Shown here piece by piece: positions 1 to 64,000 of a stretch of 64,000 nucleotides of DNA. The stretch is taken from assembly GCA_029262235.1 (NCBI GenBank), contig JAJCZU010000008.1:1-64000 (forward strand). Reading direction: 5' to 3'. The notes under the pieces are model-generated. The model did no database searches, was not told where the DNA came from, and saw only the letters and a program-made list of their open reading frames with translations. Within the stretch, counting starts at the first letter, position 1. Every line of letters starts with the position of its first letter. A program made the position numbers and the translations under genes. Origin of the DNA: Candidatus Eiseniibacteriota bacterium. GTDB lineage: Bacteria > Orphanbacterota > Orphanbacteria > Orphanbacterales > Orphanbacteraceae.

Positions 1-1141
1 GGGCCGTTTTATTGGGTGAACCGGAATCGCAAAAATCGCAATAAATGGCGGCGGGGCGCCCAATTATCTTTGGAATTGCCCCCCCCCCCCCCCCCCCCGA
101 ATTCACCAATAGCGCAAACGAACGGCCACCGAGGATCGAAAGAACAGGCACGATTCCAACCGTATAGTCAACTCCCTGGTTCTGGAGAGGCAGTATGAGT
201 GCAAGAGTGGGAAGCATGTAAGACAGCAGAATGTAATCGAGCTGAGTTCGGCGAATCAGTGAGACGACAACGCCGCCCAGAAAGAGTACGCCAACAAGCC
301 CCTCCCGACTGAGAAGCTGGCCGACATACCAGATATACGGCGGACCATGATGATGACCGATGTGCCCGACCCGCATGTGCGATGAATTGAAAGCCGAGTC
401 CGCGAGATAGCGATCGTGCTCAAGCACCCAGTAAGGATTGAGAATCAAGAACACAGCGGGAATCATGAAGACTGCGAGAACGAGGCTCTGAAGACGACGA
501 TCGGATCGCGTCCAGTGAGCCACCATCAGCGGAATCACAAGGAGCGCGGTGTTGTATTTGAACGCAATCGAGATGCCAATCACTGCTCCAGCCAGCAGGT
601 AATCCGACAAGCGCCCGCTGGCGTGCAGTCTGAAAATGAAGATCAAAGCGAGAACGCCTGCCGCAGTCATTGGCATGTTCGGGAGAGCCAGAATCGACTG
701 ATCGATATGGATCGCCGAGCACGCCAGCAGGAACCCAGCCCAAACGCCGGCCATCTTTCCAAAATTGCATCCAAGCAGAGTCACGCAAAGGACTGACAGC
801 ACTGCGAGAATCGTACTGAGCGTGCGAGCCACCAGAAAGAAAACGCTCGAGTCTAGATAATACTGTGCGCCAAAGGCCGCCACACTCGGGAAGAATCCCA
901 GGACACTGCCGACTGCAAACGTCAGGCCGTACGCTCCCATCAACGTATAAAGATAGAGAGCCGGGTACTCCGTCATTGTCGGCCGAAGTGTTTTCTCAGC
1001 GGCCATCTTGAGGGCGCCCTCGATCATGATGGCTTCATCATGCCAGTAGGCGTAGGGCAGTCCGTAGTCGATATAGGCAACTCGCAGCAAGACGGCGAAG
1101 AGAACCGCAGCAGTCAGAACGAGGGCATATCGACTATTGAT
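1..1141 (-). CDS. GT-C (GT39/PMT-like) membrane glycosyltransferase, cut at window edge
   Basis: A long open frame on the minus strand with no ATG at its head. The frame reads N-S-R-Y-A-L-V-L from position 1141 and gives a multi-pass membrane protein. The first loop holds the GT-C acidic pair (YWHDEA, residues about 33-38), expected to act on lipid-linked sugars at the periplasmic face. Later segments include a run of hydrophobic helices and LNPYWVLEHDRY. I place the start at an ATC codon (1139-1141), because a perfect GGAGG lies six bases upstream (1148-1152) and a TGA closes the frame a few codons further up. The next in-frame ATG would remove the acidic motif. Near the left edge the gene runs into 20 consecutive C (79-98). 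Past it the frame stays open but no longer looks like a membrane enzyme. Base and codon use are less GC-rich than the rest of the window. The C-terminus is missing. Confidence 0.75.
   Translation of the reverse strand, partial: MNSRYALVLTAAVLFAVLLRVAYIDYGLPYAYWHDEAIMIEGALKMAAEKTLRPTMTEYPALYLYTLMGAYGLTFAVGSVLGFFPSVAAFGAQYYLDSSVFFLVARTLSTILAVLSVLCVTLLGCNFGKMAGVWAGFLLACSAIHIDQSILALPNMPMTAAGVLALIFIFRLHASGRLSDYLLAGAVIGISIAFKYNTALLVIPLMVAHWTRSDRRLQSLVLAVFMIPAVFLILNPYWVLEHDRYLADSAFNSSHMRVGHIGHHHGPPYIWYVGQLLSREGLVGVLFLGGVVVSLIRRTQLDYILLSYMLPTLALILPLQNQGVDYTVGIVPVLSILGGRSFALLVNSGGGGGGAIPKIIGRPAAIYCDFCDSGSPNKTA
79..98. repeat. Poly-C homopolymer (20 C) inside a gene
   Basis: Twenty consecutive C on the plus strand, read as poly-G in the glycosyltransferase coding strand. 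It lies under 100 bases from the window edge. It could be a slipped-strand phase-variation tract or a read or assembly artefact. With the length given, the frame runs open to the edge. With another length, a frame ending in TAA just before the edge would be used. Confidence 0.9.
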
Positions 1142-1185
1142 GAGAGACCTCCAATAACAGGCTGGAGAGAATCAGACGCCCTCTG

Positions 1186-1191
1186 ATTATA
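1186..1191 (-). promoter_or_regulatory. Possible -10 box of the glycosyltransferase
   Basis: A perfect TATAAT on the minus strand, about 45 bases before the proposed ATC start. A poor -35 candidate (TTCAAA) lies 18 bases upstream of it. The assignment rests on the -10 alone. Confidence 0.35.
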
Positions 1192-1284
1192 TCAACTCGG
1201 CAAAGCTCATTTGAAGCCCGAAACGATAGTTAGCCCGGCTCACATTTAGCCGATCCATCTTACCTTCGCGCCATTGGATCTTAC

Positions 1285-1488
1285 GTGCGGGGAACGAACT
1301 GGGCAGAAACCTACCTGGAAGCAGTAGATCGAGGCGGGTGGTGCGACGGACGGGGCCCCCGAGCGAGCCTGCTCACGAAGCACGAAGGGCGCATCGGACC
1401 AACGGCGCGGTCAGCCGGCATCACGCCCCGCGCGCTTTACGAAAAGATGCGGAATCTCGGACTGGCGAAAGAAGACTTCAAGGGGTAG
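1285..1488 (+). pseudogene. Remnant of a NtrC-type regulator: Fis-like helix-turn-helix C-terminus
   Basis: A 67-codon frame from a GTG. Its last 38 residues match the DNA-binding tail of sigma-54 response regulators: GRIGPTARSAGITPRALYEK followed by MRNLGLAKEDF, as in the usual GNVSRAARxLGISRRxLYxKM pattern. The receiver and AAA+ domains that should precede it are absent, and residues 1-28 resemble nothing I recognise. It is most likely the stump of a deleted regulator, in a stretch that also holds a partial kinase and a partial DUF1801 gene. A small stand-alone HTH protein is possible but less likely. Confidence 0.55.
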
Positions 1489-1877
1489 CATGGCGCGGCA
1501 AAAGGCTCGACGCCTTCCAGGCCGGGCACCTGCTCTACGCGCTCGTAGCGGGCGTCGAGATTCTGGACGACTCGCGCGAGTATTACGGCGATATCCACTC
1601 CGACAACATCATCCTGGAAAGACTCGGACTGCAGTTCGAAATCAAGCTGATCAACTGCCATCTGCGGGAGGGGTCGGCGCGACACAACATCTTCGCCGAC
1701 GTGCTCGACATGATCTCACTGTTTCACGAAGCGATCGGCGGCCGGAAGCACTACGCCTCGCAGCCGCCCGTCGTCAAAGAGGTCTGCTGCGGTCTCAAAC
1801 ACTCGCTCATCGAAAAGAAATTCCGGAAAGCCGGGCCAGCTGCGGAACGCCTTCTCGAACGGCTCGACTGGAGCTGA
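1488..1877 (+). pseudogene. Protein-kinase-fold fragment
   Basis: In the frame beginning where the preceding Fis-like stump ends, about 130 codons read as the C-lobe of a protein kinase. They carry a catalytic-loop pattern YGDIHSDNIIL (compare HRDxKxxN) and then FEIKLIN, which sits where the DFG strand should be but lacks the DFG Asp. No N-lobe (Gly loop, Lys) is present in frame. The frame can be extended left to 1338 only by running across the helix-turn-helix stump in another frame. I read this as a degraded or truncated kinase, probably inactive. Families that combine such kinases with Fis-type domains exist in Deltaproteobacteria-like genomes, so both fragments could be debris of one locus. 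Confidence 0.5.
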
Positions 1878-1956
1878 GGCGGGAGTGCAAGACGCTCGCC
1901 CCCTGGCCTGTGAACCGCCGGGTCACATAGCCCACATAGAAGTAGTGGGCGAGGAG

Positions 1957-2427
1957 CTAGCAGTCGCGCTGGTTGACCAGATGGGTTGCGAGCCGCGTGA
2001 GTGCGCCACGGTATCCGCTTGCGCTACCGGTTATGCCGTCGGGACCGACGAGCGAGGCGATTTGAATAGTGAGCATGACACACGAACCCTCGTTGTCCGG
2101 CTCGATCTCCACGCTCACCAGCGCGATCGATATCGTAGTGTCACCGGTGGCGACAGTCTCGACGAAGACGATCCGCCGATCCTGTTCGATATCTCGATAC
2201 TGGGCGTCGACGCGAAACCGCAGGTCTCCGTGTGGGCCACAACGGCTGACGTCGCGCCCGCCGACCTGGAAGTCGGATTCAAGGTACTCGATCGCCTCGT
2301 CATCTGTGGAGACGCTCCACTGAACACGGGCTGCGGGGTCTGACCATGCAGCAAAGACTGCGCGCGCGGGAGCGGCGTAGCGATGCTCCAGAAGAACGGT
2401 GTCGTGATCGATTCGAGATGTACTCAT
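1957..2427 (-). CDS. SRPBCC/AHSA1-type START-fold protein
   Basis: 156 residues of the SRPBCC superfamily (Aha1/START helix-grip fold). It has the N-terminal pattern LEHRYAAPARAVFAAWSDPA and a hydrophobic strand series ending in RGALTRLATHLV. Such proteins bind hydrophobic ligands; no specific substrate can be read here. I chose the ATG at 2427 because GGAGAAGAGG precedes it and it overlaps the stop of the upstream DUF1801 remnant (ATGA). It is the last gene of the TetR-headed minus-strand operon. Confidence 0.8.
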   Translation of the reverse strand: MSTSRIDHDTVLLEHRYAAPARAVFAAWSDPAARVQWSVSTDDEAIEYLESDFQVGGRDVSRCGPHGDLRFRVDAQYRDIEQDRRIVFVETVATGDTTISIALVSVEIEPDNEGSCVMLTIQIASLVGPDGITGSASGYRGALTRLATHLVNQRDC

Positions 2428-2564
2428 CGCCTCTTCTCCTTCTTCGCGGATTCGAGCGCAGCGCACTCGGCAACCCGCGCCTTGACGAGCTTCTTCACGA
2501 GGGGCGAGGGCAGAGGTTGGTTCGGAAGAACGGCCGCCAGGGAATCGTCAAATCGTCTGCACGC
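2424..2564 (-). pseudogene. C-terminal remnant of a DUF1801 (YdhG-like) protein
   Basis: A 46-codon frame between the VOC gene and the second SRPBCC gene. It contains LPSPLVKKLVKARVAE, which matches the typical DUF1801 ending (LPxxLVKKLVKARIAE). The frame is closed upstream by TGA at 2565-2567 and has no convincing start codon, so the N-terminal two thirds are gone. Its stop overlaps the next ATG by four bases, a layout of an operon gene that was later truncated. DUF1801 genes often sit beside SRPBCC and PhnB-like genes, which fits the context. Confidence 0.55.
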
Positions 2565-2577
2565 TCATCGTCGAATT

Positions 2578-3027
2578 TCACTCGCCACGAAATGCTGCTT
2601 CGAGCTCGGCGATGTCGATCTTTCTCATCTTCAGCATCGCCTGCAGGGCGCGGTTAGCGGCTTCCCGGTCGTTGGCGCCGATCATGCGCGGCAGCGCGTC
2701 GGGGACGACTTGCCACGAAACACCAAACCGATCCGTGAGCCAGGCGCACATGCTCTCTTCGCCGCCATCGGCAAGCAGGGCGCCCCAAAGCCTATCGGTT
2801 TCTGCTTGATCGGCGGTGCGGACAACGATTGATGCCGCCGGCGACTGCTTGTACCGAGAACCTCCGTTGAGGAACATGTACGGCGTCCCGGCCAACGAGA
2901 GCTCCACGATAGGGCCTGATGCCACCTCGATGGCGCTACCTGGCAAGAGGGAGACATAGAACTCGGCCGCCTCCTGGCCGTTGCCATCGAACCACAAGCA
3001 GGTACGGACTTTCGATTTGTCGCTCAT
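2578..3027 (-). CDS. VOC-superfamily PhnB-like protein
   Basis: 149 residues of the glyoxalase/VOC superfamily, PhnB (3-demethylubiquinone methyltransferase-like) branch. It has VRTCLWFDGNGQEAAEFYVS near the start, the TDRLWGALLADGGEE helix and FGVSWQVVPDALPRMI near residues 100-115. Members are small beta-alpha-beta-beta-beta dimers of unclear physiological role. Its start overlaps the stop of the upstream SRPBCC gene by four bases (ATGA), so translation is probably coupled. Confidence 0.85.
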   Translation of the reverse strand: MSDKSKVRTCLWFDGNGQEAAEFYVSLLPGSAIEVASGPIVELSLAGTPYMFLNGGSRYKQSPAASIVVRTADQAETDRLWGALLADGGEESMCAWLTDRFGVSWQVVPDALPRMIGANDREAANRALQAMLKMRKIDIAELEAAFRGE

Positions 3028-3467
3028 TTCGACCCGCCTTTCGCACTATCGTTGTACGCCTCAACGTAGCGCTTGAAGTTGTTGAGTATGGCCTGCCAGC
3101 CTTGGCGCTGCATATCGACGGAGTTCTCCTTCTCCGCATCAAAAGTCGTCGTCACCTTGGTCGAGCCATTCTGCGGTTCGAAGAACGTCTTCACTCTGCG
3201 TCCATCCGTCATGGTATAGGTGAGCGTCTCGAGATCTGAGACTTCGTCGTAGATCGCTTCGAAATCGAACCCGAAGCTACCGTCCTTGGCTTCCATTCTC
3301 GCTCGGTATCGACCACCGGGCGTCAGGTCGTTTTCTGCACTCGGGCAGCACCAATCATCAGACGCGAAGTTCCACCGCGTGATGTGGGCAGGCTCTGTCC
3401 AACAGCGCCAGGTCACGCTTATCGGTGCGGCCACCAAGCTTTCAATCGTGAGCACGTCGTTGTTCAT
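3024..3467 (-). CDS. SRPBCC-family (AHSA1-like) protein
   Basis: 147 residues, START/SRPBCC fold. It begins IESLVAAPISVTWRCWTEPA, continues with ITRWNFASDDWCCPSAENDL and PGGRYRARMEAKDG, and ends with the helix GWQAILNNFKRYVEAY. This pattern is common in activator-of-Hsp90-like proteins encoded next to ArsR or TetR regulators. It is the first structural gene behind the TetR gene (58-base gap) and overlaps the VOC gene downstream. Ligand and function cannot be told from sequence. Confidence 0.85.
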   Translation of the reverse strand: MNNDVLTIESLVAAPISVTWRCWTEPAHITRWNFASDDWCCPSAENDLTPGGRYRARMEAKDGSFGFDFEAIYDEVSDLETLTYTMTDGRRVKTFFEPQNGSTKVTTTFDAEKENSVDMQRQGWQAILNNFKRYVEAYNDSAKGGSK

Positions 3468-3525
3468 ATCGGTTTCCGTTCATCTTTCGGTTTCGGATTC
3501 GTCGCATCGTTGCCATCAAGGCGAG

Positions 3526-4170
3526 CTACGAGGAGGAACGTTCGCTGCTACCGCCGATGACGGGCCCGCTCGGAGAGCCGGCGAACAGCAGCTCGACATA
3601 GCGCCGAAGGTGAGCGACAGATTCGATGGCGACACCAACATCGTTCTTTGCCTTTGCGAGAATGAACGCTCCCTGCAGCACTGCCTGGGTGTGCGCCGCC
3701 AGACTTTGCGCGGTCCAGTCGCCGCCGACGCCATGCCTGGACATTGCTTCGTCGATGTCGTCGACGAGCGTCCCGGCGTGTCCGAAGATGCTCGCGGCAC
3801 AGGCGTCGCGGATTTCGGGGGATTCGCTGTAGGTCTCCTGGACCATCGTGCCCACGACGCACGTGAACTCAGGGATTTCACCCCGCAGTAGAGTCCGGCG
3901 GAATTCGATGTACGCGAGGACGCGGTCGAGAGGGTCTTCGTGACTGTGGTAAGGAGCCTGCTCGAAGAGCGCGCCGGTCACAGCGGACCAGTGCTCCGCG
4001 GCCGCGATCCCAAGTTCCACCTTGCTCTTGAAGTAGTGGAAGAACGCACCCTTACTGAACCCTGCGCGTATACACAGGTCGTCGACCGTCATGGCAGAGA
4101 ACCCTTTCTCGCGTATCAAAGCGAGAGCACCATCGAGCAGCTTGTCCCTTGCGACCTGTTGTCTTGGCAT
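3526..4170 (-). CDS. TetR/AcrR-family repressor
   Basis: 214 residues from the ATG at 4170; a TTG six bases earlier is in frame but less likely. The N-terminus is a TetR helix-turn-helix (ARDKLLDGALALIREKGFSA, then MTVDDLCIRAGFSKGAFFHY). The rest is an all-helical ligand-binding and dimer domain. It heads the operon of SRPBCC and VOC genes. A perfect 16-bp palindrome lies between its own -35 and -10, so autorepression is very likely. The inducer is unknown. The start has no Shine-Dalgarno; the -10 ends six bases before ATG. Confidence 0.9.
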   Translation of the reverse strand: MPRQQVARDKLLDGALALIREKGFSAMTVDDLCIRAGFSKGAFFHYFKSKVELGIAAAEHWSAVTGALFEQAPYHSHEDPLDRVLAYIEFRRTLLRGEIPEFTCVVGTMVQETYSESPEIRDACAASIFGHAGTLVDDIDEAMSRHGVGGDWTAQSLAAHTQAVLQGAFILAKAKNDVGVAIESVAHLRRYVELLFAGSPSGPVIGGSSERSSS

Positions 4171-4176
4171 GAACAA

Positions 4177-4206
4177 AACTTACCAACCAGTTGGTATTGT
4201 TGTCAA
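4177..4206 (-). promoter_or_regulatory. Promoter of the TetR operon (TTGACA-18-TAAGTT)
   Basis: On the minus strand a perfect -35 TTGACA (4201-4206) is followed after 18 bases by TAAGTT (4177-4182). Six bases then separate the -10 from the ATG at 4170, so transcription should begin at or next to the start codon (leaderless). Confidence 0.65.
4181..4196. promoter_or_regulatory. TetR operator palindrome TACCAACCAGTTGGTA
   Basis: A perfect inverted repeat of 7-bp arms around a CA centre. It sits inside the spacer of the TetR promoter, so a bound dimer would block RNA polymerase. A very similar 16-mer is found at 63592-63607. Confidence 0.8.
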
Positions 4207-4276
4207 GACAGAATGCGAAGCCACCAGACAGCTCTACCCCGCAGGTCGCTCAAGTTCTTTGACTCCAAGAGCTTGC

Positions 4277-4323
4277 GACTCGGCCAGTAGAGCAAGGGAG
4301 GTTCGAGTCCTGCCCGGGGAGCC
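4277..4323 (+). pseudogene. tRNA relic with D-arm-like and T-arm parts but no anticodon arm
   Basis: The sequence reads as CTCGGCCAGTAGAGCAAGGG (D-arm-like) joined directly to AGGTTCGAGTCCTGCC (T-arm with the invariant TTCGA) and a CCGGGGA acceptor strand followed by GCC. The 5' acceptor strand and the whole anticodon arm are missing, so it cannot be a working tRNA. The acceptor strand recalls tRNA-Asn types starting TCCCCGG. Such tRNA fragments are often left at integration sites. A terminator follows at once. Confidence 0.55.
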
Positions 4324-4334
4324 GGAATGTAAGA

Positions 4335-4362
4335 GACCCTGCAGTGATGCGGGGTCTTTTTT
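4335..4362 (+). terminator. Rho-independent terminator
   Basis: Stem GACCCTGC / GCGGGGTC (8 bp with one T-G pair) around AGTGAT, followed by six T. It sits just after the tRNA relic, as terminators of real tRNA genes do. Confidence 0.8.
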
Positions 4363-4449
4363 GGGTGCGTGCGGTATTGGGCGGAATGTGAGGCATCATG
4401 CGGATCGGCCAGTTTCCGACCGCCATTTTGGCGATAAGAAACTAGCCAG

Positions 4450-5145
4450 TCAATCAGTGGGAGGCGTGGCTTCTCTGCCTGCGTTTTGCAGCCTGGGGAT
4501 TTGCAGCAGTTCTGCGATCTCATGCGCCTGCTCAGGGGAACTCAGCTCGGCAAGGAGCGTGAGAGCCGCTTGATAGCTGACGGCGCCGCCGTTCGACGTG
4601 ATGATGTTGCCGTCCACCACTACGTTCTGGTCGAATTGCACGTCAACTCTCGGATACGACTTTTTGAGGTCTGCTTCGCCACCTGCCCAGGTGGTGGCCC
4701 GCACGTCGTCCAGCAGCCCGGCGTGAGCCAGAAGAAAGGCGCCCGAGCAGTTGCTCGCCAACCAGGTCGCCTGCTTTCCGTTCGCGCGCAGAAACTTCAT
4801 GAATGCCGCGTCTGATTCCACGGACTCCAGGTCATACGATCCGGGGACGATCAACACATCAATCGTCAGGTCATCGTAGATCGTGGCATCGGCAACGAGC
4901 TTGAGCCCCTCTTCCGTGACGACGACCGTCTTTTTCGTGCCCGAAACGAGCAGCACCCTGTATGACGGCAGCAGCCCCTGATTGATAGCGGCTCCGAACA
5001 CTTCCACGGGCGCGGTGACTTCACTCGTGAGGACTCGATCAAACGCCAGGATCCCGATCGTGGCAATCCCGGAATCCACTTCCTGAGAATGCGCCGGCTC
5101 GTTCATGACGAAACAAAGCAGCAATCCGACAAAAAGAATACACAC
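4450..5145 (-). CDS. Exported DJ-1/PfpI-family protein
   Basis: 231 residues from a GTG (TGA closes the frame four codons upstream). It opens with a short hydrophobic stretch, FVGLLLCFV, and then PAHSQ, which looks like a Sec signal peptide. The body is a DJ-1/PfpI (ThiJ-like class-I amidotransferase) domain: IGILAFDRVLTSEVTAPVEV, then VLIVPGSYD, and the nucleophile elbow ASNCSGAFLLAHAGLLD with Cys near residue 133. That part resembles the N-terminal sensor half of GlxA-type AraC regulators, but no DNA-binding domain follows. Most relatives are cytosolic, so export is unusual. The enzymatic role is unknown. Confidence 0.8.
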   Translation of the reverse strand: MCILFVGLLLCFVMNEPAHSQEVDSGIATIGILAFDRVLTSEVTAPVEVFGAAINQGLLPSYRVLLVSGTKKTVVVTEEGLKLVADATIYDDLTIDVLIVPGSYDLESVESDAAFMKFLRANGKQATWLASNCSGAFLLAHAGLLDDVRATTWAGGEADLKKSYPRVDVQFDQNVVVDGNIITSNGGAVSYQAALTLLAELSSPEQAHEIAELLQIPRLQNAGREATPPTD

Positions 5146-5214
5146 GAGGTTGACTCACTTTCCGCTGTCCGGCTGAAGACTGCAAGGGATAGACCACATA
5201 GGTTGTGGCCGGGC

Positions 5215-5258
5215 GCGACAGGGGTCGCGGGACGCGACAGGGGTCGCGGGACGCGACT
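5215..5258. repeat. Tandem 19-bp repeat, two copies plus a partial third
   Basis: The unit GCGACAGGGGTCGCGGGAC occurs at 5215-5233 and 5234-5252, and a third copy starts at 5253. Each unit contains a GCGAC/GTCGC inverted pair. It lies between the DJ-1 gene and the end of the HAD gene. Confidence 0.9.
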
Positions 5259-5301
5259 GGACCCGCCAACCACCGACCCGAATCAGCCGGGAATTGGGCG
5301 C

Positions 5302-5787
5302 CTACAAATCGTGGTCGAATACTTCGATCACGTGCGTCCGTTCGACGAGCTTCGTGAACTTCCCCTCGTAGCGGGTCGCTTTCACGATGTGGTTGTCGAT
5401 CCAGTGGTAGTTGCCGCCGCGCGGTTTGCCGAACAGAATACCGTGATACTTGAAACCGTGCTTCGCGAGAAACTTCTCGGTCACTTCGCGATGCTCTTCG
5501 GTGCGCGACGTGAAGAACGTGATGATGTGCCCTTCGTCAAACCACTCGTTCAGGGTCTTCAGCGCGTCGGGGTACACTTCGGCGGTAGCCATACGCTCGG
5601 GCTCTTCGTTCGGTATGTCGTCGCAAACGGTCCCGTCGATATCGATCAGGTAGTTCTTGATGTGCTCGGGAAGAGCCGGGCTGATGTGATGCCCGTCGAC
5701 CTCCTGTTCGATCAGATGCGGGTTTTCGTGCTCAGTCAAAATGCATTCCCCCGATTCCGGATGTCCGGCTGATTTCGTTGTCGCCAT
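5302..5787 (-). CDS. HAD-superfamily phosphatase
   Basis: 161 residues. Motif I is NYLIDIDGTVCDD with the two catalytic Asp, motif II is ITFFTSR, and the later RGGNYHWIDNH region supplies the distal acidic site. The sequence around motif I resembles a small family of HAD hydrolases with the NEEPER extension that are often mis-named phosphoheptose isomerase. Substrate unknown; a nucleotide or sugar phosphate is a guess. It lies 21 bases downstream of trpS on the same strand and is probably co-transcribed. Confidence 0.8.
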   Translation of the reverse strand: MATTKSAGHPESGECILTEHENPHLIEQEVDGHHISPALPEHIKNYLIDIDGTVCDDIPNEEPERMATAEVYPDALKTLNEWFDEGHIITFFTSRTEEHREVTEKFLAKHGFKYHGILFGKPRGGNYHWIDNHIVKATRYEGKFTKLVERTHVIEVFDHDL

Positions 5788-5808
5788 GAGCGACCCGATT
5801 GATTCGTG

Positions 5809-6876
5809 TTATTTCCTGACGGACGCCGCGGTGACGAGGCCAGTAGCCGCCCGCACCTCGTCCATCGTCGCCTGCGCGACGGCACGCGCCTTCTTCGCAC
5901 CCGCAGCAAGCACGTCGTTCACGTAGTCCGGATCGTTTTCGAGATCCCGGTACTTCTCGCGCGCGGTGCCGAACGTTTCATCGAACTGCTCGAGAAGGCG
6001 CTTCTTCGCGTGCCCGTAGCCGGTCCCGCCGGCCCGGTAGCGCCCCTCCCACTCGGCGATCTCGGCTTTATCGGCGAACAGCCTCATGAGAGCCATTACA
6101 TTATCTTTATCGGGATCTTTCGGATCTTCGAGAGGGGTACTGTCGGTCACGATCGCCATGATCGCCTTCTTGACGTCCTTCTGCGAATCGAAAAGATTGA
6201 TCGTATTGTTATAGCTCTTCGACATCTTGCGGCCGTCGATTCCGGGCACCACCGCGACTTCGTCGAGAATGTACGGTTCGGGATAGTGAAAGACCTTTTC
6301 GAACGTATTGTTGAACTTCGTCTGTATGTCCTGGGTCACTTCGATGTGCTGCTTCTGGTCCTGGCCGACAGGAACGAAGTGCGGCTTGTAGATCAGAATG
6401 TCGGCCGCCTGCAGCACCGGATACGCGAACAGGCCATGGTTCGGCGCGATCCCCTGCGCGACTTTGTCCTTGTACGAAACGCAGCGCTGCAGAAGAGGCA
6501 TCGGCGTCACGCACGACAGGATCCATGCAAGCTCGGTGACCTCAGGCACATCGGTCTGACGGAAGAAGCACGCCTTGTCCGGGTCGAGCCCGAGCGCGAG
6601 ATAACCGCGTGCGACTTCGTCCGTATACGCGGCCACCTGGCCCGCGTCCGAAAGACTCGTGAGCGAATGATAGGTCGCGATGAAATAGAAGCACTCGTGC
6701 CCTTCGCTCATGAGCCGCAGGTGCTGCCGGATCGCCCCGAAGTAGTTCCCTATGTGGAGCTTTCCCGACGGCTGCACGCCCGAAAGAATGCGCTTTTTCT
6801 TCTCGCCCAAGGGGTCTCCGCCTTCCGTTTCCCGTCCAACAAGAACTCCGCCACGAGACTCGGGCGGAGGCTTCAT
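5809..6876 (-). CDS. trpS: Tryptophan--tRNA ligase
   Basis: 355 residues, class I aminoacyl-tRNA synthetase that charges tRNA-Trp in the cytosol. The signature regions are present: LSGVQPSGKLHIGNYFGA (HIGH-type motif, near residues 31-48), the substrate pocket around FYFIATYHSLT and the KMSKS loop in PGIDGRKMSKSYNN. The family normally starts a few residues before the LSGVQPSG motif, so about 20 extra N-terminal residues are predicted here. A TTG about 22 codons in, with GGAG five bases upstream, is an alternative start. The HAD gene follows in the same operon. Confidence 0.95.
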   Translation of the reverse strand: MKPPPESRGGVLVGRETEGGDPLGEKKKRILSGVQPSGKLHIGNYFGAIRQHLRLMSEGHECFYFIATYHSLTSLSDAGQVAAYTDEVARGYLALGLDPDKACFFRQTDVPEVTELAWILSCVTPMPLLQRCVSYKDKVAQGIAPNHGLFAYPVLQAADILIYKPHFVPVGQDQKQHIEVTQDIQTKFNNTFEKVFHYPEPYILDEVAVVPGIDGRKMSKSYNNTINLFDSQKDVKKAIMAIVTDSTPLEDPKDPDKDNVMALMRLFADKAEIAEWEGRYRAGGTGYGHAKKRLLEQFDETFGTAREKYRDLENDPDYVNDVLAAGAKKARAVAQATMDEVRAATGLVTAASVRK

Positions 6877-7080
6877 TGCAATCCTGAAGGATACCAGAAT
6901 CGCCCCTTTCGCGCCCGTCCGAGATGGCGCCGGGAAGCCTCTGCGACAATGCCGGCTCGCGCCCTCTTCCCGCCCGTGCTATTTTTGATTGATACGCACC
7001 TGCGTTCTCGCCGCACGCCTGCGCCGAGATTCGAACGCGCCGGACGATGCCGTTGCATGGCTCAATCGAAGGGATTCCTG

Positions 7081-7956
7081 ATGCGACTTGCGATTCTTGC
7101 CGGGTTCCTGCTGTTCGGGGGTTACGCGCACGCCCAGGAGTTCGGGGCATGGTGGTTCGACGGGAAAGCCGAACTCGACGGCTACGAACTCACCGTTTCG
7201 CGCTACGGCGAGGAGCGCACCGGGAGCGCCGTTCTGATCTACGTGACGGAGCCGTTCAGCGAGTCGAAACGTACGAAGCTCGACTACCCGGCGCGCGCCC
7301 CGAAAGGGGATGAAGTCAACGCATTCAAACTGAATATGGTGCGCGACTTTCAGACCGGGATCTACGATTACAACACGATGGTCTCTTCGTTCGTTCGTAC
7401 GGATGATCTGACGCCGCTCAAGACTTCGTTTTCGAGCGCCGAGTGGTGCGGGCATGTGTATCAGGGGATCGAATTTCGCGGCGGCAAACTGCAGTCGCGC
7501 ATCGACAGCTACTTCGAGAACGAGTCGAGTGAAATCGCGCTGCCCGTTCCCGAGGGCGGAGTGGCCGAGGACCACCTCTTCATTCTGCTGCGCGGCCTCC
7601 ACGGCCCGTTCCTCGATGCGGGAAAGTCGCGCAAAGTGCCACTGCTGACCGGCGTTTTCCAGAACCGCCTCGCGCACGAACCCCTGCGCTGGGTCGACGC
7701 CACGATCACGCGGCGCGCAAACACCGAAACGGTCACCGTCCCCGCCGGCACATTCCTGACCATCGCCTACGACATCGCAATCGGCGACGGACGCACCGGC
7801 ACGTTTCGCATCGAATCCGCGTGGCCCCATCGGATCGTTTCCTGGCAGCTGCTGCCCGACGTCCGCGGAGCGCTCACCGGCAGCACACGCCTCCCGTACT
7901 GGTCACTCCACGCCAACGGCGACGAATCCTACCGCGCCAAGATCGGCCTGAAGTAG
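7081..7956 (+). CDS. Exported DUF3108-like protein of unknown function
   Basis: 291 residues from ATG 7081, preceded by AAGGGA at good spacing. The N-terminus MRLAILAGFLLFGGYAHAQ is a clear Sec signal peptide with AHA cleavage. The mature part is soluble and rich in beta strands, with WCGHVYQGI near the middle and a closing region (VTVPAGTFLTIAYDI) that recalls DUF3108-type periplasmic proteins. No catalytic motif is evident. It is divergent from trpS and convergent with the protease gene downstream. Confidence 0.75.
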   Translation: MRLAILAGFLLFGGYAHAQEFGAWWFDGKAELDGYELTVSRYGEERTGSAVLIYVTEPFSESKRTKLDYPARAPKGDEVNAFKLNMVRDFQTGIYDYNTMVSSFVRTDDLTPLKTSFSSAEWCGHVYQGIEFRGGKLQSRIDSYFENESSEIALPVPEGGVAEDHLFILLRGLHGPFLDAGKSRKVPLLTGVFQNRLAHEPLRWVDATITRRANTETVTVPAGTFLTIAYDIAIGDGRTGTFRIESAWPHRIVSWQLLPDVRGALTGSTRLPYWSLHANGDESYRAKIGLK

Positions 7957-8096
7957 CCCACTCCTCTCTTCCTCTTCCGCTTCCTTCTTCTTTCTCTCCC
8001 CCGCCTTCCTCTTCCTTCCTTCTTATTCTTTTCCTTCCGCCTCCCCCCCTTCTCCTTCTTCTCTTTCCCTTCTTCGCGCTTCCAGTTCCCTTTCCA
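7957..8096. repeat. 140-base polypyrimidine (C/T) tract
   Basis: Almost uninterrupted C and T on the plus strand directly after the stop of the preceding gene, with only scattered purines. It lies between two convergent genes. Such tracts can form triplex (H-DNA) or act as rho-utilisation sites; neither is shown here. Confidence 0.85.
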
Positions 8097-8103
8097 TGCG
8101 GTC

Positions 8104-8203
8104 CCGGAGGCCGGTTCCCTGAGCCCCGGGGCCGGAGGGAATCCGGCCAAGAGTCCCATTGGCCGTGCGCCAGGACGAGGGGCGAAGGGAAGCCGGCCTC
8201 CGG
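8104..8203. repeat. Long imperfect inverted repeat between convergent genes
   Basis: CCGGAGGCCGGTTCCCT (8104-8120) is the reverse complement of AGGGAAGCCGGCCTCCGG (8186-8203) apart from one bulged base. The 65-base loop also contains GGGGCCGGAGGGAATCCGG. It may act as a bidirectional transcription-ending hairpin for the two convergent genes. Confidence 0.6.
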
Positions 8204-8234
8204 TGCCCGCAGCGAAGAAAGGAAACCCCAAACC

Positions 8235-10637
8235 CTACCTCACCAGCACCATCTTATTCGTTCTCGCTCCACTCGCATCTTCCATGCGCGTGAAGTACAT
8301 GCCGCTGCCCACGCGCGACCCGTCGTCCGCCCGCCCGTCCCAGGTCACGTCGTGCAGTCCCTCGTCGCGATGCGCGTCGAGCAGCGTACGCACGAGACGC
8401 CCGCTGATGTCGTACACTTCCACGCGCACACGGCCGGGTCGATCGAGCTCGAAGCGAATACGGGTAACGGGGTTGAACGGGTTCGGTTCGTTCGGATGAA
8501 GCGCGGTGCGCGGAACAGCGGGCACCGGCTCGTCCACGTTCGTCGCTGACGCGAACAGATCGCCGGTCACGAGCATCATCGCGTCCCACTCGATTGCGCC
8601 GGGGCCGAACACACCGATGTTCACCACGGCCGGTTCGGGGAAGATCGTGCCGAGATCGATCAGGATCAGATCCAACCCCATCGCGGTCTTCAGCGTGCTC
8701 ACGTTCTTCGGCGTGGTGCCCGGGCCCGTGCTGCCGTCCGAGTAGAGCACGAACGCGTCGGCCGCAAAGTATCCCGCAATCGGCTGCTGCATCTGCCACT
8801 GCACGAACGTGCTACCGGGATCCGTCGGCAGCCCGAACGGATCGACGAGTTGCACGGGCGCCAGCACGAGAACCGTGTTGTCCTGATACCCGAGCTGCGG
8901 ATCGCCGCCGTTGTAAATCCAGAGCCTGTCGAAGTCGGGCAGGAGCGGAATCTGCGCTTCGGTCGAGTTAAACCAGTTCGGGCCCGTCGTTCCCGGAATC
9001 GAATTGTAGTCCGTTCCGTCGAACCAGCCGTACTGATAGAAACCGTTCGTCCCCGCGCCGAGGCCGGGATCGAATTCGTCCGACGTCCCGTCGGTCCAGC
9101 CGAGCGCGTGCGTGTTGTAGATGTCCGAGTTCACGGGCGTCACCGGAGTCGATGTCCCCGGCAGCCACGTAATCCCGACGCGCGACCCTCCCTTGTTCGA
9201 GTGCATCGTCATCTTGTACTTGCCGGTCGCGCCCGGCGCACCGAACGTCCGGAAGTAAATCGTCTTCCCCTTGTTCCAGTTGTAGCCCCCGACTTTTGTC
9301 CATTTCGTGCCGGTGCCCGCCGTCGCCTCGCAGGCGAGCGTGAAGTTCGCGCACGTGTCCGAACTCGTGCTCCCCGGGATCATGATGCAGCCGGTCGAAC
9401 AGCTCGCCGCGAGTTCGAAGCAGAACGATTCGCCCGCGCCCGCGCTTCCCGAACCGAATCGATGGGTGTATCCGCCCTGCGGATGGTCGTCGTCCTTGTA
9501 CTTACCCGACCAGCTCGGTTTGTGCGTGAGCGAGTCCGGACTCGACAGCAGCGAGTCGATCAGATCGCGCGTCTGTCCGCGCGCCCATTCGTACGCCTCG
9601 ACCCCGCGAAGGCCGCTCAGAATGCAATCGAAGAAATACTTCGAGAAGATCGATCCTGTGAACGGACTCCCCTTCATTCCGGTGGAACTCGTCGAGTCGC
9701 TTGTCGAAGTGACATGGAACCCGGACACCCCTTTGTCCGTCAGTTCATCGAGGATACTGCCCGAGTGACAGAACTGCAGCATGACGCAGTATTCCTTCGC
9801 GCCCTGCTCCGCGAGCTTGCAGGCGAAATCCTTCGCCGACATGTCGTTCGGTCCCGGAAACGACAGCTCGTCGACATCGCCGTGCCCGGTCCAGTAGACG
9901 TAAAGCTTGTCGCACCCGTTCGGCAGCCCCTCGATGTCCGTCAATGTCTGCGCTGCTGACTTCTTATGCACGATCTTGGGGTTCGAAACGCCGAGAGAGT
10001 CGAATACTTCCTTCGCCCGCTTCAGGTTCTCTCTGAAAGTTTCGTTGCTCGCCGTGTCGTACGGGCAGACGATGATCCCCCACGGCCCTGCCGCCCCCTT
10101 GTCCCATTCGGTCGGCCACGGGTTGTATTTCGTTTCGAACACGTCCGTCTTCGGCACGATCCCGAGGCTGCGACCCGTGCCGCGTTTCTGCTTCGGAATC
10201 GAGGCGCCGGCTGTCCAGAAGCGATCGGGCGAGGTTTCCCGGTCGCCACTGTCCACGTAGTAGAGCAGCGAGTCCACGCCGGGCCACCACTTCCCCGCGA
10301 CGCAGAGATCGATCGCGCCCGTCGCGAAATTCACGAGGATGTATTCGGTGGGATGTTCGAACTCCCCGATCGGACGGTTGTCGAGCCAGAAGAACCACGC
10401 GGAATCCGCAACCACGGCTACGGTGTCCCCGAGGTCCTCCGTAATGACGGCCCCGGGCGCGAGCGGATCCTGGAGCGCAAAACCGTCGAGTATGGTTTTG
10501 ACCGTCGACGTGTCGATGATTGTGGTTTCAACGATCGAGATCGCGGCATCGCGCGTGATCGCATCCGCGGGCAGTGCAACCAGTACGGAAAAGAGCAGGA
10601 ATGCGGACAGAACGCACCGGGAGAGCGAGCAGGACAC
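8235..10637 (-). CDS. Secreted caspase-fold (C13-like) cysteine protease with FlgD/sorting C-terminus
   Basis: 800 residues from a GTG with a perfect GGAGG six bases upstream. Residues 1-26 are a signal peptide ending PADA. Residues 27-180 look like a propeptide. A clan-CD peptidase domain follows: VYWTGHGD (catalytic His252) and MLQFCHSGS (catalytic Cys290), with a Ser/Thr-rich activation-loop-like segment after it. The C-terminal 90 residues (NEPNPFNPVTRIRFEL to GSGMYFTRMED) form a FlgD-Ig/type-A sorting-like domain, so the protein is predicted to reach the outer membrane or surface. The substrate is unknown. The gene lies divergent to the kinase at 10883, with 245 bases between them. Confidence 0.85.
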   Translation of the reverse strand: MSCSLSRCVLSAFLLFSVLVALPADAITRDAAISIVETTIIDTSTVKTILDGFALQDPLAPGAVITEDLGDTVAVVADSAWFFWLDNRPIGEFEHPTEYILVNFATGAIDLCVAGKWWPGVDSLLYYVDSGDRETSPDRFWTAGASIPKQKRGTGRSLGIVPKTDVFETKYNPWPTEWDKGAAGPWGIIVCPYDTASNETFRENLKRAKEVFDSLGVSNPKIVHKKSAAQTLTDIEGLPNGCDKLYVYWTGHGDVDELSFPGPNDMSAKDFACKLAEQGAKEYCVMLQFCHSGSILDELTDKGVSGFHVTSTSDSTSSTGMKGSPFTGSIFSKYFFDCILSGLRGVEAYEWARGQTRDLIDSLLSSPDSLTHKPSWSGKYKDDDHPQGGYTHRFGSGSAGAGESFCFELAASCSTGCIMIPGSTSSDTCANFTLACEATAGTGTKWTKVGGYNWNKGKTIYFRTFGAPGATGKYKMTMHSNKGGSRVGITWLPGTSTPVTPVNSDIYNTHALGWTDGTSDEFDPGLGAGTNGFYQYGWFDGTDYNSIPGTTGPNWFNSTEAQIPLLPDFDRLWIYNGGDPQLGYQDNTVLVLAPVQLVDPFGLPTDPGSTFVQWQMQQPIAGYFAADAFVLYSDGSTGPGTTPKNVSTLKTAMGLDLILIDLGTIFPEPAVVNIGVFGPGAIEWDAMMLVTGDLFASATNVDEPVPAVPRTALHPNEPNPFNPVTRIRFELDRPGRVRVEVYDISGRLVRTLLDAHRDEGLHDVTWDGRADDGSRVGSGMYFTRMEDASGARTNKMVLVR

Positions 10638-10848
10638 AGAGCACCTCCAGTAGGAAAGTCGGTTTTCACGATGTGAATATCGAAACGTCCGGCTGATTCG
10701 AACGGATCAATCGACTGAAGGAGCGGCAGTTCGCTGTGAACTCATCGTAGCACCGGATCGAGGGGGCGCGCATGCCGAAACCGGAGCAGGCGGGGCGAAT
10801 CCGCAAAAAATCGAGGAGCATGCCTGCAAGATTGCAACCGCACTAAAA

Positions 10849-10876
10849 TTGCACGCCCGGCAAAACGGGGTATACT
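10849..10876 (+). promoter_or_regulatory. Promoter of the TolB/TPR kinase (TTGCAC-16-TATACT)
   Basis: TTGCAC at 10849-10854 and TATACT at 10871-10876 with a 16-base spacer. Six bases separate the -10 from ATG 10883 and no Shine-Dalgarno is present, so the transcript is probably leaderless. Confidence 0.65.
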
Positions 10877-10882
10877 GTTGCC

Positions 10883-13078
10883 ATGGCTGACGCATTTGCA
10901 CATTACGAAATCCTCGGCCGCATCGGGGCCGGGGGTATGGGCGAAGTCTGGAAGGCGCGCGACTCGCGCCTTGGACGCCTGGTCGCTCTCAAGCTGCTGC
11001 CCGATGGCGCGTGCGCCGCAGACGGCACGGTGGAGCGCTTTCGCCGCGAAGCCCAGTCCGCCTCGCGCCTCAATCATCCCAACATCTGCACGATTTACGA
11101 TTTTCTCGAAGACAACGGCCGATACGGGATCGTCATGGAACTGCTCAAAGGCGAGAACCTGCTGGACCGTCTCGGACGCGAGCCGCTCGCGATCGACGAG
11201 ATTCTGCGCATCGCCGTTCCCCTTGCCGACGCGATCGCGTTCGCGCACTCACAGGGTGTTCTGCATCGCGACATCAAACCGGGAAACATCTCTCTGTCCG
11301 AGAACGGCATCGCGAAGATTCTGGATTTCGGACTCGCGAAACTGACCGAGCCGAACACGAATACGATGTCATCGATGGACGCAACGGTCGTAAGTCCCGG
11401 ACCCGACGCCGCCTCGCTCACGCAGATGGGCGGCACGGTGGGCACCGTTTCGTACATGTCGCCGGAGCAGGCGCTCGGCCGCGATCTCGACGCGCGCTCG
11501 GATGTGTTCTCGTTCGGCGCCACGCTCTACGAAATGGCGACGGGGCGACGCGCGTTCGACGGCCCTACGATGGCGGCCGTTACGGATGCGCTGCTGCACC
11601 GGGATCCGCCGCGCGCGCGTGAGTCCCGCCCGGAGATCCCGGCCGGTCTCGAGAATGTCATCGTGAAGTCGATGCAGAAGGACCGCGAGGATCGCTTCGA
11701 CGACATGCACGCCCTGGCCCGCGCGCTGAAGGAGGCCGACTGGAGCGAGGCACCGCGCAAGGGAGCAAGAGCCGAAAAGACGTCGATTGCCGTGCTCCCG
11801 TTTCGTCATATGAGCGCCGATGCCGACGACGAATACTTCGCCGACGGCATGGCCGAGGAGATCATCAACTCGCTGGCGAAGATCGGGCCTCTTCGTGTCG
11901 TTTCGCGCACGTCGTCGTTTGCGTTCAAAGGGCGCGACGAGGACATTCGCGAAATCGGCAATGCGCTCGACGTGAACGTAGTGCTCGAAGGGAGCGTGCG
12001 GAAGTCGGGCAACCGCGTGCGCATCACGTCGCAGCTCGTAAACGTCGAGGACGGCTATCATCTCTGGTCCGATCGCTTCGACCGCACGATGGACGACATC
12101 TTCGCCGTGCAGGACGAAATCGCCGAGTGCATCGCCGGCGCGCTCGAGATCGTGCTTACGAACGAAGAGCGCGAAGCCATTCGGGAAGCCCCGACGGAAA
12201 ACGCGGAAGCTTACGAGTTCTATCTGCGCGGCCGCTACTATTTCTGGAAGCTGAACCTCGAGAGCTTCGAAAGAGCCGAAACGATGTTCAAGCGTGCGCT
12301 CGAACTCGACCCCGGCTTTCTGCTTGCGATCGCATCGCGCGTCGAACTCCTGTCGTGGTTCTATCTCTGGGTTCCCGTCGAAGACAAGCGCTCCCTGCGA
12401 ACGAGAGCCGGTGAACTCGCCGATCAGGCCGAGAAGATGGCGCCCGGAAGCGCCGAGAGTCTTCTCGCACAGGGATTACTGCACTGGATGAACCATGAGC
12501 ATGGTAAATCGCTCGCGCTGTTTCAGCAGGCGTGCGCCGTCGACCCGAGCTACTGGGAGGCTCACTACTACGGCGCCCGTGTCGCCATGACTTCGCGGGA
12601 GCTCGATATCGCAGCAAAACTGTTTCGCCAGGCGTTCGCACTGCGCCCGGACGAGTATCAGTCGATCGCACTCCTGTCGACCTGTCTGCGGGGAAAACCG
12701 AGCGAAGCGGAGGCCGTGGCGGAGGCCCGGGTTGTACTCGAGAAACACCTGCGCCTGCACCCGGACGACAATCGCGCGCTCGGCTTCCTGGTCGGGTGCT
12801 ACGCATTTGAAGGGAACGAAAAGAAGACGCGCGAGATCGCCGATTACCTCCGAAGCGCCTCCTCGGTTGACGCCGGCTTTCTCTACAACGTGGCGTGCGC
12901 CTATGCGTTGCTGGGGTGGCACGACGACGCGTTCGAGGTCCTCTTCAGCATCTCCAGAGACGGCTGGGGAGACCCCCACTGGCTCGCCGGCGACCCGGAC
13001 ATGGACCCTTTGCGAAACGACCCTCGATTCGCGGAGCTCGTCAAGATCATCGAAGAGGGCCGCGAGAGACTGAACTAG
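10883..13078 (+). CDS. Ser/Thr protein kinase with TolB-like and TPR domains
   Basis: 731 residues. Residues 8-290 form a Hanks-type kinase with all key residues: GAGGMGEVWKA Gly loop, Lys37, HRDIKPGN (Asp130), DFG 148-150 and SYMSPEQALG. The middle (about 295-420) is a TolB-N/FlgO-like domain: IAVLPFRHMSADADDEYFAD and VLEGSVRKSGNRVRITSQLV. The rest is a TPR-type helical array. No transmembrane helix is evident, so this kinase is likely cytosolic, unlike the one at 54738-56927. The kinase-TolB-TPR architecture is common in Acidobacteria, Gemmatimonadetes and FCB genomes. Targets are unknown. Confidence 0.9.
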   Translation: MADAFAHYEILGRIGAGGMGEVWKARDSRLGRLVALKLLPDGACAADGTVERFRREAQSASRLNHPNICTIYDFLEDNGRYGIVMELLKGENLLDRLGREPLAIDEILRIAVPLADAIAFAHSQGVLHRDIKPGNISLSENGIAKILDFGLAKLTEPNTNTMSSMDATVVSPGPDAASLTQMGGTVGTVSYMSPEQALGRDLDARSDVFSFGATLYEMATGRRAFDGPTMAAVTDALLHRDPPRARESRPEIPAGLENVIVKSMQKDREDRFDDMHALARALKEADWSEAPRKGARAEKTSIAVLPFRHMSADADDEYFADGMAEEIINSLAKIGPLRVVSRTSSFAFKGRDEDIREIGNALDVNVVLEGSVRKSGNRVRITSQLVNVEDGYHLWSDRFDRTMDDIFAVQDEIAECIAGALEIVLTNEEREAIREAPTENAEAYEFYLRGRYYFWKLNLESFERAETMFKRALELDPGFLLAIASRVELLSWFYLWVPVEDKRSLRTRAGELADQAEKMAPGSAESLLAQGLLHWMNHEHGKSLALFQQACAVDPSYWEAHYYGARVAMTSRELDIAAKLFRQAFALRPDEYQSIALLSTCLRGKPSEAEAVAEARVVLEKHLRLHPDDNRALGFLVGCYAFEGNEKKTREIADYLRSASSVDAGFLYNVACAYALLGWHDDAFEVLFSISRDGWGDPHWLAGDPDMDPLRNDPRFAELVKIIEEGRERLN

Positions 13079-13252
13079 GCGCCCCGGGAGACCCTCTTGC
13101 AGCCTCACTGCCTGTCCCGCACCCGCCCTCCCGCCTCCCCCGTCCGGCCGGCCGGCCAGCCCCTGCTGACAGTTCTGGCCCCCGGCCCCCGTTTTTGCTA
13201 CCCTTTTACATGCACCTGTAACCGATTTCCCAATCTCTTTCCGGAGGAATCC

Positions 13253-14449
13253 ATGAGACTCTCGACTCGCCTGATTGCGGCGGGGAGCCTTGCGGCGTTT
13301 CTGATGACGGCCATGCCCGCGCTTGCGGACGGCCCGACCTCGCTTGATGAAGCGAAGAAACTCGCCGCGGAACAAGGCAAACCCCTGCTCGTCGACTTCT
13401 ACACCGAATGGTGAGGGGCCTGTAAACGTTTCGCTCGTGCAGCGAACGAAGATCCCCGCCTCAAGAGCGCCCTCGCCCAGAACGTTGTCCTTTACAAAGT
13501 GGACGCGGAAAAAGGCGAAGGCCCCGAACTCACTAAAAATCACAACGTCTCCGGATTTCCGACGTTCGTCATGCTTACGACCGACATGCAGCCGGTCGAC
13601 CGCTGGATGGGCTACGCGGAGCCGGCCTCTTTCATCGAAACGATGAAGAGCACGGCGAAGAACCCGATTACGATCGATGCGCGCATGGCACGCTTCGAGA
13701 AAGAGCAGACGGCCGGTGACGCGGCGATCCTGGCGCGCTATGCGGGCGCAACGGGCGAAACCGACAAGGCGCTCAAGCTCTATCGCACGGCCGCGAGCCT
13801 CAGCGAAGACAAGAACGTGTACGGCTACCAGATCTTCGAACTGACTTACAAGAAGTTCCGTGAAGCCGGCGACGAAGCGGATCCGGACACGGTCATCCGC
13901 GCGGCTGACAACATGGTCGCTTCGGGCCAGGGCTCGGACATGGAGTGGGTCTACCTTGCCATGAGCATGTCGCGATTCGCGCATGGCGCCGAGAAGCCGA
14001 AGATGCAGAAGCCGTATATCGAAGCGGCTCTCGCGAAGACCGAGAAGTCGATCGACCCCGATCTCCGCAAGTACCGCGGCGATCTGCTGATCGAGCATGC
14101 TCTCGTCATCGAAGAGAATCCCGAGAAGGCAATGGCGTTCAAGCGCGGCAACCTGCCCGAGGGCTGGATGGAAGACGCCGGCGAGCTGAACTCTTTCGCC
14201 TGGTGGTGCTTCGAGAACAAGGTGAACCTGAAGGAAGCCGAGGATATGGCCCGCAAGGGTGTCGAGCTCGCGCCGGCAGGGAAAGAGAAGGCGATGATTC
14301 TCGACACGCTCGCCGAGATCTGCAACGAGCGCGGATCGTGCGAAAGCGCCGTCGAATACATCGAGATGGCGATCAAGGAAGATCCCGAGAGCGATTACTA
14401 CAAGAAACAGCTCGAGCGATTCCGCGAACTGCTCGCGGCCAAGAGCTAG
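13253..14449 (+). CDS. Predicted selenoprotein: exported thioredoxin-fold protein (W-U-G-A-C) with TPR tail
   Basis: Start ATG 13253, with GGAGG four bases before it. Reading through the in-frame TGA at 13412-13414 gives one 398-residue protein. Residues 1-25 are a Sec signal peptide (ending ALA). The thioredoxin-like domain (about 28-135) has KPLLVDFYTEW, then TGA (residue 54), G55, A56 and C57, so the TGA replaces the first Cys of the W-C-G-x-C motif. The cis-Pro loop is SGFPTFVML. The remainder is helical and TPR-like, ending AAKS. A SECIS-like hairpin follows the TGA. Both halves are in one frame and family-like across the TGA, and nearby genes stop at TGA normally, so a selenocysteine insertion is the best reading. 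A sequencing error is the alternative. Predicted role: periplasmic thiol-disulfide or peroxide chemistry. Confidence 0.8.
13412..13457 (+). promoter_or_regulatory. Candidate bacterial SECIS element
   Basis: Starts with the in-frame TGA (13412-13414). The upper stem CGTTTCGCT (13427-13435) pairs with AGCGAACG (13441-13448), with one bulged T. The loop CGTGC has G in second place, 22 bases after the TGA. An outer pair GGGG (13415-13418) with CCCC (13454-13457) closes a longer helix. Known SelB-binding hairpins have a bulged U, a small loop with an early G, and a loop about 16-37 bases from the UGA. Confidence 0.7.
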
Positions 14450-14472
14450 TTTCTGACCAATTGATGCCACGA

Positions 14473-14498
14473 GGGGCCGGCGAGCGATCGCCGGCCCC
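14473..14498 (+). terminator. Hairpin terminator after the selenoprotein gene
   Basis: Perfect 11-bp stem GGGGCCGGCGA / TCGCCGGCCCC with a GCGA tetraloop, followed by a short TTC tail. The weak T run makes the efficiency uncertain. Confidence 0.6.
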
Positions 14499-14641
14499 TT
14501 CGTCATGTGCTCCCCCGATCGCCGGCCGCTCCCGATTTTCAGCCTTGAAGAATATGTCGTGGCAACGACCTTTTTGCGTCTCTCGGGGTACAGAGAACAA
14601 GACCCGCACGCACAGGCCACCGGCACTCATTGGAGATACGA

Positions 14642-16102
14642 ATGAAAGCGATCGTTCTGGCAATCATCACGCTCACGCTGCCGCTTCTGGCGCAGGCTGA
14701 CAAAAACGACCAGCTTCTCGTATTCGTCCAGCCGGGCGAGAGCGAGCTGGCGCGGCATTTCGAAGACGAGATGCTGCCCGCAATCGAATCGATCGCCGAA
14801 TCCCTCGGTGTCACTGTTCACACGATCGACGCCCGCAACGGCACACCCGCCGACGTGCACCTGACGCCGCTTCTCGTGTTTCAGAACGAGCGCGGACGTT
14901 CGGTGTATCAGGGGCGGTACGGGGAGCTGAAGCAGGTACGCCACTTTCTGAAGACGACGCGCGCGCTCCCGCAGGACGACGCGCCGTACGACCGTGAAAA
15001 CATCGCGACCTGGACCGACGGGCGCATGCGCATCGGGAGTCCGGTGAAGGTGACGCCGCTTGCAGGCGCCGTTCCCGACGACTTCGATTCCGCCGCGTTT
15101 CGCGAAGAAGCCGCAGCCATGATCTTCGCGGGCCTCGACCGCTTCGAGCGCGCGGAAAGCGCCACGTTCGGCCCGTCCGACCGCCTCTTCTACATGGACT
15201 TCCATCCTTATCTATCAGAGAGCGGCCGACTCTACATTTCGACCGCGGTATTCTCGCAGTTCAACTGCGACTTTCCCGTTTATGAAGAGACCGAAGACCC
15301 TGTGTACGGGCAGTGGGGTGAGCGCGACGAGGTCTTTCAGAAAGCCGTGCGCGTTCTCGAAAGGCAGGTCCTGGAAGAGCGCGAGGTATCGCGCATCGGC
15401 GACGGTTTCGATATGGTGCCCGAGAATGCGCCGATCGTTTCTTACGACGAGCTCGGCTTCCCTCTGCCGGAGGCCGCTGTCGCGTCCGCCGCGTCACTGA
15501 CGAATGAGGGCGACCCGGCCGCGCGGGGATTCTCACGCAGCGACCTGCCCGAGCGGTGGACGGTGGTCGGCCCTGCAAGCGATGACGCTTCCCCGCTGCA
15601 GTTCCGGTTTCCCGCGCCGCTCGAACGCTACGCCGGCTACTCCGACTCGATCGAGGGCGAACTCGTTCTCGGCGAGGGCGAGGGCACATGGGCCGACGCA
15701 ACCGGCTGGATCACGATTCCGGCCGAGCAGATCACGATGGGGAACGCGATGCTCGACGCGGGACTTCACGGCAGCATTCTGCAGGTCTCGCAGTTTCCCG
15801 AGGCCCGCTTCGAGATGAACGAGATCAGGAGCAAGAGCGGTTCGATCGCAAGCGCCGAGGGCGTAACGCTCACCGTCACGGGCACATTCGCGATGACCGG
15901 AATCGAGTACCCGATCGAAGTGGAAGCCACGTTACTGCCCCGGCCGAACGACGGGAAACCGGCTTTCGCCGTAAGTGCTTCCTTTGACATCAGCCTCGCG
16001 GATCCGTTCGGCATCGACGGTCCCGAAGGGCCCGAGCCCGCCAATGATACGGTCCTGTTCTTCCTGAACTTCATGCTGGAGCCGGCCGACGCGCAGTCAT
16101 AG
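14642..16102 (+). CDS. Exported two-domain protein: thioredoxin-like N-part and YceI-like C-domain
   Basis: 486 residues from ATG 14642 (GGAG six bases upstream). The N-terminus MKAIVLAIITLTLPLLAQA is a signal peptide. Residues 20-115 look like a thioredoxin fold without the CxxC motif (LLVFVQPGESELARHFEDEM where the active site would be). A middle region follows. The C-terminal part (about 330-470) is YceI-like: WITIPAEQITMGNAMLDAGL, FPEARFEMNEI and TGTFAMTGIEYPIEVEATL. YceI proteins are periplasmic lipocalin-like carriers of isoprenoid lipids. The gene follows the selenoprotein by 190 bases with a hairpin between, so it may have its own promoter. Confidence 0.75.
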   Translation: MKAIVLAIITLTLPLLAQADKNDQLLVFVQPGESELARHFEDEMLPAIESIAESLGVTVHTIDARNGTPADVHLTPLLVFQNERGRSVYQGRYGELKQVRHFLKTTRALPQDDAPYDRENIATWTDGRMRIGSPVKVTPLAGAVPDDFDSAAFREEAAAMIFAGLDRFERAESATFGPSDRLFYMDFHPYLSESGRLYISTAVFSQFNCDFPVYEETEDPVYGQWGERDEVFQKAVRVLERQVLEEREVSRIGDGFDMVPENAPIVSYDELGFPLPEAAVASAASLTNEGDPAARGFSRSDLPERWTVVGPASDDASPLQFRFPAPLERYAGYSDSIEGELVLGEGEGTWADATGWITIPAEQITMGNAMLDAGLHGSILQVSQFPEARFEMNEIRSKSGSIASAEGVTLTVTGTFAMTGIEYPIEVEATLLPRPNDGKPAFAVSASFDISLADPFGIDGPEGPEPANDTVLFFLNFMLEPADAQS

Positions 16103-16162
16103 TCGCGGCCGGATGCGCCCTGTGTCTTGCATTCGGAGCGCGCGATTCAGCGTGCGCGCCGC

Positions 16163-18280
16163 TCAGTCGAGGGGCGTAAACCGGATCGCCTGCCCGCCGC
16201 CTGGCGCGAGAACGATCGTGAGATTCGTATCCGCGTCCACTTCCCGCTCTTCGATCACGTACGCATATGCGTTCGTCATCCAGTCGGCGTCCGCCGCGTC
16301 GCGATAGATCGTCGCGCGATACTTTCGCCCGGCATCGAGAAACGTGAGCGGCGTCGCGAGCGCGCGTCCTTCTTCGTCCGTCACGCTTCCGAGATACCAG
16401 TCGTCCGTTTGCCGGTCGAGTCGCGCGATCGTGACGAAATCGCCGATCGCGCCGTGCACCACCTTCGTGGCGCGCCAGTCGGTCGGCACATCTTTGATGA
16501 ACGCGAACGCGTCGGGCCGCTTCTCGTAGTTCTCGGGGAGATCGGCCGCCATCTGGAGCGGGCTGTAGATCACGACGTAAAGCGCAAGCTGCTTCGCGAG
16601 GGTCGTATTCACGCGGTTCCGGGGCCGGTACTCGTCAAAATGCAGATCGAAGATCCCGGGCGTAAAGTCCATGGGGCCCGCCAGCAGACGCGTGAACGGC
16701 AGGATGGTCGTGTGATCAGGCGGATTGCCGCCGTCTCCGGACCACGCGTTGTACTCCTGACCGCGGGCGCCCTCGCGCGTCATCATGTTCGGCCATGTGC
16801 GCCGGATTCCGGTCGCCTTCACAGGTTCGTGCACGTCGAGCATCACGTGACGCGCCGCGGCGGTTTCGATCACGCGCCGAAAATGTTCGATCATGAACTG
16901 TCCGTAGTGCCACTCCCCCGGCGGAACGCTCTTCCCAGCCGGCTGCTGGACGTCCGGGTCGTTGCTGACGTACCCGGTCTTGACCGCACACACTCCTCCC
17001 CGCTCGCACATCGCGAACGCGTCGGCCATCTGCTCTTCGTAGTTCTCGATCGCGGCGCCCGTTTCATGATGGCCGATAAGTCGCACGCCTTTTCGCGACG
17101 CATAGCGCGTGAGCATCTCCCAGTCGAAATCGCGATGCGGTTCCGAGAAGCGAAACGCGTTGCCGTTCCGGAACCAGTCGCCGTCCCAGCCCACGTTCCA
17201 TCCTTCGACCAGGACGCCCGAAAATCCGTGCCGCGCGGCGAAATCGAGATACCGTTTCGTGTTCGCCGTCGTCGCCCCATGCTTCGTCCCGCTCCCCCAC
17301 GTCGACTTCCCGAGATGCATCTCCCACCAGATCCCGACGTATTTGCCAGGCTCGATCCAGGAAACGTCGTTGATTCGGTTCGGTTCGTTGAGATTCAAAA
17401 TCAGGGGCGATTCGATGAGTCCGCCCGGCGTATCGCTGACCTGCACCGTTCGCCACGGGGAGCGCATCGGAAGCGCGGCGCGCACGAGATCGCCGTTCGA
17501 CCAGGGCGCGAGATCGGCCTTGAGCCCGACGGCATTGCGGGAGTCGCCTGCGGATTCGTTCGGCTCGGCGGCCCGGCGCAGGCTCATGCCGGCGTAGTTC
17601 GTTAGAGCCGCTTCGTGAATGCTGAGGAACAGATTGTCCCCGCACTGCAGCGTGAGCGGCGTGTGCGCCACCGTGATACTGCTTGCGCGTGTCTTGTTCG
17701 TCAGATACTCGTACCGGTTGTTCTGATACGACTCGATCCACCACGCCGCGGGATCGTTCGGCAGCACGAACTCCGTGACTTCGTCCTGAACGAGAACGGA
17801 ATCGCGCCCGTCGATCGCGGAGATTTCGTAACGAAAGCCGACGCCGTCGTCGAACACACGAAAGCGAACGGTGAGGCGCGTGACGGGCGGAAGCGAACCA
17901 CGGCCGGGCGCGCGTGATGGACGCTCTTCGCTCTCGGTCGCCAGGTCGACGCGCAGCTCCCGATAGTGCGAGCGCACCACGCCGAACTCGCCCCAGACCT
18001 GGGTCCATGTCGTGTCGCGCGCGGCTCGGGCGGTATCAACAATCGCGAGTCCGCGCGTCAGATCCGCTTCGCGCAGAATGAGGCCGAGGCGCGAGCGAAT
18101 CAGCACGGGTTCGTCACCGCGCCGGATCGCGTACGACGGCACGCCGTCGCTCACTTCGATCTCCACGCGCAGATTTCCGGAAGGCGATGTAACGGTAAGG
18201 GGATTCGCCGCGGCCGCATGTACCGCAACGAGGCTCGCGAAGGAGGCGAGTAAAGTCATGATGATCCGAAGCGGGCTCAT
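16163..18280 (-). CDS. GH97 family glycoside hydrolase (SusB-like)
   Basis: 705 residues from ATG 18280; an upstream in-frame ATG 12 codons earlier lacks support. A signal peptide (IIMTLLASFASLVAVHAAAA) is followed by the GH97 N-terminal beta-sandwich (LTVTSPSGNLRVEIEVSDG), a TIM barrel (WEMHLGKSTWG, VLVEGWNVGWDG, IGHHETGAAIENYE, LDVHEPVKATGIRRTWPN) and a C-terminal beta domain. GH97 includes inverting alpha-glucosidases and retaining alpha-galactosidases. The VKTGYV segment suggests the inverting SusB-like branch, because the retaining branch has an Asp nucleophile near there; this is inference. It acts on oligosaccharides in the periplasm. No sus-type transporter lies nearby. Confidence 0.9.
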   Translation of the reverse strand: MSPLRIIMTLLASFASLVAVHAAAANPLTVTSPSGNLRVEIEVSDGVPSYAIRRGDEPVLIRSRLGLILREADLTRGLAIVDTARAARDTTWTQVWGEFGVVRSHYRELRVDLATESEERPSRAPGRGSLPPVTRLTVRFRVFDDGVGFRYEISAIDGRDSVLVQDEVTEFVLPNDPAAWWIESYQNNRYEYLTNKTRASSITVAHTPLTLQCGDNLFLSIHEAALTNYAGMSLRRAAEPNESAGDSRNAVGLKADLAPWSNGDLVRAALPMRSPWRTVQVSDTPGGLIESPLILNLNEPNRINDVSWIEPGKYVGIWWEMHLGKSTWGSGTKHGATTANTKRYLDFAARHGFSGVLVEGWNVGWDGDWFRNGNAFRFSEPHRDFDWEMLTRYASRKGVRLIGHHETGAAIENYEEQMADAFAMCERGGVCAVKTGYVSNDPDVQQPAGKSVPPGEWHYGQFMIEHFRRVIETAAARHVMLDVHEPVKATGIRRTWPNMMTREGARGQEYNAWSGDGGNPPDHTTILPFTRLLAGPMDFTPGIFDLHFDEYRPRNRVNTTLAKQLALYVVIYSPLQMAADLPENYEKRPDAFAFIKDVPTDWRATKVVHGAIGDFVTIARLDRQTDDWYLGSVTDEEGRALATPLTFLDAGRKYRATIYRDAADADWMTNAYAYVIEEREVDADTNLTIVLAPGGGQAIRFTPLD

Positions 18281-18286
18281 GTCCGT

Positions 18287-18292
18287 AGTGTA
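18287..18292 (-). promoter_or_regulatory. -10 box of the GH97 gene (TACACT)
   Basis: TACACT on the minus strand ends six bases before ATG 18280. No Shine-Dalgarno and no clear -35 are seen. The spacing matches the other leaderless-type starts in this window. Confidence 0.45.
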
Positions 18293-18367
18293 ACGCGGCG
18301 CGAAGCCGCAATCCACGTCTCATGGCGGGTCCGGGAGGGCGCTCCCCCGCACGATTCCCTGTGTCGT

Positions 18368-18373
18368 GTATAA
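18368..18373 (+). promoter_or_regulatory. Possible -10 box of the beta-helix gene (TATAAT)
   Basis: A perfect TATAAT 42 bases before ATG 18416. The -35 region is GC-rich and matches poorly. Confidence 0.4.
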
Positions 18374-18415
18374 TGGAAAGCACGCGAAGCTCCTCCGCGC
18401 CCCGACAGGATCGCC

Positions 18416-19636
18416 ATGAAGACTCTCTCGTCCGCCATTTCCTGCGCCCTCGCCGTTCTTCGTGTCCCGGTCCTTCTCTGCCTTCCGGCCATTCTCGGCG
18501 CCCCCCTCGCCGCGCCCGCCATGCATGCGGCCGCCGCCACCACGTGGTACGTGCTGCCCGACTCGACAGGCGATGCGCCTACGATTCAGGCGGCGATCGA
18601 CTCGGCGACGGCCGGCGATTCGATTCTGGTCGCCGCGGGGCACTATTTCGTGATTCTCGACGCGGTCTTCAAAGACGACATCGTTCTCGTCAGCGAGTCC
18701 GGGCCCGCGGCTACGATTCTCGACGCGCTCCCCGCGATGAACCCGCAGTCACGGCAGGTGCTCCGCATCAGCTTTTCAGACAATTTCACGGTGGAAGGGT
18801 TCACGATGCAGAACGCGAAGCCGGTCCTCATTCCGAATAACGAAGGCGGCGGCATTCGCATCACGGCATCGCGCGCGTTCGTTCGCAACAACGTGATTCG
18901 CGCCAACCAGATAATGAGAGGCGGCGCGATTGCTTTCGACCTGAACTGCAGCGGGTGTGCGGGAAGTATTGTCGAAGGGAACACGTTCGAGGACAATCTG
19001 GGCGGCCACACGGCGGGCATCTATTCCGTAAACGGCGACGGACCGATCACGATTCGCGACAACGTGTTCACGGGGCAGACGAGCCAGTATACGGTCTACT
19101 TTTCGGGAACCACTCTCGACCTCGAGAACAATACGTTTGACGGGAACAGTTCGTCCGTGGCGTGCGTTTCAATCAGCTCGGCATCGACCGCGTCGGGCAA
19201 CGTGATCGTGAGCGACATCGCCGACGGCATCGTTACCGACGGCGCCACGCTCACCAACAACACGGTGGCCGGCTGCGTGACCGGAATCCGCGTCACGAAC
19301 GGTTCCGCGAGCAATAACATCGCGTACGAAAACGAGACCGGCATCGTCTGCGAGAACAGCACGCTGCAGTGTAACGACGCGTTCGGAAGCGCGACCGCCG
19401 ACTACGACACCACGCTCTGCGCGGGGCTGACTTCGTCGAACATCGCGCTCGACCCGCTCTTCTGCGGCGCGCAGGCGGGCGACTTCAGCCTCGCGTCGGA
19501 ATCACCGTGTGCGCCCGCGCAGGCAGGCGCGTGCGGCCTGATCGGTGCACGCCCCGTGAGCTGCACGGCAACGGGCGTGGCAGCGGGCCGAAGCGAATCG
19601 GCGACATGGTCCCGCGTCAAGTCTCTCTTCCGCTAG
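18416..19636 (+). CDS. Secreted right-handed beta-helix protein
   Basis: 406 residues. The first 40 are a long signal region ending AMHAAAA. Then TIQAAIDSATAGDSILVAAG, the usual opening of pectate-lyase-like parallel beta-helix proteins, leads into repeated short strands (IRDNVFTG, LENNTFDG, ASGNVIV, LTNNTVAG). The C-terminus has a Cys-rich segment (LCAGL, LFCGAQAG) and no clear sorting domain. Such proteins bind or cleave polysaccharides, but no catalytic site can be named. It is divergent from the GH97 gene, which may hint at shared carbohydrate work. Confidence 0.8.
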   Translation: MKTLSSAISCALAVLRVPVLLCLPAILGAPLAAPAMHAAAATTWYVLPDSTGDAPTIQAAIDSATAGDSILVAAGHYFVILDAVFKDDIVLVSESGPAATILDALPAMNPQSRQVLRISFSDNFTVEGFTMQNAKPVLIPNNEGGGIRITASRAFVRNNVIRANQIMRGGAIAFDLNCSGCAGSIVEGNTFEDNLGGHTAGIYSVNGDGPITIRDNVFTGQTSQYTVYFSGTTLDLENNTFDGNSSSVACVSISSASTASGNVIVSDIADGIVTDGATLTNNTVAGCVTGIRVTNGSASNNIAYENETGIVCENSTLQCNDAFGSATADYDTTLCAGLTSSNIALDPLFCGAQAGDFSLASESPCAPAQAGACGLIGARPVSCTATGVAAGRSESATWSRVKSLFR

Positions 19637-19663
19637 AAAAGAACTTCCGACAGATTCTACTGC

Positions 19664-20653
19664 CTATTGATTGGCGTGCTGTTTTCCCGCGATCGTATCG
19701 AGGTACCGCTTCACGCCCTCTTCGACGGACGCGAACGGTTGGTCGTAGCCTGCGGCGCGAAGCGCGGTGAGGTCGGCTTCGGTGTAGTTCTGATAGCTAC
19801 CGCGGAGTGAGTCGGGGAACGGGATGTACTTGATTTTGCCCCGGCCGCGCCAGTCGATCACGGCGCGCGCCACATCGTTGAACGGCTGCGCGCGTCCCGT
19901 GCCCACGTTGAAGATGCCCGAGCGCTCGGCGTGGTCCAGAAACCACAGGTTCACGGCAACGGCGTCTTCCACATAAACGAAGTCGCGTTTCTGCTCGCCG
20001 TCCCCGTAGCCGCCGCTCCCCGCGAAGAGCCGCACTTCGTCCCCTTCCTGCAGTTGATTGTGCAGGTGAAACGCCACGCTCGCCATCGACTCTTTATGCT
20101 GTTCGCGCGGACCGTACACATTGAAGTAGCGCATGCCGACGACGGGCGACCCGGACGTTTCGTGATTCAGCGGACCGCTGCCGCCCCACCCGCGATCGTT
20201 TCGTACATAGCGGTCGAACAGGAACTTCGAGTACGCGTACACGTTAACGGGACTCTCGCAGGCGGGATCCTCACGAAATGTTTCGCCGTGCCCGTAAACG
20301 CTGGCCGACGACGCATAGAAGAACGGAACGCCGGCTTCCGTGCAGACATGATAGAGGCGTTTCGAGTACTCGTAGTTCCGCTGCATCATCATGCGGCCGT
20401 CCCACTCGGTGGTTGCCGAGCAGGCGCCTTCATGAAAGACCGCGCGAATCCGTTTCGTGGCGCCCGGCGATTCGATGCGCGGGAAGAGATCGTCCCGATC
20501 CCAGTAGTCATGAATCGCGAGATCGGCGAGGTTGAAGATCTTGCGGCCGTCGGTGAGGTCGTCGACGACGATGACGTCCGTTTCGCCGCGCGCGTTCAGG
20601 GCGCGCACGATATTGCTGCCGATGAATCCGGCGCCGCCTGTTACGAGTATCAT
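19664..20653 (-). CDS. hldD: ADP-L-glycero-D-manno-heptose 6-epimerase
   Basis: 329 residues, extended SDR epimerase that makes the ADP-L,D-heptose used for the LPS inner core. The NAD site is [13 protein letters not shown] at the N-terminus; [19 protein letters not shown] and YASSASVYG match the HldD subfamily; the catalytic pair is in [10 protein letters not shown] (YxxxK). [11 protein letters not shown] and [10 protein letters not shown] are typical too. The gene is the last of a minus-strand set, 24 bases behind the DUF3179 gene, which follows ctaB. Its presence supports an outer membrane with heptose-containing LPS. Confidence 0.95.
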
Positions 20654-20677
20654 GCTTTCATCCTAGCAGAAGGGGCT

Positions 20678-21724
20678 TCAGAACGTGTAAAGCGAATCGT
20701 CCGGAAACTGGGCGTGCCAGGCGAACCAGAGGGCGTAGCGCACGTTCGCGAGGCGCTTCGTGTCCGCGTCCCACACCGTGACCCGCGGCGGCCGCCCTTC
20801 GTACTCGAAGCGGTAGGCGCGCCCGCCGATCTCCTGGTCCCACCTGCCGTCAGGGCCTGCGGCGCGGGCGATATCGTCCAAGGGCAGGACCACGGCGCCA
20901 TCGCCTGCGGGAACGGCCACGATCGAGCTCTTGAGCGGGATCCCTTCGGGCGGGGGAAGAGGCTGCGCGGGAAAGCGCAGACGCTGCGAACCGTAATACG
21001 TGCCGTACGGCCGCTTCTTGTACATGTCGTAAAGCCCGGGGTCACGCGCGATCACCGTGGTCTCCGGATTCCAGCGCACCCAGTCGCCCCAGGTCGTGTA
21101 CGCGGCCGGAATCATCGCGAGCCTGGTCCCGGCCAGAGGGCCCGTAAGAGCTTTCCCCTGCAGCTGCGACCAGAGGCTTTCGTCCGGCACTTCCTCGCGG
21201 CGATCGAACATCAGCAGATTCGAGTCGTGCACTTTGCCCGACACACCGAACACGAGCCTTTCCGAGCCCACGTTCCGGTCGTAAATACCGACCGCGTCGG
21301 TGAGCGGGCTGTACGTCACCGCGATCGGCCGCCCGCCGAGCGTGTCGTTCACGATTTCGTGCCAGTTGAGCACGTCGATCGGATAGGCGCGCGCAGCATC
21401 GCCCACGCGAACGCCGATCACCCGGTCCCCGCCGACCAGATATTTACCGCGCCTTTTTTCGCCGAGTGCGTCGATTTCCTCGCGCGTCTGCAGAGCCGGC
21501 AGATTCATCGCCTTCAATCCGTCGCGCCCGAAGCCGGCATCGACGATTTCGTCGACAGGAACGATCGCCTGCGACAGGTCGAACGGCGGAAGCGTCCGCG
21601 ACACATTCGTGCTCTGTTCGAGAACGGGAATCAGGCGATAAAGCATCGCCGCGAGAATGACAACGAAGAGAAGAAGGAAGACAGTGCCGGCTCGCCCGAG
21701 CGAGACCTTTTTGCGGTCGGTCAT
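20678..21724 (-). CDS. DUF3179 membrane-anchored protein
   Basis: 348 residues. One N-terminal membrane anchor (AGTVFLLLFVVILAAMLYRL) precedes a periplasmic DUF3179 domain: YLVGGDRVIGVRVGDAARAY, VLNWHEIVNDTLGG and VTYSPLTDAVGIYDR. In most family members the site corresponding to SPLTDA is a Cys-containing CPLC-type motif; here there is no Cys, which is an oddity. Function is unknown for the family. The start overlaps the ctaB stop by four bases (ATGA), so the two are translationally coupled. Confidence 0.85.
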   Translation of the reverse strand: MTDRKKVSLGRAGTVFLLLFVVILAAMLYRLIPVLEQSTNVSRTLPPFDLSQAIVPVDEIVDAGFGRDGLKAMNLPALQTREEIDALGEKRRGKYLVGGDRVIGVRVGDAARAYPIDVLNWHEIVNDTLGGRPIAVTYSPLTDAVGIYDRNVGSERLVFGVSGKVHDSNLLMFDRREEVPDESLWSQLQGKALTGPLAGTRLAMIPAAYTTWGDWVRWNPETTVIARDPGLYDMYKKRPYGTYYGSQRLRFPAQPLPPPEGIPLKSSIVAVPAGDGAVVLPLDDIARAAGPDGRWDQEIGGRAYRFEYEGRPPRVTVWDADTKRLANVRYALWFAWHAQFPDDSLYTF

Positions 21725-22698
21725 TCGGGACGGGAGGTGGCGGATGCCGGAGTTTCGTCCGTGTCGACGATGGCGGCCGTATCGCCGGGATCGGTGACTG
21801 CGATCCGTTCGCTCGTGTACACGCCGCGCGCTTCGACGATCGGGATCGGGCCACGGTCAGCCACCATGAGCCCGAGCAGTACGGGCAGATAGAGCAGCGA
21901 CGCGAAGAACAGGCCGCGTGCTTCTTTCTGGCCCTTGCTGCGCATGAACTTGATGCCGAGGTGCGTCATCATGAGGCCGAGCAGAAACGCGCCGATGCCG
22001 AAAAAGACGCCGGCCATGCCGGCCGCGACAGCGACGATGCCGATCGGAATGAGTGCGAGCGAATAGAGAAGCGACATGCGCACGGTGGAGCGGCCGCTCG
22101 GGTCGATGACGCTCAGCATGGCGTATCCGCCGCGCTCGTAATCTTCGCGATACATCCAGGCCAGCGACAGAAAATGCGGGATCTGCCAGACGAAGAGCAC
22201 CGCGGCCAGTACGAGCGCGCCGAAGTCGATCCGTCCCGTGCTCGCGACCCAGCCGATCATCGGCGGAATCGCACCGACAACGGCGCCGACCAGCGTGTTC
22301 AGCGAGCTGTACGCCTTGAGCGGCGTATAAATCAGCACGTAGAGCAGAATGCAGTAAAGCGCGAGTTCGGCCGGTTTGGGGCCGACCGCGAAGAACAGGA
22401 TCGCGAGGCCCGCGAGGCCCGTTACGAGCGCGAAGAGCGACGCGTGCAGGACGCCGATCTCGCCGGCCGGGATCGGGCGTTTCTTCGTCCGAAGCATCAG
22501 CGCGTCGCGATCGCGTTCCATGACCATGTTGAACGCCCCCGCGCCGCCGGCCACGAGGGCCGTGCCGAGCACGGTCGCGAATAGAAGCCCCCACCGCACA
22601 CGCTCTTCCGGCACGATGAAGCCGACGGCCGCGGTCATGACCACGAGCGAAGACAGTCGTGCTTTCGCCAGTTCGCTGTAAATGCGGAGCAGTTTCAT
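21721..22698 (-). CDS. ctaB: Protoheme IX farnesyltransferase (heme O synthase)
   Basis: 325 residues, UbiA-type prenyltransferase of the inner membrane that farnesylates heme b to heme O for cytochrome oxidases. The Asp-rich motif is NMVMERDRDALMLRTKKRP; further signatures are YTPLKAYSSLNTLVGAVVGA (IPPMIGW after it) and FVWQIPHFLSLAWMYREDY. I start at ATG 22698, with AAGGA four bases upstream, rather than the TTG four codons earlier. A roughly 30-residue Thr/Asp-rich tail after the last helix is unusual. It stands divergent to ctaA, so heme A synthesis is gathered here. Confidence 0.95.
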   Translation of the reverse strand: MKLLRIYSELAKARLSSLVVMTAAVGFIVPEERVRWGLLFATVLGTALVAGGAGAFNMVMERDRDALMLRTKKRPIPAGEIGVLHASLFALVTGLAGLAILFFAVGPKPAELALYCILLYVLIYTPLKAYSSLNTLVGAVVGAIPPMIGWVASTGRIDFGALVLAAVLFVWQIPHFLSLAWMYREDYERGGYAMLSVIDPSGRSTVRMSLLYSLALIPIGIVAVAAGMAGVFFGIGAFLLGLMMTHLGIKFMRSKGQKEARGLFFASLLYLPVLLGLMVADRGPIPIVEARGVYTSERIAVTDPGDTAAIVDTDETPASATSRPE

Positions 22699-22829
22699 AG
22701 CGTCCTTCAATGGCCCGAATCAAGGGATAAAAAGATCGGGGACCGCGCTGGTCACCCACGGATCAAACGAGTATTCTCTCAAATGATAGAGGGCGGGAAC
22801 GGCTTAAGCAAGGGGATCCACGGAGAATC

Positions 22830-24206
22830 ATGACGACGGAAACGGGAATCGAGAAAGAGGCCGTGATCGGGCCTGGAACACCATTCGAAGAGGGTGCCGC
22901 AGGAGGCGCCACGATCGTGCCGCACGGCGAAAAGGGGCGGATTCTGGCCGCGGGCTTCGGAACAACGGTCGCGATGTGGGCGATCGGCTATATCACCCAT
23001 ATGCCGGCGGTATCGGTACCGCAATGGCTCACGGTCACTCTTCTCGGCGCGATTCTCGTGCTCGGCGGGTTTCGCGGCGCGCGGGCCACGGGCGAAGGGC
23101 TCATGGCGGGCGTCAAGACGGGCCTTCTCTCGTCGCTCCTGAACCTCCTTGTACTCGGCAGCCTGCTCGGCGGCAACGAGCCCGGGGCGATCGTCCCGAG
23201 CGCCATGATCATGATTCCCGGCTTTCTGGTGGCGGGTGCGCTGCTCGCCGGAATCGGCGGCGCGATAGCAGGCAAGGGCGCCCCGCAGAACCCGAACGGC
23301 ACAGGCGCCTTTGCCGGCGTCGGCGCAATGGCGACACTGCTGCTGCTGGTCGCCGGCGGCATCGTCACGAGCCAGCAGGCGGGCCTGGCGGTCGTCGACT
23401 GGCCGAACTCATTCGGCTACAACATGTTCCTGTATCCGTTGTCGCGCATGAGCGGCGGCGTCTTCTACGAACACGCGCACCGCCTTCTCGGCTCGCTCGT
23501 CGGCATCACGACGCTCGTGCTCGCGTACCAGGTCTTTCGTGTCGACCGGCGCGGCTGGGTCAAGGGAATGGCGGCCGTCGCCGTCGCACTCGTGGTCGTT
23601 CAGGGAATCATGGGCGGCCTGCGCGTCACGGGCACGCCCACGCTCAGCACCGCCGAAGCGGACATGGCGCCGAGCATCGAACTCGCCGTCGCGCACGGAA
23701 TCATGGGCCAGGTCTTCTTCGGACTCATGGTCGCGCTCACGCTCGTGCTCTCCACCCGCTGGTTCACGAACGGACCGGCTGTCCGCGTGAAAACCGCCGG
23801 GATGGAGCGCTCGCTCTCGCTCGTCTTCCTGATCTTCGTGGTCGTGCAGATCGCGCTCGGCGCCGTTCTCAGACACATGAACAGCGGGCTCCTTTCGCAC
23901 ATCGGCATGTCCGTGCTCGTACTCGGACTCGCCGTGTTCGTCGGCATGCGGGCGCTCAGCCTCTACGAAATCGCCCCGCGCATACGCAAGACCGGGATCG
24001 CCATCCTCGGGATCACGGGTATTCAGTTTCTGCTCGGATTCGCGGCGCTCGCGGCTGTCGGTGTCGAACCTTCGCCCGGCGGGCCGACGTCATCCGATCT
24101 CTGGATGACGACGCTGCACCAGGCACTCGGCGCGGTTCTGCTCGCTCACGCCGTCATGCTCTACGCGTGGACAAGACGGGCGATCGAACCCATGGGCGAC
24201 CGGTGA
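22830..24206 (+). CDS. ctaA: Heme A synthase (CtaA/COX15 type) with extended N-terminus
   Basis: 458 residues with Shine-Dalgarno GGAG close before ATG. The C-terminal 290 residues are a COX15-type heme A synthase: GGIVTSQQAGLAVVDWPNSF (about 178-197), the heme-binding FYEHAHRLLGSLVG, then VAHGIMGQVFFG, LLSHIGMSVLVLG and TLHQALGAVLLAHAV, each with the conserved His. It converts heme O to heme A in the inner membrane. The first 170 residues are extra: a charged start, then about four predicted membrane helices (VTLLGAILVLGGFRGARATG and following) not found in usual CtaA. Length exceeds the usual 300-350. Confidence 0.9.
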   Translation: MTTETGIEKEAVIGPGTPFEEGAAGGATIVPHGEKGRILAAGFGTTVAMWAIGYITHMPAVSVPQWLTVTLLGAILVLGGFRGARATGEGLMAGVKTGLLSSLLNLLVLGSLLGGNEPGAIVPSAMIMIPGFLVAGALLAGIGGAIAGKGAPQNPNGTGAFAGVGAMATLLLLVAGGIVTSQQAGLAVVDWPNSFGYNMFLYPLSRMSGGVFYEHAHRLLGSLVGITTLVLAYQVFRVDRRGWVKGMAAVAVALVVVQGIMGGLRVTGTPTLSTAEADMAPSIELAVAHGIMGQVFFGLMVALTLVLSTRWFTNGPAVRVKTAGMERSLSLVFLIFVVVQIALGAVLRHMNSGLLSHIGMSVLVLGLAVFVGMRALSLYEIAPRIRKTGIAILGITGIQFLLGFAALAAVGVEPSPGGPTSSDLWMTTLHQALGAVLLAHAVMLYAWTRRAIEPMGDR

Positions 24207-24961
24207 GCTTCACGCGCACGCTCTTCTTCCGCCGCCCGATCGCGGCCACAGTCCCGGGCGCCATCATGGCCGCCGTCCTCGCGAGCGGCTCCCCCTCCCC
24301 GGCCCTTGCCGGCGGCTTCAACCTCGGAGCAGGCGAGTTCGGCATCGGCATCGGCAACACGGTGCGCCATACCGGCATACGGCTGAACGCGGTCGATCAG
24401 GATGTCGAACGCGTGAACGGACTCAACCTCACTCTATGGAGACCGGGCGAGAACCCGGACCTCGTCGTAACCGGCATCGGCGCGGGGATCGTGGGTCCCG
24501 ACGGCGCGGACCTGCGCGGCATCATGCTCGGTGGCTACGGTGTCGACGCGGAGCGCGTCACGGGAATCGCGCTCGGCGTGCTGGCGGTCGGGATCGACGA
24601 AATGCGCGGGATCGCGGTCGCCCCGATCGGCGCCGGCTTCGGAGGAATGACGGGGCTCGCGGTCGGAGGAATCTTCGCAGGCGGAGCGGAAATGAGCGGC
24701 ATCACGATCGGGGGGCTCGGCGCGGGCGGCGTCAAGATGCACGGCATCACCGCAGGCGGCTTCGCGATCCTGGCCGACCAGATCCGGGGGGCGGGGATCA
24801 CCCTCGGTTATCTGAAGGCAAAGGAACAGCGCGGCATCAGCATCGCGCTCTTCAACCGCGTGCGCGATCTGCAGGGCGTGCAGATCGGTCTTCTGAATTA
24901 CGCAGGCAACAACCCCGCGCCCTTCCGCTGGCTTCCCCTGCTCAACCTGCACATCGATTGA
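24203..24961 (+). CDS. Exported glycine-rich short-repeat protein, function unknown
   Basis: 252 residues from a GTG that overlaps the ctaA stop (GTGA), so it is coupled to ctaA. The signal peptide ends SPALAG. The mature part is a series of short repeats around (R/M)-G-I-x-(L/V)-G-x-(G/A): RGIMLGGYG, TGIALGVLAVG, RGIAVAPIGAGFG, TGLAVGGIFAGG, SGITIGGLGAGG, HGITAGGFA and RGISIALFN, closing with LQGVQIGLLNYAGNNP. The pattern resembles LA_2272-type surface repeats of Leptospira and might form a solenoid or barrel. It lacks catalytic residues. Its link to heme A synthesis is unknown. Confidence 0.7.
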   Translation: MSFTRTLFFRRPIAATVPGAIMAAVLASGSPSPALAGGFNLGAGEFGIGIGNTVRHTGIRLNAVDQDVERVNGLNLTLWRPGENPDLVVTGIGAGIVGPDGADLRGIMLGGYGVDAERVTGIALGVLAVGIDEMRGIAVAPIGAGFGGMTGLAVGGIFAGGAEMSGITIGGLGAGGVKMHGITAGGFAILADQIRGAGITLGYLKAKEQRGISIALFNRVRDLQGVQIGLLNYAGNNPAPFRWLPLLNLHID

Positions 24962-24964
24962 CGC

Positions 24965-27900
24965 ATGAAGATTCCCGCACTCCTCTTCGGCTCCGGACTT
25001 TGCGCCCTCGTTTATCAGACCGTCTGGCTTCGTGAACTTCGTCTCGTTTTCGGCGCGTCGACTCCGGCGTCGGCCGCTGTGCTCGCCATCTTCATGGGCG
25101 GCCTCGGATTCGGCGGACTCGTTCTCGGAAAACGCGCCGAGCGCGAAAAGAAACCGCTCGCGTTTTACGGTCGCCTCGAAGTCGCGATCGCGCTGCTCGC
25201 GGCGCTCTCCCCCCTGCTGCTGTTCGTGGTGCGGGCGTCGTATTTCAAGCTCGGCGGCGCGCCGGCGCTCGGCGAAACGGGCGCGCAACTCGCGCGGCTC
25301 GTACTTGCCACGCTCGTGCTCGGGCTCCCCACGTTTCTGATGGGCGGCACGCTGCCGGCCGCCACGCGCGCGTACATGACCGACCGCGATCAGTCGCGCA
25401 CGCGGGTGGCCACGCTCTACGGTCTCAATACGCTCGGCGGCATGGCGGGCGTTCTGCTGCCGACGTTCGTCCTGTTCGAAGCGTGGGGCATTCGCGCCAC
25501 TCTCTTCGCGGCCGCTCTCCTGAACGCCGGGATCGCGGTCCTGGCCATCCGGTCGGCGCGCCCCGTTCCGGCGGGCGGAGGCGCCGATGCCGGCGACAAG
25601 CGCGGATCTGCCGTTTCGTCTCTCCCGCCCCCGTCACTCGTGCTCGGCGCGCTCGCTGTCACCGGCTTCGCGTTTCTCATGATGGAACTCGTCTGGTATC
25701 GCATGCTCGCCCCGCTGCTCGGCGGATCGACGTACACGTTCGGCGTGATCCTCGCGGTCGTGCTGGCGGGCATCGGAGCCGGCGGCGTTCTCTATTCGAT
25801 TGCCGGTCGCAAGCCGTCGCTCGCTCTGTTCGGGCTCACATGCGGCCTCGAATCACTCGCGATCGCACTCCCGTTCGCGTGGGGGGACGGACTCGCGATC
25901 GAAGTGCTGAAGCTCATGAGCGCCGGCGATGGTGCCGCGCTTTCATTCGGCGGCCGCGTCTGGATCTGGACGGTCGCGACCACGCTCGTCGTGCTCCCCG
26001 CGTCGATCGTCACCGGGTTTCAGTTCCCGCTGCTCATCGCGCTGCTCGGCCGCGGCCGCGCGAGCGTCGGCCGCCAGGTGGGACTCGGGTATGCGTGGAA
26101 TACGGTCGGCGGTATCGCGGGCGCGCTCGCGGGCGGTTTCGGCGCGATCACGCTGTTCGGCGCGGTCGGCGTATGGAAATGGATCGCCGTTCTATTGAGC
26201 GCGCTTGCGATCGCCGCGCTCATCGCGAGCACTCGTCGCAGGGAGCGCGAGCGGATCCGCGCGCTCGGCGGACTGGCTGCCGCGGCGCTGAGTGTATTCG
26301 CACTTCTGATGGCCACGGGCCCGACCGCCGTATGGCGCCACGCGCCGATCGGGGCGGGCCGGGCGAAACTGGAACAAACGGCCCCGAACGATGTGAAGAG
26401 CTTCGAAAACCGCGTCCGACGCGGCATCGTCTGGGAAGCGGAAGGACGCGAGAGCGGTGTGGCGCTGCAGTCCGGCGTCAGTCTCGCGTTCCTGATCAAC
26501 GGAAAGAGCGACGGCAGCGCGCGGCTCGACGCGCCGACGCAGGTCATGTACGGGCTGCTCGGCGGGCTCATTCATCCGAAGCCGGAGCGCGCGCTCGTGA
26601 TCGGGCTCGGGACAGGCAGTACGGCAGGCTGGCTCGCGAAGATCCCGACCATGCAGCGCGTGGATGTTGCCGAGCTGGAGCCCGCGATCCGCGAAGTGGC
26701 CGACCGCTGCGCCGCCGTGAACGAATCCGCGCTCGCGAACGACAAGGTGAACGTCTTCTGGGGCGACGGGCGCGAGATGATGCTGACCGCGCGCGAGCCG
26801 TACGATCTGATCGCGTCCGAGCCGTCGAATCCGTATCGCGCCGGAATCGCGAGCCTGTTCACGAAAGAGTTTTACGAATCGGTTCATGCTTCGCTCTCCG
26901 GCCGCGGCCTCTTTCTGCAATGGGTGCAGGCGTACGAAATCGACGAACAGACGCTCGCCACGATCTACGCGACCCTGCATGACGTCTTCCCCTATGTCGA
27001 AACATGGCAGACGAAAGTCTCCGATCTGCTGCTCGTCTGTTCGAAGCAGCCGATCGATTACGGCACGGGCGCCATGCGCGCGCGCCTCGCGGACGAACCT
27101 TTCCGGAGCGCGGTGGCGAACAGCTGGGGCGTGCTCGACCTCGAGGGCGTGTTCGCGCACTACGTGGCCGACGACCGCTTCCCCGCGTACATGACCGCGC
27201 GCCACGGCGCTCCCGTCAACACCGACGACCGGCCGACGGTCGAGTTCGGTTTCGCGCGCACGGTAGGCCGCACGGGGCTCTTCACGATCAACGATCTGCG
27301 TGCCGCCGCGCTGAACGAAGGCATGTCGCGACCGCAGCACATTCTCGGCACACTCGACGGAACGCGTATCATGGAAGAGTTCGCGACCCAGTTCGCGTGG
27401 GAGGAGATCGCGCCCCCCGACCAGCAGGGGATGCCGCGTGACCCGTATCTGCGGGCGCGGGCTTTGCGCGCCTATCTCGAAGGGGACAGGCGCACGGCGA
27501 TCGAAGTCTGGAATCAGCAGAACGGCGAACCGCAGGGCTACGTGCACGCATTGATGCTGGCGGATCTTCTCGCCAGTGCGGGCGACCCTGAATCGCGGGT
27601 ATGGATCGACCGGATCAAGCCGATCAGTAAAGGGAGCGCGTTGCTGCTTCTCGCGAAACTCGCGTGGGCCGAGAAGAGGCCCGACGAGGCCGTGCGGCTG
27701 CTTGCCGAATCGCTCGTGCTTTATCGAACCGATCCGTGGCCGTGGACGTTTCTCATGAAAGACGCTCTCGTATTCGCGCAGCGCGTCTCCGCCGCGTATA
27801 CGCCCGGCGCACAGCAGATCTACAATGCCCTCCGCGTGCCGTTCGCGGTCGAGCTGCTCGAGGATCTGCGCCGGACCGCTCTCGTGAACGTCGGCCCCGC

Positions 27901-28072
27901 CGTCTCGCCGGAGCTCGGAGCCGAGGCGATTGCCGTATGGGAGCCGCACGTTCCGTGGGAGAAAGCTTTTCTATCCCTGCGCTCGGAGCGGTATGATTTC
28001 GTCAATCACCCGCTCGCTACACGCGCGCGGCTCGAACTCGAGGAATTCGAGCGGCTCGAAAGAGCCCGCTGA
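24965..28072 (+). CDS. Membrane-fused spermidine-synthase-like protein with C-terminal helical repeats
   Basis: 1035 residues, starting three bases after the previous stop. Residues 1-450 form about 12 membrane helices ([20 protein letters not shown] at the start). Residues about 510-720 are a spermidine-synthase-type Rossmann domain: [17 protein letters not shown] (SAM pocket) and [18 protein letters not shown], then [13 protein letters not shown] and [14 protein letters not shown], where polyamine synthases have a catalytic D. The last 250 residues look like TPR or helical repeats. Fused MFS/spermidine-synthase proteins are widespread in FCB and Deltaproteobacteria-like genomes. Aminopropyl transfer is unproven. 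It may be in one operon with ctaA and thiD. Confidence 0.85.
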
Positions 28073-28081
28073 CAGGAACCG

Positions 28082-28915
28082 ATGAAACGAACCGAAGAAA
28101 AGAAACGCGTGGTGCTCACGATCGCAGGATCCGACTCGGGCGGCGGCGCGGGTATACAGGCGGACCTCAAGGTGTTCGCGGCGCTCGGCACGTTCGGGGC
28201 TTCCGCGATCACGGCCCTCACCGCGCAGAACACGCAAGGCGTGCGGTCGATCCAGAACGCGACGATGAAGTCGCTGCGCGATCAGATCGAAGCCGTGCTC
28301 GAAGACATGAGTGTCGCGGCGATCAAGACGGGCATGATCCCGGGACCCGGCCATGTGAAGACGATCGCCGAGGCGCTGGCCGGCACGAAAGCGCCGCTCG
28401 TGGTCGACCCCGTGCTGGTCGCGACGACCGGGGCCGAGCTCGCTGGAAAGAAAACCGTGGAAGCCATGGCAAAACATCTGTTTCCGATCGCGCATATCAT
28501 CACGCCGAACCTCATGGAAGCCGGTACGATCCTCGGCCGCACGATCGAGAGCGTGGAAGAGCAGACCACGGCCGCCTGTGATCTGGCGGCACTCATGATC
28601 CGTTCGCGCACGGTCTCAGTCGGGCCGGCATGGGTGGTCGTGACCGGGGGCGACCGAAGCGGCCGGCGCGCCACCGACGTACTCGCATCGAGCGACGGCG
28701 ACGTGCGCCTGTTTCGTTCGCGCCGCATTCCGGGCGGCAACTCGCACGGCAGCGGCTGCATGTTCGCTTCGGCGATTGCGGCTTATCTCGCACGCGGGCG
28801 CGCAGTGCCGGAAGCGGTGCATCGCGCGAAACGCTTCGTCGCGAACGCGCTTGTCCACCCCGCGCGCCCCGGCAAGGGGCACGGTTCACCCGACCCGTTC
28901 GGTGGTGCCGAATGA
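28082..28915 (+). CDS. thiD: Hydroxymethylpyrimidine (phosphate) kinase
   Basis: 277 residues, ribokinase-fold enzyme of thiamine synthesis (HMP and HMP-P phosphorylation, cytosol). Signatures: [20 protein letters not shown] at the N-terminus, [42 protein letters not shown], and the anion hole [18 protein letters not shown] near the end, where GTGCTLS is usual. An AGGAA Shine-Dalgarno precedes ATG. Its stop overlaps the start of the following sulfatase-fold gene (ATGA). No other thi genes lie in the window. Confidence 0.93.
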
Positions 28916-30297
28916 ACAGGCGTGGCACAGGTACTCTTCGGCTCCGCACGCTACGTGCCTGCCTTGCGGCAATCGCCACCGCGGCGCTTCTCTCCTGCGG
29001 CGGCGGCGCAAAGGAGCCGAACCTCGTCATCATCACGATCGACACGCTGCGCGCAGGTCATCTCGGCTGCTACGGATACTTTCGCGACACGTCGCCCGAT
29101 CTCGACGAACTTGCGAGCGAGTCGGTGTTCTTCGAGCGTTGTCTCGTACCGATGGCGACGACCCTCCCCTCGCATACGTCGCTCTTCACTGCGACGTATC
29201 CGATCGAGCACGGTATTCTCGCGAACATCAAGCGGGGCGGCTACGGCTTCGTCCCGTCGCCCCATCTGCGATCGTACGCAGAGATCGCGAAGAGCGCCGG
29301 CTATGAAACGGCCGCGTTCGTTTCCGCCGCGCCGCTGAATGCGAAGACCGGCATCAACGCCGGGTTCGACACATACGACACGCCGCCGAAGCTCGAGCGC
29401 CGCGCCGAAGTTACGAACGAAAAAGTGTTCGCCTGGCTCGAGAGCAAACCGAAGGCGCCGTACATGCTCTGGGTGCACTATTACGATCCGCATTTCCCGT
29501 ACGAACCGCTGGCTCCCTACGACGATCGATTCTTCGAAGACGACGCGCTTCTCGAGTACATGAACACGCGCGGGTTCGCGAAGAAGCTGCAGCTTCCGAA
29601 CGCGGGGTTTCTCGCCATGTCGCAATACGTGAACCAGTACGACGGCGAAATTCTGTACACGAACGACCGGATCGCCGAGCTGCTCGCGGAGCTGAAGAAG
29701 CGCAGTGACTGGGGCAATACGATTGTTGTCGTGACGTCCGATCACGGCGAAGGAGTCGGGCAGCACGCGCGCACGGGCCACAGCTACACATGGGAGGAAC
29801 AGCTGCACGCGCCGCTTTTCATGCGTGTTCCGGGTCAGGACCCGCGCCGCATTGCGGAACCCCTCTCGCTCGTCGACGCGCTGCCGACACTGCTCGCGCT
29901 CGCGCCCGATCTCCCGCGCGGATCGTTCCTCGACCAGGCGACCGGCAGCAATACCGCGCATGACGACTACCGAACCGACGGCATCGTGTCGCAGGACTGC
30001 AAGATCCAGCGCCACGACCCCGACCCCGCGAACTACACGCTATCCACGAATCGCTGGAAGTTCTTCTACGTGCCCGAAGCGAACGATCGCCTGTATGACA
30101 TTACGACCGATCCGTACGAACTCCGTGATGTGAGCGGGGAGAATGCGGATACGCTGGCAATGCTGAAGGATCGACTGCTGACGAAGCTTGCGGAGCAGCA
30201 GGCGCGTGGCGCCGAACTGAAACCCGACGACGGCGACACGCTGCGGTTCGACCCGAAGCTGCGCGAGGAACTCGAAGCGCTGGGGTATACGAACTAG
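28912..30297 (+). CDS. Sulfatase-fold lipoprotein with Thr at the formylglycine site
   Basis: 461 residues, alkaline-phosphatase superfamily. The N-terminus ends in a lipobox-like LLSCGGG. Metal-site motifs are VIITIDTLRAGHLGCYG and VVVTSDHGEGVG. Where sulfatases have C/S-x-P-x-R, this protein has T-L-P-S-H (then TSLFTA), so formylglycine cannot form and Thr is the likely nucleophile, as in phosphoethanolamine transferases and phosphodiesterases. The protein ends LEALGYTN, the common tail of this group. ATG overlaps the thiD stop by four bases. Its convergent neighbour is a paralogue with a similar tail. Confidence 0.88.
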   Translation: MNRRGTGTLRLRTLRACLAAIATAALLSCGGGAKEPNLVIITIDTLRAGHLGCYGYFRDTSPDLDELASESVFFERCLVPMATTLPSHTSLFTATYPIEHGILANIKRGGYGFVPSPHLRSYAEIAKSAGYETAAFVSAAPLNAKTGINAGFDTYDTPPKLERRAEVTNEKVFAWLESKPKAPYMLWVHYYDPHFPYEPLAPYDDRFFEDDALLEYMNTRGFAKKLQLPNAGFLAMSQYVNQYDGEILYTNDRIAELLAELKKRSDWGNTIVVVTSDHGEGVGQHARTGHSYTWEEQLHAPLFMRVPGQDPRRIAEPLSLVDALPTLLALAPDLPRGSFLDQATGSNTAHDDYRTDGIVSQDCKIQRHDPDPANYTLSTNRWKFFYVPEANDRLYDITTDPYELRDVSGENADTLAMLKDRLLTKLAEQQARGAELKPDDGDTLRFDPKLREELEALGYTN

Positions 30298-30304
30298 CTC
30301 CTGA

Positions 30305-31735
30305 TCAGTCCACGTACCCGAGCGCTTCCAGCCGCTTCTTCGTTTCCTCGTCCATGCTTTCGCCGAACGGACCGTCGACATACCCGCCCGACTCGTCGAG
30401 ATACGCGCGCAGCCTCAGTGCTTCGGGGTGGTTCTTATGGTAGAGGTTCTGCAGTTCGCCCGGGTCTTCGGCAATGTGATAAAGCTCGGAGAGGTCGGGA
30501 TGGCGCGGCCGATAGATGAGCTTCCAGTTGTCATCGACGGCACAGTAGAGCAGGTCGTCGTTCGGGCGGCGCGCCACCATGTTCGCGTTCGTGTCGTACA
30601 TGTTGAGCTGGTCCGCGTACGCGATGCGCGGCTCGTCGGGTTCGCCGCGCATGAGCGGAAGCAGCGTGCGCCCTTCGATATGTCCTTCGGGCGCGACGTC
30701 GAGCCAGTCGTAGAGCGTAGGCACGGCGTCGATCGTTCGTACGATCGATGACACGCGCTTTCCGCCGGTCTCGCCCGGGATGCGCACGAGAAGCGGCACG
30801 CGGATCTGCTCCTGATACAGAATGCGGTGGTTCCACCAGTCGTGATCGCCGAGTCCTTCGCCATGATCGGACGTCACGATCACGATCGTGCGATCCCACT
30901 TCCCGGTCGCCTTCAGATGCTCGACGAGACGCCCGAACTGGCTGTCGACGTACTGCACTTCGGCCGCGTACATCTTGCGACGATACTCATCGCCTACCGT
31001 GCCGCGCGGCACGAGCTCGCTCACGACTTCCGCGGGCGGTTTCAGCGACATGTCGTGCGGATCCCAGTAGTGAATCCACGTGAAAAACGGGTCCTTGCCG
31101 ATTTCGTCGATCCACGCGATCGCGCGATCGGTCGTAACGTCGGACCGGCGCTGATTGCGCGCGACGTTCCATCGGAAGCGGCCGTCGCCACTCTCCTGCA
31201 GCACCGTGTCCGTGGCGGCCTGAATGCCGTTGTCGAACACCTCGAATCCCGTGTCGAACCCGAACTGTTCCGAGACCGGAAACGCCGAAAGAAAGGCGCC
31301 GGTGCGCCACCCTTTGTCGCGCAGGACGGTCGTAATGCGCGGGACGGCCGGATCGAGCCTGTAACCCGACGACGCATAGAGAACGCGGACGCCGTGCTGA
31401 TATTGATAGAGGCCGGTCAGGATCGAGGCGTGCGAAACGGGCGTCACGGACGCCTGCGCGATCGCGCGCTCGAAGAGCGTACCCTGGGCCGCGATGCCGT
31501 CGAAGTACGGCGTATTCGCCGCGTTCGGTGAGCCGTAGCAGCTCAGATAGTCGGCGCGCGTCGTGTCGAGCGTGATCAGAATCACGTTGTACGGCTGCGG
31601 CTTCGTGCCGCACGCGAGGAGCAGCGCCCCGAGCAGAAGCATGCCGGCTGCGATCGAAGAGCGCCGGGAGTGACTGGAGCGACTGGAGCGACTGTCCCGA
31701 ACTCGGGACTGTGTCTTGCGATGGTTTCGGTTCAT
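30305..31735 (-). CDS. Second sulfatase-fold lipoprotein with Thr at the formylglycine site
   Basis: 476 residues from ATG 31735; a longer frame exists but runs across the promoter. Lipobox LLLACGTK. Motifs are VILITLDTTRADYLSCYG and IVIVTSDHGEGLGDHDWWNH. The active-site strand reads T-P-V-S-H-A-S-I-L-T-G, so both the Cys/Ser and the Arg of sulfatases are replaced. It ends RLEALGYVD like the gene at 28912. The two genes are convergent with seven bases between. Predicted periplasmic phosphohydrolase or phosphotransferase on lipids or glycans; substrate unknown. Confidence 0.88.
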   Translation of the reverse strand: MNRNHRKTQSRVRDSRSSRSSHSRRSSIAAGMLLLGALLLACGTKPQPYNVILITLDTTRADYLSCYGSPNAANTPYFDGIAAQGTLFERAIAQASVTPVSHASILTGLYQYQHGVRVLYASSGYRLDPAVPRITTVLRDKGWRTGAFLSAFPVSEQFGFDTGFEVFDNGIQAATDTVLQESGDGRFRWNVARNQRRSDVTTDRAIAWIDEIGKDPFFTWIHYWDPHDMSLKPPAEVVSELVPRGTVGDEYRRKMYAAEVQYVDSQFGRLVEHLKATGKWDRTIVIVTSDHGEGLGDHDWWNHRILYQEQIRVPLLVRIPGETGGKRVSSIVRTIDAVPTLYDWLDVAPEGHIEGRTLLPLMRGEPDEPRIAYADQLNMYDTNANMVARRPNDDLLYCAVDDNWKLIYRPRHPDLSELYHIAEDPGELQNLYHKNHPEALRLRAYLDESGGYVDGPFGESMDEETKKRLEALGYVD

Positions 31736-31741
31736 CCGGTC

Positions 31742-31770
31742 AGTGTAGGCGAGGGGGCGCATGCCCTCAA
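31742..31770 (-). promoter_or_regulatory. Promoter of the second sulfatase-fold gene (TTGAGG-17-TACACT)
   Basis: TTGAGG (31765-31770) and TACACT (31742-31747) on the minus strand with a 17-base spacer. The -10 ends six bases before ATG 31735 and there is no Shine-Dalgarno. Confidence 0.55.
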
Positions 31771-31799
31771 GGGGGGAAGTTTCGCCCCCGCCCTTCTGA

Positions 31800-31805
31800 T
31801 ATACT
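31800..31805 (+). promoter_or_regulatory. -10 box of the GT-C gene (TATACT)
   Basis: TATACT ends exactly six bases before ATG 31812. No clear -35 or Shine-Dalgarno. The promoter is back to back with that of the sulfatase-fold gene at 31742-31770. Confidence 0.5.
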
Positions 31806-31811
31806 CCGCGC

Positions 31812-33437
31812 ATGAAGCTCGAAGGCCGCCTTACGGGAATCGACTGGGTCCTGCTCGTTTCGGTTCTCGTCGCCACCATTGCCATCGTTCCGATGCACGC
31901 GAAGCTCGTGCATTTTTTCTGTGACGACGCGTATATCTCGTTCCGCTATTCGCAGAACTTCGCCGAGGGGAACGGCCTCGTCTACAACGCGGGCGAACGG
32001 GTCGAAGGGTACACGAACTTCCTGTGGGTGTTTCTGGTCGGCGTGTTCATGAAGCTCGGCATGGGCGCGGAAACCGCGGCGCTCGCGCTCGGCATCTTCT
32101 TTCTGATCGCGGCGCTCAAGCTCGCGGCCGTGCTCACGTATCGGTTCACGGGGAGCGTCGGCTGGAGCGTGCTTCCGCTCGTTCTGATCGCGACGTCGGG
32201 CCCGATGATCCTCTGGTCCGTGGGCGGTCTCGAGGGCATTCTGTTCGCGGCCGCGATCCTGGCGGCGTTCGTGCAGTACGAACGGGCACGCACGGACGAC
32301 CGGCATTCGCTCCTTTTCGCGGGCGCGCTCTACGGCGTGGCCACGCTCGTCCGCCCCGACGGCGCCGTTTTCGGCGGCGCGGCGGGGCTCCATCTGATCA
32401 TTTCGCGAGGCATCGGATCCCGCTCCCGCCTGATCCCGGACGCGCTGCGGCTTGCGGGCGGCTACGCACTCGTCGTGATCCCGCATCTGCTGTTCCGTCT
32501 TCTCTATTATGGCGACTGGCTGCCGAACACGTATTACGTGAAGAGCGCGGGTGAGGGCCGGGTCGCGCTCGGCATCGAGTATCTGCAGTCGTTCGCGACC
32601 GAATACCAGACGCTGCTGCTCGCGGCGCTCGTCGGCGCGCTTCTGGCGCTGATCGCCCCTTCGCTCAGGCGCGTGCGCGGCGCCACGCTGCACATGCTGG
32701 TCGCGGTCGTGCTTTTCGGTGCGTACGTCACGTACGGCGGCGGTGACTACATGGCCCTTTACCGGTTCTACGTCCCCGTCATCCCGTTCCTTGCCATCTT
32801 CGCGGCGCTGCTGCTTTTCGTGGTGGGACTCACAGTCACGAGGCTCACGGGACACGCGATTTTCGCCCCGCTTCTGATCCTCCCGCTTCTCGCGGGCATC
32901 GCCTGGGTCAATTATCAGCCTTCCCTCGCGAGCGCCGCCGGCATCAAGAAATCCCGGGTCGTCGTTCCTCTCGCGGGCATGCGCACGAATACGGCGAACT
33001 GGTCGGCCGCGGGCCGCGCGCTCGGGGCCGCCTTCTGGCCTGATGCCGTGCTGGCGACGTCCGCGGCGGGTGCGATCCCGTTCTTCAGCGGCCTCCCGAC
33101 GATCGACCAGTCGGGGCTGAACGACCGCTACACGGCGAAAGAGGAATGGGATCCGTGGAACATCAACAAGCCCGGGCATACGAAAATGGCCACGAAAGAG
33201 TACATTCAGCGCCGGAATCCGGACCTCATTCTCGCCCATCCGAAAATCTGGAGCGGAAAGTCGATCCACAGAACGAACAATCCGTGGCCGATGTACATCC
33301 TGCGCGCTGTGGCCATCCCGGAGCTGCGGGACCCCGACGGAGAGCAGCTCTACCTCTATTTCTGGCTCAGACGGGACCAGGCCGAGCGCGCGGAAGAGCG
33401 CGGCATCATCCCGCCCCCCTCCCCGAACCTTCGTTAG
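31812..33437 (+). CDS. GT-C membrane glycosyltransferase (AftB/ArnT-like)
   Basis: 541 residues with about ten membrane helices in the first 380. The first periplasmic loop has [20 protein letters not shown] (Asp38-Asp39), then [18 protein letters not shown]. This DDAYI...N-G-x-GLVYN-G-E-x-VEGYT pattern is seen in AftB-type arabinofuranosyltransferases and related GT-C enzymes. The C-terminal 150 residues form a soluble domain (LDLILAHP-like [11 protein letters not shown]). It probably transfers sugar from a polyprenyl carrier to a cell-surface acceptor, with donor and acceptor unknown. It is the second GT-C enzyme in the window and shares no obvious operon. Confidence 0.82.
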
Positions 33438-33585
33438 ACACGGAAAGTTAAGCGGAAAATTCGGCCGAATCGTCCTAGAATGGAGGGAACAATTCAGGGC
33501 CGGCTTCCGTATTGAAACCCACACGCTGGTTGTTCCCCGAACCTTTCGAGCCGCAAATTCGATGCATTCACTAAGGAGTACCCCC

Positions 33586-34857
33586 ATGGGGACCGCATTG
33601 CGCACCACGCTGACCTGCCTGTTCCTTCTTTCCATACTGGCGTTTACCGCCTGCACAAAGGGAGACGCGTCCGGCGATCCCGAAGCGAAAGCAGCCGCCG
33701 CCGATTCTACAGTCGCCGACTCTACGGCCGTCGCGAAGTCCGACAGCACGAAGCAGAGGAAGGGGCGTGGATTTTTCCAGAAGATCTTCAAGCGCGGCGG
33801 CGACGATGACAACGAGAAGGAAGAGCCCCCGGTGCCGGTCGAACTGACCGACGTTTCGCGGCGCGACGTTCCTTATTATGTGGCCGCCACCGCGACCCTC
33901 GAAGCCGAAAAGCGCGCGACCATTCTCGCGAAGATCGCGGGCGAAATCCGCGAGATCCGCGTCGAAGAAGGCGACTACGTGAAAGAAGGGCAGGTGCTCG
34001 CCCGCACGGACGGACGCGCGCAGGCCGTCGCGCTCGAAGAGTCGAAAGCGCGCCTTCGCGGACTCGAACTCGATTTCGACCGGGTCACGATGCTCTTCGA
34101 GCAGGACCTCGTCAGCACGAAGGAGATGAACGATGCGCGGGCGCGTTACGAAGAAGCGAAAGCGCAGCTCAAAGCGTCGGAGCTGAACCATTCCTATACA
34201 TCCATACGAGCGCCGTTCTCCGGGATCATTTCGCAGCGCAGCATCGACCCCGGCCAGAACGTGCAGGTCGGTACGGAGCTCTTTTCGATTGTCGACTTCG
34301 ATCCGCTGCTCGCCCGCGTGCATCTCCCCGAGCACGTGGCGGCTTCGATCGCACTCGGCCAGCGCGTCGTGATCACGCCCGACACAGACGACACGCTCAC
34401 GTACGAAGGCAACGTCATGCTCGTTTCGCCGGTGGTCGACACACGCACGGGTACGGTGAAAGTGACGTGCATGATCGACGGCAACAACGAGCTGCTGAAG
34501 CCCGGTTCGTTCGTGCGCGTCAAACTGCAGACGGACATGCATCCGGACGTGCTCGTGGTGCCGACGAATGCCATCGTGGCGGAAGGCGACGAGTCCTACA
34601 TCTATCGCGCGCAGGCCGACACGGTCGTGAAAGTGCTCGTGATGACGGGCTATACCGACGACCTCTTCGTCGAGGTTTCGGACGGCGTCTCTGAGGGCGA
34701 CCGGATCGTGACGGTCGGGCAGGGCGCCCTGCGTGAAGGCGCGAAGTTCGAAGACATCGAGGCGAAGAAGAAAGAAAAAGAGCAGAAGAAAGAGCAGGAA
34801 GAAGAAGCCGGGGACGGCGCGGAAGTGGCCGAGTCCGCGACGAACGGAAACGGGTAG
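33586..34857 (+). CDS. RND efflux periplasmic adaptor (MFP/HlyD family) lipoprotein
   Basis: 423 residues from ATG 33586 with AAGGAG upstream. The N-terminus ends in a lipobox (LAFTAC). A Ser/Asp/Ala and Lys-rich linker follows. The adaptor domains then appear: barrel-sandwich ATLEAEKRATILAKIAGEI with EGDYVKEGQVLARTD, an alpha hairpin (ALEESKARLRGLELDFDRVT), the second lipoyl half SIRAPFSGIISQRSIDPGQ, and the beta-barrel and proximal part. The tail is a run of Lys and Glu. It bridges the two permeases that follow to an outer-membrane channel. No TolC-like gene is nearby. Confidence 0.92.
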   Translation: MGTALRTTLTCLFLLSILAFTACTKGDASGDPEAKAAAADSTVADSTAVAKSDSTKQRKGRGFFQKIFKRGGDDDNEKEEPPVPVELTDVSRRDVPYYVAATATLEAEKRATILAKIAGEIREIRVEEGDYVKEGQVLARTDGRAQAVALEESKARLRGLELDFDRVTMLFEQDLVSTKEMNDARARYEEAKAQLKASELNHSYTSIRAPFSGIISQRSIDPGQNVQVGTELFSIVDFDPLLARVHLPEHVAASIALGQRVVITPDTDDTLTYEGNVMLVSPVVDTRTGTVKVTCMIDGNNELLKPGSFVRVKLQTDMHPDVLVVPTNAIVAEGDESYIYRAQADTVVKVLVMTGYTDDLFVEVSDGVSEGDRIVTVGQGALREGAKFEDIEAKKKEKEQKKEQEEEAGDGAEVAESATNGNG

Positions 34858-34863
34858 TCAGCC

Positions 34864-37800
34864 ATGGCACTCGTCGAACGCAGCATGAAGCGCCCGGTGA
34901 CGGTTACCATGATCACCGTTGCCGCGCTTCTCTTCGGCGCCGTGTCGCTGTCGCGCCTGCCGCTGAATCTCCTTCCCGACATCACTTACCCCTCGCTCAC
35001 GATCCAGACGGAGTACGCGGACGCCGCGCCGGCCGAGATCGAGAAGCTCATCACCGAACCGCTCGAAGAAGCCGTCTCTGTCGTGCCGGGCCTCAAGCTG
35101 CTGCGCTCGGTTTCGCGCCCCGGTGTTTCTGAGATCACGCTCGAGTTCGCGTGGAAAACGAACATGGACTTCGCGGCGCTCGACGTGCGCGAAAAAATCG
35201 ATCTCGTGAATCTGCCAGGCGACGCGGACAAGCCGGTGCTGCTGCGATACGACCCGTCACTCGACCCGATTCTGCGCGTCGGCCTTTCCGGTGACAAAGA
35301 CCTCGTTACGCTCCGCTATCTCGGCGAGCGCGTGCTGAAGAAGGATCTCGAATCGCTCGAAGGCGTCGCTTCGGTCCGCATTCGCGGCGGCCTCGAAGAA
35401 GAGATTCACGTCGCCGTTGACGAAAAGAAGCTGGCCTCTCTCGGCATCCCGATCCGCACCGTCTCCGACTTCCTCATGAACCAGAATCTGAACGCGGCGG
35501 GCGGAAGACTCCGCGACCGCGACGCCGAATTCCTCGTGCGGACCACGAACGAGTTCGAGAACATGGACGACATCAGGCAGACGGTGCTGTTCGAAGAGCA
35601 GAACCGGCGCGTGAAGCTGGAAGACGTGGCCCGCATCACGCGCGGCTACAAAGAGCAGGAGGTCGTCTCGCGGGTGCGCGGGAAAGACGCCGTCGAACTC
35701 GCCATCTATAAAGAAGGGAACGCGAACACGGTGCAGGTAGCGCGCGCCGTCAAGTCGCGTATCGAATGGCTGAACAAGGGATTCGATGACGACGTGCGCG
35801 CGGACGTTCTGTTCGACCAGTCGACGTTCATCGAAAAGTCGATCCAGGAAGTCCGCTCGAACGCGATCATCGGCGGTCTGCTCGCCGTATTCGTGCTGTT
35901 CCTGTTCCTGAAAGACCGGCGCAGCACGGCTGTGATCTCGCTCGTCATACCGATTTCGATCCTGACCACGTTTTTCGCCATGCAGCAGGTCGGGGTTTCG
36001 CTGAACATCATGTCGCTCGGCGGGCTCGCGCTCGGCGTGGGGATGCTCGTCGACAACGCGATTGTGGTGCTCGAAGCGATCAACCGGCATCGTACCGAAG
36101 GGAAATCCGTCTGGGACGCGACACTGGACGGCGCGTCGGAAGTCTCGCGCGCCGTCACGGCCTCCACGATGACGACCGTGGCCGTGTTCCTGCCCATCAT
36201 TTTCGTCGAAGGCATCGCGGGCCAGATCTTCCGCGACCAGGCGCTCACCGTGACCGCGTCGCTGATCGTGTCGCTGATCGCGGCGCTCACGCTGATTCCG
36301 GTGCTCGCGAGCGTCGGCTCCCGCGCGCGCGGCCCGCTGCACATTGATGCGGACGACGGGGGCCTGCCCGCGGAGGGCGGCGGAAACCTGCCCGGGGCGG
36401 GCCAGGGCGCGAGGATCGAGAAGGGCGCGAAGGACCCGAAGGACGCGAAAAGCGCGAAAAGCGCCGAAGGCGCGCCGCACGCGGAATCCACAGCGAAGCC
36501 GAAACGCCCGCTCCCCGGGTACCTGCGCGCGATCGCAAAACCGTTCCAGCTTCTCTTTCTCGGCGTTCGCTTCGTGCTCGTATGGCTTGGCCGTTTCCTC
36601 GCCGTGCTCCTGCCGGGGACGATCTTTCGCATCTTCGCGATCGTGTTCAAGATTCTCGGTCGCGTATTCGACATACTCATTCGGCCGATCCAGGCCGTGT
36701 TCGACCGGGCCTGGGGTTTCATTGACGGCATCTACCCGTCCATGCTCGAAGGAGCGCTCGCGCGCCCGGGTCGTACGCTCGTGCTCACACTGGTGGTCGC
36801 GGCCGTCGGCATTGCGATGGTGCCGCGGCTCGGCGTCGAGCTCGTGCCTCCGTTCACGCAGGGTGAGTTCGCATTCGATCTCGAGCTTCCGCCCGGGACC
36901 CCGCTCCAGAAGACGGCGGACCGCGTCCACGAAATCGAGAAGGGGCTCGCGAACGACTCGGACATCGGGATCTACTTCACGTCGGTCGGCGAATCGCCCG
37001 AACTCGGAAGCGCAAGAAATCAGCGCCGTGAGAACATCGGCCAGATCAATATCGCCGTTGCGAACAAAGCAAACAGTACGATGTCGGAACGCGTGATCGA
37101 GCGCATGCGAACGAAGCTGCAGCAGTCGGGCGACATCGATTACACATTCCGGCGGCCGAGCTACTTCACGTTCCAGACGCCGATCGAAGTCCACGTGTAC
37201 GGCTATGATCTCACCGCGCTGCAATCGTATGCGACGCAGCTTTCACTCGCGATGAGCGAGCTGCAGGGATTTCGTGACGTGCGCAGCACGCTCGAAGAAG
37301 GATCGCCGGAAGTGCAGATCGCGTTCCGGCGCGACCGCATGGCGGCGCTCGACCTCGACATCGCGACGATTTCGCAGACGCTGCGCAACAAGATCCGGGG
37401 CGACGTGGCCACGCGCCTCAAGGAACGCGACCGCCAGATCGACATTCTCGTGCGGAGCGCGCACGCGGAAGATCTCGAAGTGAGCAAAGTCTCCGAGCTC
37501 GTGATAAGCCAGGTTGACGGCATTCCGATTCCGCTTTCGACGGTCGCGGACATCACGATCGGCCGCGGCCCTTCGCAGATCTCGCACATCGGCCAGCAGC
37601 GCGCGGCCATCATTCGCGCGAACCTCGCCGACCGCGATCTCGGGAGCGCCACGCGCGACGTGGAAGCGCTGATCGAAGCGTATCCGCCGCCCGGCACGAT
37701 GGCGGTCGAACTCGGCGGGCAGAACCGCGAAGTCGCGACTTCCTTCCGCTCGCTTCTGCTCGCGACGTCGCTCGCCGTCTTCATGGTGTATCTCGTGATG

Positions 37801-38235
37801 GCGAGCCAGTTCGAATCGTTCCTGCACCCGTTCGTGATTCTGCTTTCGGTGCCTCTCGGCATGATCGGCGTGATCTTCGCGCTGCTCGTCACGGGAACCG
37901 ACGTCAGCATCGTGGTTCTGATCGGGGCTGTCATGCTGACGGGGATCGTCGTGAATAACGCCATTGTTCTGATCGATTACATCAATCAGCGTCGCCGCGC
38001 CGGCCTCGCGAAACTGGCCGCCGTGCGCGAGGGCGCCCGAACGCGCCTCCGCCCGATTCTGATGACGACGCTCACGACGGTGCTCGGCCTGCTGCCGATG
38101 GCGATCGGCCTCGGCGAAGGCGCCGAAATCCGTGCCCCCATGGCGATCGCGGTCATCGGCGGCCTCATGCTTTCGACGCTGCTTACGCTCGTCGTGATTC
38201 CGGTCGTTTACGTATCACTCGACCGGAAGCCGTAG
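34864..38235 (+). CDS. RND efflux permease (AcrB/HAE1-like)
   Basis: 1123 residues, inner-membrane proton-driven permease. The N-terminus [20 protein letters not shown] is followed by the first porter domain. TM4 carries [18 protein letters not shown] and TM10-11 [20 protein letters not shown]. In the middle (about residues 490-630), between the two halves, is an unusual insert. It has a Lys/Ala/Glu-rich linker ([15 protein letters not shown]) and then extra hydrophobic segments ([20 protein letters not shown]). Length is about 80 residues above typical. It starts six bases after the adaptor gene stop and shares the operon. Confidence 0.92.
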
Positions 38236-38244
38236 GAGAACGCC

Positions 38245-41200
38245 ATGCGCATTCCCGAGTTCGCGCTGCGACGCCCCGTTACCGTGCTGATGGTAACGAT
38301 CGCCGTGCTCGTGCTCGGCATCGTGAGCCTGCCGCGCATCAAACTCGACTTCCTCCCGCAGATGGACCTCCCCTTCGTGGGCGTTCACGTGCCCATTCGA
38401 AACGGCATCCCGAGCCAGGTCGAAAAAGATATCGCGCGTCCGATCGAAGAGGTGATGGCCACGATCGGGGGACTCCAGCGTCTCGAGTCGTACTCCGACG
38501 CGTCCGGCACGTTCGTGCAGATGATGTTCCAGCTCGACCAGAGCATCGACGTCGTGCGCATGGACGTGCAGGAGAAGATGGAGCAGGTGCGGCCGCTTCT
38601 TCCGAGCGACGTCGAAGACTACTTCATCTTTACGTTCAACTCCGCGGACATCCCGATCATGGTAGGCCGAATCAGCGCGACGGGGCGCGACCTCGCGGAA
38701 GAGTACGACCTGCTCGAACGGCGCGTGATCAACCCGCTTTCGCGGATCGAAGGCGTGGGACAGGTCAAGGTGGACGGCGTCGGGCCGAAGAGCATCACGA
38801 TCTATCTCATTCTCGACAAGATTCTCGAGCACTCGGTGGATGTCGACAAGCTGTTCCAGGTGCTTCTGGCGAACAACACGGATGCGTCGCTCGGCAAAGC
38901 GCACATGGGCGGGCAGCGGATCAGCGTGCGGACGCTCGGCCAGTTCCGTTCGATCGACGACATCCGGAACATGCAGGTGACGGCGGCCGGGATCACGATC
39001 GCGGACGTGGCGGAAGTGGTGTACAGCGAGCCGGTGCCCGAATACTACCGGCGCCTGAATACGGAACCTGCCGTGGCGTTCGAAATTCGCAAGGCGTCGG
39101 GCGCGAACATCGTCGAGGTTTCGCGTCAGGTGCACGAGGTGCTCGAAGAGATCGGGCGCGACCCGGCCCTCTCCGGCGTCGACGTGGTGCTCTTCTTCGA
39201 CCAGGCACAGCAGATCACGAGTTCGCTGCGCGAGCTCCTGAAGTCGGGCTTTCTCGGTTCGATCTTCGCGGTCGGGGTGCTGTTCCTCTTCCTGCGCCGC
39301 CTCTCCGCGACATTGATCGTCGCGATCGCGATTCCGTTCTCGGTGATCGCCACGCTCATCTTCATTTATCTCTCGAACCGCACACTGAACATGCTGACGA
39401 TGATGGGGCTCATGCTCGCCGTCGGGATGCTCGTCGACAACGCCATCGTTGTGCTCGAGTCGATCTTCCGGCGACGGGAACAGGGCGAGAGCTCGGTCGA
39501 CTCCGCGCGGCACGGGGCGATGGAAGTGGCGATGGCCGTCACGGCGTCCACACTTACGTCGGTCATCGTGTTCGCGCCGATCATCCTGACGGGCGGCAAC
39601 CGCATGGCGTTCTTCCTGTCGGAAGTGGGCATCACGATCAGCGTCACGCTCGTCCTTTCGCTCGCGGTCTGCCTGACTCTGGTGCCGCTGCTCAGCGCGC
39701 GCACGAAAGTCACCTCCAGCAAAGAGGAATACAAGTTTCTGCAGCGCTTCCGGAACGGATACGTACGCGTCCTGCGCTGGACGGCCGTGGAACACCCGAT
39801 GCGCACGGGTCTTCTGTTCGTACCCGTGACGATCCTGCTCACGATCGCCGCGGTCAAGATTTCGGGGTTCGGGTCGAGCGACATGGACGAAGAGGGCGTC
39901 AAGCAGGACAACCTGTACGTGCGGCTCGACTTCACGGACAACACGAACATCTACGGTGTGGTCGATTATGTCGACGAGATCGAAGGCTCGCTGATGGCCG
40001 TCAAGGACTCGCTCGGGATCGAGTCGGTCTACACGTTCTTTACCGACAACTTCGCCGCGTTCGGTTTGTTCTTCGAGGAACCCGAAAGCTGGGGCAACAA
40101 AGACATCAAGGAACTGCGGCAATATCTGCGCGACAATCTGCCGCCGATCGCGGGGGCCGAGTATCGGTTCGGCAACGACCGCGGCGGCGGGCGCGGAGCC
40201 CGTTCGATCTCCGTTACGCTGTTCGGCGAGGACTCCCCCACGCTCGAGGAGATCTCAGAAGAAGTCGTGCGACGATTTGCGCTGATCGACGGCATGGAGG
40301 ACGTGCGGAGCGAAGTGCAGGAAGGGGCCGACGAAGTGCGCGTCGCGCTCGACCGCGAACAGGCGTCGCGCTACAACATCCAGGCGAACACGCTCGCGCA
40401 GATCCTGAACCTCACGTTCCGCGGCGTTTCGCTCGGGCACTTCCAGGGGGAGACGCGTGAAGTCGACTTCGGGATCGTGCTCGAACCTTCGGACCGTCGC
40501 AATATCGAAAACATGGAACAGATTCCGATCACGTACCGGGACGACCGGCCGGTACTGCTCGGCCAGGTCAGCAACTTCACGATCGGGAAGGGACCGCAGC
40601 GCATCTTCCGGCAGTCGCAGAAGTCCGCGCTGAACGTGCGGTCGAGCTACGAAGGCGAAGACCATTCGGGGATCAACGGCCAGGTGGCCCAGATCATGAA
40701 TGCGATCGAAATGCCGCCGGGTTACAGCTGGTCGTTCGGGCGCGAACTCGAAGAGCAGCGCGAACAGCGAAACGACATGGCGATGAATACGCTGCTCGCG
40801 ATCGCGTGCGTTTATTTTGTGATGGCGGCGCTGTTCGAGTCGTTTCTGCATCCCCTCGTCATCATGCTCTGCATTCCGTTCGCCGCGATCGGCGTCATCT
40901 GGACCCTGATGCTCACTTCGACGCCGTTCAACCTGATGGCCATGATCGGCATCGTGATTCTGATCGGGATCGTCGTGAACAACGGGATCGTGCTGCTCGA
41001 CCATATCAATCTACGGCGAAAGGAAGGCCTCGGGCGTTCGGACGCCATTATCGAAGGGTGCCGCGAGCGGTTCCGGCCGATTCTGATGACCGCGTCGACG
41101 ACGATTCTCGGGCTCATTCCCCTCGCGCTCGGGAAAGCCGCGGCGGGCGACGGCTATTACTATCCGCTGGCCCGCGCCGTGATGGGCGGTCTCGCCGCGA

Positions 41201-41373
41201 GCACGATCCTGACGCTCGTCGTGCTCCCCACATTCTATGTGCTGGCCGAACGCGCCGTGGCACGCGGCAAGCGCACACTGCAGTGGGCCAAGGGACGCGC
41301 ACCGCTACCGTGGGCCACGAAGAGCACCGCCGACACCGCGCCGGACACAACCGGTCCCTCCGGCACTTCCTGA
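38245..41373 (+). CDS. Second RND efflux permease
   Basis: 1042 residues, full-length RND permease. The N-terminus is FALRRPVTVLMVTIAVLVLG; TM4 is [22 protein letters not shown]10 is GIVVNNGIVLLDHINLRRKE. It lacks the long middle insert of its neighbour. The gene begins nine bases after the first permease, so adaptor and two permeases make one transcription unit. Two permeases behind one adaptor suggest a heteromeric pump, as in MdtBC-like systems. Substrate is unknown. Confidence 0.92.
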   Translation: MRIPEFALRRPVTVLMVTIAVLVLGIVSLPRIKLDFLPQMDLPFVGVHVPIRNGIPSQVEKDIARPIEEVMATIGGLQRLESYSDASGTFVQMMFQLDQSIDVVRMDVQEKMEQVRPLLPSDVEDYFIFTFNSADIPIMVGRISATGRDLAEEYDLLERRVINPLSRIEGVGQVKVDGVGPKSITIYLILDKILEHSVDVDKLFQVLLANNTDASLGKAHMGGQRISVRTLGQFRSIDDIRNMQVTAAGITIADVAEVVYSEPVPEYYRRLNTEPAVAFEIRKASGANIVEVSRQVHEVLEEIGRDPALSGVDVVLFFDQAQQITSSLRELLKSGFLGSIFAVGVLFLFLRRLSATLIVAIAIPFSVIATLIFIYLSNRTLNMLTMMGLMLAVGMLVDNAIVVLESIFRRREQGESSVDSARHGAMEVAMAVTASTLTSVIVFAPIILTGGNRMAFFLSEVGITISVTLVLSLAVCLTLVPLLSARTKVTSSKEEYKFLQRFRNGYVRVLRWTAVEHPMRTGLLFVPVTILLTIAAVKISGFGSSDMDEEGVKQDNLYVRLDFTDNTNIYGVVDYVDEIEGSLMAVKDSLGIESVYTFFTDNFAAFGLFFEEPESWGNKDIKELRQYLRDNLPPIAGAEYRFGNDRGGGRGARSISVTLFGEDSPTLEEISEEVVRRFALIDGMEDVRSEVQEGADEVRVALDREQASRYNIQANTLAQILNLTFRGVSLGHFQGETREVDFGIVLEPSDRRNIENMEQIPITYRDDRPVLLGQVSNFTIGKGPQRIFRQSQKSALNVRSSYEGEDHSGINGQVAQIMNAIEMPPGYSWSFGRELEEQREQRNDMAMNTLLAIACVYFVMAALFESFLHPLVIMLCIPFAAIGVIWTLMLTSTPFNLMAMIGIVILIGIVVNNGIVLLDHINLRRKEGLGRSDAIIEGCRERFRPILMTASTTILGLIPLALGKAAAGDGYYYPLARAVMGGLAASTILTLVVLPTFYVLAERAVARGKRTLQWAKGRAPLPWATKSTADTAPDTTGPSGTS

Positions 41374-41433
41374 CTCACTCTCCCGCGACCCGCTGCCGAT
41401 CCACAGAAAACGGTCCGCGGTCTCGCGCGGGCC

Positions 41434-41462
41434 TTGTTGCGACCGGAAACACCCGCTATCAT
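41434..41462 (+). promoter_or_regulatory. Promoter of sucA (TTGTTG-17-TATCAT)
   Basis: TTGTTG at 41434-41439 and TATCAT at 41457-41462 with a 17-base spacer. The 5' leader to ATG 41510 is about 40 bases. It gives sucA its own start behind the efflux operon. Confidence 0.5.
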
Positions 41463-41509
41463 GGGGGCGACCTCCCCATCCCCATCTCGAAGATCACGGT
41501 GTGAGGGAT

Positions 41510-43996
41510 ATGAAGACACGACAGTCAGAAAAGAAGCAAACCGGCGCCGTGGCGGATTCGTTCCGTCGCTGGGGTTATCTGCAGGCGAATCTCGACTCGC
41601 TCGGACGTCTGCTCCCGATGGAACACCGGGAGCTCGATCAGGCAACGGGCGCGGAAGCGGACCGGTTCCGCAGGATCTACAGCGGTTCGACCGGCGTCGA
41701 GTTCATGCACATGCCGTATACGGACCGCTGCGACTGGATCGCCGCGCGCATGGAAAGCGAACCGGAGGAGATCGACCGGTCACTTCTGCTCCGGCGCCTG
41801 GCTTCCGCCGAAATCTTCGAAACGTTTCTTCACTCGCGATACATCGGCGCCAAGCGGTTCTCGCTCGACGGGGGCGCCGCGATGATTCCGCTCATGCACA
41901 CGCTTCTGGAGCGGGCAGGCAAAGCCGGCGTGCAGAAGGCCATGATCGGCATGAGCCACCGCGGCCGGCTCACCGTGATCACGCATATCGTCGGGACATC
42001 CGCCTCTCATCTCATTGCCGACTTCGAAGACGTCGACCCGCGCTCGGTATTCGGCAGCGGCGACGTCAAGCACCACCTCGGCGCCACCGGCACGTACAGG
42101 ACGCCGGACGGCGAAGAGGTCAGCGTCCATCTCGTCAGCAACCCGAGCCATCTCGAGGCCGTGAACCCGGTGCTGATGGGCCGCGTACGCGCAAGGCAGG
42201 AACGGATCGGCGACATCACGGGCGACCAGATCCTGCCGATCAATCTTCACGGTGACGCCGCATTTGCGGGGCAGGGAGTCACGGCCGAAACACTGAACCT
42301 CGCGAATCTGCCCGGCTATCGTGTCGGCGGCACGGTCCACGTGATCGTGAACAATCTGATCGGCTTTACGGCCGAACCGCATGCCCTGCACTCTTCGCGT
42401 TTTGCTACCGACGTGGCCAAGCGCCTGCCGATTCCGATCGTCCATGTGAACGGGGAAGATCCGGAAGCGGTCGTGCGCGCCGCCCGCATGGCGTTCGACT
42501 ACCGCAAGAAGTATCAGAGTGACGTTGTCGTCGACATGATCTGCTTCCGGCGCTACGGCCACAGCGAGATCGACGACCCCACCACGACACAGCCGCTTCT
42601 CTACGAAAAGATCAAGTCGCGGCCCGCCGTCTACAAATCCTACGGCGAACAGATCGGCGCGACCGAAAATCAGATGGAGCGAATCCAAAGCGAAGTGACG
42701 GCGAATCTCGAAAAGGATCTCGAAGAGGGGCGCAAGGCGGACAGACGGCCCGTGATCCGGACTCTGCCCGAGTACTGGAACGATTATTTCGGCGGGCATT
42801 ACAAGGTGGCGTTCGAAGTCCCCACGAATGTCGCGCCGGAGCGCCTGCACGAAGTCGGCATCAAAGCCACCAGCGTGCCCGGGGACTTCGCCGTACACCG
42901 CAAAGTCGCGAAACTGCTGGAGCAGCGACGCGAAATGGTCGAAGGAAAACGGCGGCTCGACTGGGGAATGGCCGAAACGATGGCCTATGCCACGCTTCTC
43001 TGGGATGGCGTGCCCGTGCGCATCACGGGGCAGGACAGCCGTCGCGGCACGTTCAATCAGCGACACGCCGTCGTGTATGACGTCAAGACAGGCTCGACGT
43101 TCGCGCCGCTTCAGAACATGCACCGGGATCAGGCGCGGTTCGACATTTTCGACAGCATTCTGTCGGAAGCGGCCGCGCTCGGATTCGAATACGGCTTCAG
43201 CCGCGACTACCCGGACGCGCTCGTGATCTGGGAAGCGCAGTTCGGCGATTTCGCGAACGGCGCGCAGATCATCATCGACCAGTTCATTACGGCCGGTGAG
43301 GATAAATGGAATCTGCTTTCGGGGATCGTAATGCTGCTTCCGCACGGGTACGAGGGCCAGGGCCCCGAGCATTCGAGCGCGCGTTTCGAACGTTTTCTGC
43401 AGCTCGCTGGCGAAGACAACATTCAGGTGTGCCAGCCGAGCAATTCCGCGCAGTACTTTCACATGCTGCGCCGCCAGGCGCTTCGCAAGTGGCGGAAGCC
43501 CCTGATCGTGATGACACCGAAATCGATGCTCCGCGCGGAAGCGGCCAGTTCCTCGCTCGACGATCTGACGCATGGTTCGTTCAAGCCCGTTCTCGACGAC
43601 GTGGAGCGCTACGAGCAGGCTACGCGTGTGCTCGTCTGCTCGGGCAAGATCGCGCATGACCTGCGTTCGGAGCGCAAGGCGCGCGGGATCGAAAGCACGG
43701 CCATCGTGACCGTGGAACAGTTCGTGCCGTTCCCGAAGCTCGGCCTGCGCGAGATCATCCGGAGCTACGCGCACGCGACGGAAGTCGTATGGGTACAGGA
43801 AGAGCCCGCCAACATGGGCGCGCTCTTTTACGTACGCCCGATTCTCGAACACATCTCCCGGGGGCGCCGCGTGAGCACTGTCCGACGCACCGAGAGCGCT
43901 TCCCCCGCAACCGGATCCGCGAAGGCCCACGGCCTCGAGCAGAAGATGCTGCTCGACTTCGCGTTCCGCGACATCTGGCCGCGCGAATCATCCTGA
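41510..43996 (+). CDS. sucA: 2-oxoglutarate dehydrogenase E1 component
   Basis: 828 residues from ATG 41510 (GAGGG just upstream). ThDP-dependent decarboxylase of the citric acid cycle, E1 of the 2-oxoglutarate dehydrogenase complex. Signatures: GAKRFSLDGGAAMIPLMHTL, IGMSHRGRLTVITHIVG, HLGATGTYR, SNPSHLEAVNPVLMG, the ThDP/Mg region INLHGDAAFAGQGVTAETLN and NNLIGFTAEP, and the C-terminal transketolase-like half (QDSRRGTFNQRHAVVYD, LPHGYEGQGPEHSSARFERF). Length is below the 930 typical of E. coli; the N-terminal E2-binding arm is probably short. sucB is not adjacent, which is unusual but known in this group. Confidence 0.95.
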   Translation: MKTRQSEKKQTGAVADSFRRWGYLQANLDSLGRLLPMEHRELDQATGAEADRFRRIYSGSTGVEFMHMPYTDRCDWIAARMESEPEEIDRSLLLRRLASAEIFETFLHSRYIGAKRFSLDGGAAMIPLMHTLLERAGKAGVQKAMIGMSHRGRLTVITHIVGTSASHLIADFEDVDPRSVFGSGDVKHHLGATGTYRTPDGEEVSVHLVSNPSHLEAVNPVLMGRVRARQERIGDITGDQILPINLHGDAAFAGQGVTAETLNLANLPGYRVGGTVHVIVNNLIGFTAEPHALHSSRFATDVAKRLPIPIVHVNGEDPEAVVRAARMAFDYRKKYQSDVVVDMICFRRYGHSEIDDPTTTQPLLYEKIKSRPAVYKSYGEQIGATENQMERIQSEVTANLEKDLEEGRKADRRPVIRTLPEYWNDYFGGHYKVAFEVPTNVAPERLHEVGIKATSVPGDFAVHRKVAKLLEQRREMVEGKRRLDWGMAETMAYATLLWDGVPVRITGQDSRRGTFNQRHAVVYDVKTGSTFAPLQNMHRDQARFDIFDSILSEAAALGFEYGFSRDYPDALVIWEAQFGDFANGAQIIIDQFITAGEDKWNLLSGIVMLLPHGYEGQGPEHSSARFERFLQLAGEDNIQVCQPSNSAQYFHMLRRQALRKWRKPLIVMTPKSMLRAEAASSSLDDLTHGSFKPVLDDVERYEQATRVLVCSGKIAHDLRSERKARGIESTAIVTVEQFVPFPKLGLREIIRSYAHATEVVWVQEEPANMGALFYVRPILEHISRGRRVSTVRRTESASPATGSAKAHGLEQKMLLDFAFRDIWPRESS

Positions 43997-44020
43997 AATT
44001 AAATTCGAAACAGTCTGGAA

Positions 44021-46273
44021 TCAGCGAACGAGCAGGACGCGTGCGGTGCGCACTTCGGCGCGTTCGCCTGCGCGTGCACGCGTCGTAAGGCGGCCGAAGT
44101 AGACACCGCTTGCGATTCGGAGGTCTCCCCGGCGGCCGAATTCCACCTGGTGCCGGCCGGCGGGGAGATCGCGATCGAGCAGATCCGCCACGCGGCGGCC
44201 CGTCACGTCGTACAAAGTGAGAGATACGAAGGAAGCTTCCGGGAGGCGGAAGTCGAAGAGCGCATTACCGGGCCCGACGGTGCGCCCGAAGAACGACGAC
44301 GACGCGACCGGTTCTGAAGCTGCGACTACGTCCACGGTAACCGGCGGGGTGAGTTCGTACGCGCCGAGATCAGGCCCGGCGCCATAGAAATTCCAGTTGA
44401 TCCCGGCAATCAGTTGCGCGGCATCCACGTTCGGGCTCGACGGATTCAGCGTGAAATCGCCCGCGTCCGGATCGACGAGATCGGGTTCGTGTTCGAAGCC
44501 GTCGCATTCGAGCCCGGTCGCCCCGCAGAGGTCGGCCATCGTGTTGTAGCTCACACCCTCCCAGCGAAAAGCAGGACCGGTCCACGTGGTGTACCAGTTG
44601 TCGCTTCCCCAGTCGTGCCCCGTGTTGCCGTATGCCGCGAACGCTTCGAACGTGTGATACGTGCCGCGGAAGATGTTGTTTCTGAGCACCCAGTTGTCTG
44701 AGCGGTTGTAGATCGACATCGCGTTCTCGTTCACGTCTTCGGCCCAGATCGTATTGTGGTAGATGTAAACGATGCCGTCGGGTGAGTACTGGCTCACGCC
44801 CCACTTGATGCTCGAGTCGATGAATTCGGTGAACGTGGAACGCATGACCCAGGTCGGTCCGTGCGTGATCGGCGCGAGTGAAATCCCGACGAGTCCGTCG
44901 GAAAAACGATTGCCGCGGAACCGCTGGTTGATGCACGCCCCTTCGGGCTCCAGGCCATCGTCGCCGATCTGCGTGATGTCGTTGTCGTAAATATCGCCGT
45001 CGAACGCGATATCGGGGTTTTCGAGATCCAGTGTGCCCCAGCGCCCCACGTAGATCCCGTTGAAGAGTTCGTGCACGTTGTTGCTTCGCACGATCGCACC
45101 CTTGTGCCCCGCGATCTGAATGCCGATCCCCTCCATCGATGTCCCCTTGACCGCGCTCCAGGGCCACGCATTCACCGGGTCATCGTAGATCTCGTTGTAT
45201 TCGATCCGTGAGTCGTTGCCGCGATCCGAACCGGACGCCCAGTACACCTGCACGCCGCGCTGCATGTGATGAACGACGTTGTTCCGAAACACGACATGCG
45301 AAGCGTGGTCGAATAAGACGGCCGCCCCTTCGTTCCTGCCGTAGTAGCGAATTTCGAATCCTTCGATCCAGACCCAGTCCTGCTGGAACACTTTGAACGC
45401 GTGGTCCTCCTGCACGACCTGCCATGTCGAGCCCGACGGGTTGCTGGTGCTCCGTACATACAAAGTCGGGCCGGCCGGATCCGCCCACCATCCCTGCGAC
45501 ATCGAAACGCCGTTGTGGCCCGAGCCCGCGAGCAGGCCGGCCAGATCGTCGTACCTGTAGTAGCGCGCTCCGTTCCTCGCCACATACATCGTGTGCTGCG
45601 GAATCGTCGTGAACCACACATTCGACTGCGTTGCATGCGGCGTCCAGATGTTGCCCGAGAGATGGTCCGCCCCGTCGAGAACGGCGCCCGTTCCTTCGGC
45701 GATAATCTGAATCCAGTCGTTCGCTCCGCCGCTGTTCGGCACGTTCACGGACTCGTTGTAGACTCCGTCCGCGACGAGCACACGCGTCCCCGGTCCCGCC
45801 TGATTCACGCCCTCCTGAATCGTGCGGAACGGCGCGCCGAACGAACCGTTGCCTCCTGCCGCCGCGTCGTCGTCTACATAGATCACGGAAGAGGGCTGGT
45901 ACGAGAACTGTTCGGGCTGGGTCGTGACGAAATCTGAGATGAATATCCCGGGGCAAAGCACTGTCACTTCGTACTCCGTCTCCGGCTCGAGATCGAACAG
46001 ACTGCCGGCCAGGGACGAGTTATCGATGCGAACGAGCGGATGGCCCGGCCACTGGATTCCGGTCCCGCTCTCGCGGACCAGGAGACAGGCGCTCTCGGGC
46101 AGGTTCGTTCCGTGAACGGTGACGCCGATCGTTTCGATGTTGGGAATGAGTTCGATCTCGTCGAGAACCGCGAGCTTCGCGACTGGCTCTGCGGGCAAGC
46201 CGAAAGCCGCTCCGGCGAAGAGACAGCAGACCAGGATCAGGATGTTGCGCACGCGGTGTGGTTCGATGGTCAT
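44021..46273 (-). CDS. Secreted parallel beta-helix protein with sorting domain
   Basis: 750 residues from the internal ATG 46273; an upstream ATG nine codons earlier is possible. A signal peptide (VRNILILVCCLFAGAAFGLP) is followed by a short Ig/FN3-like part (about 30-130). A pectate-lyase-like beta-helix follows: FGAPFRTIQEGVNQAGPGTR, VLVADGVYNESVNVP, EIRYYGRNEGAAVLFDHASH, NNVVHHMQRGVQVYW. The C-terminus (FFGRTVGPGNALFDFRLPEA, ASGVYFGRL) is a FlgD-Ig/type-A sorting-like domain. Predicted surface polysaccharide-binding or lyase protein. A catalytic site cannot be named. Confidence 0.85.
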   Translation of the reverse strand: MTIEPHRVRNILILVCCLFAGAAFGLPAEPVAKLAVLDEIELIPNIETIGVTVHGTNLPESACLLVRESGTGIQWPGHPLVRIDNSSLAGSLFDLEPETEYEVTVLCPGIFISDFVTTQPEQFSYQPSSVIYVDDDAAAGGNGSFGAPFRTIQEGVNQAGPGTRVLVADGVYNESVNVPNSGGANDWIQIIAEGTGAVLDGADHLSGNIWTPHATQSNVWFTTIPQHTMYVARNGARYYRYDDLAGLLAGSGHNGVSMSQGWWADPAGPTLYVRSTSNPSGSTWQVVQEDHAFKVFQQDWVWIEGFEIRYYGRNEGAAVLFDHASHVVFRNNVVHHMQRGVQVYWASGSDRGNDSRIEYNEIYDDPVNAWPWSAVKGTSMEGIGIQIAGHKGAIVRSNNVHELFNGIYVGRWGTLDLENPDIAFDGDIYDNDITQIGDDGLEPEGACINQRFRGNRFSDGLVGISLAPITHGPTWVMRSTFTEFIDSSIKWGVSQYSPDGIVYIYHNTIWAEDVNENAMSIYNRSDNWVLRNNIFRGTYHTFEAFAAYGNTGHDWGSDNWYTTWTGPAFRWEGVSYNTMADLCGATGLECDGFEHEPDLVDPDAGDFTLNPSSPNVDAAQLIAGINWNFYGAGPDLGAYELTPPVTVDVVAASEPVASSSFFGRTVGPGNALFDFRLPEASFVSLTLYDVTGRRVADLLDRDLPAGRHQVEFGRRGDLRIASGVYFGRLTTRARAGERAEVRTARVLLVR

Positions 46274-46343
46274 TTTCTGCGATCTCCCGTAAGCCCCCAT
46301 AAATTAGCATACGGGCGAGCGGGGTAATACCCCCTACCGGAAC

Positions 46344-49300
46344 TTACTTTTCGCCGACCGCCACGAATCCGGCCCAGAAAAACGGGTGATCGCTGAGCCC
46401 CGCTTCCCGGCGGGCGGAGAGAATCGAGCGGCTCGCCTCGCGGACCGATGCGGAAGCCCCGAGCCCCCGGCCCCAGCAGGCTTCGTAGTATTCCTTCATC
46501 CAGCGCCGCGCCCACTCGTCTTCGATCCGCCAGAGCGACATGACGAGCGTCCTGACCCCCGCGAGCTGAAACGCCCTTCGAAGCCCGAAAACGCCTTCTC
46601 CGAGCCGCACGACGCCGCCGCCGGTCTCGCACCCCGAGAGTACGGCCGCCTCCACGCTGCGCAGATTGAGCGACGCGATCTCCTCGGCCGTCAGGATGCC
46701 GTCTTCCCCTTCGAGGTCGAGTTCGCTGCGGGTGTTCGAACCGGCAAAGGCCAGCCCGGACAGCAGCAGGGGCGAAAGTCCGGACCCGACCGCGCCGGAA
46801 TTCACCCCCGCGCCGGCCCCGGCCCCGATCGAAGGCTTCGCGCCGCACTCCTCTCCGAGGAAAAAAGCGTGCGTGGCGACATGGATATGACGCTTTCCGG
46901 CCGCCTCCGCCTTGAAACGGGACTCGTCGGCCTCCGTCCCGGTCAGAGATCGGGCCGGCTCGCGGCCGCTCCACCGCTTCCACGCCCCGGTCACATCGCC
47001 CGCCTCGAGAGCGGATGCGGGGAGTCCCGCGAAGGTGAGCGCCCGAAACTCCTGACAGACGGACGCCCTGACCGGGAGCGTACGCGCCACACCGAATTCA
47101 TCGCGGGAGCCGGAATCCGGCCCGGAGGCGACACGCGCGCCGCGATCACGATCGAAATCGGGCGCCCCGACCACAAGAACACCCCGCCCGGCCTTCCTGT
47201 CGACGTTGCGAGGCGCGAGATCGCGCTCCGTTGAGAGCAGATGAATCTCCAGGCTCTCTTCGATCATGTACCCGCCTCCCGCGGCGGGAAGGGCCTCGAG
47301 CTGGATCGTATGAAACGCGCCGTCGGGAACGAGCCAGACGGCATCGGTGCCGTCCAGGTGATACGCGACTGGATCCCAGACCGCGGCCCGCAGCTTTTCG
47401 CCCGCACGCCGTGCGAGATCGGCGTCGCCTTCAAATCCGCGATCGATCTCCGCCCGCCAGAGGGACGCCAGAAAGTCGATTTCCGCCGCCGCCCCGAGCG
47501 GAATCGCGACGGCTGATTCGGCATCGCCCCGTTTCAGGAAGGCCATGTAGTACGACGTGCCGCGTTCGTTTCCCGGATCGCCGTGCTCATAGCGGCGCAC
47601 GCCGACCAATGCCTCGCGGGGGCCCAGGTTCCGTACGGCGTCGGCATAACCGATCCGCGCCTGCGCCCGTTCCGCGCGGAAATACCGGCTCGCCTCCTCG
47701 CACTTCCGTTCCCACTCCCCGCGATCCGCCTGGGCATCGGCGATGTAGTCGGAATACTGCGCGGGCGAAAGCCCGTCCGGACCGTGAACGACGAGGTTCG
47801 CCACGCGTCGCGTCGCTTTCTCGAGCTCGCGGAAAAGGCGTTCGACTGCGGGATCGTCCGCCTCCGCGAGAAAACGCTTGCGGGCGCTCATCTCGTCGAA
47901 CAGCAGTCCGCGCGAGCGAATGACCGCGTCCCACAGGTCCGCCACGGTTCCCGTGCCGGGCGCATCGCCGCTCCACAGCGTCATCGCCGTCCCGAGACCG
48001 TTCGCCTGCCGCTGCGCGTACCGCAGCGCCTCCGATTCGGGAAGCGAGCGGTAACAGGAACGCAGGATGTCGCGCGTCTCGTTCTCGCTCTGCAGCGCCT
48101 CCCGAAACGCGCCTTCGCGGTCGCCGGCCTGAAGCAGCGCTTCGGCGAGAAGAAAGCGCGCGTGGGCGACCAGGGGATGACTCGTTCCGAACGCGCTTCT
48201 CAGAATTACGATCACATCACGGAGAATCGGGACGGCTTCGTCGTACTGCCCGCGGGCGTAGAATTCGTGCGCCACCGACTGCAGGCTCTCGGCGTACTTC
48301 GGATGCCGCTCGCCGTAGGCAGCGCGATACACTTCGACCGCCTGTTGATACGACTCCATCGCGCGCGCAGTGTCGCCGCTCCGCGAGAATACGTTCCCCA
48401 GGTTGATCAGCGCCGACGCGTAAAGCGGGTGATCGCTGCCCAGAATCTCGCCTCGCATGGCAAGAGCCGCGGCCGCGTACTCCTTCGCGGGTTCGTACTC
48501 TCCCTTGCGGAAACTAACCACGCCGAGATTGTTGAGTGAGATTGCGATCTGTTCGTGTGAGTCGCCGTACACCGCATGCTTGATTGCCAGAGACCGAAGA
48601 TTGAGGGCGCTCGCCTGTTCGTAATCGCCGAGGTCCGACGCGATAATGGCGAGGTTGTCCAGAATCGTGGCGGCCTGCCAGCTCTCGGCGCCCTCGTTCT
48701 TCCCCGTAATCGCGAGCGAGCGGTTCAGCAGGCGTCGCGCTTCCCCGTACTCGGCAAACTTCATGAGCAGGATCGCCTGCCCCTCCAGACTCGCCGTAAG
48801 TCGCGGATCATCGGGGCCGAAAGCGTTCGCCAGAACCCGATTCACGACCGCATACGTGCGCCGCGCTTCGTCGAATCGACCGACGATCCTGAGCTCGGAA
48901 GCGAGGTTCGCCATGAACGCGCCGTACCAGTGCGCGTACTCCTCTTCGTGCCCCTCGAGAATGGCGACCGCCTCGCGATACGCCGGAATCGCGCGTGTCG
49001 GTTCTCCCCGCACGGAATAGAGATTCGCGAGCTGGTTCAGGCTGAGCGCGACCTTCGGTTCGAAACCGTCCGCAATCCTCCTTCTCTTCTCGAGCGCGGC
49101 CACGATATAGGCTTCGGCCCGGTCGTACCTGCCCGCGCGTTTCAGAACCGAGCCGAGCGTGTACTCCACATTCGAAAGCCGGCGTTCGTCGAGAGGTTCG
49201 AGGGCCGCCAGAATCCCGTGGGCACGCTCGAGATGGGCAACGGCTTCGTCGAAGAGACCGCGGCGGTACATGATCGTCCCGAAGTCGTGAATGCTTTCCG

Positions 49301-49652
49301 CCGTGGTTTCGGCTTCGGGGCCGGCGGCGCGTTCCTTGACTTCGATCGCATGGAGACCGAGGGAAAACGTCGTCGAGTCCGTGAACATCCCCATGCCGAA
49401 CCGCGCGCGCACGCGGACGGCAACGAGATCGCCGAGCATGAGGGAGTCGGCGCGGGCCGGGAACACGTGCGCCGCGATCGCGGACGCCGCGAGAGAATCG
49501 ACTCGCGCGAACGCCCGCTCCTCCTCGAGCTTCTTCAAGGTCTCGAACAGCGTGGAATCGACAGAAACGGGATCCGCCCCCGCCGGGTCGCAGGCAAAGA
49601 GCGTCAGCGCCAGGGCAGCAAGGAACGGAATCGGGATGAGAAGCAGCCTCAT
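46344..49652 (-). CDS. Exported TPR-CHAT protease
   Basis: 1102 residues from ATG 49652, chosen because a signal peptide follows it (IPIPFLAALALTLFACDPAG, with a possible lipobox LFAC). Residues 25-560 are TPR-type repeats (ALNLRSLAIKHAVYGDSHEQ and similar, each 42 residues apart, tetratricopeptide-CHAT style). The C-terminal CHAT domain (about 760-1102) has the catalytic pair His928 (HVATHAFF) and Cys1008 (VLSGCETGGG), plus VWLVPDGAFHTIQLEALPAA. CHAT proteases relate to caspases and separase; many are triggered by partner proteins. An exported one with intact catalytic residues is notable. It is divergent from the choice-of-anchor-D gene. Confidence 0.9.
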   Translation of the reverse strand: MRLLLIPIPFLAALALTLFACDPAGADPVSVDSTLFETLKKLEEERAFARVDSLAASAIAAHVFPARADSLMLGDLVAVRVRARFGMGMFTDSTTFSLGLHAIEVKERAAGPEAETTAESIHDFGTIMYRRGLFDEAVAHLERAHGILAALEPLDERRLSNVEYTLGSVLKRAGRYDRAEAYIVAALEKRRRIADGFEPKVALSLNQLANLYSVRGEPTRAIPAYREAVAILEGHEEEYAHWYGAFMANLASELRIVGRFDEARRTYAVVNRVLANAFGPDDPRLTASLEGQAILLMKFAEYGEARRLLNRSLAITGKNEGAESWQAATILDNLAIIASDLGDYEQASALNLRSLAIKHAVYGDSHEQIAISLNNLGVVSFRKGEYEPAKEYAAAALAMRGEILGSDHPLYASALINLGNVFSRSGDTARAMESYQQAVEVYRAAYGERHPKYAESLQSVAHEFYARGQYDEAVPILRDVIVILRSAFGTSHPLVAHARFLLAEALLQAGDREGAFREALQSENETRDILRSCYRSLPESEALRYAQRQANGLGTAMTLWSGDAPGTGTVADLWDAVIRSRGLLFDEMSARKRFLAEADDPAVERLFRELEKATRRVANLVVHGPDGLSPAQYSDYIADAQADRGEWERKCEEASRYFRAERAQARIGYADAVRNLGPREALVGVRRYEHGDPGNERGTSYYMAFLKRGDAESAVAIPLGAAAEIDFLASLWRAEIDRGFEGDADLARRAGEKLRAAVWDPVAYHLDGTDAVWLVPDGAFHTIQLEALPAAGGGYMIEESLEIHLLSTERDLAPRNVDRKAGRGVLVVGAPDFDRDRGARVASGPDSGSRDEFGVARTLPVRASVCQEFRALTFAGLPASALEAGDVTGAWKRWSGREPARSLTGTEADESRFKAEAAGKRHIHVATHAFFLGEECGAKPSIGAGAGAGVNSGAVGSGLSPLLLSGLAFAGSNTRSELDLEGEDGILTAEEIASLNLRSVEAAVLSGCETGGGVVRLGEGVFGLRRAFQLAGVRTLVMSLWRIEDEWARRWMKEYYEACWGRGLGASASVREASRSILSARREAGLSDHPFFWAGFVAVGEK

Positions 49653-49658
49653 GCCATC

Positions 49659-49664
49659 ATTATA
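49659..49664 (-). promoter_or_regulatory. -10 box of the TPR-CHAT gene (TATAAT)
   Basis: A perfect TATAAT on the minus strand ends six bases before ATG 49652. No Shine-Dalgarno is present and no -35 stands out. Confidence 0.55.
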
Positions 49665-49697
49665 CTGAACGCGCGCGGGCCACGGAGCGGATTGTGG

Positions 49698-49703
49698 TAT
49701 CAT
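49698..49703 (+). promoter_or_regulatory. Possible -10 box of the choice-of-anchor-D gene (TATCAT)
   Basis: TATCAT 20 bases before ATG 49724, followed by a GAAGGAA Shine-Dalgarno. The -35 region overlaps the divergent CHAT promoter area, so the two may be co-regulated. Confidence 0.35.
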
Positions 49704-49723
49704 GCCCATCCGAAGGAACCCCC

Positions 49724-52700
49724 ATGCTGCCATTTCGTATCGCCATCGCCGTGCTGTCGCTGTTCGTGATCTTCCTCGCCTGCGACAAACCCGTCATCAT
49801 CCAGATCGAAGACGTGAACGGCGAAGCGACGTGCGTCGTGTCGCCGCTGCTCGCCGACTTCGGCGCGATCCCGATCGGAAACGAGACCGAGGAACTGTTC
49901 ACGGTACGCAACACCGGAAGCGGGCTGCTGACCGGGTTCCTGTCGTTGCTCGACTCGAGCGGCTCATTCGAGATCGTAACGGGTGGCGGCGCCTTCCAGC
50001 TGGGGGGCGGGGAGCGGCGTGTGGTCCTCGTTCGTTTCGCCCCTGTGGAAGCCGGTGAAGTGACGTGCCAGCTCCGCACGAACACCGGGTGCCGCCCGGT
50101 CGTCTGTACCGGCATCGGACGCGTGGGAGCCACCTGTGAACTGTCGCCGGCTTCGATCACCTTCCCGTCGATCAGCGTGGGGCTGGACACCGTCGAATCG
50201 TTCACGGTGACGAACAACGGCGACGAAGCGCTTTTCGGCAACTTGTTTGCGAGCTGCGATCGCTTTCAGATCACGAGCGGCAACGGCCCGTTTATTCTCG
50301 GGCCGGATTCGTCATTCCAGATCACCGTCCGATTCGCTCCAGGCGACACGCTGTTCGAAGAATGCGCCATCTTCCTCTCCGGCGATGCCTGTGACTCCGT
50401 GTCCGTCAGCGGCCAGGGAACGCGGGCGCGCTTCCCGGCATGCGCCGTGAGCGCCACGGCCCTCGATTTCGGCTCGATCGAAACGGCGGCCAGCGCGGAG
50501 AAGACACTGCGCCTCTACAATGTGGGCGAAGCATCGCTTGCCGGCTCGGTTGCGATCGGCCCACCCTGCACCGCGTTCGCGATTGTTTCGGGCGACGGCG
50601 CGTACACGATTCCACCGAACGACTCGCTTCTCGTCGTGGTTGCGTTCACACCAGGCAGCGATCCGGGCGCCTTCGCCTGCAGCCTTTCACTCGGCACGCC
50701 GTTCTGCCCCGATCCGATCACGCTCGCGGGAACGGCCGAAGCCCCCGCGGAATGCGCGATCGAACCGGGAACGATCGATTTCGGCACGGTGTTTACGGGG
50801 AGCGAAGCCACGCAGACGCTCGTGATTCGGAACGCCGGCGGATCCACACTCGCGGGCACGGTCGGCGAAGCCTGCGACGATGTCTTGATCACGGCGGGGA
50901 GCGGCGCCTATGCCCTCGCGGCTGGCGAAAGCCTGGTCGTGGCCGTGCGCTACGAGCCGGACGCGCCGGGAGCGCTCGCCTGTACGCTCGACTTCGGGAA
51001 CGCGCTCTGCCCGGAACCGGTAGCGCTCACGGGGAGCGCGATCGCGCCGGGCAACTGCGCGGTTTCGGAGACCACCGTCGACTTCGACACCGTCACGGTC
51101 GGCGAGAGCGCGTCACTCTCGTTCACGCTCACGAACAACGGCGGCGCGAGCTACGACGGCACGATCGGAAACGCGTGCGCGCCGTTTACGATCGACGCGG
51201 GCGGCGGCGCCTACACGCTCGCCCCGCAGGAAGTACGCACCGTCGACATTTCGTTCGCGCCCGCGGGCGGCGGCGCGTTCGTCTGTACGCTCGAAACGGG
51301 ATGCGACAGCAGGGTCGTGCTGCGCGGCGCGGGAGACCCGCCGCCCCTCTGCCGCTTGGAGCCCGACTCCCTCGATTTCGGATCGATCAATCCCGGACAG
51401 GCCGTGACCCGCTCGTTCACGATCGCGAACGACGGCGGACAGAATCTCGCAGGCAGAATCAGCATCCCGTGCCAGGCAAACTTCCGACTCGTCGAAGGTG
51501 AAGATCCCGAGTACTCACTGGGCGGCGGGGAGTCGCGCGTCGTAACGGTGCGCTTCAGTCCGCAACTCGAGGGCGAAAAGAAGTGTACGTTCACATTCGG
51601 AAACGCACTCTGCTCCAACATCGAAGCGGTCGGCTTCGGCGACGCGCTGGCGGAGTGCCTGATCTCACCGACGAACCTCTCGTTCCCGAACCGCACGATC
51701 GGCGAAGACACCACACTGGCATTCGTCGTCAAGAACACGGGGGGCAGCACGCTGTCAGGAACCGTGACCGCTCCCTGCGAACATTTCTCGGTCGTGACCG
51801 GCACCGAAGACTACGCGCTCGCCGCGGACGAGTCCGACACGATTCAGGTGCGGTTTGCGCCGACCGCCGCCGGGCCTTTGAACTGCACGCTCGTGACCGG
51901 ATGCGCGCAGAATGTCGACGTCTCCGGAACCGGCAAGCTTCCGCCGATCTGCTCCCTTTTCGTCGCCGGCACGCAGTTCGACACGGTCACGATCGGGTCG
52001 TCACGCGATCTCACACTGAGCGTTTCGAACGTCGGCGCGGGCACACTCGCGGGGTCACTTTCGCTTGTGTGCGACGACTACGCCATCGTGGGGACACCGT
52101 CCTACTCGCTCGGCGCCGGCGCGTCGGCCGCGTTCACGGTGCGCTACACGCCTTCCGACACTCTGCTGACAACGTGCGACGTCACGACCGGGTGCGACAG
52201 CGCGATCGTATTCTCGGGGCGCGGCGTGCGGGCGCCGGTCTGCGCGCTCAGCACGACCGCGATCGACTTCGATTCGGTTCTCGTCGGCGAGTCCGCAAGC
52301 GATTCGTTCACGATTTCGAACACGGGCGGAGGCGTTCTGAGCGGCGCGATCGCCGCATCGTGCGGCGACCTCTCCGTGACGGCGGGCGCGGGCTCGTACG
52401 CGCTCGGCGAAGGCGAGTCGCGACTCGTCGTGCTCTCGTTCGCGCCGACATCGCAGGGACCGTTTTCGTGCGACGTGACCACGGGATGCGAAGACGACGT
52501 GCAGGCGATCGGAACGGGCTACTCGCTCGTTTCGTGCTCGCTCAGCACGACGAGCCTCGGCTACGGGACGATTTCGACCGGCTCGACGAAGGACCTGTCG
52601 TTCACGATCAAGAACACCGGCGCGCAGACGATTTCCGGGAGCGCGCTCGAATTCTGCAACGAATACAGCATCACTTCGGGAAGCGGCGCGTTCAGCCTGA

Positions 52701-53404
52701 CCACGGGACAGTCGCGCACGGTGACCGTACGGTTCTCTCCGACAAACGCCGGTACGTTCAACTGCTCGATCAATCTGGGAACCGATTGCGGCGCGGTTTC
52801 GATGACCGGCGTAGCGGAACTCGGACCCGTTTGTGATCTGAGCGCCACATCACGCAACTTCGGGAACGTCGCCCCGACAAAAACGGCGGACCAGAGCTTC
52901 TCGATCACCAACACGGGCGGCGGAACGTTGACCGGGAGCGTTTCGATCTCAGGATCGTTCTTCAGCATCGTTTCGGGGGGCGGAAGCTACTCGCTGGGCG
53001 CGAACCAGAGCCGGACGGTGACGGTGCGATTCAGCCCGTCCGCGACTACGTGCGGCGTCCGGACCGGGACCGTGACGACCGGCGGAAGCTGCCAGTCGGT
53101 CTCGCTTTCGGGGAACGCGCGCGAGACATGGAACAACTACGTGAAAGCGACGCTCGGCCCGACGCCCGGAGGGCTGGGCTGCACGGATTGTCACAGCTCG
53201 GGGAGCGGCATCGGCGACTTCACGAACATCAACGACGTGAAAGCAAACGTGAACCTCGGAACGCCCACCGCGAGCAAGCTCCTGCGCTTCCCCGCCCCGA
53301 ACGGCGACGCGCACAGCGGCGGCGACTTCGCCTGTTTCACGATTTCGAGCGGGGAATGCTACCAGCGCGTGCTCTGCTGGATTCAAGCGGGAGCGCCCCA
53401 GTAG
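49724..53404 (+). CDS. Choice-of-anchor-D repeat lipoprotein with C-terminal c-type heme motif
   Basis: 1226 residues from ATG 49724. The N-terminus ends in a lipobox (FLACDK). It holds roughly twelve choice-of-anchor-D (ASH/immunoglobulin-like) repeats of about 95 residues each. Each follows the frame C-x-(V/L)-x-P-x-x-(I/L)-x-F...F-x-(I/V)-x-N-x-G-G...L-x-G, and many carry FTISNTGGG-type strands and a conserved Cys pair. The last 80 residues are different: CTDCH (Cys1153, Cys1156, His1157), then LLRFPAPNGDAHSGGDF and VLCWIQAGAP. This is a small cytochrome-c-like domain of the type seen on surface proteins. The result is a long stalk ending in one heme, perhaps for extracellular electron contact; that use is inference. 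Confidence 0.85.
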   Translation: MLPFRIAIAVLSLFVIFLACDKPVIIQIEDVNGEATCVVSPLLADFGAIPIGNETEELFTVRNTGSGLLTGFLSLLDSSGSFEIVTGGGAFQLGGGERRVVLVRFAPVEAGEVTCQLRTNTGCRPVVCTGIGRVGATCELSPASITFPSISVGLDTVESFTVTNNGDEALFGNLFASCDRFQITSGNGPFILGPDSSFQITVRFAPGDTLFEECAIFLSGDACDSVSVSGQGTRARFPACAVSATALDFGSIETAASAEKTLRLYNVGEASLAGSVAIGPPCTAFAIVSGDGAYTIPPNDSLLVVVAFTPGSDPGAFACSLSLGTPFCPDPITLAGTAEAPAECAIEPGTIDFGTVFTGSEATQTLVIRNAGGSTLAGTVGEACDDVLITAGSGAYALAAGESLVVAVRYEPDAPGALACTLDFGNALCPEPVALTGSAIAPGNCAVSETTVDFDTVTVGESASLSFTLTNNGGASYDGTIGNACAPFTIDAGGGAYTLAPQEVRTVDISFAPAGGGAFVCTLETGCDSRVVLRGAGDPPPLCRLEPDSLDFGSINPGQAVTRSFTIANDGGQNLAGRISIPCQANFRLVEGEDPEYSLGGGESRVVTVRFSPQLEGEKKCTFTFGNALCSNIEAVGFGDALAECLISPTNLSFPNRTIGEDTTLAFVVKNTGGSTLSGTVTAPCEHFSVVTGTEDYALAADESDTIQVRFAPTAAGPLNCTLVTGCAQNVDVSGTGKLPPICSLFVAGTQFDTVTIGSSRDLTLSVSNVGAGTLAGSLSLVCDDYAIVGTPSYSLGAGASAAFTVRYTPSDTLLTTCDVTTGCDSAIVFSGRGVRAPVCALSTTAIDFDSVLVGESASDSFTISNTGGGVLSGAIAASCGDLSVTAGAGSYALGEGESRLVVLSFAPTSQGPFSCDVTTGCEDDVQAIGTGYSLVSCSLSTTSLGYGTISTGSTKDLSFTIKNTGAQTISGSALEFCNEYSITSGSGAFSLTTGQSRTVTVRFSPTNAGTFNCSINLGTDCGAVSMTGVAELGPVCDLSATSRNFGNVAPTKTADQSFSITNTGGGTLTGSVSISGSFFSIVSGGGSYSLGANQSRTVTVRFSPSATTCGVRTGTVTTGGSCQSVSLSGNARETWNNYVKATLGPTPGGLGCTDCHSSGSGIGDFTNINDVKANVNLGTPTASKLLRFPAPNGDAHSGGDFACFTISSGECYQRVLCWIQAGAPQ

Positions 53405-53439
53405 CAAGGGCGCCCTCCGCTGCCTCACACGTTCCTCTT

Positions 53440-54741
53440 CTAGAAACCGTAATCGACTCCGATGAGCGGCGAGAAATGATCGCGCAGCCCGTTGGTGGTC
53501 AGCGGGAAGAAGCCGTTGGCGGTCACGAGCCACGTTCCCCGAATGTTCAATTTGAACCCCACAGATCCGTCGATCTGAGAGAGCGATTCGGATTCGTCGA
53601 ACGTGATCTGGTCGAACGAAGTGGTGCGATCGATCGTACCGTCGTTGTACGTCACTTCCCGCGGGCCCACACTCGCCTTGCCGCCCTCGCTGACCTGGCG
53701 CCCCAGAACGTCGAACGCCACCGAGAGTTTCGGATCGAGCGCCCAGTCGAGCCCGACCCCGTAGAGCACTTCGTCTCTATCGCTCGACACGCCGAAGCCG
53801 ACCGTGGCGCGCGGGGAGAGATCGCCGTAGTTGTACGCCCACCCGAGCGCGCCCTGTACGCGGAAATCACCCGATCCGAGCAGGTTCTTTTCGTCACCGG
53901 ACGGGAACCGGATGTCGCCCGTGAACGCCACATAGTTCGGGTCGTTGCTCAGAAACAGATACTTGCCCCGCAGCAGGATGTCGCCGACCCCCGACGCGCT
54001 TCCCGAACGCGTGACCACGTTATCCGACGTCCCGTTCGCAAACTGGTGAATCTCCGCGTCTCCGGTCGACTGCGTCTCGACATGCGCGGCGAGCGATACC
54101 TGCGTGTTCACTTCGACGATCGGAATCGCTACGGCGATATCGAAACGGTCGGTCAACCCGTACGTCGCCACGAGTGATGTGATATCGGAATCGAGGTTCC
54201 AGAACATCGACGCGGTCACGACGTCCCCTTCGAACGGAGGATTCGTCGGGCCGTCGCCGTCGAAATCGGCGTGCGTGAAGAGCAGCTTGATGTTGCCCTC
54301 GCGCAGACCGACGTCATCGATCTCGTCAAACGTGAAGCGCGAAAAGTTGACGCCCACGTTGAACTTGCCCTGCCCGAGCGTGAACGGGCGTTCCGCGTAC
54401 GTACTCCCGAAGGTGCGTGTCTTGCGCGAGTAGATCATCAGGTCCGGGTCGTACTCGAAAGCAAAACCGCCCGCGGAGGTACTGATCGGAATGTTCGCAA
54501 TCTGGCGTCCGATCGCCTCGTTGATCGCCTGGAACGACTCGAACTGGCCCGAATCGAGAAAATGAGCGGAGTGATTCGTGCCCGTGAGCGGAGGCGCAAG
54601 GAGAATGCCGTCACGCACGAGGTCGGGCGTGAGATCCCGCAGGTTCAGGGACTGGCCCTCTGCCGTGCCGTAGCCGAGTCCGCAGATGGCGAGAATTGCG
54701 AGTCCTGTCCAGAATTTGTTACGCAAAGGGGCACCTCTCAT
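53440..54741 (-). CDS. Outer-membrane beta-barrel protein (transporter/MetA-like)
   Basis: 433 residues from ATG 54741; its ATGA overlaps the stop of the upstream kinase gene. Residues 1-30 hold a signal peptide (FWTGLAILAICGLGYGTAEG). The mature part has alternating strands and ends in VDYGF, the usual aromatic C-terminus of outer-membrane barrels. The pattern (GLTDRFDIAVAIPIVEVNTQ, GVGDILLRGKYLFL, GDIRFPSGDEKNLLGSG) matches the phenol-degradation MetA-pathway-like barrel family of unknown cargo. The tight coupling to a Ser/Thr kinase is unusual. Confidence 0.82.
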   Translation of the reverse strand: MRGAPLRNKFWTGLAILAICGLGYGTAEGQSLNLRDLTPDLVRDGILLAPPLTGTNHSAHFLDSGQFESFQAINEAIGRQIANIPISTSAGGFAFEYDPDLMIYSRKTRTFGSTYAERPFTLGQGKFNVGVNFSRFTFDEIDDVGLREGNIKLLFTHADFDGDGPTNPPFEGDVVTASMFWNLDSDITSLVATYGLTDRFDIAVAIPIVEVNTQVSLAAHVETQSTGDAEIHQFANGTSDNVVTRSGSASGVGDILLRGKYLFLSNDPNYVAFTGDIRFPSGDEKNLLGSGDFRVQGALGWAYNYGDLSPRATVGFGVSSDRDEVLYGVGLDWALDPKLSVAFDVLGRQVSEGGKASVGPREVTYNDGTIDRTTSFDQITFDESESLSQIDGSVGFKLNIRGTWLVTANGFFPLTTNGLRDHFSPLIGVDYGF

Positions 54742-56927
54742 TGAATGGAATCGATCAGCCATCGTCCGTCCGATGCTTTAATCAGTTTCATGGAGCGTGT
54801 GCGATCGACCGGCGGCGGATCCGAGCCGAACTTCATGTGAATCGTCTGTTTCTGCTGAAATTTCATGGTCGCGGTCTGATCGTCGAGCGCGATCGCCGTT
54901 CCCGTGATCTCGATACTCTGTGATTCGAGATCGCGAAACGCGCGCTCGATTTTCGACCGCTCGCTGCCGGGCATGGACGCCCAGAGGGCGGCATACTTTC
55001 CGACGTCGAGCGCTTCCAGCGCGCTCTCGTAGCTCGCCAGAACGGAGCGGATCGCGGTCTCGTCCTGCTCTTTCGATGTAGCGGACGGCGTTTCATCGGC
55101 GGGGGCGGTTTGTCCGCCGCCCGGATTCACGGCGGCGAGTGCCGTGCGCGCTTCGTTTCGCGCCGCCTTCCACGCGCGCACTTCGCCGTCGCCGGGAACG
55201 AGCGCGTCGAGTTCGTCGATGAGTTCGCCTGCCGAAATCCAGCTGCCGCGATCCGCCAGCGCCCGGATTTCGGTCCTCAGCACCTGCGCCCGGCGGTCGC
55301 GCACTTCCGCCTCCTTCGCCTCGCTGAGCTGCTGAGTCAAATGATGGGCAAGCGCGATTTCGCCCGGTGCGGCATCGACCAGAGTTTCGATCCCCTCCAT
55401 GGCCCCGTCCCAGTTGCGGGCGGCAATCAACGATTCGATCGTGACGCGCATGGCGCTCACATCCGTCGGAGGTGATGCCGATGTACCTGCCGGCGCGGCG
55501 CGATCGCTCGCCTGGTCCACGCTCGCCCGCGCATCGCCGGTGGCAGGCTGATTCGCGGGAGGTTCGCCTGCGTCGCCCGGTTCGCCTGCGTCGCCTGGTT
55601 CGCCTGCGTCGCCTGGTTTGCCTGCGTCGCCGGCGCCTTCGACACCGTTTGTGCCGGCGCGCGTTTCTCCGTCCGCCGAATGCTGCGTGATGGAATCGGG
55701 CACCGCGCTATCCAGGGGAGTTTGCGATGCGACCCGGTCGCCGAAATCCGTATCGGCGGACGCATCGCCGCCCGGCGCCGCCTCCCTCCCGAGGTCCCCG
55801 GCCGCTGCCGCGCCGTCCTCGCTCACGACCTCGCCTGCCGTCACCGGGGTGCGGGTTTCGATCGGCGTCCCGGCTTCGCTGCCGCCGCCGCGCGTCGCGA
55901 AATAAAACCCGAGCGCCCCGACAACGAGCGCGGCCGCCACGCCGGCCCCGATGCCCACGAGCCCGATGCCCGGCTTCGAAGAGCGGGCGCTTCCGGCGTC
56001 TTCTGACGCCGCGGCCCCGCTCCGCGAATCGGTGATGTCGTATATCCCGAGCCGCTCCGCCACTTCTCGAATGGTCTGCGGTCGCTTCGCCGCTTCTTTT
56101 TCAAGACACGCCTGGACCGTTTTCTCCCAGACCGCGGGGACGGGCGCCAGGTCGATGCCGAGCTCTTTTCTGCGATCCTGAATGGTCGGCGGATCGACGC
56201 TCACCACCTGACCGATCACATTCCCCTGATAGAAAGGCGGCTTCCCTGCCAGCAGATCGAAGAGCGTCGCGCCGAGCGAATACACGTCGTCCGTGACGCT
56301 TGCCGGCCGCCCCGCGATCTGCTCCGGGCTCATGTAGGCGACGGTGCCGCTCACCTGCGCCGTGTCGCGCGTGCGCGTGTCGTTCAGGCTCGACGAAATG
56401 CCGAAGTCGGCAATGCGAAGAAGTCCCTTGCTGTCGACCATCAGATTCGCCGGCTTCAGATCGCGATGCACGACCTCCACGACTTCATGCGCGTACTGGA
56501 GCGCTTCGAAAAGCGGGCGCATCATCGTCTTCAGATCTTCCGGTTGAAACGCGCGGGCTTGATTCGCGCTTTTCAGTGCGGCCAGCGTCCCGCCTTCGAC
56601 GAGTTCCATCGAAATCCCGGCGACATGCTGTTCCTGGACGAACCCGTAGATCCGTACGATGTTAGGATGAGTCAATTGAAGAGAGAGACGGGTTTCCCGT
56701 TTGAGATCCCCGAGTGCTTCCGGGTTGTTGACGATGAGGTCGGACAGGAACTTGATCGCGACATCCATGTTCAGATGTTCGTCGCGGGCACGCCACACGA
56801 TGCTGTAACCGCCGCGGCCCAGCGGTTCGAGAAGTCGGTAGCGACCGCCTACCAGTGCGTCGGGAACGAGGATCTGCGCGACATACTGAAAATCGGTGTC
56901 GCGACTCGGATGGGGGGAGTCGTTCAA
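54738..56927 (-). CDS. Membrane Ser/Thr protein kinase with NTF2-like C-terminal domain
   Basis: 729 residues from a TTG start (56927); a TGA lies six bases upstream in frame and no better start exists before the kinase domain. Kinase residues 30-290: LGRGGYSIVWRA, Lys59, HRDLKPAN (Asp156), DFG 174-176 and AYMSPEQIAG. A single membrane helix (about 320-345, GLVGIGAGVAAALVVGALGF) follows. Then comes an extracytoplasmic region with a Gly-Asp-Ala-Gly-(E/K)-Pro repeat and a C-terminal SnoaL/NTF2-like domain (SVLASYESALEALDVGKYAA). Topology suits a kinase inside with a sensor outside. The downstream barrel gene overlaps it. Confidence 0.88.
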   Translation of the reverse strand: MNDSPHPSRDTDFQYVAQILVPDALVGGRYRLLEPLGRGGYSIVWRARDEHLNMDVAIKFLSDLIVNNPEALGDLKRETRLSLQLTHPNIVRIYGFVQEQHVAGISMELVEGGTLAALKSANQARAFQPEDLKTMMRPLFEALQYAHEVVEVVHRDLKPANLMVDSKGLLRIADFGISSSLNDTRTRDTAQVSGTVAYMSPEQIAGRPASVTDDVYSLGATLFDLLAGKPPFYQGNVIGQVVSVDPPTIQDRRKELGIDLAPVPAVWEKTVQACLEKEAAKRPQTIREVAERLGIYDITDSRSGAAASEDAGSARSSKPGIGLVGIGAGVAAALVVGALGFYFATRGGGSEAGTPIETRTPVTAGEVVSEDGAAAAGDLGREAAPGGDASADTDFGDRVASQTPLDSAVPDSITQHSADGETRAGTNGVEGAGDAGKPGDAGEPGDAGEPGDAGEPPANQPATGDARASVDQASDRAAPAGTSASPPTDVSAMRVTIESLIAARNWDGAMEGIETLVDAAPGEIALAHHLTQQLSEAKEAEVRDRRAQVLRTEIRALADRGSWISAGELIDELDALVPGDGEVRAWKAARNEARTALAAVNPGGGQTAPADETPSATSKEQDETAIRSVLASYESALEALDVGKYAALWASMPGSERSKIERAFRDLESQSIEITGTAIALDDQTATMKFQQKQTIHMKFGSDPPPVDRTRSMKLIKASDGRWLIDSIQ
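55566..55631. repeat. 18-bp tandem repeat inside the kinase gene
   Basis: GCCTGCGTCGCCCGGTTC and two near-identical copies (differing at one or two bases) plus a 12-base partial fourth. They encode the Gly-Asp-Ala-Gly-(E/K)-Pro units. Copy number could change without a frameshift. Confidence 0.9.
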
Positions 56928-57013
56928 GTGTCACCGTCTTGTGTTAGACATGAAACAGAACATAGAGTATGCCAGAGGAAGGCCATGGGAACAACTGACT
57001 TGCGAGGTTTCGA

Positions 57014-57700
57014 GTGAAAAGCACGTCCCCGGAGGATTTCTGGTCGAACGAGAACAAGGCGCGTGAATTCGCCGAGCGGGCGCCGGATCTCCGCCTGCAG
57101 GCCCTGGCCGCCGCCTGCCCCGCCCCGGCTGTCACGCGGGTGCTCGATATCGGCTGCGCCGGCGGCCGCAACACGGTCTTTCTCGCCGAAGCGGGTTTCG
57201 ACGTGCGGGCGATCGATTTCGCCGGGCCCATGGTCCGCACGACTCGCGCGCGCCTTCAACCGATTCTCGGGGAAGAAGCCGCCGCCGATCGAGTCCGCAA
57301 ACGCCGCATGAACGACCTGTCGGAATGGGATGACAACGCCTTCGACTGGATTCTTGCACTCGGCATTTATCAGCAGGCGCAGAGTGAAGACGAATGGAAC
57401 GTCGCGCTCGACGAAACCGCGCGTGTGTTGAAACCGGGCGGGCTCGTTCTCGTCGCGAACTTCGGACCGGGCACGGGGTCGCGAGACAATCCGCCGTCGC
57501 TCGTCCCCGGGTCCCGCTTTCTCTACACGGGATTTCATTTCGGGAACAGCTGTCATCTTACGGCGGAGCAGCTCGACGGCGAGTTCGCGCGTCGCGGTTT
57601 CCAGACCGAGAACGAAACCGCGACGGTGCGAAAGGAAACGGAGACCGGCGCGCGCGAAACCGTGAACGCGCTCTATCGAAAGTCGTCGTCCGCTTCGTGA
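57014..57700 (+). CDS. SAM-dependent methyltransferase
   Basis: 228 residues from a GTG with GAGG nearby. The Rossmann core has motif I VLDIGCAGGRNTVFLAEAGF, motif II FDVRAIDFAG and the downstream GFQTENETATVRKETET strand. The insert RLQPILGEEAAADRVRKRR and the FDWILALGIYQQAQSEDEW stretch are compatible with a class-I small-molecule methyltransferase; substrate unknown. It is divergent from the membrane kinase (86 bases). Confidence 0.82.
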   Translation: MKSTSPEDFWSNENKAREFAERAPDLRLQALAAACPAPAVTRVLDIGCAGGRNTVFLAEAGFDVRAIDFAGPMVRTTRARLQPILGEEAAADRVRKRRMNDLSEWDDNAFDWILALGIYQQAQSEDEWNVALDETARVLKPGGLVLVANFGPGTGSRDNPPSLVPGSRFLYTGFHFGNSCHLTAEQLDGEFARRGFQTENETATVRKETETGARETVNALYRKSSSAS

Positions 57701-57760
57701 AAGCGCGCGGTCGTCCGGCAGAGCCACACGCGTATCCGGTTGCGGACGCTCATGCGCTCG

Positions 57761-58300
57761 CTACCAGCCTTCCCGCCTGGCGAGCTCCGTGATGTGCGCG
57801 AGATGGTGGTCGCAGTGCCACGCGTAGGTCGCGAGATTCACGTCGAGTGAAACCTCTTTCCACTCGGGATGCGTGAACGTGCGCTTCCACTGCGCCGGCT
57901 CGAGTCCGCGGAGCAGGACGACCCAGCGGGCGTGCAGCGCATCAAGAAACGAAAGCGCGAGATCGAGCGGGACATCGCGATAGTCGCTCAGTTCGGCCCA
58001 GCGATCTTCGTAGTACGTCCGGATTGCGGGATTGTCTTCCGTGAGCGCCCACTTGAAGCGGATCACGCTGTTCAGATGGCTGTCGCCGACGTGATGCACG
58101 ACCTGGCGCACCGTCCAACCCTCGGGCCGGTAGCGGGTGTCGAGCTGGTCGTCGGTGAGGGACGCGACGGCCGCTCGCAGATTGCGCGGGAACGTGGCGA
58201 TCGTTTCGATCCAGCGGGCCCTGCTCGCGTCCGACGTGTCGGCGGGCATCTCAAAACGTCCGATCGGAAAGCGGAGTTTCTCGCGTGTGCTCTCGTCCAT
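57761..58300 (-). CDS. DinB/YfiT-like thiol transferase
   Basis: 179 residues, DinB four-helix-bundle family, YfiT (bacillithiol/mycothiol-transferase-like) branch. The N-terminus FPIGRFEMP matches that branch. Metal ligands are in VRQVVHHVGDSH and in WHCDHHLAHI. GGAGG precedes ATG. Thiol partner in this organism is unknown. The lipoprotein gene upstream on the same strand is 15 bases away, so they may form one operon. Confidence 0.85.
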   Translation of the reverse strand: MDESTREKLRFPIGRFEMPADTSDASRARWIETIATFPRNLRAAVASLTDDQLDTRYRPEGWTVRQVVHHVGDSHLNSVIRFKWALTEDNPAIRTYYEDRWAELSDYRDVPLDLALSFLDALHARWVVLLRGLEPAQWKRTFTHPEWKEVSLDVNLATYAWHCDHHLAHITELARREGW

Positions 58301-58315
58301 CGTTCCTCCCGTTTT

Positions 58316-59047
58316 TCAGCGTTTGTTCGGCCCGCGGAGAATACGGCCGCATCCCGTGAAGCGCTGCCCGTTGAACGTGACGATCACCGAGGCTCCCCCG
58401 CGCGCGCCGCTCATGGTGTCGGAGCAGAGCTCGTTCCGGATCTCGACGATCAGTTCGTGGTCATCGTTCGTGTAGCGAAGCGCCGTCGCGTTCGGAACGG
58501 AAGCCTGGTGCGTTTCGGGGCTGCTGAACTCGTACTCGATCTCATCGTAGTCCGTGAAGAAGCGCGCACGGGAGCGTTTGAACATTTCGAGACGCCACGG
58601 CGGTTCGTTCCCTGTCGCGCGGAAGTCCGCACCGCGCAGCCGCGCCTCTTCCCAGACCGCCTCGCGCGGATTGCTGACGCAGTTCTGATACGTATCGTCC
58701 TGCAGCACGAGTTCGGCCCCCTCCCCCTTCGCCCAGAAGCTCGTGATGCCGTCGCCGAACTTTTCGCCGGACGCGGACTTGACGCGCGGAAGCGCGAAGC
58801 GCGTTTCCGGAAGCGTGATGATCACACGTTCTCCGTCGTCCGTGATCTTCGCCGTGAACGATCGTTTGCCGTCGCAGTCGAATACGAAAACGCGCGACTC
58901 GGACTCCGTCGCTCCGTCGGCCGCCGCGGACTTCCCGGCCGAATCGTCGGCTTTCTTCCCGCAGCCCGCCGAGAGCGCGAAGAGACAAAGAGTGAGCGTA
59001 TAAAGCAGCGGCGCGATCCTGCCCCGACTCGTTCCCGGAATTGACAT
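58316..59047 (-). CDS. MliC-like lipoprotein with COG3650-type tail
   Basis: 243 residues from ATG 59047 (GGAGG ten bases upstream), chosen because the signal peptide follows: LLYTLTLCLFALSAGCGK, with lipobox SAGC. The N-terminal half (FVFDCDGKRSFTAKI, EGAELVLQDDTYQNCV) resembles MliC, the lysozyme inhibitor, with its Cys pair. The second half (GNEPPWRLEMFKRSRARFFT) resembles the COG3650 domain. Predicted outer-membrane lipoprotein. Confidence 0.75.
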   Translation of the reverse strand: MSIPGTSRGRIAPLLYTLTLCLFALSAGCGKKADDSAGKSAAADGATESESRVFVFDCDGKRSFTAKITDDGERVIITLPETRFALPRVKSASGEKFGDGITSFWAKGEGAELVLQDDTYQNCVSNPREAVWEEARLRGADFRATGNEPPWRLEMFKRSRARFFTDYDEIEYEFSSPETHQASVPNATALRYTNDDHELIVEIRNELCSDTMSGARGGASVIVTFNGQRFTGCGRILRGPNKR

Positions 59048-59109
59048 GTCGCAGAAACCTCCCGGGCCGGCTGTGACCGGCACGCGTATTGATATCGTGT
59101 AATAAAGTC

Positions 59110-60381
59110 TCAGCGATAATAAGCGAAAGAGACCCGCAGATAATCGTCTTTTCGGAGCGAGTAGAGCGGATCGTCCGTATCGAGTCCTTCGAGAGCCCGG
59201 ATTTCGATGGCGGCTTTCCAGTTCGTGAAGAGGCGCCGGCTCCCCTCGACGTTCACGAACGCGCGGCCGGTTTCGAGATTAACGATCGCGCCCGCCAGAA
59301 GCTCGGTGCTCTGCACGTCGTTCCACGCGATGCGCGTGCCGAAGAACCAGTCGTCGTCGAAGGGCCCGCGCCAGGAGCGCGGCCGGTCGTCGAACAGATA
59401 TTCGCCGAGCAATCCGATGTCGATGCCGGACCGCCTGACGTCCCCGAACGTGTACTCGAATCCGCCGGCGGCCGCCGTACCGCGATGCCCGAGGCGTTCC
59501 TGCGAGATCACTTCCGCCTTGCCGAGCCACGCACCTTTCGTCATCTGGAGCGTGAAGCCCGTTTCTTCTACGAGATCGTACGCGGGGACGAGGCGGGGGC
59601 CGTTATCGTCATCGCTCGTCTTGCCCGCCGTGCCGGGGTCGAACACGAACCGCGGGTCGCGCGACGTTCCCGAAAAGTGCGAAACCGCCGCGTCCCAGTC
59701 GCCGAACGTGCGCGAGAAGCGCGCCGCCAGATCGACGCGTTCGTCGCGGCCGGGTGATTCGTAAATCGCGTCATCGTCATCGACCGGGGGCGCCGTGCGA
59801 AGCCTGCCGTCCTCGCCTGGAAATGTCCGTTCGCGAAATCCGGCCAGCCCGAACAGGTCGAGCGTTCCCCAGTCCCGATACATCGACCAGTAAAGCATCG
59901 GCTGCCCGAGTTTGTCCTCGCCGTCGAAATTCTCCACGAAGTCCGTCTGGTTCACCACATCGACGAGATGCACGGATTCGGTAACGCCCCAGAACACGCG
60001 GTTGATCCCGAGGCGCATCTCCCACCAGTCGGCGTAGTACTCCCAGTAAAGCTCGCGTATGTCGAAGTGCGTGCGCTCGTCGTCTTCCACGTCGTAGCGC
60101 GCGAACGGAGCGAACAGGAGCGTGTGCGAACCCGCCGACCAGTACCACTCCGACTCCGTCGCGAACGCGTAGTACTGCCGATGCTGCGCGTCATCCAGTG
60201 GTTCGCTCGCGAACAGGCGCGCCTCCAGCTCGACCGAACCCGAGCCCGCGAAGTCGCCGGCATGCACGACCCGCGGGAACGCGACGAACGCGAGCGTGAG
60301 CGCGAACGTACACGCCATCGTGACCGTGCACGCGATCGTGAGCACTCCAGCCATCGTCCGCGTGAGAGGGGCGATTCGCAT
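59110..60381 (-). CDS. Outer-membrane beta-barrel protein partnered with the RND-LolA fusion
   Basis: 423 residues. A long signal region (LTIACTVTMACTFALTLAFV to VVHAG) is followed by a barrel with many aromatic strands (RELYWEYYADWWEMRLGINR, FWGVTESVHLVDVVNQTDFV, FGDVRRSGIDIGLLGEYLFD) and an end SFAYYR. It resembles the DUF1302/porin-like barrels that accompany MMPL-type RND proteins. The gene starts three bases after the stop of the fusion gene, so the two are coupled and likely work together in outer-membrane lipid transport. Confidence 0.75.
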   Translation of the reverse strand: MRIAPLTRTMAGVLTIACTVTMACTFALTLAFVAFPRVVHAGDFAGSGSVELEARLFASEPLDDAQHRQYYAFATESEWYWSAGSHTLLFAPFARYDVEDDERTHFDIRELYWEYYADWWEMRLGINRVFWGVTESVHLVDVVNQTDFVENFDGEDKLGQPMLYWSMYRDWGTLDLFGLAGFRERTFPGEDGRLRTAPPVDDDDAIYESPGRDERVDLAARFSRTFGDWDAAVSHFSGTSRDPRFVFDPGTAGKTSDDDNGPRLVPAYDLVEETGFTLQMTKGAWLGKAEVISQERLGHRGTAAAGGFEYTFGDVRRSGIDIGLLGEYLFDDRPRSWRGPFDDDWFFGTRIAWNDVQSTELLAGAIVNLETGRAFVNVEGSRRLFTNWKAAIEIRALEGLDTDDPLYSLRKDDYLRVSFAYYR

Positions 60382-60384
60382 GCT

Positions 60385-63300
60385 TTAGCGCGCCCGCTTC
60401 AAGCTGTTCTCGTTGAAGTCGCCCTCGTCGAGACCGGTTTGAAAGCTGTAGTCGACCCAGGAAAGCGTGGTGCTCTTTCCGGTCTGATGATTTTCCATGT
60501 GCATTTCGTGCGCGCGCCAGAACTTGTTCAGGTACTGCCTGTAGTCACGCCATACCAGCGTCTTCATGAGATCGCCCTTGCGGTCGTAGAAGTCGACCTT
60601 GCGCCGCTGCAGGTCCTTCTGGTCGATCCAGACTTCCTGACGAGAGTAGCCCGACTTCGTGTCGACCGGGATCTGTTCGATCACATGGCACGGTTTGCCA
60701 TCGAACTCTTCATCGCGCAGAAACTTGTGCGTGTACTTCTCGACTTCCTGCGACGCGATGTCTTCGAACGCGAACTCGCTCCCCATGAACGGTCCCGACT
60801 TGTTGCTCGACGAGATCCGCTTCACACGTTTCAGCGCCGGCAGGTAGAGCCACTGGTCATCCGATCCTTCCTTGTGCGAGAACGTAAGGAACGCAGTTCC
60901 CTTGACGTCGGCCGGTTCGTCGAAGATCACGAGCGTCTTGTCGCCGTCGCCCTCGACTTCGAGCGTCTTGTTTCGCATCGAACGCTCGCTCGTTTCGCCG
61001 TGCCGGTTCTTGAGCAGCATCTTGAGAGTCGCTTCGGAGTTTTTGAAGCCGTCGTCCGTGGCGTCGGCCCTGATCGCAATCGCAAGCCCTTTCTCCTCGG
61101 GCGTCTCGGCCTGCAGCGTCACAGGCTGGAGCAACAGCGCTCCGGCAAGCGCGAACAGGGGCAGTTTCGGAAGCAGGGTGCGCATCATTTTCGTGGATCC
61201 TTTCGAGGCGCCGGCAAGCTCGGCTTTCAATGTAATTTCATGAGGCTCGAGGGCGGCGGCCGATTTTCCGCCGCGCTCCATCCGTATCAGAAGCACGGGC
61301 AGGAAGAAAAAGTCTGTGATGAGCGCCACCGCGATTGCGACGGCGGTCAGGCGGCCCATCCCCGCGTTCAGGTCGAACGCCGACATCGAAAGCACCGCGA
61401 AGCCGGCGACCAGAATAATCGAGGTTACCAGAAGCGCGCGTCCGACTGTCGAGAACGCATAGCGAACAGCGTCTTCCGCATTCAGTCCCTTGTCACGCCG
61501 CGCGCGCAGATACTTCGTGAGAAAGTGCACCGTGTCGTCGACCACGATCCCGAGGCTCATGGCGGTAACGGTCGAGAGCGCCATCGTCACTTTGCCGACG
61601 AAAAGCCCCCAGATGCCGAATGCCACGATCGCGGGCACGAAGTTCGGAATCAGGCTCATCAATCCGTAACGCCAGCTCCCGAGCGCGAGGACCAGAATCC
61701 CCGATATCAGCAGCATTGCGAGAAGCGTGCCGCGCAGCATCCCCTTGATGTTGCGCTGCGATATGTACGAGAACATCACGATCGCGCCCGAACCGTGCGT
61801 TGCCATCGACGGGAGGCCGTTTTCGACGAGCCACTGATCGCCGCGTTCGACGTAGTCGCGCGTCTTCACGGTGCTCATGTTTTCGAGCGTCACGACGAAC
61901 CGCGTGGCGGACTTGTCGACATTGATCTGGTTGTTGAGGTCGAGCCCGTACGGCAGCGACATTTCATAGAGAAGCAGATACTGCGCCGCCAGCTCACGCG
62001 AGTCGGGAATCCGGTAGTACGACTCGTCATCGGCGTGCATGTTCTTGTTCAGTCGTTTCAGAATCGTGTGGATCGAATTGACCTGCACTACTCCGTCCTG
62101 GGCCTCCCACCACTTCTGGAACTCCTCGAGCTTGTGCAGATACGCGGGGTCGCTGATCCCGCCGCTCTCGCCCGACGAGAGCGAGTACTCGAGCTGGTAG
62201 ATCCCGGTCAGGTTATCCATCGTAAAGTCGGTCGCCACGCGGAACGGCACCGTCTCGTCGAAGTAGTTCACGAATTCGTCGTTCAGTTCGTTCATCGGGA
62301 GAGACGCGATCATCGCGAGAATGACGATGACACTCGCGAAAAAGATCGGTCGTTCCCTGCGCACGACGAAATCCGCGAAGCGGTCCATGAAGGACGATTT
62401 TGCGACTTCTTTCACCTTCGCGCGAATCGGCACGATCGCCATGAACGCGGGCAGGAACAGAATCGAGAAGAACCACGCGGCCGCAACCCCCATCGCGGTA
62501 ATGTTTCCGAGATCGTGAAACGGGGGCGAGTCGCTGAAGTTCATACTTAAGAAGCCGATCGCCGTCGTGATCGATGTAATGCCGATCGGGAGGAAGTTGA
62601 TGCGAATACTGTCTTTGATCGCGTCGATTTTCGCCACGCCGGCCCGCATGTCGCGAAGCATCGTGACGAGCAGATGAATCGCGTCGGCCACGGCCAGCGT
62701 CATGATCATGGTAGGCGCCGTGCTCGACGGCGGCGTGATCTTGATGCCGAGGTAGCCCGCAATGCCCATCGCCGTGATCGTGGAAAGCATGATCACGAGC
62801 AGCGTGGCCAGCGTCCCCCAGAACGAACGCAGCGTGAAAATCATCACGAGAATCATGATGCCGTACATGATCGGAACGAGCGTCGACATGTCGCGCATGC
62901 TCATTTCAGAGAACGCGTTGCTGAGCGGGCCGTTGCCGGTGATGTAAACGGCCATCCCGGGGTGCGCGGCGCGAATCTCGTCCGCGATCCCGCGCGCGAA
63001 GCGCACGGCTTCGGGGATTTCGTCCATCGACTCGTTCTTGAGCTGCAGCGTGACGTTCACGGCGGTGACGTGCGCGCGGTCATTGATCAGCCGGTCGCGC
63101 AGCAGCGGCTCCCCGATCGCGAGCCTGCGAATGCGCTCCAGATCCGCCGGACCGAGCGACGCCCCGTCTTCGTAGAGGTCTTCGACTACGAGATCGTCTT
63201 CAATTGCATAGCTGTTCTGGAAATTCGAGATCGCGTCGACCCGGATCGCGTACGGAATCTGCCACGAGGCTTCCACCATTTCTTCGACGACGGCAAGATT

Positions 63301-63567
63301 TTCGGGCGTGAACACGTCCCCGTCCGCGGGCGCGAGCACGAACAGAATGTTGTCGTTCTGCGTGTATACGGCCTGCAGCTTGTCGAATTCCACGAGCTGA
63401 GGATTCGTATCGCTGAAGAAATCCTTGTAGTCATTGCTGAATCCGAGGAAACGCGCCCCGGACCCGCACGCCATCGCCGCCAGGATCGTAAGCAGCACGA
63501 TGGGGTAGCGCCAGCGCACCACCTGCTCCGCGAACTGGTTCACCCAGCGTTCAAACCTGCGAGACAT
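60385..63567 (-). CDS. MMPL/RND-type lipid transporter fused to a LolA-like domain
   Basis: 1060 residues. Residues 1-790 form an MMPL/SSD-type RND permease: FLGFSNDYKDFFSD in the first periplasmic loop, TM4 LAVADAIHLLVTMLRDMRAG and TM10 SLGIVVDDTVHFLTKYLRAR with charged residues. Residues 815-1060 are an outer-membrane lipoprotein-sorting (LolA-like) domain: TLVIFDEPADVKGTAFLTFS, LYLPALKRVKRISSSNKSGP, EVWIDQKDLQRRKVDFYDRK. Usually these are two neighbouring genes. Between them lies a Met-Met (codons 61183-61188), a basic stretch and a signal-like hydrophobic run ending QAETPEE, preceded by an AAAGGA ribosome site. A separate LolA-like product is possible. Confidence 0.9.
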   Translation of the reverse strand: MSRRFERWVNQFAEQVVRWRYPIVLLTILAAMACGSGARFLGFSNDYKDFFSDTNPQLVEFDKLQAVYTQNDNILFVLAPADGDVFTPENLAVVEEMVEASWQIPYAIRVDAISNFQNSYAIEDDLVVEDLYEDGASLGPADLERIRRLAIGEPLLRDRLINDRAHVTAVNVTLQLKNESMDEIPEAVRFARGIADEIRAAHPGMAVYITGNGPLSNAFSEMSMRDMSTLVPIMYGIMILVMIFTLRSFWGTLATLLVIMLSTITAMGIAGYLGIKITPPSSTAPTMIMTLAVADAIHLLVTMLRDMRAGVAKIDAIKDSIRINFLPIGITSITTAIGFLSMNFSDSPPFHDLGNITAMGVAAAWFFSILFLPAFMAIVPIRAKVKEVAKSSFMDRFADFVVRRERPIFFASVIVILAMIASLPMNELNDEFVNYFDETVPFRVATDFTMDNLTGIYQLEYSLSSGESGGISDPAYLHKLEEFQKWWEAQDGVVQVNSIHTILKRLNKNMHADDESYYRIPDSRELAAQYLLLYEMSLPYGLDLNNQINVDKSATRFVVTLENMSTVKTRDYVERGDQWLVENGLPSMATHGSGAIVMFSYISQRNIKGMLRGTLLAMLLISGILVLALGSWRYGLMSLIPNFVPAIVAFGIWGLFVGKVTMALSTVTAMSLGIVVDDTVHFLTKYLRARRDKGLNAEDAVRYAFSTVGRALLVTSIILVAGFAVLSMSAFDLNAGMGRLTAVAIAVALITDFFFLPVLLIRMERGGKSAAALEPHEITLKAELAGASKGSTKMMRTLLPKLPLFALAGALLLQPVTLQAETPEEKGLAIAIRADATDDGFKNSEATLKMLLKNRHGETSERSMRNKTLEVEGDGDKTLVIFDEPADVKGTAFLTFSHKEGSDDQWLYLPALKRVKRISSSNKSGPFMGSEFAFEDIASQEVEKYTHKFLRDEEFDGKPCHVIEQIPVDTKSGYSRQEVWIDQKDLQRRKVDFYDRKGDLMKTLVWRDYRQYLNKFWRAHEMHMENHQTGKSTTLSWVDYSFQTGLDEGDFNENSLKRAR

Positions 63568-63587
63568 GAGAGACTCCTTTTCCGACC

Positions 63588-63616
63588 TGCATACCAGCCG
63601 GTTTGTAATATTCCAA
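63588..63616 (-). promoter_or_regulatory. Promoter of the RND-LolA operon (TTGGAA-17-TATGCA)
   Basis: TTGGAA (63611-63616) and TATGCA (63588-63593) with a 17-base spacer on the minus strand, 20 bases before ATG 63567, which has an AAGGAG site. The TetR-like operator covers the spacer. Confidence 0.5.
63592..63607. promoter_or_regulatory. TetR-type operator TACCAGCCGGTTTGTA
   Basis: An imperfect 16-bp palindrome (6 of 8 pairs). It is identical at 13 of 16 positions to the operator at 4181-4196 and likewise sits between -35 and -10. The flanking partial TetR gene is the likely regulator of this efflux-like operon. Confidence 0.65.
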
Positions 63617-63630
63617 AAAAATAACCGAAG

Positions 63631-64000
63631 CTATCCGGCCTTCGCCGCGGGGCGCAGGCTTTCCAGATAGTTAAGAACAGCGGGGCTGGCGTCGCGCATG
63701 AACTCCACGTTCTGGGCGTTCTTGGCGAGGCCCGTGACCCCCTCGAAAATCGCGATCAGCATCGTGGCCGCCTGGCGCGGCAGAATGTCGGCCCGCACGG
63801 TTCCGAGCCCCTGTCCGCGCGCCAGCGCTTCGGCAATCCCGCCCCGCCAATGGTCCACGATCCGGGAAAGTCGCAGGCGAAAGCCGTCGTCGATCCCGGA
63901 CATTTCGTTGATTAAGTTATTGAGCGGGCAACCGTTACGCAAGTCTTCCGGCTTCATTTCGCTGTCGAACTGCTCCAGAATATGGCGAAGGGTGGTGAGG
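63631..64000 (-). CDS. TetR/AcrR-family regulator, C-terminal part
   Basis: The frame is open to the window edge. It reads LTTLRHILEQFDSEM, then DLRNGCPLNNLINEMSGIDD and LARGQGLGTVRADI. This is the ligand-binding half of a TetR regulator of the type with the GC(P/L)LxNL motif. The DNA-binding domain lies beyond the window. It precedes the RND-LolA operon on the same strand, with an operator between. Confidence 0.8.
   Translation of the reverse strand, partial: LTTLRHILEQFDSEMKPEDLRNGCPLNNLINEMSGIDDGFRLRLSRIVDHWRGGIAEALARGQGLGTVRADILPRQAATMLIAIFEGVTGLAKNAQNVEFMRDASPAVLNYLESLRPAAKAG

Follow-up and report, generated by a model that had tools for sequence, protein, structure and literature searches.

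A family of predicted thioredoxin-fold selenoproteins with a TPR-like tail in Candidatus Eiseniibacteriota and other bacterial lineages

The gene at positions 13253-14449 (+) of the window, by which we mean the whole 64,000-nucleotide stretch of contig JAJCZU010000008.1 analysed here, very probably encodes an exported selenoprotein with a general role as a thiol-disulfide oxidoreductase. In the predicted product, of 398 residues including a selenocysteine at position 54 (Sec54), a signal peptide is followed by a thioredoxin domain and a TPR-like tail. That selenocysteine is inserted at residue 54 is, on the gene content of the genome and the comparative RNA evidence, close to certain. About 40 genomes of little-studied bacteria share the arrangement around the TGA, and we therefore take it to represent a real selenoprotein family.

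The gene and its predicted product

The reading frame starts at ATG 13253, behind a Shine-Dalgarno-like GGAGG at 13243-13247 (+), and contains a single in-frame TGA at codon 54 (13412-13414, +), in the context YTEW-TGA-GACKRF. The first-pass annotation had placed this codon at the site of the first catalytic Cys of W-C-G-x-C thioredoxins and had described the frame and the fold as unbroken beyond it. Both statements are borne out: the motif reads W-TGA-G-A-C, the 344 codons downstream stay open, in the frame of the ATG, as far as the TAG at 14447-14449, and the Thioredoxin_7 model matches residues 30-108, straight across the TGA, with 59.5 bits against a cut-off of 27 when the TGA is taken as one residue. 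Downstream of the stop codon lies a GC-rich hairpin (14466-14507, +), which from its sequence and from sub-threshold Rfam matches is probably an intrinsic terminator.

By inspection, positions 13253-13327 (+) encode a predicted signal peptide (MRLSTRLIAAGSLAAFLMTAMPALA, then DG), and the AlphaFold confidence is low over residues 1-24. The N-termini of complete family members are likewise signal-peptide-like by inspection, and in the relatives L004, L006 and L013 a lipobox-like LAGC or GFAC can be seen. The AlphaFold model as a whole (pLDDT 92.2, pTM 0.83) comprises a thioredoxin domain at about residues 30-135 (13340-13657, +), with W-Sec-G-A-C and cis-Pro103, and an all-helical, TPR-like array from residue 141 to the end at residue 398 (13673-14446, +). 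The cis-Pro, supplied by the segment SGFPTF, and the TPR tail had both been anticipated. With a thioredoxin fold, a W-C/U-x-x-C motif and a cis-Pro, the protein belongs to the thioredoxin superfamily. The best match of its thioredoxin domain by sequence among solved structures is 2kuc, a putative disulphide-isomerase; PDIs and DsbD-gamma come next. The top Foldseek ranks are taken by TPR superhelices, with the thioredoxin-TPR protein YbbN/CnoX of E. coli (3qou) at rank 12 and with low TM-scores.

Invariant residues of the family alignment include W53, Cys57, P103 and Cys319. Cys57 (TGT, 13421-13423, +) is the likely resolving partner of Sec54. Cys319 (TGC, 14207-14209, +) lies in the tail, within the motif LNxFAWWCFEN, and was found in 28 of 28 aligned members as well as in the further full-length copies checked. 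At residue 54, every aligned member but one has Sec or Cys.

Evidence for selenocysteine insertion

A search for relatives in one genome per species gave 73 loci, in 21 of which a TGA is aligned with residue 54. Full-length Cys relatives (L002, L005, L008, L014, L020 and L021, and the paralogue L099) have TGC or TGT in the same column, so that the pairing of TGA with Cys for which the first-pass annotation had looked to homologues is found. Among the 7 genomes that make up the window's own phylum, the TGA form is present in 5, and 3 of these 5 also have stop-free TGC copies. In the phylum of locus L007 the family occurs in 34 of 80 genomes; 29 have exactly one internal stop, always TGA, and the other five comprise four without an internal stop and one match lacking the N-terminal part. 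After overlaps were removed by hand, about 41 genomes carry a TGA homologue, and they span lineages including Eisenbacteria, Krumholzibacteriota, Zixibacteria, Latescibacterota and Acidobacteria. Neither TAA nor TAG at the TGA site, nor any second stop, was seen in the 34 TGA-bearing matches of the window's phylum and that of L007, and the full-length Sec forms of the 21 loci likewise have one TGA only. None of these relatives has a genuine stop with unrelated sequence behind it, which would speak for termination, leaving aside L031, whose frame alone is broken among the 21 TGA loci.

Under the standard code the TGA would be a stop, and annotation would place a separate protein of 316 residues in the open reading frame that starts at GTG 13499; the gene could then be regarded as dead or truncated, a nonsense mutation having left a signal peptide and half a fold. 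However, about 40 genomes share the TGA, even where protein identity has fallen to 35-45%; the sequence on either side is conserved and there is no other stop. Because it is conserved together with the downstream protein, we consider this explanation refuted and give it hardly any weight. A sequencing or assembly error that turned TGC or TGT into TGA would fit with Cys being the alternative residue in the column, but the TGA is common to independent assemblies of many projects, including that of a relative at 85% protein identity (L001/L095), and the window's genome (4.47 Mb) is assembled in 11 contigs at 95.5% completeness; an error is the least probable of all the explanations considered.

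The first-pass annotation had also described a hairpin behind the TGA, with a bulged T and a small loop with an early G. A candidate SECIS hairpin is indeed present at 13427-13448 (+), with a conserved stem of 13430-13435 paired with 13441-13446 and a loop at 13436-13440 (CGTGC); the paired region begins about 12 nt 3' of the TGA, and the loop (CGUGC) at the 22nd nt. In each of the 20 aligned Sec forms, all six stem pairs (columns 19-24 with 30-35) are formed at a fixed distance from the TGA, around a 5-nt loop that mostly reads CGTGN and has G in second place in all 20. The bulge is possible in this gene, where 13427-13428 can pair with 13447-13448 and leave one U bulged between, but it does not hold as a conserved feature, its site being a G-C pair in 12 of 20 relatives.

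It is the comparison of relatives that shows the hairpin to be more than a chance structure. Among the 20 Sec forms, three stem pairs show changes on both sides with pairing kept; the covariation score is 0.372, a value that slid versions (0.208 at most) and all 500 shuffles fell short of. RNAalifold returned the same structure unprompted. The six Cys forms have on average 3 of the 6 pairs, versus 6 of 6 in the Sec forms (Mann-Whitney p 6e-6), and the hairpin is kept in just one of them, L005 from Zixibacteria. The combined p values from codon-preserving shuffles, 4e-4 (pairing) and 6e-10 (energy), are both too small because related sequences were treated as independent. The six-pair geometry with G at loop position 2 is found at 0.25% of random TGAs in the window. 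Taken alone, the window's hairpin is not significant in its own codon shuffle (p 0.23), and the case therefore rests on the comparison of relatives. Folding of the region, which had been proposed as a check, recovered the structure but no unusual stability of the window's copy (z -0.4). No SECIS match came from Rfam, whose hits 3' of the stop codon look like the terminator.

The genes for selenium use that had been put forward as a further check are all present in the window's genome: selA (538 bits), selB (370 bits), a tRNA-Sec gene (70.7 bits; also called by ARAGORN, with anticodon TCA, that is, UCA) and two copies of selD. At the same time, TGA is the closing stop in 14 of the 32 coding-like open reading frames of the window, and from these two observations it follows that TGA is recoded at specific sites and not reassigned. 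A genome-wide reassignment of TGA to an ordinary amino acid, without any selenium, would explain the readthrough and nothing beyond it; set against the use of TGA as a stop, the full Sec machinery and the absence of the hairpin from most Cys forms, it is as remote as a dead gene.

Across the relatives, SelA and/or SelB scored above the curated cut-off in 21 of 21 TGA-form genomes, with SelB found and SelA not found in two of them (G001 and G011), whereas three of the six Cys-form genomes had neither and three had both (Fisher p 0.007). Since those three Cys-form genomes have both selA and selB, machinery and TGA are linked in one direction only, and in the phylum of G007, where nearly all genomes have selA and selB, the contrast says little. 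The sel genes, the TGA/Cys column and the conserved hairpin together support the selenoprotein that the first-pass annotation had predicted.

The two selD genes differ from each other. One (L091, G000:C3:455857-456780) appears to be a selenoprotein gene itself, with the motif CGUAAK and its TGA at L091 position 1528; the TGA is followed by a strong hairpin with the loop region GGUCUU, which resembles the fdhF element of E. coli. The other (L092, G000:C3:267519-268475, - strand) reads CAGCGSK, has no TGA and lies within an open frame of 1018 residues, behind an apparent pyridine-nucleotide oxidoreductase domain, and is probably part of a fusion protein. When the window was scanned for further genes with an in-frame TGA, none was convincing; at the two candidate sites, 28070 (+) and 58318 (-), a gene seems simply to end, with the next start immediately after.

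Exchange of Sec and Cys, and gene neighbourhood

Placing the labels Sec, Cys and Ser on a tree of 33 proteins requires four changes, and one clade of Cys/Ser paralogues takes in a copy from the window's own genome. This copy (L099, G000:C4:1268458-1269621) is a Cys paralogue reading ADWCSACNAFD, without the hairpin. Another paralogue, L017 (3917-5113), has Ser (TCG) at the Sec position, and its genome also has a TGA form (L012). The Zixibacteria gene L005 (2570-3739) has TGC at the Sec position together with a perfect SECIS-like hairpin; its genome contains selA and selB, and the gene is nested among Sec forms, within a starred group of the tree. The simplest reading is that L005 is apparently a recent change from Sec to Cys with a leftover SECIS element. 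Genomes that hold both Sec and Cys paralogues, and L005 with its hairpin, make the family a natural test case for the mutual replacement of Sec and Cys.

A constant neighbour or conserved operon partner was not found in the loci looked at, and the neighbours vary between lineages. In the window, a kinase-TPR gene and one with a YceI domain are the neighbours; an amidohydrolase gene is a neighbour in several Krumholzibacteria-type loci (L007, L018 and L025), and a multihaem cytochrome gene adjoins the Zixibacteria member L003. The next gene downstream in the window (14642-16099, +) encodes a YceI-like domain at the C-terminus of its product, the N-terminal part of which resembles, by eye, a Cys-less thioredoxin-like fold. 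In a Holophagae genome, a second thioredoxin-TPR gene (L020 2588-3820) lies directly upstream of the Cys-form gene, the two standing in tandem with one architecture. Elsewhere in the window, a DUF3179 protein (20678-21724, -) has the motif TYSPLTD, with neither Cys nor Sec; Sec members of the DUF3179 family are listed in a 2026 review (PMC13188914).

Proposed function and relation to known families

In the mechanism that we propose, SelB with Sec-tRNA-Sec would recognise the hairpin after the UGA, and selenocysteine would be placed at residue 54 instead of termination. The mature protein would act as a thiol-disulfide oxidoreductase of the cell envelope, most likely on the reductase/isomerase side, although for the envelope reductase/isomerase role as such we see the chances as evenly balanced. 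The selenolate of Sec54 would attack a substrate disulfide and Cys57 would resolve the intermediate, leaving a Sec-Cys selenenylsulfide; the basis for this proposed chemistry is a UxxC motif in a domain that resembles DsbD-gamma and PDI. A reductant of the DsbD/CcdA type in the inner membrane could recycle the selenenylsulfide, and one DsbD_TM protein is found in the window's genome. By analogy with thioredoxin-TPR chaperedoxins, the TPR-like tail would most likely bind clients or a partner complex. It is improbable, if conceivable, that Cys319 in the WWCFEN motif of the tail serves as a second redox partner of Sec54, which would make the tail part of a catalytic relay and not only a holder of clients.

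If the protein is a selenoprotein, the chief alternative is a role like that of the chaperedoxins, in which the TPR tail would act as a holdase and Sec54 would protect or repair the thiols of clients, as opposed to general disulfide reduction. CnoX/YbbN of E. coli likewise has a thioredoxin domain followed by TPR repeats, and CnoX of Caulobacter has a CXXC motif and is an oxidoreductase (PMC8129009). Against this, the TM-score to 3qou is 0.19-0.26, with an rmsd of 21, so that the likeness does not extend to the whole protein; no CnoX-typical Pfam TPR family or CnoX-specific family was hit by the window's protein; and CnoX is cytoplasmic and carries SxxC or CxxC without Sec, whereas the present protein has a predicted Sec and is predicted to be exported. 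We regard such a role as rather unlikely. The selenoprotein might instead serve one partner, such as cytochrome c or the assembly of a metal site, with the TPR tail docking to the complex. The multihaem cytochrome gene beside L003 would agree with this, but the other loci looked at have no such neighbour and the neighbours differ between lineages, and service to a single partner is unlikely.

The 2026 inventory of prokaryotic selenoproteins comprises 119 families, including a thioredoxin with UxxC, a thiol:disulfide interchange protein with UxxC and a Trx7/PDZ protein with CxxU (PMC13188914), and no thioredoxin-TPR family is among the 119. The UxxC entries (PF00085 and PF13098; PMC13188914, Table 1) share the thioredoxin fold and have Sec first in the CxxC motif; they are thioredoxins or thiol:disulfide interchange proteins for which a TPR tail is unmentioned, unlike the present family with its 260-residue helical array and conserved LNxFAWWCFEN. 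DsbD-gamma and the selenoprotein TsoB (NF045694) are among the closest sequence and structure matches of the thioredoxin domain, but the protein has no DsbD transmembrane or N-terminal domain, and its scores lie far below the cut-offs (52.6 of 330 and 44.5 of 805). The Trx7/PDZ (seleno)protein NF041199 is likewise Thioredoxin_7-like, but has CxxU in place of UxxC; the present protein reaches 18.6 of the 300 bits required by this model and lacks a PDZ domain. In the NCBIfam scan of the window's protein no model reaches its curated cut-off, and a search for selenoproteins with tetratricopeptide repeats gave nothing relevant in the open-access literature, although an earlier description elsewhere is possible. 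As far as the open-access literature goes, the inventory and the NCBIfam scans agree with the first-pass annotation, which had not recognised the combination of thioredoxin domain, Sec and TPR tail as described; we class the family as new and apparently unlisted, while selenoproteins with a thioredoxin fold are as such a known kind.

Ordinary annotation would make two pieces of a gene of this kind, a stub and a TPR protein without its head. The bacterial selenoproteome gains a widespread and apparently unlisted family, found in phyla for which metagenomes are almost the sole source of knowledge. Should the proposed envelope role prove true, it would mean that these bacteria invest selenium in the disulfide chemistry of the envelope.
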